This document shows positions 1 through 40,931 of a DNA stretch of 40,931 nt, in pieces. The position numbers and the translations under genes were made by a program. The DNA comes from a virus. The notes beneath the pieces are model-generated. The model was not told where the DNA came from and made no database searches. It saw only the letters and a list, made by a program, of their open reading frames with translations. Location of the stretch: positions 1-40,931 of IMG/VR virus record IMGVR_UViG_3300042922_000652, one strand, 5' to 3'. Every line of letters starts with the position of its first letter. The first letter of the stretch is position 1.

Positions 1-111
1 ATAGAGTACGTCTTTCTTCTTTCCGCCCAGGGTATAAATCAGCTTAATTTTATCCTCCTCTACCTCCTTGAAATCCGAGTATAGATTGATTACGGTTCCA
101 AAGATTGCAAC
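1..111 (-). pseudogene. Host ABC transporter permease, C-terminal fragment
   Basis: Read on the minus strand, this stretch is an open frame with ISVAIFGTVINLYSDF followed by KLIYTLGGKKDVLY, and it runs off the left edge of the window. The charged segment ending in TLGG fits the EAA loop that binding-protein-dependent permeases (SsuC/TauC/ThiX type) use to contact their ATPase. The N-terminal half of the same gene is at the other end of the window (40759-40931), and joining the two at CAAC restores the frame as IIVAAVS-VAIFGTVINL. The gene is therefore split by the prophage and presumably inactive in the lysogen. The substrate (sulfonate, nitrate, thiamine precursor or other) cannot be told from this fragment. 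Confidence 0.8.
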
Positions 112-134
112 AGATATAGTTAAGAAAGTACAAT
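87..134. other. attL: Left attachment site attL
   Basis: The host/phage junction lies at CAAC (108-111), which also occurs at the right junction (40773-40776). To its right is the phage half-arm AAGTACAAT (126-134), which ends at the first base of the integrase stop codon. Its reverse complement ATTGTACTT is found in the right phage arm. The extent given is 24 bp either side of the inferred crossover dinucleotide AC (110-111). Confidence 0.75.
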
Positions 135-1471
135 CAATCTCTTAAGAAGAATTCTACATTATTATCCTTATCGACAACGATTTTATTGATTAATCCTAAC
201 CAAAATGCTTTTTTCCCATTCGGTGACATTTTTTCATAGTATTCAACGATGTCGTTATTGATAAATTCTTTATACTTTTCTACAGTTGGCTGTTTATATA
301 CGGGCGTTGCTTGAAGCTGCGATACAAGGGAGTTGTATTCCATCTTGTATCTATCTTTGTCAATTAAATCATCAAGATAAAGGTCTTTCAATTTGTCAAT
401 CTTTTTGTTTATCTGCGAGACATCAACCTTTTTAGAACTATCTTTTTGAATGCTTTTGATTGATTGTATTTTGCCACTTATTTGCTGCTTTATATTATCG
501 AGAAGATAGCTTTCAAGGTATTCCTCGTTAATTCTTCTGGTATGTGGGCAGCCGGATATTATCGCTTCCTTACATCTGTAATAATGATATTCAACCGGCC
601 CGCTCTTATTGTTTTGGCGAGTAAAGCAGCTGGTCATAGTATGCTTACATTCTTTACAGAAAACCAATGAGGTAAATAAATAAACTCTTCCAGCAATCAA
701 TTGGTTTTTAAACTCACGAACCTCAACGTATTGGCCGATTCTATAAAATAATTCTTCAGATATTAAAGGTTCACAAAAATTTTTAATACCTCTAAATTCC
801 CCTATATATGTTTTGTTTTCGAACATTCTTCGTATAGAATAGTCATATATTTTATAATTATGCTTATCCCTGGCCATACGAGCGCACCCCATTACAGAAT
901 GATGCAAGTCGTAGTATTCAAATATATCAAGAGCAATCTGTTTTGAGGTATCATCTATCGATAATATCGATTTTTCGATTTTATATCCTAATGGAGCCTT
1001 CCATGCTGGAGTTTCGCCGCGGGATCGCTTGTTTTCAAAAACAACCTTTATTCGTTCACTTGTACGATCAGCTTCATCCTGGGCGATTGAGAGCATAATA
1101 TTAATATGCAACCTACCGTTGGCTGTCGAAGTGTCGTAGTCCTCATATATCGTTTTCCAGTTTACTTTATACTTATCTAGAACTTCTTGAACTTTATAAT
1201 AGTCCGAAATATTACGGAACCAGCGATCTAATTTAGTGAATATAATTATATCAATTAATCCGTTTTCAACATCTATAAGAAGTCTCTGCAATTCTTTTCG
1301 GTGGGATAATCTTTTTCTGGCAGTTAGTCCGGCATCTACATAATAATCTATGATGTCAAAATCATTACCTTGAGCGTACTCTGTTAGTACAGATCTCTGC
1401 GTCTCAACTGACAGGCCATTTATTCGTTGTTCCTCTGTGCTAACTCGGATATATATTGCGCATCTTTTCAT
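134..1471 (-). CDS. int: Serine-type site-specific integrase
   Basis: This 445-residue protein is expected to catalyse phage integration at the adjacent attL/attR. The N-terminus has the serine-recombinase signature YIRVST with nucleophile Ser11. The resolvase domain covers about residues 3-150, the recombinase domain about 160-260, a zinc ribbon has Cys272, Cys275, Cys300 and Cys308, and a coiled-coil-like tail covers about 335-400. The size is at the short end for large serine integrases. It is the last gene of the leftward repressor operon: its ATG overlaps the metalloprotease stop as ATGA, and its stop codon touches the attP arm. It should be transcribed from the repressor promoter at 2682-2710, so integrase and immunity are co-expressed. 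Excision would need a directionality factor, and I did not identify one. Confidence 0.95.
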   Translation of the reverse strand: MKRCAIYIRVSTEEQRINGLSVETQRSVLTEYAQGNDFDIIDYYVDAGLTARKRLSHRKELQRLLIDVENGLIDIIIFTKLDRWFRNISDYYKVQEVLDKYKVNWKTIYEDYDTSTANGRLHINIMLSIAQDEADRTSERIKVVFENKRSRGETPAWKAPLGYKIEKSILSIDDTSKQIALDIFEYYDLHHSVMGCARMARDKHNYKIYDYSIRRMFENKTYIGEFRGIKNFCEPLISEELFYRIGQYVEVREFKNQLIAGRVYLFTSLVFCKECKHTMTSCFTRQNNKSGPVEYHYYRCKEAIISGCPHTRRINEEYLESYLLDNIKQQISGKIQSIKSIQKDSSKKVDVSQINKKIDKLKDLYLDDLIDKDRYKMEYNSLVSQLQATPVYKQPTVEKYKEFINNDIVEYYEKMSPNGKKAFWLGLINKIVVDKDNNVEFFLRD

Positions 1472-2196
1472 AGATTACACCTCGTATAATATGCACTTGC
1501 AGCACTTCCATAAGTGCCGTCATGCCATGCCTTGAGTTGTTCTAAATACAGCTCGGCTTCTAGATCATTTAATGATTTGGAGTATATTTTCTGTTTTTGC
1601 TGTTGCGCATTAGACAATATTTTTATATCACTCAAAGAAGTACCATTAATATATTGGTCTATTTCATATTTTAAGCTCTCTATTCTATATTCAATCACTT
1701 TGAACGTGACATTGAATTTAGACGATAAGTGATCTTTGAAAGACATAATATCGGTAGCATCGCGAAAAGCGTCGTAATCAGCCTTGATCAATGGTAGCAA
1801 TGCTTGATACGGTATTATAATTTCTGCGGCACCTTCGTTCGCTTGCCATTCCAAAAACACATCTTGCTTTGCATAGACAGAATCGATACAGTTAAATATT
1901 TTTTTATCTATGTCTCTGTGAATGCAAAGGTGAACAAATTCATGCCCACAGTCAAGATTCTGCTCAGCATCTGATCTGTCTTGGTTAAGAAGAATAACGT
2001 CTTCCCCTGGGACGCTTCCAATAGCAGCCATGCCTCGTAATGCCTTTGTTTGAAACGCAAGCTTTTTAAGCATTATACCATCATTAATACACACATCTAC
2101 CATATTAAAGCCATAGTCGGTTACGCCTAAGCCTAGCCCGGCTTTATATTTATGCACTTCATCATACAACCTTCCTTTAGTAAAATATTTTGCCAT
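1468..2196 (-). CDS. immA: ImmA/IrrE-family metallopeptidase
   Basis: The protein has 242 residues with the zinc-protease motif HEFVH (His85, Glu86, His89) inside DCGHEFVHLCIH, typical of ImmA/IrrE (DUF955) proteins. In this family the protease cleaves a partner XRE repressor when DNA is damaged, which derepresses the mobile element (known for ICEBs1 ImmA/ImmR). Here the gene lies 3 bp downstream of the repressor gene and overlaps the integrase start by 4 bp, so the repressor at 2200-2511 is the obvious substrate. The C-terminal third (about residues 150-242) is rich in charged residues and not diagnostic. Function as an anti-repressor is inferred from family and position. Confidence 0.9.
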   Translation of the reverse strand: MAKYFTKGRLYDEVHKYKAGLGLGVTDYGFNMVDVCINDGIMLKKLAFQTKALRGMAAIGSVPGEDVILLNQDRSDAEQNLDCGHEFVHLCIHRDIDKKIFNCIDSVYAKQDVFLEWQANEGAAEIIIPYQALLPLIKADYDAFRDATDIMSFKDHLSSKFNVTFKVIEYRIESLKYEIDQYINGTSLSDIKILSNAQQQKQKIYSKSLNDLEAELYLEQLKAWHDGTYGSAASAYYTRCNL

Positions 2197-2199
2197 TCA

Positions 2200-2511
2200 T
2201 TAATTGCCCCCTCTTAGTCTTTTAATAGTCTCGATTGCAAGTTTAATATCATCTGGATGAATTCCGCTTTTCTCAGCTTCTTTAGCGAGACTGAGATAAA
2301 TGTTACTCAGTTCCATTTCTGCACCTAATAAAAAGTCCACCGTAACATTATAAAAAGATGCAAGTTTTAATAATACCTCAGAGTCTGGACTCCTTAAGTC
2401 TCTTTCGTAACCGCTCAACGTATTTGGCGCGATGCCTAGTTTATCAGCTACGTCTTTTTGCATATAGCCCTTCTCTTCTCTTAGTTTTGTCAATCTCTCT
2501 CCGACCGTCAT
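2200..2511 (-). CDS. CI-like XRE-family repressor
   Basis: The protein has 103 residues. The N-terminal helix-turn-helix (about residues 4-60) has LTKLREEKGYMQKDVADKLG and the recognition segment PNTLSGYERDLR, a classic XRE/Cro-CI fold. The short C-terminal part (65-103) is too small for the LexA-like autocleavage domain of lambda CI, which fits control by the neighbouring ImmA-type protease. It is the first gene of the leftward operon, with AGGAGG just upstream of the ATG. It presumably binds the operators in the divergent region 2512-2771 and maintains lysogeny. Confidence 0.9.
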   Translation of the reverse strand: MTVGERLTKLREEKGYMQKDVADKLGIAPNTLSGYERDLRSPDSEVLLKLASFYNVTVDFLLGAEMELSNIYLSLAKEAEKSGIHPDDIKLAIETIKRLRGGN

Positions 2512-2553
2512 AAAAACCTCCTGTGATTAAAAAATAAAATCGCAAAATAGATA

Positions 2554-2582
2554 TTGACAAATCGCACTATGAGATTTATAAT
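2554..2582 (+). promoter_or_regulatory. Rightward early promoter, perfect sigma-A consensus
   Basis: TTGACA (2554-2559), a 17-bp spacer and TATAAT (2577-2582) match the consensus exactly. It points at the Cro-like gene at 2772 and the early operon. The spacer holds an operator (2561-2575). A perfect 15-bp palindrome, TATAATCTGATTATA (2577-2591), overlaps the -10 and the likely start site. Confidence 0.85.
2561..2575. promoter_or_regulatory. Operator in the rightward promoter
   Basis: ATCGCA-CTA-TGAGAT is an imperfect 6-3-6 inverted repeat with one mismatch to the symmetric form ATCGCA-N3-TGCGAT. It sits exactly in the centre of the 17-bp promoter spacer, so a bound repressor would exclude RNA polymerase. 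A further lone half-site ATCGCA is at 2539-2544. Confidence 0.7.
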
Positions 2583-2681
2583 CTGATTATACCACTAATC
2601 AACAACCTTGCATATGCGAGATATAATATCTACAGCTTACCATAACACATGCCCGTGCTATGTCCATCAGCTTACTTTTAT

Positions 2682-2710
2682 ATTATAAATCGCAAAACGC
2701 GAAGTGTCAA
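2682..2710 (-). promoter_or_regulatory. Leftward repressor/integrase promoter, perfect consensus
   Basis: On the minus strand TTGACA (2710-2705), a 17-bp spacer and TATAAT (2687-2682) form an exact sigma-A promoter for repressor, metalloprotease and integrase. It faces the rightward promoter, so the two transcripts would overlap by roughly 85 bp. The perfect palindrome TTAATC-TGT-GATTAA (2714-2728) lies just upstream of the -35. Confidence 0.85.
2689..2703. promoter_or_regulatory. Operator in the leftward promoter
   Basis: ATCGCA-AAA-CGCGAA (plus strand) matches the operator at 2561-2575 in one arm and in spacing, and is again centred in the 17-bp promoter spacer with one base left on each side. 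This is the second site of the same 6-3-6 operator class, so repressor and/or Cro can probably act on both promoters. Confidence 0.7.
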
Positions 2711-2771
2711 TGATTAATCTGTGATTAACAATAGGTAATTATTACTATATTATGGAAGAAAGGAGAATATA

Positions 2772-3032
2772 ATGAGCGGATCAAGTAATGATACTTGGAA
2801 AAAGCGTGGTGAAATCTTAAAAAACGCAAGGCTGTCAAAGGGATTGCTGCAGAAAGATGTAGCTAAAGTCTTGGGTGTTAAGAGTAATACAGTTGCCGGA
2901 TACGAAGCTGGATCGCGCAAGATTGAACTAGATGATGTCGTAACTTTATGCCTTTTTCTCGGTATAGACCTTGCTTTATTTTGTGGAATAAATCGCAATT
3001 TTAAGTTTGTGAAAATCTGTAATGAGAATTGA
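2772..3032 (+). CDS. Cro-like XRE-family regulator
   Basis: The protein has 86 residues with an XRE helix-turn-helix at about residues 11-65: LQKDVAKVLGVKSNTVAGYE followed by AGSRKIELDDVVTL. It resembles the repressor at 2200-2511 in the recognition segment (KDVA-LG-NT-GYE), so both probably read related operators. It is the first gene of the rightward early operon and follows AGAAAGGAG. The likely role is the lytic-side switch protein, by position. Confidence 0.85.
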   Translation: MSGSSNDTWKKRGEILKNARLSKGLLQKDVAKVLGVKSNTVAGYEAGSRKIELDDVVTLCLFLGIDLALFCGINRNFKFVKICNEN

Positions 3033-3098
3033 GTATCTATCAGTCAATTGATACAAGCGGTTTAGCATAATTTATACAAAGAAATATGAGGTGATAAT

Positions 3099-3239
3099 AT
3101 GATGCACGGTACCGTTAATCTTGATAAATTATGCAGACTTCTAGAAAAAATCGCTACTGAAGAAAATCGCGGTTCGATAGTTACTATCAAGATAATACCG
3201 GATGAAAAGCAACTACAACAAACGAATAAGACCGCCTAG
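3099..3239 (+). CDS. Small early protein, unknown (46 aa)
   Basis: A short open frame starts MMHGTVNLDKLCRLLEKIA and ends in a lysine/glutamine-rich tail. It follows GAGGTGATAAT at proper spacing. No family is recognised. The stop codon lies inside a perfect 14-bp palindrome, ACCGCCTAGGCGGT (3231-3244), which could form a hairpin but has no T-tract. Its place between the Cro-like gene and other small early genes and its good ribosome binding site support it as real. Confidence 0.6.
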   Translation: MMHGTVNLDKLCRLLEKIATEENRGSIVTIKIIPDEKQLQQTNKTA

Positions 3240-3277
3240 GCGGTTACCAGTTGGACAAGCTGGGAAGGAGGTCCATC

Positions 3278-3475
3278 TTGAAAGAAGATATTAAAACGCT
3301 CCTTAAATTCATTCTCGGCATCTTAGCATTTCTCTATATCTATGGGACAGCAGGCTCACTCGAGCTTGATATGATCACCGTCCGTCAGGCGCTAATTCGA
3401 TGTGGAGCAGTATTTGGAGCAATAGCAATTGGGGTGGTTATAGCAGCTATAAAACAGCATAGGGAGGAGGGATAG
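3278..3475 (+). CDS. Small membrane protein, unknown (65 aa)
   Basis: I chose the TTG at 3278 because AAGGAGG ends 6 bases before it; the upstream in-frame TTG at 3251 has no such site. The protein has two hydrophobic segments, about residues 9-25 (LLKFILGILAFLYIYG) and 42-58 (CGAVFGAIAIGVVIAAI), with a charged KQHREEG end, so a small two-span membrane protein is likely. No family is recognised. It is 2 bp from the next gene, in the early operon. Confidence 0.65.
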   Translation: MKEDIKTLLKFILGILAFLYIYGTAGSLELDMITVRQALIRCGAVFGAIAIGVVIAAIKQHREEG

Positions 3476-3477
3476 AG

Positions 3478-3678
3478 ATGCTTGATGTTGAATTTACAAC
3501 CATAGAGGAAGGAATTGAAAAACTCAAAAAAGTAGTAAGCACTAGAAATCAGATGGGAGGAGCTCTGTATTTTAATGTTTGTGAAGAAGATTGTTTGAAA
3601 ATCGCTGACAAGTTATCGTCCATGGGTATGAGTAAATTGGCTATCGCTACTATCGGGGGATGGGAACTCAGAAGATAG
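3478..3678 (+). CDS. Early protein, unknown (66 aa)
   Basis: The protein is MLDVEFTTIEEGIEKLKKVV onward, soluble and charged, with two cysteines (CEEDC) in the middle. GGAGGAGGG ends a few bases before the ATG, which is 2 bp from the preceding stop. I do not recognise the family. Its tight packing in the early operon argues for a real gene. Confidence 0.65.
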   Translation: MLDVEFTTIEEGIEKLKKVVSTRNQMGGALYFNVCEEDCLKIADKLSSMGMSKLAIATIGGWELRR

Positions 3679-3690
3679 GAGGTCTTAGAT

Positions 3691-3840
3691 GTGGCAAGGT
3701 TTAAGAAATGCGTTACCTGCTGTCGGCTTTGGAACATCAGCACAAGGCAGGAGATACCAAGCAGCGGATATGTTTGTCCGCACTGCATTAGCGCAAGAAA
3801 AAAGCTCACCAGGTACGGGAATACCAAAGTGAGCGCATAA
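3691..3840 (+). CDS. Small zinc-ribbon protein (49 aa)
   Basis: The frame starts at GTG 3691, 7 bases after AGGAGG (3678-3683). It reads MARFKKCVTCCRLW, then GYVCPHC and a basic tail (ARKKLTRYGNTK). The CxxC plus CPHC pair is a clear zinc-binding arrangement. A competing ATG frame at 3689 lacks cysteine order and looks like a shadow. It is probably a nucleic-acid-binding accessory protein; the exact role is unknown. Confidence 0.65.
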   Translation: MARFKKCVTCCRLWNISTRQEIPSSGYVCPHCISARKKLTRYGNTKVSA

Positions 3841-3892
3841 CAAATTATCTAAGGTGATTGTATCACCAATGACTAAGGAGGTCAAATATTTT

Positions 3893-4291
3893 ATGGCAAA
3901 AGGAATTGTAAGAAAGATTGATGAGCTCGGGAGAATCACTCTTCCGATGGAGTATCGAAAGACATTTGGAATTTCTGCAAAAGAGCAGGCGCCGATCGGC
4001 ATGTACATAGTTGATGGAGAGATCCATCTTGTTAGGGCGGATGATAAGTTCCGTGGAATCGCTCGTAATTTGGACGAGCTCGGGAGATTAACATTACCTA
4101 TCGAGGTTCGTAGATCCCTGAACTTCACAGACCGACAGAAGGTGGATATATATGTGGAATATGGTCAGATCATCGTAAAGAAGGTCGGCTGTGAATGGTG
4201 TAGCAGCGAAGAGGATTTGATGGAGGTTAATGGCCATTGTCTCTGCCGGAAGTGTACTTATAAGGTAGTGGATGCGGTGATGGAGGCGTAG
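3893..4291 (+). CDS. Tandem SpoVT/AbrB regulator with C-terminal zinc ribbon
   Basis: I chose the ATG at 3893 because it follows AAGGAGG (3876-3882) and begins MAKGIVRKIDELGRITLP, the canonical AbrB start. A second copy of the swapped-hairpin motif is at about residues 55-97 (GIARNLDELGRLTLPIEVRR). The C-terminus carries CxxC at 100/103 and CxxC at 118/121. AbrB domains are DNA-binding transition-state regulators and usually act as dimers of single domains. Two domains in one chain plus a zinc ribbon is less common. The likely role is an early phage regulator or an interferer with host AbrB control. Confidence 0.8.
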   Translation: MAKGIVRKIDELGRITLPMEYRKTFGISAKEQAPIGMYIVDGEIHLVRADDKFRGIARNLDELGRLTLPIEVRRSLNFTDRQKVDIYVEYGQIIVKKVGCEWCSSEEDLMEVNGHCLCRKCTYKVVDAVMEA

Positions 4292-4293
4292 TC

Positions 4294-4536
4294 ATGAATC
4301 AACTTGAACTTGAAAAAGCCATGCAGCTCAGGAAGATTGCAGAACGTGCTTTTCCGGAGCCAGTAGCGGACTTCTCTGTTAAGAGATTTGCCAATGGGCA
4401 ATTCACGACTGCAGCAGATGGAAGCTTGATTGAAATCGCAATGATGATTGCGAAAGGGTTGCATGATATAGAAATTCAACATCCTGAGGCTCGAATGATA
4501 TTTGTGGCTGCGCTTAGCGATTATTTGGAGGGATAG
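4294..4536 (+). CDS. Early protein, unknown (80 aa)
   Basis: The protein starts MNQLELEKAMQLRKIAERAF and is soluble and mostly helical by composition, with no cysteine motif. The ATG lies 2 bp after the AbrB-type gene's stop, preceded by GGAGG at 4282-4286. No family is recognised. It is part of the early run that leads into the recombination module. Confidence 0.65.
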   Translation: MNQLELEKAMQLRKIAERAFPEPVADFSVKRFANGQFTTAADGSLIEIAMMIAKGLHDIEIQHPEARMIFVAALSDYLEG

Positions 4537-4540
4537 GCTT

Positions 4541-4684
4541 ATGAGTTATTATCGGACATGCTCAGATTGTGGATCGAATTTAGATCCAGGGGAAACATGT
4601 GATTGTAAATTAAATTATGAGGAGGACACAGATCATGAGAATGATACTGAGAAAAATACACATCCAGAACTTCAAAGGGTGTAA
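4541..4684 (+). CDS. Small cysteine-rich zinc-binding protein (47 aa)
   Basis: From ATG 4541 the protein reads MSYYRTCSDCGSNLDPGETC followed by DCKLNYEED. Four to five cysteines in CxxC and CDC order predict one zinc ribbon, and the tail is acidic. Its last 50 bp overlap the next gene's start, which is acceptable in this compact operon. Small proteins with this CSDCG-x-LDPGE-CDC pattern are known next to phage recombination genes; the function is not known. Confidence 0.65.
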   Translation: MSYYRTCSDCGSNLDPGETCDCKLNYEEDTDHENDTEKNTHPELQRV

Positions 4685-6572
4685 GGATAGGGAAATTAAT
4701 TTTAGCAATAAGACGTCTATTAAGGGAGTTAATGGCTCTGGTAAGACAACGATCGCGGATGCGGTTATGTGGGTAATGTTTGGTAAGGATAGCACCGGAG
4801 CCTCTTCCTTTGATATCCGTCCCAAGGATGCACTGGGTACCGATGTTGATTTTCTTGATATCCAAGTGGAAACTGTTTGGGATGTTGATGGCAGAGAGTT
4901 AACCATTGTTAAAACACAGAAGCAGAATTGGGTAACTAAGAAAGGCTGCGAAGAAAGAACATTCCAGGGGAATGAAAATAAGTATGTAGTCAACACCATC
5001 CCTAAGGCTGAGAAAGAATTCAAAGCCTACATAGAAGGACTGGTACCTGAGGAAGTCTTTAAGTTTGTAAGTAATACAAATGCATTTATGGCTCAGAAAC
5101 CGGTTGATCGTCGAAAGACTTTATTTAAGCTCGTTTCCGACATTACTGATGCGGATGTATTAGCTACGGATCCTAAGTTTGATAGCTTGGCTGGTCAGTT
5201 GGCACAGTTCACTTCCGAGGAGGTTCTAAGTCGTGATAAAAAGGCTCTCCTGGAGAATAAGCGAAAGCTCGATGAAATACCGGCAAGAATAGATGAGGTC
5301 AGCAAAACAATTGTTGAGGTTGATTATTCTGAGAGCGAAGCTAAGCTTCTGGTGCTTAGGGAGCAACTTGCATCCGTTGAGGACAATGGATCCGATGCAT
5401 CGGTATATGAAGAGGTTAATCGACTTAAAGCCGAGATATCCAGATACAAAGGCGAGATGCAGGATATTGAGCGCAATGTCAATTCCAAAATTGTTAAGGA
5501 CCGCAAGGATGTGCAATGCAAGATTATTGATACCGATCAGGCATTAAGCAGACTGATTAATCAAGTATCTGCAGACGAGAGACAGCTCGAGAATGCTAAG
5601 TCTCTAGTTTCTGGCAACGAGGAGCGTCTTAAGAAATTGGGAGAAGATTATACTGCCGAGAAATCCCGTGAAATGGTAGAGGGAACAAATACTTGTCCTG
5701 TATGCCATCAAGAGTATCCCGAAGATATGAAGGAAAGTATGCATGTCGCATTCGATACTGAGAAGGAAAGAAAGCTCAGAGAGATTAATCTATCCGGAAA
5801 GAGTGTTTCAGATGCTATCAAGTCGTACAAGGCTCAAATAATTGAGTTGGAAGAAAGGATATCCACAAGAAAAGCAGAGATCGAGAAGCTGAATATCGAA
5901 AAGATAAATCTACAACATAAACTTGAGGAACTTCCCTCCTCAGTGGACATATCATCTAATGCTGTTTACCAAGCAGCTCAGAATTCTTTGATTAATGCCG
6001 AGGGCAATCTTGATATAGCTCTCAATATGACCAAGGATGTTGATGCCAAGAAACAGGCTATTGCAGAGAGAAAGAGATCTATTCAGTCCGAAATTGATGC
6101 GGTTAATCGAATTTTATCTGGAAGACAGGTCGTTGCCAATGCCAAGGCAAGGGTTGAGGAGCTTAAGACAGAGCAGCGGAGGTTGTCCCAGGATATTGCT
6201 ACTACTGAGAAGGAAATTTACCTGCTCGAGGAGTTCAACAAGGCTAAGGTCAATCTTCTCTCAGATAAAATTAATGCTCATTTCAAGGTTGTAAGGTGGA
6301 AGCTCTTTGAACGTCAGATCAATGGTGGATACAACCCGATCTGTGAGCCTTTAGTAAATGGACAGGCATACAGCAGCGCATTGAACTCCGGACATAAGAT
6401 CTTGGCGGAGCTCGATATCATCCAAGCTTTGCAGCGCATCTATGGTGTATCGGTACCAGTATTCCTTGATAATGCAGAGCGCATTAATGATTTCAATGTT
6501 CCAGAAATGGATTGCCAGTTAATCACTCTTTCTGTAACAGAGGATCCGATACTGAAGGTGGTGAATGAATAA
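4635..6572 (+). CDS. SbcC/Rad50-like AAA ATPase
   Basis: The start at ATG 4635 follows GAGGAGG (4619-4625). The protein has 645 residues: an N-terminal ABC/SMC half with Walker A GVNGSGKTT (31-39), long coiled-coil arms, a zinc-hook CPVC (354-357) in the middle, and a C-terminal half with a Walker B-like VPVFLDNAERIND. This is the Rad50/SbcC architecture in a compact form (SbcC is about 1,000 residues). SMC-like ATPases of this type work with a nuclease (SbcD/Mre11) on DNA ends, and no SbcD gene is nearby. It heads the RecT module, so a role in end processing or replication-recombination of phage DNA is likely. Confidence 0.85.
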   Translation: MRMILRKIHIQNFKGCKDREINFSNKTSIKGVNGSGKTTIADAVMWVMFGKDSTGASSFDIRPKDALGTDVDFLDIQVETVWDVDGRELTIVKTQKQNWVTKKGCEERTFQGNENKYVVNTIPKAEKEFKAYIEGLVPEEVFKFVSNTNAFMAQKPVDRRKTLFKLVSDITDADVLATDPKFDSLAGQLAQFTSEEVLSRDKKALLENKRKLDEIPARIDEVSKTIVEVDYSESEAKLLVLREQLASVEDNGSDASVYEEVNRLKAEISRYKGEMQDIERNVNSKIVKDRKDVQCKIIDTDQALSRLINQVSADERQLENAKSLVSGNEERLKKLGEDYTAEKSREMVEGTNTCPVCHQEYPEDMKESMHVAFDTEKERKLREINLSGKSVSDAIKSYKAQIIELEERISTRKAEIEKLNIEKINLQHKLEELPSSVDISSNAVYQAAQNSLINAEGNLDIALNMTKDVDAKKQAIAERKRSIQSEIDAVNRILSGRQVVANAKARVEELKTEQRRLSQDIATTEKEIYLLEEFNKAKVNLLSDKINAHFKVVRWKLFERQINGGYNPICEPLVNGQAYSSALNSGHKILAELDIIQALQRIYGVSVPVFLDNAERINDFNVPEMDCQLITLSVTEDPILKVVNE

Positions 6573-6757
6573 TGGAGGTTTCCAAGGATTCGAGAGGAGC
6601 TTTATGGATTGCTTGTAGTGAATGCAATCGCGGAGGCAATGGATCAGATCCGGATAAGTGCGGTTGTGGAGGCAGATGTAAGAAGTTTAATGGTGCTGGC
6701 TGCTTCTCCGGAGAATTAATGGGTAAATATAAGGAGGAATTGAACAATGTCAGATAA
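6572..6757 (+). CDS. Cysteine-rich small protein (61 aa)
   Basis: The ATG overlaps the TAA of the ATPase gene (TAATG). The protein has seven cysteines in two clusters, ACSECNRG and CGCGGRCKK followed by GAGC, so it is a zinc-binding fold. It overlaps the RecT start by 11 bp, so it is translationally coupled on both sides. No function is known. Constant packing between the ATPase and RecT suggests an accessory role in recombination. Confidence 0.65.
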   Translation: MEVSKDSRGALWIACSECNRGGNGSDPDKCGCGGRCKKFNGAGCFSGELMGKYKEELNNVR

Positions 6758-7703
6758 AAACGCAACAGCGCAATCAACAGAATTAACTATCAACAATAGT
6801 TTCATCAATGGTTTGTCAGCGCAACTCACTGAGAAGCAGCAGTATGGTTTGACCTTCCCAGAGAATTACAATGTCACAAATGCCCTGAACAGCGCTTATC
6901 TCATGATCAAGGATATGACTGTTAAAAAGAAGCAGGGCAATGATTGGGTCGAGTATCCGGTATTAAGCGTATGCACCCAGCAAAGCATTGCAAATTCCCT
7001 CGTCGATATGGCTGTTCAGGGATTGTCTCCTCTAAAAAAGCAATGTTACTTCATTGTTTACAAAGATAAACTCACGCTTAGGCGATCCTATCAAGGAACT
7101 ATGGCAGTGGCTAAGCGTGCCGGAGTTAAAAAGACTCCTGTGGCTCAGATCATTTATGAAGGGGATACATTTGAGTATCATATTGAAAATGGATTATTCG
7201 TTATTGATAAGCATGTCCAAGATTTCATGAATATTGATAACACAAAGATCAAAGGTGCATATGCGATCGTCGAGACTGAGGATGGTCAATACGTCGAGAT
7301 TATGAATATGACCCAAATAAGAAACTCATGGGCCAAAGGTTCGGGTTATGATCCCACAAAAAAGGATTCCGTCCACGCAGAATTTACGGATCAGATGTGC
7401 AAGAAGACTGTTATCAATCGTGCGTGTAAGAACACTATAAATAGCTCCGATGATGCTAATCTTGCTGAGGCGTTTGAAAATACATCAGAGAATGAAAATA
7501 TAGACTTTGTTGCTAGTGAGGTTCAGCAAGATATCGAGACTAATGCCAATACCGAGGAATTTATTGAGCCGGAGATTGTTCACGGAGAAGTTATTGATAC
7601 TCCGAAACAGCCGGAATCTGATAAGAAAGCTCAGAAACCTCAGCAGACCAAGCCACCGGTTCAAGCTCCTGAGGTACCGGAATGGATGAACCGGGAGGGA
7701 TAG
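6747..7703 (+). CDS. recT: RecT-family single-strand annealing recombinase
   Basis: The protein has 318 residues. The RecT/Redbeta core covers about 20-235 with typical features: NVTNALNSAYLMI, SVCTQQSIANSLVDMAVQGL, the LSPLKKQCYFIVY segment and LTLRRSYQGTMAVAKRAG. The C-terminal 80 residues are acidic and Pro/Gln-rich and end in VPEWMNREG, a tail of the sort that can recruit SSB-like partners. The family anneals complementary strands during phage recombination. A RecE/YqaJ exonuclease normally sits beside recT. Here the neighbours are an SbcC-like ATPase and an MBL-fold hydrolase instead. The ribosome binding site is AAGGAGG. Confidence 0.93.
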   Translation: MSDKNATAQSTELTINNSFINGLSAQLTEKQQYGLTFPENYNVTNALNSAYLMIKDMTVKKKQGNDWVEYPVLSVCTQQSIANSLVDMAVQGLSPLKKQCYFIVYKDKLTLRRSYQGTMAVAKRAGVKKTPVAQIIYEGDTFEYHIENGLFVIDKHVQDFMNIDNTKIKGAYAIVETEDGQYVEIMNMTQIRNSWAKGSGYDPTKKDSVHAEFTDQMCKKTVINRACKNTINSSDDANLAEAFENTSENENIDFVASEVQQDIETNANTEEFIEPEIVHGEVIDTPKQPESDKKAQKPQQTKPPVQAPEVPEWMNREG

Positions 7704-7704
7704 A

Positions 7705-8460
7705 ATGAAATTAAGATGTTTAGGAAGTTCTTCATCTGGTAACTGTTATCTTCTTGAGAATGATATGGAATGCCTGGTCCTTGAGGCTGGGCTTCCATTC
7801 AAGGAAGTTAAGATAGCGCTTGATTTCAATGTAAGCAAAATCGTAGGACTTCTCGTGACTCATGAACATGGGGATCATTTCAAATACATCAAAGATTACT
7901 TAAAAGCAGGGATTCCAACTAAGGCAAGCCATGGAACGTGGTCAACGCTTCCTTATGAGGTCGAGATATCCGAAAAAATGGTTCGCCCTGGCTACTGGTA
8001 CCAGCTCGGAAACTTCACAGTAACACCTTTTCAGGTAGTACATGACGCAGTTGAACCGCTTGGCTTCTTGGTCCGCCATCCTGAAATGGGCACCTTGCTA
8101 TTTGCTTCTGATACTGAGTACATAAAGCAGAATTTCAAGAAGCTTCAGCTAAATCACATACTGATTGAATGTAATTACAGCCAGAAGATCATCGATGGTC
8201 GTATGAACCAAGGGAATACGATTAAGAGTCTCAGGGACAGGGTTATTCAATCGCACATGGAGCTTGAGACATGCAAAGCCTTTATTAAATCCAATATGAC
8301 ATCAGCCCTTGACACCGTTGTTCTTCTACATCTAAGTGACGGTAACAGCAATGCTGAGCAATTCAGAAAAGAGATCCAAGATCTCAGCACCATGATTAAT
8401 GTCAGAGTAGCGGATAAAGGAATGACCGCAGAGCTGGACATAATTCCATTTCTAAACTAG
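7705..8460 (+). CDS. Metallo-beta-lactamase-fold hydrolase (YycJ/WalJ-like)
   Basis: The protein has 251 residues and starts MKLRCLGSSSSGNCYLLE, the typical beginning of YycJ-type MBL-fold proteins. It carries the metal-binding motif HEHGDH (53-58), a later HD and the SDTEY aspartate. MBL-fold enzymes of this group include nucleases acting on DNA or RNA. In many Firmicute phages such a gene follows recT, where it is a candidate for the nuclease partner, but this is inference. The gene starts 1 bp after recT ends and is preceded by GGGAGGG. Confidence 0.85.
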   Translation: MKLRCLGSSSSGNCYLLENDMECLVLEAGLPFKEVKIALDFNVSKIVGLLVTHEHGDHFKYIKDYLKAGIPTKASHGTWSTLPYEVEISEKMVRPGYWYQLGNFTVTPFQVVHDAVEPLGFLVRHPEMGTLLFASDTEYIKQNFKKLQLNHILIECNYSQKIIDGRMNQGNTIKSLRDRVIQSHMELETCKAFIKSNMTSALDTVVLLHLSDGNSNAEQFRKEIQDLSTMINVRVADKGMTAELDIIPFLN

Positions 8461-8464
8461 GCAC

Positions 8465-8543
8465 TTCCGGTATAACATATCACAAATTTTATCCGGAATG
8501 ACATAAATGACCTCGTAACCGGGGTGGTAGCCAGCCTCCCCGG
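8465..8543 (+). promoter_or_regulatory. Two stem-loops ahead of the ERCC4 nuclease gene
   Basis: TTCCGG (8465-8470) pairs with CCGGAA (8493-8498), and CCGGGG (8519-8524) pairs with CCCCGG (8538-8543). The second hairpin ends 6 bases before the AAAGGAG of the next gene. There is no T-tract, so these are not simple terminators. They may modulate translation or mRNA processing between the MBL gene and the nuclease gene. Confidence 0.4.
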
Positions 8544-8562
8544 AAGAAAGGAGAAATACATA

Positions 8563-9102
8563 TTGACAATAATTGAAGATACAAGACAACAAGCAGACAA
8601 ACACAAGATCGAGAACGCTCAGCTGCAGAGTTTAGGGGTGAAGATCCTTCGTAGTAAATTGCCGGTTGGCGATTATGCAAATATAAAAAATTTATCAGTG
8701 ATAATTGATAGCAAGAGGGATCTGCAGGAGTGCATGAAAAATATTTGCGGCGGAGGAATGAAAAAGAAAAATGGTGAGACCGAACACGATCGATTTCGCA
8801 ACGAATGCATATTAGCCAGAGATAATGGAATCAAATTAATAGTACTTGTGGAACATGGCTGGGGTATCAAGAGCATTGATGATGTCTCTCTCTGGATAAA
8901 TCCGCGAATCGAAGCTTTTAATCGCACGGTAAAAGCTATGCAGAGAAAGTGTCAAAGTACAGCCGGAATGAGAGCTCCAAACACTGGATTAACATTAGCA
9001 AAATCCATGAGGACTATGCAGGAGAAATACGGGGTTGAATTCCAATTCTGCTCCAGAGGCGATGCAGGGAAGAAGATCCTTGAATTATTAGGCGGTGATT
9101 AA
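8563..9102 (+). CDS. ERCC4/XPF-type nuclease domain protein
   Basis: The TTG at 8563 is chosen as start because AAAGGAG precedes it; the upstream GTG at 8524 lies inside a hairpin. The 179-residue protein has the ERCC4 pattern: IIEDTRQQ near the N-terminus, LPVGDYAN, then VIIDSKRDLQE (the D-x(n)-SK core close to ERKxxxD), and RFRNECILARDNGIKLIVLVE. ERCC4 folds cleave branched or flap DNA (XPF/Mus81). As a stand-alone nuclease next to RecT it could resolve recombination intermediates. The canonical ERK triad reads DSKRD here, so activity is likely but not certain. Confidence 0.75.
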   Translation: MTIIEDTRQQADKHKIENAQLQSLGVKILRSKLPVGDYANIKNLSVIIDSKRDLQECMKNICGGGMKKKNGETEHDRFRNECILARDNGIKLIVLVEHGWGIKSIDDVSLWINPRIEAFNRTVKAMQRKCQSTAGMRAPNTGLTLAKSMRTMQEKYGVEFQFCSRGDAGKKILELLGGD

Positions 9103-9414
9103 ATGCAGAGCTACCGCAAGCGTATTGCAGTACAGATGCAGCACAGACCGAAGAAAGAAGAGTTCAATCCGTTTGTTGCATCACAAAAGATCAGTTGGGA
9201 TGAGGTTCGAGCCTATATATTAAAGGCGATCAGGATGCATGAAGAAGTTGCGAAAAAATTTGAACCACTTTCAGACGAGGAAAAACTCTGCAGAGAGGAA
9301 ATTTTGAAATATAAAATCGACCTTGAAATTATGGATCGCAGTACATATGAAGAGGGCAGAGAGGTGGTTATGAAGTATGGAAGAATTATCGGTAAGGCAA
9401 TACACGAAAGCTGA
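9103..9414 (+). CDS. Phage protein, unknown (103 aa)
   Basis: The gene begins directly after the nuclease stop (TAA then ATG) and overlaps the next gene by 38 bp. The protein is charged and helical (EVAKKFEPLSDEEKLCREEI) without a recognised motif. The strict coupling between nuclease and replication ATPase suggests a small replication accessory protein, but nothing in the sequence proves this. Confidence 0.65.
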   Translation: MQSYRKRIAVQMQHRPKKEEFNPFVASQKISWDEVRAYILKAIRMHEEVAKKFEPLSDEEKLCREEILKYKIDLEIMDRSTYEEGREVVMKYGRIIGKAIHES

Positions 9415-11257
9415 ATTCAATACAGAAGAGCCTTATCGTGAATTATTTGCTTTAAGGAATAACCGCTTTCAGTACAATCAAAGATTTACCACCTTAAAGG
9501 ACAATGCCCTATCTGTAAACTTCAAGGACTTTGGACGAATGCTTAAGTCATACGCAGAGGAGCAAGCCGGAAGAGGGGTAATAATCGATAACGTTACGCA
9601 ATTCGATGGTCAGTTATTAGAGCTAAAAACCGGGGAATGGCTTGCTGATGATTGTGCAGTAACTCGAAGAAATGAACGTAACGGTGAAGACATTGCCTGC
9701 GTTCACCCAATCATGCCAGTGGAATGCTTAAGCAATATTGATACAGGTATTGAGAAACTTCGTATTGCTTTCAAAAAAGGTAAGTACTGGCGCAACGAGA
9801 TATATGAGCGTAGAACCATAGCAAGCGCTAATAACATTCTGGAACTTGCGAACAATGGTGTGGCCGTAACATCTGAAAACTCAAAATATCTGGTCCGGTA
9901 CCTGCACGATGTTGAGAACCTTAATTATGATATTATCCCTCAACATAAATCGGTCGGTCGGCTAGGGTGGACAAATAGTGATGGTTTTAGTCCATATGTG
10001 GATAAGTTGATATTCGATGGAGCAAATAACTTTAAAATCATATATGACTCTGTTAAGGCCGAAGGAAGTTTTGATGCTTGGCTCGAAATTGCGAAGAAGG
10101 TAAGGGCATCTAATTCTCCTGCAAGGATTATGTTGGCTGCAAGTTTTGCCAGTGTTCTCCTCAAGGTGTTGGGTAAGCTTAACTTTATGGTTCATCTCTG
10201 GGGAGGCACCGAAGCGGGTAAAACGGTTTCATTAATGTTTGCAGCTTCTGTATGGGCGAACCCGGCAGAGGATGGATATATACAGACATTTAATGGCACA
10301 CAGGTTGCTATTGAGCTCCTAGAGGGATTTACAAACTCTATGCCACTTATTCTGGATGAATTTCAGTTAGTTAAAGATAAGAAGATGTTTGAGAGCATCG
10401 TCTACATGATCTGTGAGGGTATTGGCAGACTAAGAGGTAAGAAGACCGGAGGTCTGCAGGATACCCCCACATGGAAAAACTGTACCTTAACTTCAGGGGA
10501 ATCCCCTATCACGAATGCTTCATCTGGTGGAGGGGCAGTTAACCGTATTATAGAAATTGAATGCCGAGGGAAGTTGTTTGAAGATGCTCCAGCTGTGGCC
10601 GATGTGGTTAGAAAGAATTACGGACATGCAGGGAAGATGTTTATTCTCTTTCTTGAACAAGAAGGTGCCAAAGAAGAGGCTGCGAAGTTATACAAAGACT
10701 TTTACTCATCACTGGGTACTGACTCAACAGAAAAACAGACTATGGCTGCAGCCGTGTTATTGACAGCTGATGCCCTGGCTACTAAGTGGATATTCACTGA
10801 TGATAGAGCGTTACAGGTAGAGGATATTGATAAATATCTGCATAGCAAGGAATCAGTTGATGTCAATCTTAGAGCCTATGAATACCTTTGTGATACGATT
10901 GCTGCCAATCATTATAAATTTATTGTGAATGGTACCGTTCCGAATTATGAATGCTGGGGAAGCGTAGCCGGAGGCAAAACCAATGTGCTAAAAACACAGT
11001 TTGAGAAGATATGTACCGATGGAGGATATGATGCCAAAGCTCTTGCGAGTTGGATGAATCAAAGAGGACGTAGCGAAACAGTACCAGGAAGGGATTTCAG
11101 GAAGGTCAGTATTAATGGATCAAAGCTTTGGTGTGTGAGTCTAAGGGAACCAGATACGGAGTTTGAGCCATCGGGTCAGATGAGTATTCCATTTGATAAT
11201 TCGGCACCTAAAGCCGAAGAGTGGACAGAAGAACGATGGAATAGCATAACGTCATAG
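9377..11257 (+). CDS. DUF927-type replication ATPase/helicase
   Basis: The protein has 626 residues. The central part (about 190-420) is the DUF927 domain with Walker A GGTEAGKT (276-283), Walker B LILDEFQ and the conserved TLTSGESPI motif. It resembles superfamily-3-like replicative ATPases found in phages and plasmids. The N-terminal 180 residues resemble a primase-linked region but show no obvious catalytic motif, and no separate DnaB/DnaC pair is present. It is therefore the best candidate for the phage replication initiator/helicase. The iteron block starting at its stop codon supports that role. Confidence 0.8.
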   Translation: MEELSVRQYTKAEFNTEEPYRELFALRNNRFQYNQRFTTLKDNALSVNFKDFGRMLKSYAEEQAGRGVIIDNVTQFDGQLLELKTGEWLADDCAVTRRNERNGEDIACVHPIMPVECLSNIDTGIEKLRIAFKKGKYWRNEIYERRTIASANNILELANNGVAVTSENSKYLVRYLHDVENLNYDIIPQHKSVGRLGWTNSDGFSPYVDKLIFDGANNFKIIYDSVKAEGSFDAWLEIAKKVRASNSPARIMLAASFASVLLKVLGKLNFMVHLWGGTEAGKTVSLMFAASVWANPAEDGYIQTFNGTQVAIELLEGFTNSMPLILDEFQLVKDKKMFESIVYMICEGIGRLRGKKTGGLQDTPTWKNCTLTSGESPITNASSGGGAVNRIIEIECRGKLFEDAPAVADVVRKNYGHAGKMFILFLEQEGAKEEAAKLYKDFYSSLGTDSTEKQTMAAAVLLTADALATKWIFTDDRALQVEDIDKYLHSKESVDVNLRAYEYLCDTIAANHYKFIVNGTVPNYECWGSVAGGKTNVLKTQFEKICTDGGYDAKALASWMNQRGRSETVPGRDFRKVSINGSKLWCVSLREPDTEFEPSGQMSIPFDNSAPKAEEWTEERWNSITS

Positions 11258-11520
11258 CGGTACCCAAGGGTACCCAAGAAACTTGAAAAACTGGGTACCT
11301 CTAAAATGCAGTAAAATCAAGGCTTTGAAGGGTGCGGTACCCAAAAAGGTGCGGTACCCAAGAAATTTAACAACTATATATACAAATAATAAATGAAAAG
11401 TGTTTTCTATACGCGCGTAAAAAGTTTGGGTACTTTGGGTACCGTGCCACTTTTGCCTTATAAATCAAGGCTTTAGCGGTTCCCAATGGGTTGGGTACCG
11501 CTTGGGTACCGTGGGTACTC
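11257..11520. repeat. Iteron block with AT-rich core, putative replication origin
   Basis: Copies of GGTACCCAA lie at 11259, 11269, 11336 and 11353, with a variant TGGGTACCT at 11292. After the AT-rich core 11361-11424 the motif appears in inverted orientation: TTGGGTACC at 11435, 11491 and 11502, TTGGGTAC at 11426, plus a variant GGTTCCCAA at 11478 in the first orientation. A 13-bp repeat AAATCAAGGCTTT occurs at 11314 and 11462. Iterons pointing toward an AT-rich stretch beside a replication ATPase gene are typical of a phage or plasmid origin. Multiple regulator sites would be the alternative. Confidence 0.65.
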
Positions 11521-11533
11521 GAAGGAGGCAATT

Positions 11534-11776
11534 ATGATACCATCCAAAACAGAAGTAAGACAGTTAATGAACGAGGCATACAACGTATTTTATAAAAAAT
11601 GGATCAATCCTGATACAGTATACGACCCTGAAGCCATGATGCAGGAAGTCAGAGATATGGATAAAAAATATGACTGTCAGCTGTGTCGTGAACTGATGAT
11701 TGGATTGGCCGAGAGTATAGATCGGGAAATTATGAGAAGGAGGGAATTAGATGTTAATACCAATAATCAAAATTAA
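11534..11776 (+). CDS. Phage protein, unknown (80 aa)
   Basis: The ATG at 11534 follows GAAGGAGG (11521-11528). An upstream TTG at 11486 would place the N-terminus inside the iterons and is rejected. The protein starts MIPSKTEVRQLMNEAYNVFY, is charged, and has one CxxC (CQLC). No family is recognised. It overlaps the next gene by 26 bp and is the first gene after the proposed origin. Confidence 0.6.
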   Translation: MIPSKTEVRQLMNEAYNVFYKKWINPDTVYDPEAMMQEVRDMDKKYDCQLCRELMIGLAESIDREIMRRRELDVNTNNQN

Positions 11777-12134
11777 TGATAATGGTCATGTCCATATCGT
11801 AGGAACGAATAGTCATGACACTTTGTTCGTGGATGAGAATACAGGTGGCATTCAATATCTTAATCTACAGTGTATGGAAGGCACCAGAAAACACTGTGGT
11901 AAAGCAGAAATGAGCTTTGTCACGAAGGAACTGGAGGAATGGGAAGTTTATTCACAGATAGAAATGATTGCGATCGAGGAATTAATAGAAATAGCAACAA
12001 AGACCATGATTGACCAGACGGAAGCCAGTTTAAGGATGCATGAGTCCTTAAAAAAATACTTAGTGGTTAAAGGATTGTGCGAGGAAAGGCGAAAAGGTGA
12101 TGATGTTGCCGATACGAGTGGAATGATGTTTTAG
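11751..12134 (+). CDS. Phage protein, unknown (127 aa)
   Basis: The protein starts MLIPIIKINDNGHVHIVGTN: a beta-rich N-terminal half, then a helical second half (EEWEVYSQIEMIAIEELIEI). The ribosome binding site AAGGAGGG lies inside the preceding gene's end. No known domain is visible. Conserved compact spacing argues for a real middle gene; no function is proposed. Confidence 0.6.
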   Translation: MLIPIIKINDNGHVHIVGTNSHDTLFVDENTGGIQYLNLQCMEGTRKHCGKAEMSFVTKELEEWEVYSQIEMIAIEELIEIATKTMIDQTEASLRMHESLKKYLVVKGLCEERRKGDDVADTSGMMF

Positions 12135-12150
12135 GGAAGGAGGAATTAAG

Positions 12151-12345
12151 TTGGCAGGAGTGATTGAAGTAAAAGGAGTTAATGACCGACTTCAGGTAAT
12201 ATCCATCTTAGCAAAGAACGGGTACCTGGTCAGGCAAAAGCGTATAGATCAAATGGTGAACGGCAAGAAGCAGACAAAGAGTGTGATCGAGTATTCGGAA
12301 CCTGAAGATCCCTTCATATCAACCTCGAGGAGGGATGATGAATAA
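12151..12345 (+). CDS. Phage protein, unknown (64 aa)
   Basis: A TTG start follows GGAAGGAGG. The protein begins MAGVIEVKGVNDRLQVISIL and has a basic middle (RQKRIDQMVNGKKQTK) and a polar end. It may be a small nucleic-acid-binding protein, but only composition supports that. The stop codon TAA overlaps the next ATG. Confidence 0.55.
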   Translation: MAGVIEVKGVNDRLQVISILAKNGYLVRQKRIDQMVNGKKQTKSVIEYSEPEDPFISTSRRDDE

Positions 12346-12524
12346 TGGATTATGACAAGAAGCTGATCAACAAGGCTATTAACAAATGCTGTGATATCTG
12401 CAAGGAGCCAATCTCTGAAGTAGAGGCAAATAATTGTGAATTTCATTATTCCAGGACTAGTGGAAAGAGAGATATCTTCATACATATCAAGTGTTGGATT
12501 AAGTTATGGAGTGGGGGGGGATAA
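12345..12524 (+). CDS. Small zinc-finger protein (59 aa) ending in a G8 tract
   Basis: The frame starts at ATG 12345, overlapping the previous TAA. It contains NKCCDICKEP, then NCEFHYSR and IHIKCW, a Cys4/His arrangement for zinc. The last codons before TAA are a run of eight G (12513-12520), coding for three glycines. Loss of one G would join this frame to the next gene without a stop. It is probably a small DNA- or RNA-binding protein. Confidence 0.6.
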   Translation: MDYDKKLINKAINKCCDICKEPISEVEANNCEFHYSRTSGKRDIFIHIKCWIKLWSGGG

Positions 12525-12528
12525 AGTC

Positions 12529-12783
12529 ATGAAGGAAAACTACTACGCATTACTGATCTGCATCTTTCGTTCGGATTTTAACATCGATCGAAGTACCACA
12601 TACATGCTGAATGGCAGGATGCGTAAGAACTTACCAAAGGGTGAAGGTAATGAAGAAATGATCCAGATGAAACAACAGGGAATGACCCACCGGGAGATAG
12701 GTGAGATATTCGGACTTACCCCGGAAGCAGTTTACCGAAGGATTAAGAGATCGAAGGAGGTTATGAGTCGTGGGAAAGGATAG
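12529..12783 (+). CDS. Helix-turn-helix protein (84 aa)
   Basis: From ATG 12529 the protein has an MKENYYALLICIF start and a C-terminal helix-turn-helix: MKQQGMTHREIGEIFGLTPE and AVYRRIKRSKE, close to sigma-region-4/resolvase-type HTH segments. It is a probable DNA-binding regulator of the middle region. The frame stays open upstream through the G8 tract, so a longer form fused to the preceding zinc-finger protein is possible. It overlaps the next gene by 14 bp. Confidence 0.65.
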   Translation: MKENYYALLICIFRSDFNIDRSTTYMLNGRMRKNLPKGEGNEEMIQMKQQGMTHREIGEIFGLTPEAVYRRIKRSKEVMSRGKG

Positions 12784-13870
12784 GAACTGGACACCGGAAG
12801 ACAAGACTTATCTATCAGACAACTGGGGAACTATATCGATGCCGACTTTAATGGAAAAATTAAACCGTAATCAGAACGCAATACTGGTTATGGCGCAGCG
12901 GTTAAGTCTAGGGCCATTTCTGGAAAGCGGTGACTACATAACCTTCAATCAGCTTCTCCTGGCCATGGGCTATAGTGGTGGTACCGGTTATCTGACAAAG
13001 AGCTGGATCAATGACAGAGCTTTCCCGGTAAAATATAAGCGAGTTAATACATGCCGTTTCATGGTTGTTTATCTTGATGATTTCTGGAAATGGGCTGAAA
13101 AGAACCAGGATTTACTAGATTACTCCCGCTTTGAGGAACACGCACTTGGCAAAGAACCTGCGTGGGTGAAGGGTAAGCGAAGGATGGATTTTGAACATCG
13201 TTTGAAGGTGAAGATTGAGCCGTGGACTCCGTCAGAGGATGAGAAGCTTATCCGGATGCTGAAACAACAGAAGTATTCATATTTTGATTTAGCTAAAATA
13301 TTTAGGCGAACATCCGGAGCGATTCAAAGGAGATGTTGTGACCTTAAAATACCGGATAGACCAGTTAAGGCAGATAATCATACTGAGTGGACCGATCAAG
13401 AACTGCAACAGCTTACGGATATGATAAAGCGTGGTTACCGGTACCCGGCAATGTCTGAAGTGTTAGGAAGATCAGATAAGGCAATTAGAACATATGTGTT
13501 TAGATATTACCTTACCGAGAATCTTGATAAGGTTAGGGAATACATAGGAGCCGGAAGCTTCGGGGATAACCGACCACCAAGGAAGATCGGACAGTATAAG
13601 CTTATGACCATCGAGGAGAAGGCAGAAGTCAAAGAGCTGTTGGTAAGGTTAGCAGCTATTCTGAGATTTGAGTACAAGCAGTTCTTTGATGATAGCGACT
13701 TCTGGCAAAAGGATGTCTGCCAGTACTGGGACGGGTATTGTACAAAGTGTCAGACCGACTGTGATAGTTGTACGGAGTTTGTACGGATCCGGTCTCAATA
13801 CTGTAAGCGCTGCGGTGGTACCTTCTTTGAGAGGCAGCCAGAGATTATATGTAGAAGATGCCGGGAGTAG
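12770..13870 (+). CDS. Triple Myb/SANT-like DNA-binding protein with C-terminal zinc ribbon
   Basis: The GTG start at 12770 follows GAAGGAGG. The 366-residue protein carries three similar helical repeats that start with a tryptophan signature: RNWTPEDKTYL (about 6-45), EPWTPSEDEKLIRML (about 156-200) and TEWTDQELQQLTDM (about 212-255). Each ends in a basic recognition helix (AIQRRCCDL, AIRTYVFRYY). The C-terminus is cysteine-rich: CTKCQTDCDSC and CKRCGGTFF with CRRC. Myb/SANT repeats bind DNA, so this is likely a phage transcription regulator or an origin- or packaging-site-binding protein. The iterons 1.2 kb upstream are a possible target. Confidence 0.7.
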   Translation: MGKDRNWTPEDKTYLSDNWGTISMPTLMEKLNRNQNAILVMAQRLSLGPFLESGDYITFNQLLLAMGYSGGTGYLTKSWINDRAFPVKYKRVNTCRFMVVYLDDFWKWAEKNQDLLDYSRFEEHALGKEPAWVKGKRRMDFEHRLKVKIEPWTPSEDEKLIRMLKQQKYSYFDLAKIFRRTSGAIQRRCCDLKIPDRPVKADNHTEWTDQELQQLTDMIKRGYRYPAMSEVLGRSDKAIRTYVFRYYLTENLDKVREYIGAGSFGDNRPPRKIGQYKLMTIEEKAEVKELLVRLAAILRFEYKQFFDDSDFWQKDVCQYWDGYCTKCQTDCDSCTEFVRIRSQYCKRCGGTFFERQPEIICRRCRE

Positions 13871-13923
13871 AGAGTGAAGCAATACCTAAGAAAGAAAGCA
13901 GTATTGAGTAGAGGAGGGGCGTT

Positions 13924-14307
13924 ATGAAAGTAAATGATCTAATGGAAGGACGCAACCAGGGAATGACCTTCGCTTTGAAAGTAGTCAAGGAGGGTGGCAT
14001 TGAAGCCCTGGAGCAGGAGATAAAAAGTAGAGGTATTTCAGGGGTTTCCCTTAACCTTACCCAAGAGGAGATTAAGGAAGCGTCCTGGAAGGTTAGCGTG
14101 AGAGCTACTGAGGTAGCCATTGCAATCAGCCTGGTTACTCTGATGGATGAATTTTGCTTCAGCCGGAGCCAGATGCATAAATTCAAGGCTGCATTTGATA
14201 CAAATGTTTTTAAGGCCACCAATAGTGATAGGTCCATGGATATCCTGCAGGAGTACATAACCAGGATAAGGGATGATATTGGGATAGAGATTACGATTAA
14301 AGATTAA
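13924..14307 (+). CDS. Phage protein, unknown (127 aa)
   Basis: The protein starts MKVNDLMEGRNQGMTFALKV and is mostly helical, with a central VSVRATEVAIAISLVTLMDEFCF stretch. GAGGAGGGG ends 6 bases before the ATG. Proteins of this kind recur in clostridial prophages between replication and late regulators, without assigned function. No motif can be named. Confidence 0.65.
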   Translation: MKVNDLMEGRNQGMTFALKVVKEGGIEALEQEIKSRGISGVSLNLTQEEIKEASWKVSVRATEVAIAISLVTLMDEFCFSRSQMHKFKAAFDTNVFKATNSDRSMDILQEYITRIRDDIGIEITIKD

Positions 14308-14344
14308 AATTAAGATTTAGTTGATTATGACAAAGGAGGTACTT

Positions 14345-14620
14345 ATGGAGCGAATACCTGTAGATGATTGCGGAGAAGGTAATTGTTGCCCTATATGTGG
14401 GAGTTTTAAAATATCTCGTATTGAACAATTTCCTTTAGAGGTTACATTCGACTTAAATACAAAAAAGTTAATGGTTAATGATTTTAGGGGCAAAAGGATA
14501 TATAAACCTTCTAATAGACATTTAGCCCTATTATTTCGAAGCGGAATAAACAATGAAAGCCAAGTGACACTTTTAAAGTGTAGGAAATGTGATTGGCAAA
14601 GCGAACCATTAGTTCCGTAA
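14345..14620 (+). CDS. Zinc-ribbon protein (91 aa)
   Basis: ATG 14345 is chosen because AAGGAGG precedes it. Two cysteine pairs, CCPICG (about residues 13-18) and CRKCDW (about 81-86), make a split zinc ribbon around a beta-rich middle. Codon use is more AT-rich than its neighbours. It may be a late acquisition. Function unknown. Confidence 0.65.
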   Translation: MERIPVDDCGEGNCCPICGSFKISRIEQFPLEVTFDLNTKKLMVNDFRGKRIYKPSNRHLALLFRSGINNESQVTLLKCRKCDWQSEPLVP

Positions 14621-14659
14621 ACTGAAATTTACCGCGCTAAGCGCAGAAAGAAGGTAACA

Positions 14660-15052
14660 ATGAAGAAAGTGATATTGGTGATTTTGATTATAACAATGGC
14701 AATAGGTTTTATGGGTTGTGAAACAGAAGCAAGCAGGGTTTCTTATAACTTATCGCAAGAGGCTGATAACTTCAATGTGATACGGCAGATAACCGTTATA
14801 AACTGTATCGAAGGTGACGTACTCTTCCAGATGACAGGCAAAATGTCTATAACGGCTGATAGGGCTGATAATCAGCTAGAAGTCATTATTGAGGATGAGA
14901 ATGGAAATTATAAGAAACATTTCATAGGATTAAGCGATAATGTCACATATGTGGTGGAGGATATGGATATCAATAACGTTTCAAAGTATAAATACACCCT
15001 TAACTATAATCCTAAAATGTGGATACCGGTTAATATTGACACAATTGATTAA
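14660..15052 (+). CDS. Phage lipoprotein, beta-sandwich type
   Basis: The protein has 130 residues. It has an N-terminal lysine pair, a hydrophobic stretch and a lipobox GFMGC with Cys20 as the lipidation site, so it should be anchored outside the membrane. The mature part has RVSYNLSQEADNFNVIRQIT, then VINCIEGDVLFQMTGKMSI and the ending KYKYTLNYNPKMW, a pattern I know from short lipoproteins of Gram-positive phages. These are candidates for superinfection exclusion. It follows GCGCAGAAAGAAGG and may be expressed early. The role is inferred. Confidence 0.75.
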   Translation: MKKVILVILIITMAIGFMGCETEASRVSYNLSQEADNFNVIRQITVINCIEGDVLFQMTGKMSITADRADNQLEVIIEDENGNYKKHFIGLSDNVTYVVEDMDINNVSKYKYTLNYNPKMWIPVNIDTID

Positions 15053-15089
15053 TTGAATTTTTAAATACATATTAGGGGGAGGAAGCACT

Positions 15090-16091
15090 ATGCAAGTTAA
15101 TACGGATGAAGTAATTCTAAGAATAACTACAGCTATGTACCATCTTCTAGACCAGATGCAGCTTAATGAGCTTAAGTCAGTACTATATATGTACTTGGGT
15201 AAGTATCAGCTGTCGGAAGAGGAAACGTCTTTATCTACCGCACTAGATGATAACTGGGATAAGGTAAATATGTTTCTGGCAACGTTGAAAATTGAAGGTA
15301 GGTCAGATAAAACCATCAAAGCATATTTGACAGAATATAAGCAATTCTTCTGTCAGATTAATAAAAATTTCAGGGATATCACAACCAATGATATTCGTAT
15401 GTACCTTGCATATTGTAAAACCACCAGGCATAACTCCGATACGACACTTAATAACCGGATACATAACCTTATGACATTGTTTAAATGGCTGCGAACCGAA
15501 GATTATATCTCGAAGGATCCAATGGATAAAATCCATGTAATTAAAACCGAGAAGAGGGTTAAGGACGTTCTCACGGATGAGCAAACAGAAATGATCCGTT
15601 GCAGTTGTGAAAAGGAGAGGGACCTTGCTATCATCGATATGATTATGAGCACCGGGATTCGCGTTGGTGAGCTAGTGAAGCTTAACCGATCAGATATTGA
15701 CTTTATGAATGGACAGTGTGTGGTATATGGCAAAGGGCGTAAAGAGAGGCCGGTTTATCTGAATGGTAAGTCTAAGGTGCATCTACTGTGGTACCTAGAG
15801 CAGAGAAAGGATAACAATCCTGCACTATTCGTAGGAGACAGGGAGCCTCATGAGAGACTTACCGAATCTGGTGTTAGGTCGATGATGCAGAGTATATGTA
15901 AAGGCAATGATATCCACCTTTATCCGCATAAACTCAGACGGACAATGGCAACTAATATGGTTGACCGTGGAGCTCCGGCGGAGTATGTACAGAAGATTCT
16001 AGGACATGCATCGGTAGAAACAACATTGCAATGTTATGTAAATCTAAGCAATAGAGCAATTAGGGAGGCGTATAGAAGATATGCTGTATAG
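15090..16091 (+). CDS. Tyrosine recombinase, XerC/XerD-like
   Basis: The protein has 333 residues with a SAM-like core-binding domain (about 55-140) and the catalytic domain with all key residues: Arg191 (GIRVGEL), Lys215, His280-x-x-Arg283 (HKLRR), His306 (LGHAS) and Tyr316. An extra 50 residues precede the usual N-terminus. It is not next to an attachment site, and the serine integrase already serves integration. A role in resolving phage multimers or in an inversion or accessory recombination is more likely. The ribosome binding site is GGGGGAGG. Confidence 0.85.
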   Translation: MQVNTDEVILRITTAMYHLLDQMQLNELKSVLYMYLGKYQLSEEETSLSTALDDNWDKVNMFLATLKIEGRSDKTIKAYLTEYKQFFCQINKNFRDITTNDIRMYLAYCKTTRHNSDTTLNNRIHNLMTLFKWLRTEDYISKDPMDKIHVIKTEKRVKDVLTDEQTEMIRCSCEKERDLAIIDMIMSTGIRVGELVKLNRSDIDFMNGQCVVYGKGRKERPVYLNGKSKVHLLWYLEQRKDNNPALFVGDREPHERLTESGVRSMMQSICKGNDIHLYPHKLRRTMATNMVDRGAPAEYVQKILGHASVETTLQCYVNLSNRAIREAYRRYAV

Positions 16092-16136
16092 CCATATAGT
16101 GTGAGGCCTATAGAGGCCAGAAGGGAGAAATGAGAA

Positions 16137-16757
16137 ATGAATTTATTAGATCAATGGAATGAGCATATAGTCAGAGGTAATCAGCTAAGTAGAGAGCTAG
16201 AAGATTTTGAAGGTATCATGCATGTAGCTGATATATCAGAAAGTAAAGTTGCTATAGCCGGTGGTGGAGGTACAACTTATATCGATAGGGTGCTTCCTCC
16301 GGATAAGATGGCGGAGATTAAAGGTATGGTTATTTCTTCTCTTGCGAATGCAAAGGCAGAGAAGGAAAGAGAGCTCAAGAAGCTTATGGGACTATGGAAG
16401 CCAGCAATCATTAAGCCAGAATTCGAAGCAGCCGTACAGGGAATGGATCAGTCAGGTAAGAAGCAGCCGGATCCGGTCGAGGAGAAGCTTACCGAGATCC
16501 TTCAGGAAGAGGCAAAACGGATTGAGGAGCTGCCGGTACCGTTAAAGCCTTCAGAGATCCTGGAGCAGAAATCAGAAGAGATTGAGAAGATGTACAAGGT
16601 CCAGATGTCAACAGTCGGAGCGATAGCTGAAAAGTACCGAGTGAAGAAAACTGATGTGAATACCTTCCTTGCAAAGCATAAGTTATTCCGGACAACACGA
16701 AAGGATGACGGCTTTTTAGATGCTAAGGTGCAGGCCAGGCAAAGCAAAGGTTGTTAA
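16137..16757 (+). CDS. Phage protein, unknown (206 aa)
   Basis: The protein starts MNLLDQWNEHIVRGNQLSRE. The middle is charged and helical (KAEKEREL onward) and the C-terminal 50 residues (VGAIAEKYRVKKTDVNTFLA) look like a small helix-turn-helix. GAAGGGAG precedes the ATG. It overlaps the following zinc protein gene by 38 bp. Possibly a DNA-binding protein of the late switch. No family is named. Confidence 0.6.
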   Translation: MNLLDQWNEHIVRGNQLSRELEDFEGIMHVADISESKVAIAGGGGTTYIDRVLPPDKMAEIKGMVISSLANAKAEKERELKKLMGLWKPAIIKPEFEAAVQGMDQSGKKQPDPVEEKLTEILQEEAKRIEELPVPLKPSEILEQKSEEIEKMYKVQMSTVGAIAEKYRVKKTDVNTFLAKHKLFRTTRKDDGFLDAKVQARQSKGC

Positions 16758-16965
16758 TAGCTTCGATGGCACGGTAACCAAGCTGAGTCCCTCAGAGCTT
16801 CGGTCGTTCGGCAAGGATGTTAATCATGAGGTATGTGCTGTTTGTGGAAAAGATATCTACTTTACAGCGCATATGACACGGAGTGATTATACATATAAGC
16901 GCAGCGGGAAGGGTGGGACAAAGTATTACTGTGGATGGAACCATTACCAGAAGGGCGGTGATTGA
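16720..16965 (+). CDS. Small zinc-binding protein (81 aa)
   Basis: The frame contains VCAVCGKDIYFTAHMTR and YYCGWNHYQK, a zinc-binding C-x2-C...H...C order. The ATG at 16720 lies within the previous gene and lacks a strong ribosome binding site, so translational coupling or a later start near residue 10 is possible. The C-terminal part is the reliable portion. Function unknown; it immediately precedes the late regulator. Confidence 0.55.
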   Translation: MLRCRPGKAKVVNSFDGTVTKLSPSELRSFGKDVNHEVCAVCGKDIYFTAHMTRSDYTYKRSGKGGTKYYCGWNHYQKGGD

Positions 16966-16968
16966 TGA

Positions 16969-17400
16969 TTGACTGATAAAGATTTATGCCAGTACAAAAT
17001 GAAGCAGTGTGAGATCGCTGAACTCGAGGTCCGGATCAATAAGCTGTTGGACAAGGAGATCACCACTGGTCACAGTACTGTGACTGGATCATCTAAGTAT
17101 TTCCCTTACACTGAATTTCGAATGGGTGTATGGGTAGATGATCCGAAGGAAGTATCTGATAGGGACAAACTAATTGCTATATACCGGGAAAGGCAGTCAG
17201 CAGCCAGAGCAGCAGTCCTGCGGATAGAGCAGTTCATTGGTGATATACCCGATAGTGAACTACGAATGATTTTCCAGTACAGGTACATAGATGGGAAGAA
17301 GCTGAGGGAAATCGCAATTCTTATAAATAGGGATTATACAGGGATATGTAAGAAAATCCATGACTATCTTAAGTTTCAAACAAATCAACAAAATATGTGA
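16969..17400 (+). CDS. Late regulator, sigma-70 region 4-like (DUF1492/ArpU type)
   Basis: The TTG start follows AAGGGCGGTGA. The protein has 143 residues with a coiled N-terminal half (CEIAELEVRINKLLDKE) and a C-terminal helix-turn-helix of the sigma region 4 kind (ELRMIFQYRYIDGKKLREIA, then NRDYTGICKKIHDYLKF). Proteins of this family sit at the end of the early region in Gram-positive phages and activate the late packaging/structural operon. The position fits, with the caveat that an accessory island of about 2.9 kb lies between it and the terminase. Confidence 0.75.
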   Translation: MTDKDLCQYKMKQCEIAELEVRINKLLDKEITTGHSTVTGSSKYFPYTEFRMGVWVDDPKEVSDRDKLIAIYRERQSAARAAVLRIEQFIGDIPDSELRMIFQYRYIDGKKLREIAILINRDYTGICKKIHDYLKFQTNQQNM

Positions 17401-17442
17401 TAAAATTTAAAGTGGAAGGTTGCCAATAGGTGACCTCCTACG

Positions 17443-17493
17443 GCTACTGGGTGTCACAGCCCGGTGGCTGCTTTCCCTCACTCCCCCGAGGGA
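17443..17493 (+). ncRNA. Structured GC-rich noncoding stretch
   Basis: Two adjacent stem-loops stand out in an otherwise AT-rich gap. GCTACTGGG (17443-17451) pairs with CCCGGTGGC (17460-17468) around an 8-base loop. TCCCTC (17474-17479) pairs with GAGGGA (17488-17493) around ACTCCCCC. No good open frame covers it. A noncoding RNA, an mRNA leader or a packaging-related site are the options. Only structure is seen. Confidence 0.4.
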
Positions 17494-17517
17494 TCCCCTC
17501 ATACGTGTTCCCCTTAT

Positions 17518-17559
17518 AAAAGGCATTCGGAAAATCAAAAAAGTACGAGTGCCTTTTTT
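17518..17559 (+). terminator. Rho-independent terminator after the early/middle operon
   Basis: AAAAGGCATTCG (17518-17529) pairs with CGAGTGCCTTTT (17546-17557), giving a 12-bp stem and a T6 tract (17554-17559). It ends transcripts of the late regulator operon. The terminator at 18397-18431 shares AAAGGCATTC and GTGCCTTTTT and a similar upstream GGATCCCC/GGAATCCCC block, so the two are probably duplicated. Confidence 0.75.
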
Positions 17560-17883
17560 GATTAATTGCTAAAGCATGTATATATAAACAAAAAATGCGC
17601 AAAATAATATCGTTCTCTATAAAAATGCAGAGGAGGGATATTAAATGCACATTTATTGTTAATGTTGACCTTCTGTTAAGCTTACAGCTGGTAATATATA
17701 TTGGCTTATATATTATCATAAATCATAACAGGAGGTCGTAAAAATTTTTAAGGGTTATCTACCCGATGCTTACAGTATTATTATTGGATAGATAACCCGA
17801 TTTTATACAAAAAATAAATATAAAATATAATACAAAAGCAATTCAGGGACTCTTCACAGCTGGTCTTTTCTTTGTAACTCCTA
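17560..17883 (+). other. AT-rich gap with hairpins and a five-codon leader
   Basis: No normal gene is visible. The stretch holds a possible leader peptide MHIYC (17645-17662) behind AGGAGGG (17631-17637), an AT stem AATATATA/TATATATT (17693-17714), an orphan AGGAGG near 17730 with no start codon at proper distance, and a perfect 10-bp stem GGGTTATCTA/TAGATAACCC (17752-17761/17789-17798) followed by GATTTTATA. It looks like the remains of regulatory or coding DNA at the entry of the accessory island. Confidence 0.45.
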
Positions 17884-17912
17884 TTGCAAATACTGTAAGA
17901 AAGTAGTAGTAT
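17884..17912 (+). promoter_or_regulatory. Promoter of accessory gene A
   Basis: TTGCAA (17884-17889), a 17-bp spacer and TAGTAT (17907-17912). The block TATTGCAAATACTGTAA is identical in the promoter at 19487-19515. It points at the gene at 17935. Confidence 0.65.
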
Positions 17913-17934
17913 TTGGATGGAAGGAGGGGATCAT

Positions 17935-18231
17935 ATGGGAAAATTGAGTTGTGTTTCTCACTATGAAGGTAACGTGGACTTCATTAACCAGATTATTGGT
18001 ACTCTTGACATAATGTGTGAAAACAAAGAATCAGAGAATTTTACTATGGGAAAGAAGTTTGGCGTTTCTAATACTTATACCATGCAATTTAATTACAGAG
18101 GGTACAACGTAGAATTCGATATAAGTGTTAAAGAAATTTTTGAGAAATGCTATAATTCAAATCAACTTGGAAGCGCAATCGATGACATAATCAAAACTAA
18201 AATAGATATCGGCTTAGCTAAAAAAATATAA
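17935..18231 (+). CDS. Accessory protein A, unknown (98 aa)
   Basis: ATG 17935 follows AAGGAGGGG; an upstream ATG at 17917 overlaps that ribosome binding site and is rejected. The protein starts MGKLSCVSHYEGNVDFINQI, is soluble, with a beta-rich middle (YTMQFNYRGYNVEFDISVKE) and a helical end. No family is recognised. It has its own promoter and terminator, which marks it as an independently transcribed moron. A role in lysogenic conversion or defence is possible but unproven. Confidence 0.65.
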   Translation: MGKLSCVSHYEGNVDFINQIIGTLDIMCENKESENFTMGKKFGVSNTYTMQFNYRGYNVEFDISVKEIFEKCYNSNQLGSAIDDIIKTKIDIGLAKKI

Positions 18232-18239
18232 AACAACGT

Positions 18240-18262
18240 AAAGCATCCTTCGGGGTGCTTTT
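18240..18262 (+). terminator. Terminator of accessory gene A
   Basis: AAAGCATCC, TTCG loop, GGGTGCTTTT: a 9-bp stem with one wobble pair and a T-run. The 21 bases at 18242-18262 are identical to 20291-20311. Confidence 0.85.
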
Positions 18263-18269
18263 CATATGT

Positions 18270-18354
18270 GGAATCGTAGCTCAATAGGCAGAGCACTGGC
18301 GCGCGCATAACAAGTACAGTGGATGTAGGTTCGACTCCTTCCGGTTCTACTCCA
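18270..18354 (+). tRNA. tRNA-like element with abnormal anticodon arm
   Basis: The parts of a cloverleaf are present: acceptor GGAATCG (18270-18276) against CGGTTCT (18342-18348) with G-U pairs, TA at 8-9, D stem GCTC/GAGC with loop AATAGGCA, and T arm GTAGG-TTCGACT-CCTTC with one mismatch. The 3' end reads A-CTCCA. The anticodon region is 24 nt instead of 17, closes only three clear pairs (CTG/CAG) and contains an alternating GCGCGC and CATAAC. It may be a decayed tRNA, a tRNA with an unusual insertion, or a tRNA mimic. An anticodon cannot be assigned. Confidence 0.45.
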
Positions 18355-18396
18355 TCATTCATTGGTGGAATCCCCCCTTATATGTTCCCATTGTGT

Positions 18397-18431
18397 AAAG
18401 GCATTCTGCGTGATCTGTAGGGTGCCTTTTT
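18397..18431 (+). terminator. Terminator after the tRNA-like element
   Basis: AAAGGCA (18397-18403) pairs with TGCCTTT (18423-18429), followed by T-rich sequence. It is related in sequence to the terminator at 17518-17559, and the preceding GGAATCCCCCC and TATATGTTCCC also recall the block before that terminator. Confidence 0.7.
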
Positions 18432-18496
18432 AGTGTTCCACAGAGGAAAAATCTCGCCATATGATAATGTTGAAATTAGATAGGAGATGTTATATA

Positions 18497-19450
18497 ATGG
18501 AAAATAAAGTCATGTATCAAGGGGGATTTATGAGACTATATAATATTTATTTTTTATGTAAGAAAAACATTGATCTGATTAAGGATTTCCAACTGCCCCC
18601 ATCGAAAGATGGAAATGGCAGAGATATATTCAAATTTAATAACTGGAAACAAGTTAAAAATATTCTTAATGAACTATATACGGTAAATGGCTTAGAGGAT
18701 TCTGTGAGAAAGGTCTATGAGAGTCTAGACCCCATAACGAGAGATGCAGCAATCCCAATTATCAGCACAGGCGTGAAAAATACATTGGTTAATAACCAAA
18801 CTACATTAATTGAAAAAATGCAGACAATAATTGAACTATACGAAAGTATGGGAAATGGAGTTTCAGGTACAGGGATCGATGTTAAGCTACCTAAGTGTTC
18901 AGGTTTGAAGGAATACATAAATTATCTAAAAGAGATAGACTTTGTGTTTACACAATGTCCGTTTCTGCGTTCGAAAGACGAAGCCATTGTATTCAACACA
19001 GTTGATGTTGGTTCTATTTGGTTGACATTTGCTATTGTTGCTGGAACGAGTTTTTATATTCTAAATAACTTAGCTGGATTAATGAAGCAAGCGGTAGCGA
19101 TCAAATCTAATATATTAACATACAAACAACAAGAAGAACAATTACATGCAATGAGAAATAAAAATGAGATCTCAGACGAAGTGATACAAACCTTTAAGAA
19201 ATTAAAGGATGATATTCTAAAAGATGCGGTTCACGCTTTGGAAGATAAAGAGTCTCCGCTGGCAGATGGTGAAGAAATTGATAAAGCTGCAAAATCAATT
19301 GAAAAGTTGATCTTGCTTATGGACAAAGGTGTAGAAATACAATCATCCATTGAAACACCTGCAGAAGTTAAAATATTGTTCCCAATGCAAGAAACTCAGC
19401 CATTATTGATAGAGGATATAATAAAACTGCTAGAAATGAAAAAAGAATAG
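18497..19450 (+). CDS. Accessory protein B, membrane-associated, unknown (317 aa)
   Basis: ATG 18497 is preferred because TAGGAGAT precedes it; an in-frame ATG at 18461 has no ribosome binding site. The protein has a helical N-terminal part, the segment EAIVFNTVDVGSIWLTFAI followed by VAGTSFYILNNLAGL (about residues 160-195, one likely membrane segment), and a long charged coiled-coil-like region (KQQEEQLHAMRNKNEISDEV). No family is recognised. Base composition is more AT-rich than the structural genes, as for a recently gained gene. The layout (sensor-like helical part, one hydrophobic segment, coiled coil) and its place in the moron island make it a candidate defence or exclusion protein. 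This is inference only. Confidence 0.7.
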   Translation: MENKVMYQGGFMRLYNIYFLCKKNIDLIKDFQLPPSKDGNGRDIFKFNNWKQVKNILNELYTVNGLEDSVRKVYESLDPITRDAAIPIISTGVKNTLVNNQTTLIEKMQTIIELYESMGNGVSGTGIDVKLPKCSGLKEYINYLKEIDFVFTQCPFLRSKDEAIVFNTVDVGSIWLTFAIVAGTSFYILNNLAGLMKQAVAIKSNILTYKQQEEQLHAMRNKNEISDEVIQTFKKLKDDILKDAVHALEDKESPLADGEEIDKAAKSIEKLILLMDKGVEIQSSIETPAEVKILFPMQETQPLLIEDIIKLLEMKKE

Positions 19451-19486
19451 CATATCTTTAAAGAGTTTTCTCACATCCTGTTATTA

Positions 19487-19515
19487 TTGCAAATACTGTA
19501 ATAATGTGGTATAAT
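19487..19515 (+). promoter_or_regulatory. Promoter of accessory gene C
   Basis: TTGCAA (19487-19492), a 17-bp spacer and TATAAT (19510-19515). It shares TATTGCAAATACTGTAA with the promoter of gene A. The -10 is perfect, so gene C can be expressed in the lysogen. Confidence 0.75.
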
Positions 19516-19538
19516 TTGGAATGAATGGAGGCGTTTAA

Positions 19539-20285
19539 ATGAATAATGAACCGAGACTTTTACCAAATGGGCATTATGCTTACCCGTTTTATGTTTTTTA
19601 CAAATTCCAAACAAAAAGCATTTTAAAAGATCTGCAAGGCAGAGGACATATATATATGAAAAACCTTGATTACTTTATTAAGCTCGAACAAACAACGGGT
19701 GACGACAACATAGGTGACGCGAAAGAAGCTTTATCTTTTCGTTCTTCATTAAAATTAGAATATAATGGAAACCAAATCATTGATTTGGGAACATGCGATG
19801 TCAGGCTGGGAAGCGAAATTAAAAAGCCAGTATATTGTCTTACATGCATAGATATTTTAGACTACATAACAGAAACAACTCAAACAACAATAGAATGCGT
19901 ACCTGCTTTTGACAATAATATTATAGATGGATTCAAAAAAGAGGATGAAGAACTTTACGTCCTTATCATTGACGCTGTCTCATTCCAAAATAAAATCAAA
20001 CAATACTTAGACGAAAACTATATAAAATACAAATGCAATTTTGTTGAATACAGAGACACAAATATTTTCTATCGAAAGGACGAGCATATATCGTTCAATG
20101 GGCCGTTTCATAAAAGACAGAAATTTGCATACCAAAAAGAATTTAGATACATTATTGACAAACAAATAGAAGATGAAGAATGTTTTGAAATCTGTATAGG
20201 GGATATATCAGATATATCACACCTCTGTAAAGCAGAAGAGTTATTGCAAAACAAATATAAATATATTCTTGAGTTAAACAATTAA
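19539..20285 (+). CDS. Accessory protein C, DUF2971-like (248 aa)
   Basis: The ATG follows ATGGAGGCG. The N-terminal part has FYVFYKFQTKSILKDLQGRG and HIYMKNLDYF then DDNIGDAKE. The C-terminal part has HKRQKFAYQKEFRYIID. This order (an N-terminal 'K-[x]-L-x-G-IYM-L-YF' block and a late 'F-Y-KEFR' block) resembles DUF2971-type proteins, seen singly in phages and defence islands and without a settled activity. I make this assignment by eye and with low certainty. No catalytic residues can be named. It has its own promoter and terminator and an AT-rich codon use. Confidence 0.65.
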   Translation: MNNEPRLLPNGHYAYPFYVFYKFQTKSILKDLQGRGHIYMKNLDYFIKLEQTTGDDNIGDAKEALSFRSSLKLEYNGNQIIDLGTCDVRLGSEIKKPVYCLTCIDILDYITETTQTTIECVPAFDNNIIDGFKKEDEELYVLIIDAVSFQNKIKQYLDENYIKYKCNFVEYRDTNIFYRKDEHISFNGPFHKRQKFAYQKEFRYIIDKQIEDEECFEICIGDISDISHLCKAEELLQNKYKYILELNN

Positions 20286-20290
20286 AAGAG

Positions 20291-20311
20291 AGCATCCTTC
20301 GGGGTGCTTTT
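20291..20311 (+). terminator. Terminator of accessory gene C
   Basis: AGCATCC-TTCG-GGGTGCT followed by TTT; identical over 21 bases to 18242-18262. It closes the island just before the packaging genes. Confidence 0.85.
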
Positions 20312-20385
20312 CTATTGCATAAAAGCGGTGGGGAGAAAAAATTTTTAACATGTGATACCATCATCCTGAGAAGGGAGGTGGACGC

Positions 20386-20577
20386 ATGTCTAAAACTGAA
20401 CTCATAAAACATTATGAAAATGAGATTGCAAAAACTAATACAAAAATAATCGGCCTGTTGAGAAGCAGAAGGATACTAGGCAATCTTCCAATCATAGCCG
20501 AGCTTATGCAGTACGTATTAAAGAATAAGAACGTATATCTGCGCAATCTGAAGCAAGCAGAAAGAGAGTCCCAATAA
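20386..20577 (+). CDS. Phage protein, unknown (63 aa)
   Basis: A helical basic protein, MSKTELIKHYENEIAKTNTK to QAERESQ, after AAGGGAGGTGG. It is located directly upstream of the terminase small subunit, where Gram-positive phages often carry a small gene. Its function is unknown. Confidence 0.6.
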   Translation: MSKTELIKHYENEIAKTNTKIIGLLRSRRILGNLPIIAELMQYVLKNKNVYLRNLKQAERESQ

Positions 20578-20626
20578 GTGGCTCTTTTCTTATAACCAAA
20601 ACAAACACGATTGAGAGGTGGGATGC

Positions 20627-21352
20627 ATGGCAAGAGCACCGGATGAAAGATATAGCGAAGCATATAATCTCTTCCGATCCGGAAAGAAATTAATTGAAAT
20701 AGCTAATCAATTAAATCTCCCGGAAGGCACAGTTCGCCGGTGGAAGAGTACTCATAAATGGGATAGCGAACGCTCGGATAAGAAAAGCGAACGTTCGGAT
20801 AAGAATAAAGGTGGTCAGCCTGGTAATAAAAACGCTGTGGGTAATAAAGGCGGTGCAGCTCCGGGAGAAAATAAGAACGCTGAGAAGTATGGCTTCTTCT
20901 CGAAGTACCTTCCACCTGAGACAAAAGAGATATTCGATGCAGTAGCTCAAGCAGATCCACTTGATTTGCTATGGCACCAGATACAGCTCGCCTATGCGGC
21001 TATTGTGAGGGCCCAGCAGATTGCATATGTTAAAGACCAAACTGATATGTCAAAGACTAAGATACAACAAAAGGATGGTGATACCGTCACCGAAGAACGC
21101 TGGGAGGTTCAATTTGCCTGGGACAAGCAATCTAACTTTATGAAGGCGCAGGCTAGAGCGCAGGGAGAGCTAAGGTCCATGATTAAGCAATACGATGAAA
21201 TGCTGCATAATAACTGGGATCTAGCAACAGAGGAACAGAAGCGGCGCATCGCACTGATAAAGGCTCAGACTGATAAGATGTCAGGTACAGATAACCAAGC
21301 CGAGCTTAAGCGGTTAGATGAAGTCCTCGGAGAGATTAAGGGGGTTGTCTAG
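20627..21352 (+). CDS. terS: Terminase small subunit
   Basis: ATG 20627 is used with GAGAGGTGGG; it starts MARAPDERYSEAYNLFRSGK. The N-terminal helix-turn-helix (about 15-45, KLIEIANQLNLPEGTVRRWK) recognises packaging DNA, and is followed by a basic low-complexity linker (KSERSDKNKGGQPGNKN) and a helical oligomerisation part. The organisation matches the PBSX-type small terminase family. The stop is directly followed by the large subunit ATG. The cognate pac/cos site is not identified; the structured region 17443-17493 or sequence inside this gene are options. Confidence 0.88.
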   Translation: MARAPDERYSEAYNLFRSGKKLIEIANQLNLPEGTVRRWKSTHKWDSERSDKKSERSDKNKGGQPGNKNAVGNKGGAAPGENKNAEKYGFFSKYLPPETKEIFDAVAQADPLDLLWHQIQLAYAAIVRAQQIAYVKDQTDMSKTKIQQKDGDTVTEERWEVQFAWDKQSNFMKAQARAQGELRSMIKQYDEMLHNNWDLATEEQKRRIALIKAQTDKMSGTDNQAELKRLDEVLGEIKGVV

Positions 21353-22606
21353 ATGCCATTTTCGATAAAGCAAGATGAATTCTTTCTGAATGCAGATCAC
21401 CGGTGGAATATAAAGACCGGTGCAACCAGATCAGGCAAAACATATATGGATTACTTTGTTATTCCCAAGCGGATCAGAAGTCGGATTGGTAAACCTGGAC
21501 ATGTGGTATTGCTTGGCGTTTCCAAGGGAACATTGAAAAGAAATATCGTTGAGCCTCTTCAGCAGATATGGGGACCCAAACTGGTAGGTGATATTAACTC
21601 TGAAAATATATGCAAAATGTTCGGTGAGGATGTATACTGTCTGGGAGCTGAGAAAATCAGCCAGGTATCAAAGATCCGTGGATCCTCCATAAAGTATTGT
21701 TATGGAGATGAAATAACGGATTGGAATAAAGATGTATTCGATATGCTTAAATCTCGTCTCGATAAACCATATTCCTGCTTTGATGGTGCTTGCAATCCGG
21801 GACCTCCGCAGCACTGGTTTAAAAAGTTTATAGATAGCGATGTGGACATTTACTGCCAACGATATACCATATTCGATAACCCATTCCTAGATCCTAAATT
21901 TGTAGAGGAGTTGTGCAAGGAATACAAGGGTACTGTCTTATATGATCGTTACATAAGAGGATTGTGGGTGGCTGCTGAAGGATCCATATACCGATTGATG
22001 TGTGATGCGGTTTCCGGAGACGGTAAAAATCCATATGCGCTCACTGACAAGCCTAAGAACATCATGGAGATCAACATCGGTGTTGACTTCGGTGGATCAG
22101 GATCGGGTCATGCTTTTGTGGCTACAGCGTACACTAGAGGATATCAGAATATCATCGGATTAGCTAGTGAGCGACACATGAGTAAAAATGGTGACATAGA
22201 TCCTGATAAGCTCGGTAAGCTGTTTGTGGATTTCTGTCTTAAAATCGTTAATATTTATGGATTTATCACTCATGTGTATTGTGATAGCGCAGAGCAGACC
22301 CTTATAGCTGGTCTCAGGACATCGGCTCGAAAAGGCGGTCTGAGTTGGCTAAGAATAGAAAATGCGCTTAAGACTATTATTAATGACCGTATCAGATTTA
22401 CCCAGCGCATGCTAAGCCAGCAGCGCTTTTTTTATATGCAAGACCAATGCAAGACACTTGAGGATGCAATGACGACAGCCCTTTGGAATGAAAAGAACTT
22501 GACCGAGGATGAGCGTCTCGATGATGGTACCAGTGACATTGATACTCTGGATGGCTTCGAGTATACATTTGAAAGAGATATAAGCCGGTTCATCCGGTAC
22601 GAATAG
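21353..22606 (+). CDS. terL: Terminase large subunit
   Basis: The protein has 417 residues. The N-terminal ATPase has Walker A GATRSGKT (23-30) and a Walker B-like YCYGDEITDW. The C-terminal RNase H-like nuclease starts near IGVDFGGSGSGHAFVATA with the catalytic aspartate, and continues with VYCDSAEQTL. It is a PBSX-family (headful or cos) packaging motor that cuts concatemers and pumps DNA through the portal. Length and motifs are complete. Confidence 0.95.
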   Translation: MPFSIKQDEFFLNADHRWNIKTGATRSGKTYMDYFVIPKRIRSRIGKPGHVVLLGVSKGTLKRNIVEPLQQIWGPKLVGDINSENICKMFGEDVYCLGAEKISQVSKIRGSSIKYCYGDEITDWNKDVFDMLKSRLDKPYSCFDGACNPGPPQHWFKKFIDSDVDIYCQRYTIFDNPFLDPKFVEELCKEYKGTVLYDRYIRGLWVAAEGSIYRLMCDAVSGDGKNPYALTDKPKNIMEINIGVDFGGSGSGHAFVATAYTRGYQNIIGLASERHMSKNGDIDPDKLGKLFVDFCLKIVNIYGFITHVYCDSAEQTLIAGLRTSARKGGLSWLRIENALKTIINDRIRFTQRMLSQQRFFYMQDQCKTLEDAMTTALWNEKNLTEDERLDDGTSDIDTLDGFEYTFERDISRFIRYE

Positions 22607-22616
22607 AGGTGAGAAT

Positions 22617-23987
22617 ATGAAGTATAGTAAAATGGTTGAATGCCTAAATAAATTAGTTGCTGATAAAAGCTTAAAGCTAGATGGAATTAATATTTCGTCT
22701 ATGATGCAGCATGCTATTGAGTTATGGGACTTAATGTACTGCAACCGTGCACCCTGGTTAGGAACAGATCAAAAATCTGCCGGTATCCCTGCATCAGTTG
22801 CAAGCGAGATAGCCAGGCTTGTAACATTAGAGCTCAAATCTGAGGTCACAGGAAGCCCTAGAGCGGATTTTATCAATGGGATCTATAAGAATGTATTATC
22901 TGGACTCAGAAATCAGGTTGAGTACGGATGTGCTAAGGGCAGTATGGTATTTAAGCCATATCCATCCAACGATACGATCGCAATCCAGTATAATGCCGCT
23001 GATAGCTTTTACCCGATAACCTTCGATAGCAATGGGAATATTATTCAGTGTGCATTTACCGAGCAATACACAAGAGGCAAAGAGATATATACCAGGGTGG
23101 AACTACACTCACTTAAGGATGCCGGTGTACAGGTATATAATTATGCCTTCCTTAGTAAGACAGGTGCTACGATCGGTAGCGAAGTACCTCTAAAATCAGT
23201 AAGACAGTGGGAAGATATTGAGCCTTATGGATTGCTTGTGGGTGCCAAGAAATTAACGATAGGATTTTTTAAGGTGCCTCTTGCTAACAATATCGATCCA
23301 GGAAGTCCGCTCGGAATATCTGTATTTAGCAAATCCACAGAGCATATCAAAGTAGCCGATAAAAGATACAATCAAATTGATTGGGAGTATGACAGCAAAG
23401 AGGCAGCTGTGCATGTTGCAGCCTCATTGCTCAAGTATAACAAGGATCAAGACAAGTTTGAGTATCCAGGCGGCAGAGAGAGGCTCTATAGGACATTTGA
23501 ATATAATACAGGTGCTACTGACAAGCCATTTATTGAGCCATATAGCCCGGATATCAGGGACGAGTCATATTATCACGGTTATAATGAGCAGCTTCGTCGG
23601 ATTGAGTTTGACAGTGGACTTGCCTACGGGACACTATCCAATGTTCAGGATGTAGAAAAGACAGCAGAGGAGATCAGATCCAGCAAGCAGCGGTCATATA
23701 CCACAGTATCAGATATACAGCAGGCACTACAAAAAGCGCTTGAAGATTTAATCGATGCAATTAACTACTGGATCAGCGTTGAGAATCTTTCTCCTGATGG
23801 AGAATATGCGGTTTCATTTGACTGGGATGATAGTATTATCACTGACAATGAACTTGAAAGACAGCAAGACTTACGAGATGTAGCTATAGGCGCTATGCAG
23901 TTATGGGAATACAGAATGAAATGGCGTGGTGAAACTGAGGAAAAGGCAAAATCGATGATAAATGAGCCTGCAGATGTAATCGAATAG
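22617..23987 (+). CDS. Portal protein
   Basis: The protein has 456 residues in the place directly after the large terminase. It has the SPP1-gp6/A118 portal style: an early NRAPWLG region, a beta-rich wing (AADSFYPITFDSNGNI), SPLGISVFSKSTEHIKVADK, the late SGLAYGTLSNVQDVEKTAEE motif and an acidic C-terminus. It should form the dodecameric ring at one capsid vertex. The ribosome binding site is GAGGTGAG. Confidence 0.9.
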   Translation: MKYSKMVECLNKLVADKSLKLDGINISSMMQHAIELWDLMYCNRAPWLGTDQKSAGIPASVASEIARLVTLELKSEVTGSPRADFINGIYKNVLSGLRNQVEYGCAKGSMVFKPYPSNDTIAIQYNAADSFYPITFDSNGNIIQCAFTEQYTRGKEIYTRVELHSLKDAGVQVYNYAFLSKTGATIGSEVPLKSVRQWEDIEPYGLLVGAKKLTIGFFKVPLANNIDPGSPLGISVFSKSTEHIKVADKRYNQIDWEYDSKEAAVHVAASLLKYNKDQDKFEYPGGRERLYRTFEYNTGATDKPFIEPYSPDIRDESYYHGYNEQLRRIEFDSGLAYGTLSNVQDVEKTAEEIRSSKQRSYTTVSDIQQALQKALEDLIDAINYWISVENLSPDGEYAVSFDWDDSIITDNELERQQDLRDVAIGAMQLWEYRMKWRGETEEKAKSMINEPADVIE

Positions 23988-23998
23988 GAGGGATTTGG

Positions 23999-24283
23999 AT
24001 GGAATTAACACAGGAACAGAAAGATGCACTTGAAAAGTTAGCGAAGTCAGTGAGTGAGGCAGTTGACAAGATTACAAAGGCTGCTAACGCACTATACGAA
24101 TGGATGAAAAACGTTATTTCCAAGGTTAAAGAAACATTACTCAAATCATGGGATTACTTAAAGACATACATCATGAAACTACCACCAAAGCAGCGTTATA
24201 AGCTATTAAAATCCATAGGGATAAAGGATTGTCTACCATTCTTTCGGAGAGATGGAGTAATCCATTGCCGTAATAATTGCTAA
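23999..24283 (+). CDS. Phage protein, unknown (94 aa)
   Basis: A helical, amphipathic protein (MELTQEQKDALEKLAKSVSE and on) with a basic KLPPKQRYKLLKSIGIKDC middle. GGAGGG precedes the ATG. It lies between portal and minor capsid protein and has no recognised domain. The last residues (HCRNNC) hold two cysteines. Confidence 0.65.
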   Translation: MELTQEQKDALEKLAKSVSEAVDKITKAANALYEWMKNVISKVKETLLKSWDYLKTYIMKLPPKQRYKLLKSIGIKDCLPFFRRDGVIHCRNNC

Positions 24284-24295
24284 GGGGGTGTCAAG

Positions 24296-25456
24296 ATGTT
24301 TACACCTTCACAATTAGAGCAGATACCGATAGAACTTGAACGTCTCTTCCTGGAATTTCAGCAACGTGCCATGTCCGATATTGTTCGCAGGATCCGCATC
24401 AACGATGAGATAACCCGATCGGCTGATTGGCAAATATATCGGTTGGTACAGATGGGGCAAAGCAGTGAGTACATACATCAGGAGATTGAAAGATTACTAA
24501 TGCTTACGGATAAGGAAGTTGACAACCTATATGAAAAAGTAATAGACGCAGGATACAGTCATGATGAGAAGCTGTATAAGGCTGTTGGTGTAGACTTTAC
24601 CCCTTTCAAGGATAACGAACCTCTCCAGCAGCTGATCAGAGCGGTATCAGCACAGACCAAACAGCAGCTTGTTAATATTACTCAGACCTTGGGGTTTTCC
24701 ACTCAAATGAACAATATCAGAGTATTTACTCCTATGGCTCAATACCTTCAGAGGACACTTGATGCTGCTGTACTGGATGTCGCTTCAGGAGCATTTGATT
24801 ACAACTCGGTTCTTAAGAGAGTTGTTGCTGATATGACAAAAAGTGGTGTCAGGATCGTAGATTATGAGACGGGGTATTACAACCGGATTGAAGTGGCGGC
24901 TCGTAGAGCTCTTATGACTGGTGTAACACAGGTGGTTAATCATATTAACGATAGTAATGCGCGTGAGCTCAATACAGACTATTTCGAGGCCTCATGGCAC
25001 GCTACAGCAAGACCTACGCATCAAGTATGGCAAGGTAGGGTATACAGTCGTAAAGAACTAACTAATATATGTGGGTTGGGTACTGTAACCGGCTTACTAG
25101 GAGCCAATTGTTATCATAGTTATTATCCGTTTATTCCCGGTATTTCTGAACGACAATGGACAGATGAACAACTTGATGAAATGAATGCCAAGGAGAATGC
25201 TGCTAAGAAGTATAACGGCAAGGAATACACGACCTATGAAGCCACACAAAGGCAGAGACAGCTTGAAACGCTTATGAGAAAGCAGCGACAGGACATTGAC
25301 CTACTTAAGCGAGGCGGGGCTGATCCGGATGATATTCAGACAGCACAAATTAAGTATCATAATACAATGGATCAATATAAGAGATTCTCCGAAGAGATGC
25401 GACTCCCACAACAAAAGGAACGTATCTATATGGATGGCCTCGGAAAGGTTGGGTAA
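24296..25456 (+). CDS. Phage minor capsid protein 2
   Basis: The protein has 386 residues and starts MFTPSQLEQIPIELERLFLE. It has GVRIVDYETGYYNRIEVAAR then ALMTGVTQVVNHINDSN and the motif ASWHATARPTHQVWQGRVYS, which is shared with the MuF-like/minor capsid 2 head morphogenesis group. It is expected to be a head-associated protein that enters the capsid or sits at the portal. The C-terminal 100 residues are charged and helical. GGGGGTGTC precedes the ATG. Confidence 0.88.
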   Translation: MFTPSQLEQIPIELERLFLEFQQRAMSDIVRRIRINDEITRSADWQIYRLVQMGQSSEYIHQEIERLLMLTDKEVDNLYEKVIDAGYSHDEKLYKAVGVDFTPFKDNEPLQQLIRAVSAQTKQQLVNITQTLGFSTQMNNIRVFTPMAQYLQRTLDAAVLDVASGAFDYNSVLKRVVADMTKSGVRIVDYETGYYNRIEVAARRALMTGVTQVVNHINDSNARELNTDYFEASWHATARPTHQVWQGRVYSRKELTNICGLGTVTGLLGANCYHSYYPFIPGISERQWTDEQLDEMNAKENAAKKYNGKEYTTYEATQRQRQLETLMRKQRQDIDLLKRGGADPDDIQTAQIKYHNTMDQYKRFSEEMRLPQQKERIYMDGLGKVG

Positions 25457-25460
25457 TAGT

Positions 25461-25775
25461 ATGGTTGCTATAACGGAGCTTTATAATAATGATAATTTAA
25501 TCGGATTTGATGTATCTGGTCATGCTAATTACTCGATACCAGGAAGAGATATTGTATGTGCTGCTATATCGATGCTGACGATCAATACAATAAATTCAAT
25601 CTATAGACTCAGCCAGTCGGAGCTTGAACATTGTATTGATGACGAACATACAAAATACATCATACTAGATAGCTGCGATACTCCTGCTGATGTTTTGCTA
25701 AAAGCGGTTCGAATTGGGTATAAAAGCCTTGCGAAACAGTATCCAGATAATGTGTCATACATAGAGAGGCGGTGA
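25461..25775 (+). CDS. prp: Prp-like cysteine protease
   Basis: ATG 25461 begins a 104-residue protein with the Prp/YsxB signature: VSGHANYSIPGRDIVCAAIS, with His21 and Cys33 as catalytic pair, at almost the positions reported for Staphylococcus Prp. Prp cleaves the N-terminal extension of ribosomal protein L27 in Firmicutes, and in staphylococcal phages it also processes scaffold and capsid proteins. Here it sits between minor capsid and scaffold genes. The major capsid protein at 26439 has a matching NLQTFA near its N-terminus. It starts 5 bp after the minor capsid stop. Confidence 0.85.
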   Translation: MVAITELYNNDNLIGFDVSGHANYSIPGRDIVCAAISMLTINTINSIYRLSQSELEHCIDDEHTKYIILDSCDTPADVLLKAVRIGYKSLAKQYPDNVSYIERR

Positions 25776-25792
25776 TCCATCAATCTCGCTAG

Positions 25793-25817
25793 AGACGTGC
25801 GTTAACGTCTATTTTTT
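25793..25817 (+). terminator. Internal terminator before the scaffold gene
   Basis: AGACGT (25793-25798), loop GCGTTA, ACGTCT (25805-25810) and ATTTTTT. A second hairpin CGGGT-GCTT-ACCCG is at 25846-25859. A leaky stop here may set the high capsid/scaffold dose if a promoter follows, but none is obvious. Confidence 0.7.
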
Positions 25818-25885
25818 ATGTCCGAAATGACGTAAAACTAATTCCCGGGTGCTTACCCGTAAAAAGCGTAAATGGAGGATTGTTT

Positions 25886-26416
25886 ATGAAAAGAAAGTTA
25901 TTGGAAGATATGGGATTAACCAAAGAACAAATTGACCAGATCATGGAAGAGAACGGCAAAGATATCACTCGTGAGCAGGGAGTTGCAAGCACGTACAAAA
26001 CACAACTCGATGGCGTGCAGGAAAAATTGAAAGGGTTTGATAATGTCGATGTGAAGGAACTGCAGGGCAAGATTACTACCCTGACAAATGATCTTACCAC
26101 AACAAAGTCAACCTATGAGAGCCAGATTGCTGATATGCAGTTTTCCACGACACTGGAAGGTAAAATTTCCGCGCTCAAGCCGAGAAATGTAAAGGCTGTT
26201 ATGGCAATGATTGACGTTGACAGCTTAAAAAAATCCAAGAACCAGGATAGCGACATTTCCGCTGCTCTTGAAGCAGTCAAGAAAGACAATGGTTACCTTT
26301 TCGAAGAGTCAAAGGCTACTCCGAGAGTAGTAACCGGTAACCAAACAACTACCGACAATACAGATAAAAAGGCAGCGGCAAACGAAGCCTTTAGATCCCT
26401 GCTTAAGTCGGAATAA
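25886..26416 (+). CDS. Scaffold protein, Gp20-like
   Basis: ATG 25886 with GGAGGATTG. The protein has 176 residues: MKRKLLEDMGLTKEQIDQIM, an extended coiled-coil-like middle (KLKGFDNVDVKELQGKITTL, DLTTTKSTYESQIADM) and a basic end (EAFRSLLKSE). This is the phage minor structural Gp20 family, which acts as an internal scaffold for capsid assembly. Its gene directly precedes the major capsid. It has no obvious Prp site. Confidence 0.88.
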   Translation: MKRKLLEDMGLTKEQIDQIMEENGKDITREQGVASTYKTQLDGVQEKLKGFDNVDVKELQGKITTLTNDLTTTKSTYESQIADMQFSTTLEGKISALKPRNVKAVMAMIDVDSLKKSKNQDSDISAALEAVKKDNGYLFEESKATPRVVTGNQTTTDNTDKKAAANEAFRSLLKSE

Positions 26417-26438
26417 TCAAGAAAGAATGAGGTAATTT

Positions 26439-27668
26439 ATGAACAGAATTAGAAAAATTGCAATGAATTTACAGACGTTTGCGACCAGTATCGTAAACAG
26501 AGCGGATGCAGAGGCGATTATTCGTGAACAAATCGTTGATGCAATCGCGCAGGACGCTCCGAAATCATCTTCATTTATGGCTATGGCCAAGAAACTTCCC
26601 AATATGACATCCAAGCAGACCAGAATCAGAGTGCTTGATTTTCTTCCTACGGCTTACTGGGTTAATGGAGATACAGGAATGAAGCAGACTTCCAGACAGG
26701 CATGGGATAATGTATATCTGACAGCTGCTGAGTTGGCAGTTATTGTTCCAATTCCCGAGGCAGTACTCGATGATGCGGAGTTTGATATCATGGGAGAGGT
26801 TACACCTCGTGTTATTGAGGCAATTGGACAGCGTGTTGACTCCGCTATAATCTTTGGCGAGAATCGCCCGTCTGAATGGCAGAATGATATTATCACACTG
26901 GCAAGACAGTCTGGTAATAATGTTGCTCTTGGGGCAAGTCCTGATTATTACGATAAAATTCTTGCTGAAAATGGTGTGTTTGCAAAAGTTGAAGATGATG
27001 GCTATGCAGTATCAGGCGTGGTTGCATCCACAACCATGAAGGCGAAGCTTAGAGGACTGCGTGATGACTCCGGTCAACCACTGTTTAACAAGGTTATGCA
27101 GGGCGCTACTCAGTACGCTCTTGATGGTGCTCCTATGTATTTCCCTGATAACGGATCGTTTAATGCGTCAATCGCTCAGATGATCGTAGGTGATTTCTCT
27201 AAGGCTGTATATGCAATCCGTCAGGACATTACAGTTAAGATTTTGACCGAAGGCGTTATCCAGGATCCTACGACTAAGGAAATCGTTTATAACCTTGCAC
27301 AGCAGGATATGATCGCTTTGCGTGTTGTGTTCCGTCTTGGCTGGGCGCTGCCTAATCCTGCAACCCGTATCGATGAGGACCGTGTTGGCTGTCCATTTGC
27401 TTATCTTGAGCCGGCAGCACCTGTTACCACTCAGGCTGTTACCTTCACTGTAAAGGACAATGATGAGGAACCTGTTGCTATTGCTGATGCAAGAGTGAAT
27501 GTCAATGGATCCAATATCAAGACGAATGCATCTGGTCAGGCTGTATTTAACCTTAGAGCCGGTACTTATCCGTATGCTGTAACTCTTAAGGATTACACCA
27601 AGGTAACCGGAACCGTAACAGTTGCATCAGCAGCAGTAGCGCAGGCCGTAACATTGATTAAGCAGTAA
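26439..27668 (+). CDS. Major capsid protein with fused Ig-like domain
   Basis: The protein has 409 residues. The HK97-type core covers about 20-330 (EAIIREQIVDAIAQ, AVIVPIPEAVLDDAEFDIMG, VDSAIIFGENRPSEW). The N-terminal 17 residues are MNRIRKIAMNLQTFATS, and NLQTFA matches the L27/Prp cleavage pattern. The last about 75 residues (VTFTVKDNDEEPVAIADARV, NVNGSNIKTNASGQAVFNLR, then VTGTVTVASAAV) form a carboxypeptidase-regulatory/Ig-like beta domain, probably displayed on the head surface. The ribosome binding site is GAGGT. Confidence 0.92.
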   Translation: MNRIRKIAMNLQTFATSIVNRADAEAIIREQIVDAIAQDAPKSSSFMAMAKKLPNMTSKQTRIRVLDFLPTAYWVNGDTGMKQTSRQAWDNVYLTAAELAVIVPIPEAVLDDAEFDIMGEVTPRVIEAIGQRVDSAIIFGENRPSEWQNDIITLARQSGNNVALGASPDYYDKILAENGVFAKVEDDGYAVSGVVASTTMKAKLRGLRDDSGQPLFNKVMQGATQYALDGAPMYFPDNGSFNASIAQMIVGDFSKAVYAIRQDITVKILTEGVIQDPTTKEIVYNLAQQDMIALRVVFRLGWALPNPATRIDEDRVGCPFAYLEPAAPVTTQAVTFTVKDNDEEPVAIADARVNVNGSNIKTNASGQAVFNLRAGTYPYAVTLKDYTKVTGTVTVASAAVAQAVTLIKQ

Positions 27669-27686
27669 TGATAGGAGGCGGTGCCA

Positions 27687-28043
27687 ATGACCAATTACGC
27701 TGATTGTGCGTACTACACCGGTACATATAAAGGGGCAGTTATTGACACTGCCTCTTTTGATTTGTATGCCCGTAAGGCCACTCAGGAGATCAAAAAGTAC
27801 ACCTTTAACAGGGTGGACGAAGCGAATATTCTGGATGATGTGAAGATGTGCTGCTGTGAAGTTGCTGAGGTGCTATATAAGGATAAACAGGAAGATGTAA
27901 AAGGTATTGCATCTGAAAAAGTTGGAGAGTATTCAGTATCCTATGTAAGCCCAGAAGCCAAAGAAAAGCTATTGAGTGTATCCGTTCGTAGCACCATCTA
28001 TAATTGGCTCTCTATGACCGGTTTACTGTATCGGGGGTGTTGA
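27687..28043 (+). CDS. Head-tail connector protein
   Basis: ATG 27687 lies behind AGGAGGCGG; GTG 27681 is a possible alternative. The 118-residue protein is MTNYADCAYYTGTYKGAVID onward, with helical blocks (YARKATQEIKKYTFNRVDEA) and SEKVGEYSVSY, resembling gp6/gp15-type head-tail adaptors (DNA packaging connectors). It lies directly after the capsid gene, as expected. Confidence 0.8.
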   Translation: MTNYADCAYYTGTYKGAVIDTASFDLYARKATQEIKKYTFNRVDEANILDDVKMCCCEVAEVLYKDKQEDVKGIASEKVGEYSVSYVSPEAKEKLLSVSVRSTIYNWLSMTGLLYRGC

Positions 28044-28044
28044 T

Positions 28045-28416
28045 ATGTATACCAATGCAGATATGACGCTCTATTCATGCGGTAAAGATGGAAAGTATAC
28101 CAGGAAGGTAATTTATAAGGTGTTCTGGCAAGAAGTTAAGCAAAGTAATGTTGAGAAAACCGGATTAACCTCCGCGGATTCCTTGAAGGTTTTCATTCCG
28201 GCCGGTAGCGCCTTAGATGGACTGGACTTTACCACGAGCATGGACTTGGTTATCAAGGGTGAAGTGCTGACAGAGTTTGATAATACTTCTCAGGCTTCGA
28301 TATCGGCATCATTGACAGCTCTTAAGGCTTCTCATGATGTCTATACAGTGACCGTAGCAGATGGCAAGCTCTATGGTAGCCGGATCATGCAACACTATCA
28401 GATATCAGGTAAGTAG
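28045..28416 (+). CDS. Head closure-like protein (DUF6751 type)
   Basis: The protein has 123 residues and starts MYTNADMTLYSCGKDGKYTR, the usual beginning of a small family at the head-tail joint of clostridial phages. It is beta-rich (KVIYKVFWQEVKQSN, YTVTVADGKLYGS). Likely it closes the connector below the adaptor. The position is the second of the four joining genes. Confidence 0.75.
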   Translation: MYTNADMTLYSCGKDGKYTRKVIYKVFWQEVKQSNVEKTGLTSADSLKVFIPAGSALDGLDFTTSMDLVIKGEVLTEFDNTSQASISASLTALKASHDVYTVTVADGKLYGSRIMQHYQISGK

Positions 28417-28424
28417 GTGATCAG

Positions 28425-28844
28425 ATGGAGTTTAACGGACATTTAGAAATAAAAGCTACGGACATTATCAAAAAGGAGCGCGGGCTTCAGGATATGGGAC
28501 CGGTGCAAAAGTTTGTTGATCAGGAAGTTATTCGGCTTATGGCTCCATATACTCCGCGACAGAACAATATATTAATTGACTCTGCTACGCTCGGAACCCG
28601 GATAGGATCAGGAGAAGTAAACCAGATAACTCCTTATGCGAGGTATCAATACCATGGCAAGTTGATGGTTTCATCTATCACAGGAAGCGCATGGGCGAGC
28701 CGTGGAGAAAAGAAGGTCCTAACAGATATTGATCTTAAATATAATGGAGCTCCTATGAGAGGACCGTTTTGGTTTGAGCGTATGAAGGCTGATAAGAAAG
28801 AGGATATCCTCAATGGAGCCAGAAAGTTAGCAGGTGCAAAATGA
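28425..28844 (+). CDS. Minor capsid/neck protein
   Basis: The protein has 139 residues with QKFVDQEVIRLMAPYTPRQN, then TPYARYQYHGKLMVSS and GAPMRGPFWFERMKADKKED. The PYARYQYHGK plus GPFWFERM order is typical of the minor capsid 2-like/gp10-type neck proteins. It overlaps the next gene by 4 bp (ATGA). It is expected at the head-tail interface. Confidence 0.78.
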   Translation: MEFNGHLEIKATDIIKKERGLQDMGPVQKFVDQEVIRLMAPYTPRQNNILIDSATLGTRIGSGEVNQITPYARYQYHGKLMVSSITGSAWASRGEKKVLTDIDLKYNGAPMRGPFWFERMKADKKEDILNGARKLAGAK

Positions 28845-29281
28845 ATATTATTGAGTTGGTAAAAGAAGTTGTCATGGGATTCCCGAATATCTCTGATCTG
28901 CACATTGATTACACAGAGAAAGATCCGAGTAATTACGGTCTATATCCTACTGGTGATCAGCTGATCAAAGAGGACATCATTGGTAACCAGGACAGACGGC
29001 ACAACTTTATATTCTATGCCATCTTTCAGAGTTTTAACGACTATGAGCGGATGGCAAACAGTACGTTTCTGCTTGACCTGGCATACTGGCTTGAACATGC
29101 AGCTGAAGGACAAGTGATTGAAGTAACTATAGACGAGCGAACGGTAACCGGCACACTGACGAGACTGACAAGCGCCAATGGTATGCTATATGGATATCAG
29201 AACGGTGACCTTGCTGGACCGGTCACATACCAGTTGCAAATTTACGCTCAGTATCATTTAGAAAGTGAGGAATTACTATAA
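28841..29281 (+). CDS. Tail terminator / minor capsid 3-like protein
   Basis: The protein has 146 residues and starts MNIIELVKEVVMGFPNISDL. It ends in TYQLQIYAQYHLESEELL and contains the DRRHNFIFYAIFQSFNDYER motif typical of phage tail terminator proteins in clostridial siphophages. It closes the tail tube at its head-proximal end. The stop overlaps the tail tube ATG by one base. Confidence 0.78.
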   Translation: MNIIELVKEVVMGFPNISDLHIDYTEKDPSNYGLYPTGDQLIKEDIIGNQDRRHNFIFYAIFQSFNDYERMANSTFLLDLAYWLEHAAEGQVIEVTIDERTVTGTLTRLTSANGMLYGYQNGDLAGPVTYQLQIYAQYHLESEELL

Positions 29282-29775
29282 TGGCAGTTACAGGAAAAAT
29301 TGCAAGAAAGTGGATGGCACATTTCATTGACTCTGCTCCAGTCGCAGGGCCTTCGGTTTTTAACCGTCTCGGTGCGGACTTAGAAGAATACACGGTTGAA
29401 ATGAATGCCAATGTGAATACTACTCAGAACATATTAGGTGAATCGTCCACTAATATTGATGGGTACGAGCCTCAGTCAGCGGTTGAACCTTATATTGCAG
29501 TCGTAGGCGATCCGTTATTTACGAGGCTGCAGGCGATTGTAGATGGAAGATTAACACTGGATGATTTGAAAACCAGTGTAGTTGAGGTGCATTTATGGGA
29601 TGAGGTAACAGCCACCCCCGGTACGTTTGTAGCCTATAAAGAGGATGCGATCATCGAGGTTGTTTCCTATGGTGGCGATACAACCGGCTATCAGATACCG
29701 TTCAATCTGCATCACATCGGCAATCGTGTGAAAGGTGAGTTTGTTTTAGCGACAAAGACCTTTACAGCTGATTAA
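29281..29775 (+). CDS. Major tail (tube) protein
   Basis: The protein has 164 residues: MAVTGKIARKWMAHFIDSAP, a beta-rich fold with VEMNANVNTTQNILGESSTN and a C-terminal GYQIPFNLHHIGNRVKGEF. It follows the terminator protein and precedes the chaperones, and the hairpin at 29800 follows directly. Composition and place identify the tail tube. Confidence 0.82.
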   Translation: MAVTGKIARKWMAHFIDSAPVAGPSVFNRLGADLEEYTVEMNANVNTTQNILGESSTNIDGYEPQSAVEPYIAVVGDPLFTRLQAIVDGRLTLDDLKTSVVEVHLWDEVTATPGTFVAYKEDAIIEVVSYGGDTTGYQIPFNLHHIGNRVKGEFVLATKTFTAD

Positions 29776-29799
29776 CTAACCAATAAGTATTAGTTTGAT

Positions 29800-29830
29800 G
29801 GGCGGCAGCTACCTCCTCTGTCGCCCTTTT
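29800..29830 (+). terminator. Terminator after the tail tube gene
   Basis: GGGCGGCAG (29800-29808) pairs with CTGTCGCCC (29818-29826), followed by TTTT. It reduces expression after the abundant tube protein. Confidence 0.8.
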
Positions 29831-29841
29831 AAGGAGGGTAT

Positions 29842-30285
29842 ATGGAGAGTTTAAGATTTGATGAAGGATATAAAAGCTTTTGTATCAATGATGATGAGTC
29901 CAGGGTGATAAGTTTTAACCCTGCCGATTATGGACTTTTGGAGCGCTTCTCCTGTGCAAGGAAAAAGATCCTAGAAGCAGTAACCGAACTCGAGAAGGAT
30001 ATCAACATAGATCCAGAGGGTGAGGCATCAGACGAGCTTGAAGGAGCTGCAGAACTCATTCGGAATGTTAGAGAACTTATCAATGGACAGATTGACTATA
30101 TCTTCAATGCAGAGTGTTCGCTGGCAGCGTTTGGTAATCAGTCACCTATCAGTACGGTCAAAGGTAAGTTCTTATTCGAGAGGTTTCTCGAAGCTATTAT
30201 GCCTGAGGTTGAAAAAGAGATTAAGGCAGAACAGAGGGCAAGTCAAAAACGCATCGATAAGTATGCTAAGCAGGTGATTAGATGA
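29842..30285 (+). CDS. Tail assembly chaperone (gpG-like)
   Basis: The protein has 147 residues, MESLRFDEGYKSFCINDDES with FNPADYGLLERFSCARKKIL, acidic and helical. It lies between tube protein and tape measure, where the two tail chaperones are expected. It overlaps the next gene by 4 bp (ATGA). A programmed frameshift is not evident: the longest A-run (5) near the end does not make a canonical slippery heptamer. Confidence 0.75.
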   Translation: MESLRFDEGYKSFCINDDESRVISFNPADYGLLERFSCARKKILEAVTELEKDINIDPEGEASDELEGAAELIRNVRELINGQIDYIFNAECSLAAFGNQSPISTVKGKFLFERFLEAIMPEVEKEIKAEQRASQKRIDKYAKQVIR

Positions 30286-30842
30286 TAGGGCAGCTCCCTA
30301 AGTCATTGAATATCAGAGGAAATAATTACGATATTAGAACTGACTACCGCACCATATTACTTATATTTGAAGCGTATGGAGATCCTGATCTGACACTGCA
30401 AGAGAAAACGGTTGTTATGCTGCAATGCCTCTATGATAAATTTGAAGCTATACCTGAATCTGATTATGAGGAAGCTATAGACAAGGCTGTATGGTTCATG
30501 GATGGCGGCAAAGATCTGGATGATATAAAAGATACAAAAAAGGTGATTGACTGGGCGCATGATGAGCAACTCATATTCCCGGCAGTGAACAAGGTTGCTG
30601 GTTATGAAACCAGATCAGCGGAATATTTGCATTGGTGGACTTTCTTAGGTTTCTTCAACGAAATCGGAGAAGGTCTTTTTTCTACCGTGATTTCCATTCG
30701 GCAGAAAAAGAATAAAGGTAAGAAGCTAGAAAGGTACGAACAGGATTTCTATCGTGAAAATAAAAAGTTGATTGATCTGGCTGTCAAGTATACGAAGGAA
30801 GAGCATGAAGAAATTGATCATTGGAATGAATTACTGAAATGA
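30282..30842 (+). CDS. Tail assembly protein Gp15-like
   Basis: The protein has 186 residues: MIGQLPKSLNIRGNNYDIRT, then YRTILLIFEAYGDPDLTLQE and LHWWTFLGFFNEIGEGLFST. This is the bacteriophage Gp15 family pattern. It is the second of the chaperone pair that keeps the tape measure soluble during tail assembly. It starts at ATGA overlapping the previous gene. Confidence 0.85.
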   Translation: MIGQLPKSLNIRGNNYDIRTDYRTILLIFEAYGDPDLTLQEKTVVMLQCLYDKFEAIPESDYEEAIDKAVWFMDGGKDLDDIKDTKKVIDWAHDEQLIFPAVNKVAGYETRSAEYLHWWTFLGFFNEIGEGLFSTVISIRQKKNKGKKLERYEQDFYRENKKLIDLAVKYTKEEHEEIDHWNELLK

Positions 30843-30855
30843 GTGAGGTGAAAAT

Positions 30856-33171
30856 ATGGCAGACGGTAGCCTTAAGTTTGATACAAAGATAGATACAGAA
30901 GGTATTGATAAAGGTACCAGATCTATAAAGGGATCCTTGAATAGTTTTCTGCAGTCAGTCCGCAATATGGGTCGTGGTGTAGAGAGTGCTTTCAGCGGTA
31001 CTGCATCTATTGATAAAGCAGATAGCAAGATCAGGATGCTCGTAGATGAAATTGATCAGCTATCTGACGGTCTGTATTACCTTGAAAAGCAGGGAATGTA
31101 TTTCGGCGATAAAGAATATGACGAAGCCTATTCCAAGCTTCAAAGGTTGGAAAAAGAGTTGAATACATACAAGAAATCTCTGGCCGGTGTTGATACTGCT
31201 CAGAAAAAGACTTCTAAGTCAGTGGCTAAAGTTGGGAAGAATATGGATCGTACTACGAAGAGTACTAACAATGGTCATATGAGCATGATGAAGATGCTTA
31301 AAATGTCATTGCTGTTCTCGGTGGTATTTCGTGCGCTTTCAGCAGTAACAAAGGCGATCGGTGAGGGATTCCAAAACCTTGCACAATACAGTAAACAGAC
31401 CAATAAAGATCTCTCAACTCTTGCTACATCCGGTCAAACACTTAAAAACAGCTTTGCAACTGCATTCGCACCAATCCTGACAGCAATCACTCCGGCGCTG
31501 AAATCGTTAATAGATCATCTTTCACAGGCTATCACAGTAGCAGGACAATTCTTTGCCGTTTTCTTTAACGGAGCCAGTACATTTACCAGAGCGAAGGACG
31601 CTCAGATTGACTATGCTAAATCTCTTCAGAAGACCGCGAAGGATGCGAACAAGGCGCTTAGCCCGATCGATAAGCTAAACATGGTCGGAGATGATGCTGC
31701 GGCAGGAAGTGGGGCTACAGATCCCAAGGATATGTTTGAAACTGTAAGTATTAATCCGGCAATAGCCTCTACAGCCTCTGGAATCGCAAATGCAATCAAA
31801 ACCTCCTTCTCTTCATTGTTAACATGGTTTACAACTTCCTTCGGACCGACATTTTCAAAAATATGGACAAACCTGCAGGCGCCATTGACAACATTTAAAA
31901 GCATTGCCTCAGGAGTATTCACTGATCTACTTAGTCTGGGACAGCCATTGGCGAGTTATTTTACAGGGCCATTCACAACATATTTAAATCAAGTGTTTAC
32001 ATCTTTGGAGACGATTGTAGTTGGTCTATTTGACACATTTAACAGAGTGTTCTCGGACATATGGAATATTGCGGTCTTTCCGATGGTGCAAAAGTTTATT
32101 ACAAGCGTGCTTCCAATCCTTACCGCGTTCAGCACAGAGGCGTGGAGTCTATTACAAGAAGTATTCACCGGTGTAAAAACTATCTTTGATATGATATGGT
32201 CTGATGCCATAGCTCCTGCTCTTGAAATTGCTGTTGGTATCTGGATGGATTTTGTGGATATCTTAATTGAATTTTGGAATAAGTGGGGAAAACCTATCTT
32301 TGACGGGATAAAGCTAGCTTGGAATTCTACGGTTGATTTGTTTGTTGCACTCTGGAACAAGTTTTTAAAGCCGATTTGGGACACGTTTATGAAAACAGTT
32401 GATAAACTATGGAAGGATCATTTAAAACCTCTCCTTGCGAATTTTATGGATTTTGTCGGTGAGTTTGTGACTGGAGCCCTTGAAATATACAATAAGTTTA
32501 TCGCTCCGCTAGTAAAATGGTTCGTTGAGAAATTGGGGCCTCCCATCTCTAAGGTTATCTCGTACCTGATAACAAACATAGGCGATTTCTTAGGTGGGAT
32601 CGTAGATGCAGTAAGTGGGATTATAACAGCTCTTAAGGGTGTCGTACAGTTTATTTCCGGAGTATTTACTGGTGATTGGGAAAAGGCTTGGAAAGGCATC
32701 CAAAATATATTTAAAGGAATTTGGGATGCACTCGTAAATATCGTTAAAACCCCGATAAATCTAATCATTGACCTGATAAACGGTATGATTTCAGGTATTG
32801 TTACTGGGTTAAATGCTATCATTGATGCGGCAAATAAAATCAGTATCAAGGCTCCTGATTGGCTTGGCGGTAAAACCTATGGAATACAGCTAAACAGGAT
32901 TACGGCTCCCAAGATTCCGAAGCTTGCAACCGGTGCCGTTATTCCTCCTAATTCTGAATTCCTTGCACTGCTTGGTGATCAGAAGCGTGGCACGAATATC
33001 GAAGCTCCACTGGATACGATTGTAGAGGCATTTAGACAGGTAGCAGGTAATAGCGGAAACATGCTGCATGTAACATTGATGATGCCGAATGGAAAAGTTC
33101 TGTTTGATACCGTTGTGGCCGCCGAGAAAGAAAATTATAACCAGACCGGCGAGCCCGCATTTTTACATTAA
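30856..33171 (+). CDS. Tail tape measure protein
   Basis: The protein has 771 residues, the longest of the genome. It has coiled-coil N-terminal blocks (KADSKIRMLVDEIDQLSDGL), a hydrophobic stretch (KMLKMSLLFSVVFRALSAV), and a long run of W-x(n) motifs around 400-560 (IWSDAIAPALEIAVGIWMDF, WNKWGKPIFDGIKLAWNSTV, WNKFLKPIWDTFMKTVDKLW). At about 1.5 angstrom per residue, the ruler rule for siphophages, it suggests a tail near 115 nm (estimate). No peptidase domain is visible. Confidence 0.92.
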   Translation: MADGSLKFDTKIDTEGIDKGTRSIKGSLNSFLQSVRNMGRGVESAFSGTASIDKADSKIRMLVDEIDQLSDGLYYLEKQGMYFGDKEYDEAYSKLQRLEKELNTYKKSLAGVDTAQKKTSKSVAKVGKNMDRTTKSTNNGHMSMMKMLKMSLLFSVVFRALSAVTKAIGEGFQNLAQYSKQTNKDLSTLATSGQTLKNSFATAFAPILTAITPALKSLIDHLSQAITVAGQFFAVFFNGASTFTRAKDAQIDYAKSLQKTAKDANKALSPIDKLNMVGDDAAAGSGATDPKDMFETVSINPAIASTASGIANAIKTSFSSLLTWFTTSFGPTFSKIWTNLQAPLTTFKSIASGVFTDLLSLGQPLASYFTGPFTTYLNQVFTSLETIVVGLFDTFNRVFSDIWNIAVFPMVQKFITSVLPILTAFSTEAWSLLQEVFTGVKTIFDMIWSDAIAPALEIAVGIWMDFVDILIEFWNKWGKPIFDGIKLAWNSTVDLFVALWNKFLKPIWDTFMKTVDKLWKDHLKPLLANFMDFVGEFVTGALEIYNKFIAPLVKWFVEKLGPPISKVISYLITNIGDFLGGIVDAVSGIITALKGVVQFISGVFTGDWEKAWKGIQNIFKGIWDALVNIVKTPINLIIDLINGMISGIVTGLNAIIDAANKISIKAPDWLGGKTYGIQLNRITAPKIPKLATGAVIPPNSEFLALLGDQKRGTNIEAPLDTIVEAFRQVAGNSGNMLHVTLMMPNGKVLFDTVVAAEKENYNQTGEPAFLH

Positions 33172-33182
33172 GGAGGGTTGAT

Positions 33183-33578
33183 ATGACCGGAAATGGATAC
33201 ATACTGAAAGTCGGAAGTAATGTTTTTCCGAACTCTCTGATTGCTAAGAAAGGGTATAGTAATACGCCTGATCGCCGACAGGATAAAAATAGCTATACAG
33301 ATACCAGGGGTGTTACGCATCGTAACATCCTCCCAGTAAAACGTACTACAAGTAAGATTACCACTATACCGCTTACATATGGTCAGAAGTTGATCGTTCA
33401 GGCGTTCTTTCCGAACAGGGACCATGTGGCAGCCGAGCGGTGGAATGATGAAAAGAATGCATACGAAACCGGAGTATGTTATATACCGGATGTGGAGTAT
33501 GTTATTGATATGATTGATTGCAGTGGTAATTTTTATTATGATCCTATTGAAATTGAATTTATTGCATATGGGGAGTGA
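33183..33578 (+). CDS. Distal tail-like protein (DUF6711 type)
   Basis: The protein has 131 residues: MTGNGYILKVGSNVFPNSLI and TRGVTHRNILPVKRTTSKIT, a beta-rich fold, with a conserved ending YDPIEIEFIAYGE. It sits between the tape measure and the tail-tip protein, the place of the distal tail protein. The ribosome binding site is AAGGAGGG. Confidence 0.78.
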   Translation: MTGNGYILKVGSNVFPNSLIAKKGYSNTPDRRQDKNSYTDTRGVTHRNILPVKRTTSKITTIPLTYGQKLIVQAFFPNRDHVAAERWNDEKNAYETGVCYIPDVEYVIDMIDCSGNFYYDPIEIEFIAYGE

Positions 33579-33583
33579 TTACA

Positions 33584-35821
33584 TTGAATAATATAGATCC
33601 TGTTTTAAAAACTATATATAAGAATGACCGCTTCCCAATGTCTACGGTAGCACATCCTAAGGATATGGAGGCTAACTTTTCCGCTCTTGGCTTAATTGTT
33701 GCGGGTGATCAATTTGCTGACGATAAAGGTGAATTTGAGTTATCAGAAGGCATCTGCAGAGATAATGATCTAAAGTTTGGAAAGTGTAATGCTGCTCAGG
33801 TCAAATTTACGGTTGCAGATGTGGTTGACGAGATTGCTGGTAAGGAATTCTTTCTGAAGCAAACGGTAGATAATCTGTATGATATGCCTTTCGGGTACTT
33901 TACAGTAGATACCTGTCCGAAGCAAGATGATCTCAGATTCAAGGATATCACCGCTTACGATCGTATGCGTAAGATCAATACTGATGTGGCTGCATGGTAT
34001 AATGGTTTAATCTTCCCAATGACTCTTGCAGCTTTCAGAGCCTCATTTCTTGCCTTTGTAGGACTTGCTGAAGATACAAGTAAGCTACCATTACCAAATG
34101 ACTCAATAACTGTGGAGAAGACAGTAGAAGCTGCACAGTTCCCGGGACAACAGGTAATAGAAGCTATTGAGGAGATAAATGGTGTATTTGGTGTCATTAA
34201 TTCGGAAGGTAAGTTTTCTCATGCTATACTGAAGCCTGTATATGGATTATACCCATCTAATACCCTATACCCTTCAGATACTTTGTACCCGGTAGCGGAA
34301 ACAGATACATCATATACGCAACCGGATATCCTGGATGAAACGGTAACTGTAGCTATGCGTGAAGGCATCCGATTTGAGGAATATACGGTACCAGAGATTG
34401 ATAAGCTGATTATTCGTGGGGAAGAGGATGATATTGGTGCTATCGTCGGAACGGGTAGCAATGCATATATCATTGAAGGAAATTTCTTGGTATTTGGCAA
34501 GTCGGCGGCAGAGTTGCAGACTATAACCAATAATGTTTTTGGATACATTGCAAAGCGCCCTTACAGACCCTTCGAGAGCAATCAAATAGGATTACCTTAT
34601 GTAAAGCCGGGTGACATGCTAAAATTCGAACAGGACGATCCAGTAGTAGGATATATGCTTAATCGTACATTAAAAGGAGTGCAGGCGATCAGGGATGAAT
34701 ATACATCGCCAGGCAGCCAGATACGCACACAGCACACGGGACAGAATACTGAGATAATCAAGCTTAAGTATAAGACTACCAAAATCAAAAAGGATGTTGA
34801 AGGTGTCCGGATTGATGTTGAAGATTTAGAGACTAGCACGAACGCAAAGTTTGAAATAGTATCTAATGCGGTTGTACTCGAAGCAAACAGAGCAACGGCA
34901 GCTGAAGGAACACTTAGTGGGCAGATATCGGTTATGGCTGGTAATATAAACCTTAAGGTAAGTAAGAATGAGGTTATAGCATCAATTAATTTAAGCCCTG
35001 AAGAAATCCTACTCAAAGCCAATAAAATAAATTTCAACGGATTTGCTGTATTTGACAGTAATGGAGGCATTTCTAGCATTGATGGGGCGGTGCTTAAGAC
35101 CGGAACTGTTGTAGCGGATACGGTTAGGGCCGGGTGGGTGTATGCCGGGAACATTAGTGCAAGTCAGATATCAGGCGGTACAATACAGGGAGTTGTTTTC
35201 ATAACTACCGATGGAGCCAGGACAACTACAATATCAAATGGTGCGATAAACTCAGATTTTGCAGAGATAGACTTTCTTAGCGTTCCCATACAACTTAATG
35301 TAGGCGGAAGCATACAAATGATCGCCTATGATGGCAGCATTACAGCCGCCAAAATAACATGCTACAATGTCAATGGGGGAGTACCCATTACTACTGCTAA
35401 TATCAGTGGTCAAGCGGTTGGTTATGCGGATAGTGCGGGTTCATCCTCTTCTTGTGCGACAGGCTACCTAACATTAAGCAGTGGAACATTACAAGCTCCG
35501 ACTGGATCGCTATGGATTGGTCAGAATACTGTCAGGGCAAATACTATTGAACAGACATCAAGAAGAGAGAGTAAGAAAAATATCGAGGATTACTCATGTA
35601 ATGCTCTTGAAAAAATCTGCAATACCAAAGTATATCTATATCACTATAACTCAGAGGAAGACGATACAAAAAAACACCTTGGCGTTATCCTTGATGAAGC
35701 ACCGGAAGAAATATCAAATAATGATAAAAGTGCAGCTGAATTATATTCTATGGTGGCAATGTGTTGGAAAGGAATACAGGAATTAAACCATAAAAAAGCT
35801 GACAAACCGCATAATTATTAG
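33584..35821 (+). CDS. Tail-tip/fibre protein with S74-type chaperone end
   Basis: The TTG at 33584 has GGGGAGTGA at proper distance; GTG 33575 lacks one. The N-terminal part (about 1-340) has the tail hub/lysin features (FELSEGICRDNDLKFGKCNA, GYFTVDTCPKQDDLRFKDIT). It carries a short tandem LYPSNTLYPSDTLYP repeat. The middle (about 400-620) is beta-rich and fibre-like. The C-terminus RRESKKNIEDYSCNALEKIC resembles the Peptidase_S74 intramolecular chaperone that trims itself after fibre trimerisation, although the usual SD dyad is replaced. It is probably receptor-binding. Confidence 0.85.
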   Translation: MNNIDPVLKTIYKNDRFPMSTVAHPKDMEANFSALGLIVAGDQFADDKGEFELSEGICRDNDLKFGKCNAAQVKFTVADVVDEIAGKEFFLKQTVDNLYDMPFGYFTVDTCPKQDDLRFKDITAYDRMRKINTDVAAWYNGLIFPMTLAAFRASFLAFVGLAEDTSKLPLPNDSITVEKTVEAAQFPGQQVIEAIEEINGVFGVINSEGKFSHAILKPVYGLYPSNTLYPSDTLYPVAETDTSYTQPDILDETVTVAMREGIRFEEYTVPEIDKLIIRGEEDDIGAIVGTGSNAYIIEGNFLVFGKSAAELQTITNNVFGYIAKRPYRPFESNQIGLPYVKPGDMLKFEQDDPVVGYMLNRTLKGVQAIRDEYTSPGSQIRTQHTGQNTEIIKLKYKTTKIKKDVEGVRIDVEDLETSTNAKFEIVSNAVVLEANRATAAEGTLSGQISVMAGNINLKVSKNEVIASINLSPEEILLKANKINFNGFAVFDSNGGISSIDGAVLKTGTVVADTVRAGWVYAGNISASQISGGTIQGVVFITTDGARTTTISNGAINSDFAEIDFLSVPIQLNVGGSIQMIAYDGSITAAKITCYNVNGGVPITTANISGQAVGYADSAGSSSSCATGYLTLSSGTLQAPTGSLWIGQNTVRANTIEQTSRRESKKNIEDYSCNALEKICNTKVYLYHYNSEEDDTKKHLGVILDEAPEEISNNDKSAAELYSMVAMCWKGIQELNHKKADKPHNY

Positions 35822-35847
35822 AAATATGTTAAATTTATCAATTAATA

Positions 35848-35875
35848 TTGATGTTTTTGTGGAATATAGTATAAT
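35848..35875 (+). promoter_or_regulatory. Promoter of the Big2-domain gene
   Basis: TTGATG (35848-35853), a 16-bp spacer and perfect TATAAT (35870-35875), 20 bases before the ATG at 35896. It gives the gene independent expression inside the late operon. Confidence 0.7.
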
Positions 35876-35895
35876 ATGGATAGGAGGTGTGGATT

Positions 35896-36810
35896 ATGAG
35901 AAAAATATTAACCATATTATTAATTATTGTTTTATCATTGCCAACATTTAATTATGTCAAAACTGCCGAAGCAACAACACAGACTAGAAAACTAATAGAC
36001 AGTGCCTATACTATTGACGGTAAAATTAAAATAAATTCAACGCGATCCGACTTAGATTCAAAAGTGTTTGAATGCACTTTAATGCTATTGGAGCAGACAA
36101 TTCCAAAACAAAGTTTTATGGGGTTAGACGGTACAATAGTAGAAGGTGTTATGACTTATCCAAATATAGGAGATGCAAAAGAAGGAATATTTAATCTACA
36201 GTGGGTATTTACACCGACTCAATCAGAAATATATGAGACTAAATCAGGAACTCTTCATTTTGAAATTGACATGGTTAAAGATGAACCTAATCCTTTTGAG
36301 ATCGATGAAATAACCATTCCATCTCTTACGGCCACAACAGTGCTTCTTGCATCGAGAACAGCGTATGATATCAATCTTAATAACAAAGTATCAGGAACAT
36401 CATATAAGTGGACAAGCAGCAATGATAAGGTAGCCAAGGTTAATCCTAAAAACGGACTTGTAACTGCGGTCAGCGAGGGAACAGCAACTATCACCTGTGC
36501 AATGGCTTTTCCAGATGGTTCATCCCAGGAGCTAAACTCCTTCGTATCGATTAATTACGATGATAATGCTACGATTTTAAGCGATACAGTACTTGATTTA
36601 GACACAGGGGATAAATACACCCTAAAGGTTGAAAATGCTCCTGCTGGGGCAAAATACAAGTTTGCATCGTCTGATAAATCAATCGTAACGGTTGGTACTA
36701 CAAGCGGTAAGGTGACAACAGTATCCTCAGGTGATGCATATATCACTTGTACCATTACAGCCGATAACCAGGTAATTGTATTAAGATGTGATGTGTCAGT
36801 ATCAGAGTAA
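35896..36810 (+). CDS. Secreted protein with two Big2-type Ig-like domains
   Basis: ATG 35896 follows AGGAGGTGTGG. The protein has 304 residues with an N-terminal signal peptide (MRKILTILLIIVLSLPTFNY, cleavage near AEA). The first half is unassigned. Then come two bacterial Ig-like domains: SYKWTSSNDKVAKVNPKNGL with VTAVSEGTATITC, and KYKFASSDKSIVTVGTTSGK with VTTVSSGDAYITC. It has its own promoter and is closed by a terminator, so it is a moron inserted between tail genes. It is likely exported by the lysogen. Adhesion or exclusion is possible. Confidence 0.85.
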   Translation: MRKILTILLIIVLSLPTFNYVKTAEATTQTRKLIDSAYTIDGKIKINSTRSDLDSKVFECTLMLLEQTIPKQSFMGLDGTIVEGVMTYPNIGDAKEGIFNLQWVFTPTQSEIYETKSGTLHFEIDMVKDEPNPFEIDEITIPSLTATTVLLASRTAYDINLNNKVSGTSYKWTSSNDKVAKVNPKNGLVTAVSEGTATITCAMAFPDGSSQELNSFVSINYDDNATILSDTVLDLDTGDKYTLKVENAPAGAKYKFASSDKSIVTVGTTSGKVTTVSSGDAYITCTITADNQVIVLRCDVSVSE

Positions 36811-36823
36811 CTTATAATTGTAA

Positions 36824-36854
36824 GGGCAGCGCCTATGTGGTAGCTGCTCTTTTT
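36824..36854 (+). terminator. Terminator after the Big2-domain gene
   Basis: GGGCAGC (36824-36830) pairs with GCTGCTC (36843-36849) and is followed by TTTTT. Confidence 0.8.
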
Positions 36855-36876
36855 ATGCGCAGAAATGGAGGAAGTT

Positions 36877-37137
36877 ATGAACGGAAACAGAGAAATCGCG
36901 AAAGATAAGAACGAACAAAAAGAAGAGATAGTCAAAGGTATGGACCTCCGCATTGCAGAGTTAAATACAGACATCGTAACTGCAATCAACAAGGCTAATC
37001 TACCAGCGAAGGTACTGGAATATGCCTTTACTGAGTATCTAAACTTAATGCGGTCAAAGGCGAGCATGGCGGTGGCGGAACAGCAGAAAGCCTATGAGGA
37101 AGAGGTGAAGAAGAATGAAGAGATACATAAGGCTTAA
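36877..37137 (+). CDS. Phage protein, unknown (86 aa), coiled-coil
   Basis: ATG 36877 has ATGGAGGAAG in front; an upstream ATG at 36865 overlaps that site and is not used. The protein is highly charged and helical (KDKNEQKEEIVKGMDLRIAE, QQKAYEEEVKKNEEIHKA). It overlaps the next gene by 23 bp. It may be a tail-associated coiled-coil. No family. Confidence 0.65.
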   Translation: MNGNREIAKDKNEQKEEIVKGMDLRIAELNTDIVTAINKANLPAKVLEYAFTEYLNLMRSKASMAVAEQQKAYEEEVKKNEEIHKA

Positions 37138-37606
37138 TTTCCAGAACAGCCCGTCCACAGCTACACCGCTTAATACTACTAATCTCAATAAGATTGATAA
37201 GGGTATTGATGATTGTGATAACGCCATAGAGGACTTATACAATATCAAATTTGATAAAGCAAACATAGCTAACAATCTTGTCACTGCTGCTTCCGGACTA
37301 GCTTTGGATGCGAGACAAGGGACAGCATTGAAAGCTATGATTGATGCGCAAAATGATAATTTAACTAAGATAAAAAAATATGCAACTGGTTATATAAATT
37401 GCACTGCAGGAGCTTTAAAAAATATTAATGTTGACACATCTGACTTGGCTGGTAAAACAATTTTAGATTACTACATCAAGGTGGTTAATGTATCTTTGAG
37501 TAATGTCTTTAAACAATCTATCGTGTATTATGCTGTCGGAAATATAGTATTTACAACGGATGTGACACAGGATTACGCATTTGAGCTTGTAGTATTTTAT
37601 AAATAG
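37115..37606 (+). CDS. Tail fibre/receptor-binding accessory protein
   Basis: The protein has 163 residues: a basic start MKRYIRLNFQNSPSTATPLN, then NLVTAASGLALDARQGTALK, the 'LDARQG' segment typical of phage tail fibres and baseplate upper proteins. The C-terminal part (YINCTAGALKNINV to the end) is beta-rich and probably the receptor-facing part. It lies in the tail-end region before the lysis genes. Confidence 0.72.
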   Translation: MKRYIRLNFQNSPSTATPLNTTNLNKIDKGIDDCDNAIEDLYNIKFDKANIANNLVTAASGLALDARQGTALKAMIDAQNDNLTKIKKYATGYINCTAGALKNINVDTSDLAGKTILDYYIKVVNVSLSNVFKQSIVYYAVGNIVFTTDVTQDYAFELVVFYK

Positions 37607-37636
37607 CTATTAAATTTTCATTTAACCCATTAACCA

Positions 37637-37659
37637 AGACCTATATAGGTCTATTTTTT
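37637..37659 (+). terminator. Terminator in the tail-fibre/lysis region
   Basis: AGACCTATATAGGTCT, a perfect 16-bp palindrome (37637-37652), followed by A and TTTTTT (37654-37659). Confidence 0.8.
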
Positions 37660-37681
37660 ATGTAAAGAAAGGAATGAATTT

Positions 37682-38023
37682 ATGGATAAAATAAAACTTT
37701 TTAATGGCAATGAATACAATGCCAAGGATTTTGCACAGATTGGAGATAATCTTGGCTTTACGGTACCAGGATTATCAGACTTCGCGTCCTTCCGGGGCGT
37801 GCTCACTCCGGAGAATCTAGAGAGTATTGAAGTGTATTCTGAGGGAGGTGCCCTATGTGCGGTGTTCGTAGGATATTCCCAGGTAACCGGAAAATTTGGC
37901 ATCGAAGAGACAGCAGAAGGATTAGACATTACGGTTAATCTGAAAAAGGAAGACGAGTTGCTAAAGCGGATTAAGTTGCTCGAGGAAGAAGTTGCAGCAC
38001 TTAAGGTACCTGGGGTTGAGTAA
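37682..38023 (+). CDS. Phage protein, unknown (113 aa)
   Basis: The protein starts MDKIKLFNGNEYNAKDFAQI and has a beta-rich first part and a C-terminal leucine-rich coiled coil (KKEDELLKRIKLLEEEVAAL). GAAAGGAATG precedes it. Found just before the holin; it may be a structural or lysis-associated small protein. No domain recognised. Confidence 0.68.
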   Translation: MDKIKLFNGNEYNAKDFAQIGDNLGFTVPGLSDFASFRGVLTPENLESIEVYSEGGALCAVFVGYSQVTGKFGIEETAEGLDITVNLKKEDELLKRIKLLEEEVAALKVPGVE

Positions 38024-38060
38024 TCCCTTAATAATTTAAAAAAGAAAGAGAAGGTATAAG

Positions 38061-38507
38061 ATGGATAGAATAACTTTAGTAAAAGCATCATTTATCGGAT
38101 TAGCCGGCGCAATCGGTAGTTTTATTGCAAATCTATTCGGAGGATGGACTAACGACTTGGTGACATTAATGATTATGATGGGCATTGATTTTGCTATGGG
38201 TTTAATGATAGCTGCAATATGGAAGAAGTCCGGTAAATCAGAGAATGGTGCGTTGAGTTCATGGAGCGCGTGGAAAGGGCTGTGTCGTAAAGGGGTATCT
38301 CTATTATTTGTTCTGATAGCTTTTCGATTAGACATTGCTCTGGGAGTTGAATATATCAGAACCGCTGTAATCATTGGGTTTATCATTAACGAATTGATCT
38401 CAATAGTTGAGAATGCCGGTATTATGGGAATCCCAATTCCAAGGGTGATAATAAAGGCTATTGATATGTTGAGAAGCAAGGAAGGAGATCCGGATGGCAC
38501 AGATTAA
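38061..38507 (+). CDS. Holin, phage holin-4 / toxin secretion family
   Basis: The protein has 148 residues: hydrophobic helices at about 10-28 (KASFIGLAGAIGSFIANLF), 33-52 (LVTLMIMMGIDFAMGLMIAA), 78-95 and 105-125, and a charged C-terminus. The DFAMGLMIAAI and RKGVSLLFVLIAF segments fit the phage holin-4 (Bhla/TcdE-like) family. It should permeabilise the membrane at lysis. It overlaps the amidase by 14 bp. Confidence 0.88.
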   Translation: MDRITLVKASFIGLAGAIGSFIANLFGGWTNDLVTLMIMMGIDFAMGLMIAAIWKKSGKSENGALSSWSAWKGLCRKGVSLLFVLIAFRLDIALGVEYIRTAVIIGFIINELISIVENAGIMGIPIPRVIIKAIDMLRSKEGDPDGTD

Positions 38508-39372
38508 GATAGCGGTAGACTCCGGGCATGGATCCAATACGGCCGGTAAGCGTACTTGTAAGCTAACCAAAGATATCGGTCCTTACAAAATGGGTACACA
38601 GGTTCGAGAGCATTGGATCAATACATATATCTGCAAGCTACTACACGATAATCTTATCGGTAAGGGTTATGCGGTTGCTAAGTCAGCCTGGGATGATGGT
38701 ATTGTCACAGATGATCTGGATGTCAGTCTTTCCGATCGGCAACGATTAATAAAGAATGCTAAGTGCCTTTACTCGGTTAGTATCCATCTCAATGCATGCG
38801 GTGATGGTGTTAAGTATAACTCCGGTAATGGGACTGAGGTGCTGATACATAAAGATCCGGCCAGAGTAGGAGATTCCATGACCATGGCTGGGTATGTACT
38901 GTCTGAGATGATCAAAGGCACCAAGCAGACAAACAGAGGAGTAAAAACTCAGGCGCTGGCAATGTGTAATTGTAAATACCTCGGCACTAAGGCAGCCATT
39001 CTTTGTGAGTGCGCCTTTATGACTAACCAGCACGAGGTTGAGACCATGATCACCCAGGAAGACTATTGGCAGGAATGTGCAGACGAAATCGCTGAGGGTA
39101 TTAATAATTACATTCTGTCTACTCTGGCGGTGCCAACCTCCACGATCAGTAAATCTTCCTCGGCTAATGATGTGATGTGGTTGCAGATCAAGGCAAACAA
39201 AGCACTTAGAGCGCTGGGGAGTAGAACAGTGCTTAAGGTAGATGGCGATTATGGCACCAACACTGTAAGTGGAGTGCATGAGCTCTGGCGGCTACTTGGA
39301 TGGAATAAAGACGGCAAGGATACCGGAGAGAGGGCAGGAGCAAAGACACTTGTAAAGCTTAAATCATTTTAA
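38494..39372 (+). CDS. Endolysin, N-acetylmuramoyl-L-alanine amidase
   Basis: The protein has 292 residues. The Amidase_3 domain (about 1-200) shows IAVDSGHGS (His12 zinc ligand), a Glu in VREHW (about 39), SVSIHLNA (about 98) and ILCECAFMTN with the catalytic Glu. The C-terminal 75 residues (VMWLQIKANKALRALG, then VDGDYGTNTVSGVHELWR) resemble a peptidoglycan-binding domain. It cuts cell wall peptide side chains from muramic acid at the end of the lytic cycle. Confidence 0.93.
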   Translation: MAQIKIAVDSGHGSNTAGKRTCKLTKDIGPYKMGTQVREHWINTYICKLLHDNLIGKGYAVAKSAWDDGIVTDDLDVSLSDRQRLIKNAKCLYSVSIHLNACGDGVKYNSGNGTEVLIHKDPARVGDSMTMAGYVLSEMIKGTKQTNRGVKTQALAMCNCKYLGTKAAILCECAFMTNQHEVETMITQEDYWQECADEIAEGINNYILSTLAVPTSTISKSSSANDVMWLQIKANKALRALGSRTVLKVDGDYGTNTVSGVHELWRLLGWNKDGKDTGERAGAKTLVKLKSF

Positions 39373-39485
39373 GCCTCGCTGTACTTCGCCTAGTTATTAG
39401 ATTTAAGCCGTATGATAAAACGTGACATTATTGGTTGTCTGATATCGCAACTGCCTTAAAATCGAGAATACGAGGTCATAAGAAA

Positions 39486-39521
39486 ACCCCTGGGCTTGAT
39501 CGGCTCAGGGGTGATTTTTTT
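39486..39521. terminator. Bidirectional terminator between amidase and the minus-strand gene
   Basis: ACCCCTG (39486-39492) pairs with CAGGGGT (39506-39512), followed by ATTTTTTT on the plus strand; the minus strand has TTTTCTT after the stem. It ends the late operon and the convergent gene at 39520-40245. Confidence 0.75.
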
Positions 39522-40245
39522 ATTCTATTTCATCGATATCAAGAGAGTATCCTAAAATTTCCCCGATACTTGTTATATTTCCTTTAATGGTAACCGTGTC
39601 ACCTTTTGCCATTTCCATTACTTTCTCTGTCTGTTCGTCAGATTTAATGTAACATTGAACACCCATAAAAGCAAATTCATCATCCGAAGGAACTAAACTT
39701 ATATATTTTCCATCGCTATCTATATTTGATAATCTGCCTGTAATTTCTACATATTGATCTTGATATTTCTTTTCTGCTTTTAATGCATTGGAATTCAGAT
39801 CTTCCATCATCTCAGAAACATCATAAGCAGAGTACTCAATGGGCTTTTCAGTTGGTTCTGGTTTTTCAGTTGGTTCTGGTTTTTCAGTTGGTTCTGGTTT
39901 TTCAGTTGGTTCGACCTCTTCATTATCAGATGGAGATTTATCCGTGGCAGATGTAGTGTCGGAGGTTTTTGTTGTAGGCGTGACGTCATCGTCACCAGAG
40001 CTGAAGAGCGAGCCAATAATGCCAATTATAAAAAATACTCCGATAACGATCAAGAGTGTTATTAGGCAGCCTCGCTTTTTCTTCTTAGGCGGTTGTTGTG
40101 ACTGCATATAAGGATTTTGTTGTTGTGGCATTACAGGTGGTGGTACTTGCTGTGATTGATTCTGCTGCATCTGTGGTTGTGCCGGAGTACCACAACCAGG
40201 GCAAAAATTGCCATTGAATTCTATTCCACATTTATTACATTTCAT
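39520..40245 (-). CDS. Zinc-ribbon membrane protein with OB-fold-like C-terminus
   Basis: ATG 40245 is used because GGAGGG (minus) precedes it; a further ATG at 40260 overlaps that site. The 241-residue protein has a zinc ribbon (CNKCGIEF and FCPGCG), a Pro/Gln-rich linker, one transmembrane segment (CLITLLIVIGVFFIIGIIGS), a Thr/Ser-rich stalk with four EPTEKP repeats and a C-terminal OB-fold/tRNA_anti-like domain (YVEITGRLSNIDSDGKYISL). The layout is typical of membrane-anchored host-like proteins. With its own perfect promoter it is likely a lysogenic conversion gene. Confidence 0.82.
   Translation of the reverse strand: MKCNKCGIEFNGNFCPGCGTPAQPQMQQNQSQQVPPPVMPQQQNPYMQSQQPPKKKKRGCLITLLIVIGVFFIIGIIGSLFSSGDDDVTPTTKTSDTTSATDKSPSDNEEVEPTEKPEPTEKPEPTEKPEPTEKPIEYSAYDVSEMMEDLNSNALKAEKKYQDQYVEITGRLSNIDSDGKYISLVPSDDEFAFMGVQCYIKSDEQTEKVMEMAKGDTVTIKGNITSIGEILGYSLDIDEIE
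39844..39912 (-). repeat. 18-bp tandem repeat encoding EPTEKP
   Basis: Three exact and one partial unit of an 18-bp tract (plus-strand unit CAGTTGGTTCTGGTTTTT) encode PTEKPE in the stalk of the membrane protein. Copy number is likely variable between strains. Confidence 0.9.
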
Positions 40246-40275
40246 TTGTAAACCCTCCATGTTATTAATAATTGG

Positions 40276-40304
40276 ATTATACTACCAATAGCATATTTTG
40301 TCAA
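40276..40304 (-). promoter_or_regulatory. Promoter of the zinc-ribbon membrane gene, perfect consensus
   Basis: On the minus strand TTGACA (40304-40299), a 17-bp spacer and TATAAT (40281-40276). It is an exact sigma-A match and should work in the lysogen. Confidence 0.85.
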
Positions 40305-40334
40305 AAAGAAAACCCAATGGACCGGAGTGTATAA

Positions 40335-40514
40335 CTATTTTATGTATACCTCAAACCATTTCTTTGGCTTCTGAATAGGTTGATTATTGTTCTCGCTGAT
40401 CTCTATTATCTCTTGCATACGGAAGCTGCATCCCGGTTTATCAAGCAGACATGTTTTGCCATTCCCTTTGTATTCACAGCTCTTTACTTCCAGGGTACAT
40501 ATATATTTATCCAT
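40335..40514 (-). CDS. Small cysteine-containing protein (59 aa)
   Basis: The frame reads MDKYICTLEVKSCEYKGNGK, then TCLLDKPGCSF and ends PKKWFEVYIK. Four cysteines (6, 13, 22, 29) suggest a metal- or disulfide-held fold. GAGG lies 8 bases before the ATG on the minus strand. It has its own promoter at 40550-40578. A plus-strand open frame over the same DNA has no ribosome binding site and is rejected. Function unknown. Confidence 0.65.
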   Translation of the reverse strand: MDKYICTLEVKSCEYKGNGKTCLLDKPGCSFRMQEIIEISENNNQPIQKPKKWFEVYIK

Positions 40515-40549
40515 CCATTCATCCTCGCAAACATTTGTTCTATGTTTTC

Positions 40550-40578
40550 ATGATACTACAGATACCTTAATTTGTGAA
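40550..40578 (-). promoter_or_regulatory. Promoter of the 59-aa gene
   Basis: Minus strand: TTCACA (40578-40573), a 17-bp spacer and TATCAT (40555-40550). It is an imperfect but well spaced sigma-A promoter. Confidence 0.55.
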
Positions 40579-40590
40579 TAGGATTATATT

Positions 40591-40619
40591 GCAAAAGAAA
40601 ACCCCGCATCACTGCAGGG
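40591..40619 (-). terminator. Leftward terminator near the right end
   Basis: On the minus strand CCCTGCA-GTGA-TGCGGGG (40619-40602) is followed by TTTTCTTTTGC. It faces transcription entering the prophage from the interrupted host gene, and could insulate the phage from host read-through. Confidence 0.7.
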
Positions 40620-40751
40620 CTCTCCGAAATTCTAGAAATTCTAACTTATATCATCTAATTATCTGGGATGACTCTATAATATCAATTCTATGAGATACTG
40701 TATAGTTGGGAAAATGCTGATTTTTATTTGTGAAAATGTACATATTGTTGC

Positions 40752-40799
40752 ATTGTACTTATAATACTCTGTCAACCGATACAGCGGCTACAATGATGG
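40752..40799. other. attR: Right attachment site attR
   Basis: CAAC (40773-40776) is shared with attL. The phage arm ATTGTACTT (40752-40760) is the reverse complement of AAGTACAAT (126-134). In the joined attP the two arms are symmetric around the AC dinucleotide of CAAC. Confidence 0.75.
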
Positions 40800-40931
40800 T
40801 CTTTACATTGTTTCCCAACCATACGATGAAGACCGGAGCAAGTGCCGATTTGGGAAGACTGTTTAGCACAATCAGATACGGCTCCAGAATCCTGGAGACA
40901 CTGTGGTTCCACCATAGGATGATAGCAATCA
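40759..40931 (-). pseudogene. Host ABC transporter permease, N-terminal fragment
   Basis: The minus-strand frame enters at the window edge: IAIILWWNHSVSRILEPYLI followed by VLNSLPKSALAPVFIVWLGN and TIIVAAVS. The pattern LEP-L-LNSLPKSALAPVFIVW is typical of the permease family that includes SsuC, TauC and ThiX. After the junction the phage adds VDRVL and a stop at 40759-40761. The rest of the gene is at 1-111. The protein is truncated before the EAA loop and should be nonfunctional. Confidence 0.8.

Follow-up and report, generated by a model that had tools for sequence, protein, structure and literature searches.

Late transcripts pass terminators in the known lambda Q system. In the lambdoid late region (Q, pR'), the late regulator is followed by a promoter, a terminator, and then by cargo that precedes the late genes, and the locus described here has the same order; it differs in that the lambdoid cargo is under the late promoter, that Q binds DNA, and that the regulator family and the RNA are unrelated to those found here (PMC6266700). 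The Tab moron of phage JBD26 has a promoter of its own and is encoded between terS and terL, on the opposite strand; as in the present locus, an accessory gene that has its own promoter lies next to the terminase genes of a late operon. The genes described here are instead forward cassettes 5' of terS with a common promoter motif and terminators (PMC10884400). The anti-phage hotspots of P2 and P4, as presented in the available portion of their description, are located next to cos and resemble the present locus in their fixed place on the packaging side and in their exchangeable, often defensive, genes; these hotspots belong to other phages and hosts, and that portion describes neither a common promoter/terminator frame nor a leader RNA (PMC9122126).

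Two RNA elements are also relevant. The put RNA of HK022 is about 70 nt long, forms two stem-loops just after a promoter and ahead of terminators, and acts on early operons (PMC9378689). The leader RNA reported here likewise has two stem-loops just 3' of a candidate promoter with terminators beyond, but it precedes late genes, and its putative function in antitermination is judged likely. The conAn element of pLS20 opens a Gram-positive operon with internal terminators, which were called a good sign of processive antitermination, and with an internal gene that has its own weak promoter (PMC8955417). The present locus shares this arrangement of RNA element, internal terminators, and inner genes with their own promoters; it differs in that conAn serves a conjugation operon and requires the ConAn1 protein (PMC8955417).

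The slot between the late regulator and terS

The DNA that was analyzed, referred to as the window, is the 40,931-base IMG/VR record IMGVR_UViG_3300042922_000652 (positions 1–40,931). It contains the gene set of a temperate phage: a repressor-like region, a serine integrase, a late regulator, a terminase, a portal, and an endolysin. The features of the locus are collected in Table 1. The block from the promoter of gene A to the terminator of gene C has a GC content of 0.336 versus 0.406 for the window and ranks 5th of 386 sliding windows. It interrupts the order late regulator–terminase, and its flanks match phrog_36 and phrog_509. The original prediction had described the block as AT-rich and as an interruption of this order, and both statements hold.

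Table 1. Coordinates of the features at the late regulator–terS locus of the window
Feature	Positions	Strand	Match or basis
RinA/ArpU-like late transcriptional regulator; 5' boundary of the slot	16969..17400	+	phrog_36 E 1e-9, phrog_248 E 0.005
Candidate late promoter, extended -10 TGTGATAAAAT	17396..17406	+	Most listed relatives have a TRTGNTATNAT-type element directly 5' of the leader RNA
Late-leader RNA, hairpins P1 and P2	17412..17473	+	Fold, covariation, model R1 76.6 bits
Third hairpin CCCUC...GAGGG, common to relatives	17474..17495	+	Alignment and fold
Leader terminator AAGGCATTC...GTGCCTT and T run	17518..17557	+	Fold and terminator survey
Cargo promoter, gene A	17884..17916	+	Repeat and motif in relatives
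Gene A, 98 aa, ORFan	17935..18231	+	No Pfam, significant PHROG, PADLOC, or tblastn match
Terminator of A, with the same sequence as the C terminator	18242..18263	+	Sequence repeat
tRNA-like RNA, enlarged anticodon loop	18270..18349	+	RF00005 45.5 bits (Rfam tRNA cut-off 29)
Terminator after tRNA-like RNA	about 18397..18435	+	Terminator prediction
Promoter of gene B, TTGAAA-17-TATAAT	18470..18498	+	Score 11/12; unrelated to A/C motif
Gene B, about 306 aa from conserved start (ORF 18497–19450)	18530..19450	+	Rare phage-borne family
Cargo promoter, gene C (TTGCAA-17-TATAAT with TG)	19487..19519	+	Promoter score 10/12
Gene C, 248 aa	19539..20285	+	phrog_26561 (function unknown) E 2e-23
C terminator, a sequence also present directly 5' of terS in relatives	20291..20312	+	Repeat and relatives
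63-aa ORF, cargo-to-terS interval	20386..20577	+	Weak phrog_16159 match, E 0.01
terS, downstream boundary of the slot	20627..21352	+	phrog_509 E 2e-84

For comparison, 80 terS relatives were fetched. One terS family was used and the frame was sampled mainly within it; the other terS types in the sample are those of L127, L138, L151, and L152 (L-numbers denote the compared relative loci). The contents of the slot differ among the relatives, and constant structural genes were not found. The slot contains a PIN gene in L002, RelA_SpoT with NA37 and a PDC-S33 match in L008, a DUF2971-like gene with a PDC-S31 match (E 9.5e-6) in L009, DUF6731 with a membrane protein in L029, and DUF2806 in L069. 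A TIR-like gene (E 9e-8) occupies the slot of L149, a genome locus found via the leader RNA. Uncharacterized soluble-plus-membrane pairs are present in L003, L010, L012, and L066. A Kiwa-like identity of these pairs was considered and rejected: PADLOC gave no convincing match, none of the solved structures matched, and no relation to DUF6731 was seen. The slots of L073 and L148 are nearly empty; in the latter, about 150 nt contain the leader, the terminator, and terS together.

The block is thus inserted between genes that are adjacent in the near-empty relatives and that enclose other contents elsewhere. Its base composition differs from that of the window, and its genes appear to have their own promoters and terminators, as predicted from consensus sites and a conserved motif. 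These properties, the ORFan or rare genes, and the swapped or absent genes of the relatives bear out the moron island and the exchanged cargo of the original prediction. They support the assignment of the block as an exchangeable moron, or cargo, slot at the head of the late operon in a temperate phage of Lachnospiraceae-type hosts. The slot as such is of a known kind, and the unusual part, on the sequence comparisons made here, is the phage-specific promoter/terminator frame.

Two site-specific recombinases are encoded in the window. The serine integrase is located at the left end (134–1471, - strand) and a tyrosine recombinase (15090–16091, + strand) just 5' of the late-regulator region; the counterpart of the latter in L127 is 65% identical and similarly placed. 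The tyrosine recombinase was considered as the mover of the cassettes and was dropped because no homologue was found in the searched stretches of the cassette-bearing loci L003, L005, L008, L016, L022, and L076. A second cargo spot is found at the right end beyond the endolysin, where a superinfection-exclusion Sie-like gene (39520–40260, - strand; phrog_8545, E 1.7e-16) contains an 18-nt tandem repeat at about 39845–39910. In the noncoding DNA 5' of cassette A (17752–17798), an inverted repeat of 16 nt, GGGTTATCTACCCGAT / ATTGGATAGATAACCC, encloses a 15-nt loop.

Cargo promoters and genes A, B, and C

The window has two exact copies of the 17-mer TATTGCAAATACTGTAA, both on the + strand (17882 and 19485). 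No third copy was found in the window even with 3 mismatches, a tolerance at which 0.33 copies are expected in shuffles. Both copies lie within a 41-nt repeat of 83% identity that spans the -35 element, the 17-nt spacer, and the -10 element of the promoters of A and C. The TG before the -10 element is lost in the A copy, which reads GTAGTAG where the C copy reads GTGGTAG. The terminators of the two genes share 22 identical bases, AGCATCCTTCGGGGTGCTTTTC. The sharing of promoter and terminator sequences had been predicted, with a length of 21 bases for the terminator repeat, which is one base short. This pair and an array at 39845–39893 are the only repeated 20-mers in the window.

The A/C promoter recurs 5' of cargo in L002, L003 (three copies), L005, L006, L009, L016, L022, and L076, always on the terS strand. 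The exact 17-mer was rejected as a specific marker since it matches 35 viral contigs, mostly by chance, whereas a degenerate 33-nt pattern of the promoter is specific: of 2.9 million viral contigs, it matches 8, and each of the 8 is a terS relative. The same pattern was found in 5 of 11.3 million genome contigs, of which four are phage-like or tRNA-side and the fifth is probably a chance match. One of them belongs to Anaerocolumna sedimenticola, the host of L009; its cultured strain CBA3638 carries the L009/L123 prophage. The match in a Herbinix MAG lies after an endolysin-like gene and before a ClpP-like SDH protease gene, and that in a Clostridiales MAG lies in the same integrase–regulator–terS frame. 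In Anaerocolumna AGMB13025 (L154, about 1657–3909, reverse complement), the promoter is located beside tRNA-Pro, outside any obvious complete prophage, and 5' of a peptidoglycan-binding-like gene and a DUF6731-like plus membrane-protein pair. A search that allowed 1 mismatch did not find the pattern in 294 further genomes of the order. Given the viral matches in terS relatives, the phage-like or tRNA-side context of four genome matches, and the lack of the pattern in these 294 genomes, the 33-nt cargo promoter is a phage motif and not a general host promoter. The hosts of the phages that carry it are, from these matches, Lachnospiraceae-type bacteria. Conservation in the promoter reaches beyond the sigma-A boxes, and an inverted repeat, CAAATACT...AGTATTTG, is part of its consensus; both hint at a regulator.

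The most likely start of gene B is at 18530 (MRLYNIY), the start common to its homologues. These homologues (L020, L138, L139, and L140; 31–41% identity) are all in a phage-like context, and two of them are directly 5' of terS, in L020 and, with a different terS type, in L138. Gene B is carried by just 2 of 299 sampled host-family genomes, and a search of 391 genomes of the class provided one marginal match. No match to B was found in Pfam, in PDB sequences, or in PDB and BFVD folds; the AlphaFold model has a pLDDT of 67. The original prediction had labeled B a membrane protein. The label is uncertain because the most hydrophobic stretch averages 1.73, a borderline and weakly hydrophobic peak. 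Gene C had been called DUF2971-like, and this assignment was not upheld: the Pfam match (PF11185) has an E of 0.33 and 12.8 bits versus a curated cut-off of 22, and hhalign against the DUF2971-like protein of L009 gave 0.5%. A single-sequence structure of C was discarded at a pLDDT of 31.

No homologues of A, B, or C were found in annotated phages, nor in viral contigs with single-protein queries. PADLOC provided no defense-family match for A or C; its one match for B, to HTH_IX (E 0.0016, 16 bits), covers a helical stretch and was not counted as membership. Genes B and C are independent of one another, with separate promoters and with homologues of each that lack the other. Expression of the cargo in the lysogen is plausible given the sigma-A-like promoters, and it is plausible that some cargo of the slot is defensive given the TIR-like, RelA_SpoT/PDC-S33, PDC-S31, and PIN genes of the relatives. 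Because of this cargo in the same slot, host-protective or anti-competitor functions would be the likeliest class for A, B, and C.

Leader RNA and tRNA-like RNA

A structured leader RNA, which lies outside the coordinates of the original prediction, was found by aligning the region 3' of the late regulator. The fold of 17410–17562 has a z of -5.58 versus shuffles. RNAalifold of 11 sequences gave 17 pairs, 9 of which have compensatory changes. In an alignment of 26 sequences, which was fitted to the model and hence leans toward it, 90.8% of the cells are paired and both-side changes appear in 13 of the 17 pairs, with 0 of 500 shuffles reaching any of the measures. The paired share of this alignment was about halved when the pairing was shifted by one column. 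The covariance model R1 detected nine held-out phages with E values of 9e-10 to 2e-4, all on the terS strand and upstream of terS, and it also finds phage loci in genomes. Two further genome matches, L147 and L150, are in a nonphage context and were taken as chance. The whole long leader of L076 was rejected as a structured RNA at a z of -0.61; since it folds no better than shuffles, the claim is restricted to P1 and P2. No curated Rfam family matches the leader RNA, and the literature searched, a partial collection, yielded no description of it. Homology with put was not detected, the best R1 match in the HK022 stretch searched having 7.8 bits and an E of 0.99. A structured RNA family that is not in Rfam is well supported. 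The leader RNAs of L065, L069, L075, and L155 are not directly 3' of a late-regulator gene, an observation that counts against the slot model proposed below. In L009, a ParA-like gene on the opposite strand (3387–4454, - strand) occupies the slot between the late regulator and the leader RNA.

The tRNA-like element and the further terminator that had been predicted between A and C, along with gene B, are both present. ARAGORN calls no tRNA at this position. The anticodon arm is 7 nt longer than the Rfam model and has 18 nt inside a 3-bp anticodon stem, in place of the standard 7-nt anticodon loop of a functional tRNA. The element is conserved in L022, L073, L076, L151, and L152, where it lies within the same leader about 110–190 nt past P2; in the window, cassette A separates it from P1 and P2. 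Genuine tRNA genes hold the same position in the late regulator–terS interval of L018, L020, L021, L025, L074, and L077, as would be expected if the element were simply a degenerate phage tRNA. Such decay is unlikely because six phages retain the large 18-nt loop, GCGCGCGCAYAACAAG, whereas the acceptor-stem bases vary between phages and mostly still pair.

Proposed late transcription through the cargo slot

A terminator-like hairpin is located within 330 nt after 20 of 22 leaders. Terminators also crowd terS: one ends ≤60 nt before the gene in 46 of 72 terS loci, the frequency being 21 of 360 (6%) in shuffled sequences and 18 of 207 in stretches taken at random from the late operon. About 28–37 nt lie between terminator and terS in 17 leader-bearing loci, and a gap of this length would not fit a promoter outside the hairpin. 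The sole conserved sequence in this gap is the box CCAAAACRACGAAW, found in about 20 phages about 15–25 nt 5' of the terS RBS (20592–20608 in the window, for example), and it is not a -10 element. Among the relatives, no promoter-like element other than the leader promoter is conserved. Because of the crowded terminators, the short gaps, the lack of a conserved -10 element, and this single conserved promoter, late transcription is most simply explained by a start at the leader and passage across the terminators. In the window, the last strong terminator ends at 20312, and the 314 nt from there to terS could accommodate a separate terS promoter; read-through in this phage is therefore proposed on the basis of the relatives.

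We consider it probable that the locus is an exchangeable cargo slot behind a leader RNA. The frame runs from the late regulator through the two-hairpin leader RNA with its terminator and the cargo to terS. In the lysogen, the cargo would be transcribed from its own sigma-A-like promoters and the terminators would hold terS silent. Upon induction, the late regulator would activate the promoter just after its own gene (17396–17406). RNA polymerase would be modified, either at the leader RNA or by the regulator, and would continue past the terminators to transcribe terS and the late genes. The structured leader RNA may thus let the polymerase pass terminators at the lytic switch. It is a tentative suggestion that the leader RNA constitutes a new RNA-based processive antitermination system of a Clostridia-phage late operon that permits terminator-fenced cargo, with the tRNA-like RNA as a cis part in some phages.

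RinA-type late activators act on the terS promoter in staphylococcal phages. By this precedent, the locus could be an ordinary moron slot that functions with no antitermination, where a regulator-activated promoter directly 5' of terS drives the late genes, the terminators insulate the cargo, and the leader with its terminator is a free trans-acting small RNA. The 314-nt interval of the window and the conservation of CCAAAACRACGAAW just before the terS RBS would be consistent with such a promoter. We regard this arrangement as rather unlikely given the gaps of the 17 leader-bearing loci with no conserved -10 element, the leader promoter as the only conserved one, and the compact L148. The shared promoter and terminator could also be recombination handles between which cassettes are swapped by homologous recombination, as the near-identical elements around unrelated genes and the three promoter copies of L003 might suggest. 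The identity ends at the functional promoter and terminator, however, which is equally explained by selection on function, and the proposal appears improbable.

The original prediction had offered superinfection immunity made of B and C as an example. A single dedicated system of B and C, with or without A, would fit the cargo location, the lysogen-type promoters, and the defense-like cargo of the relatives. It is nevertheless very improbable, since B is found without C in L020, L138, L139, and L140 and relatives of C are found without B, the two genes have separate promoters, B is barely hydrophobic, and the PADLOC search was negative for A and C and weak for B.

The leader RNA model and the 33-nt cargo promoter, as part of the slot behind a leader RNA favored here, provide a searchable handle for the cargo genes of prophages of anaerobic gut and digester bacteria, which likely include unknown defense genes. 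If read-through is true, the locus would be a Gram-positive phage example of RNA-driven processive antitermination, of which very few systems are known. It would also explain how lysogen-expressed genes are kept inside a late operon without switching the late genes on.
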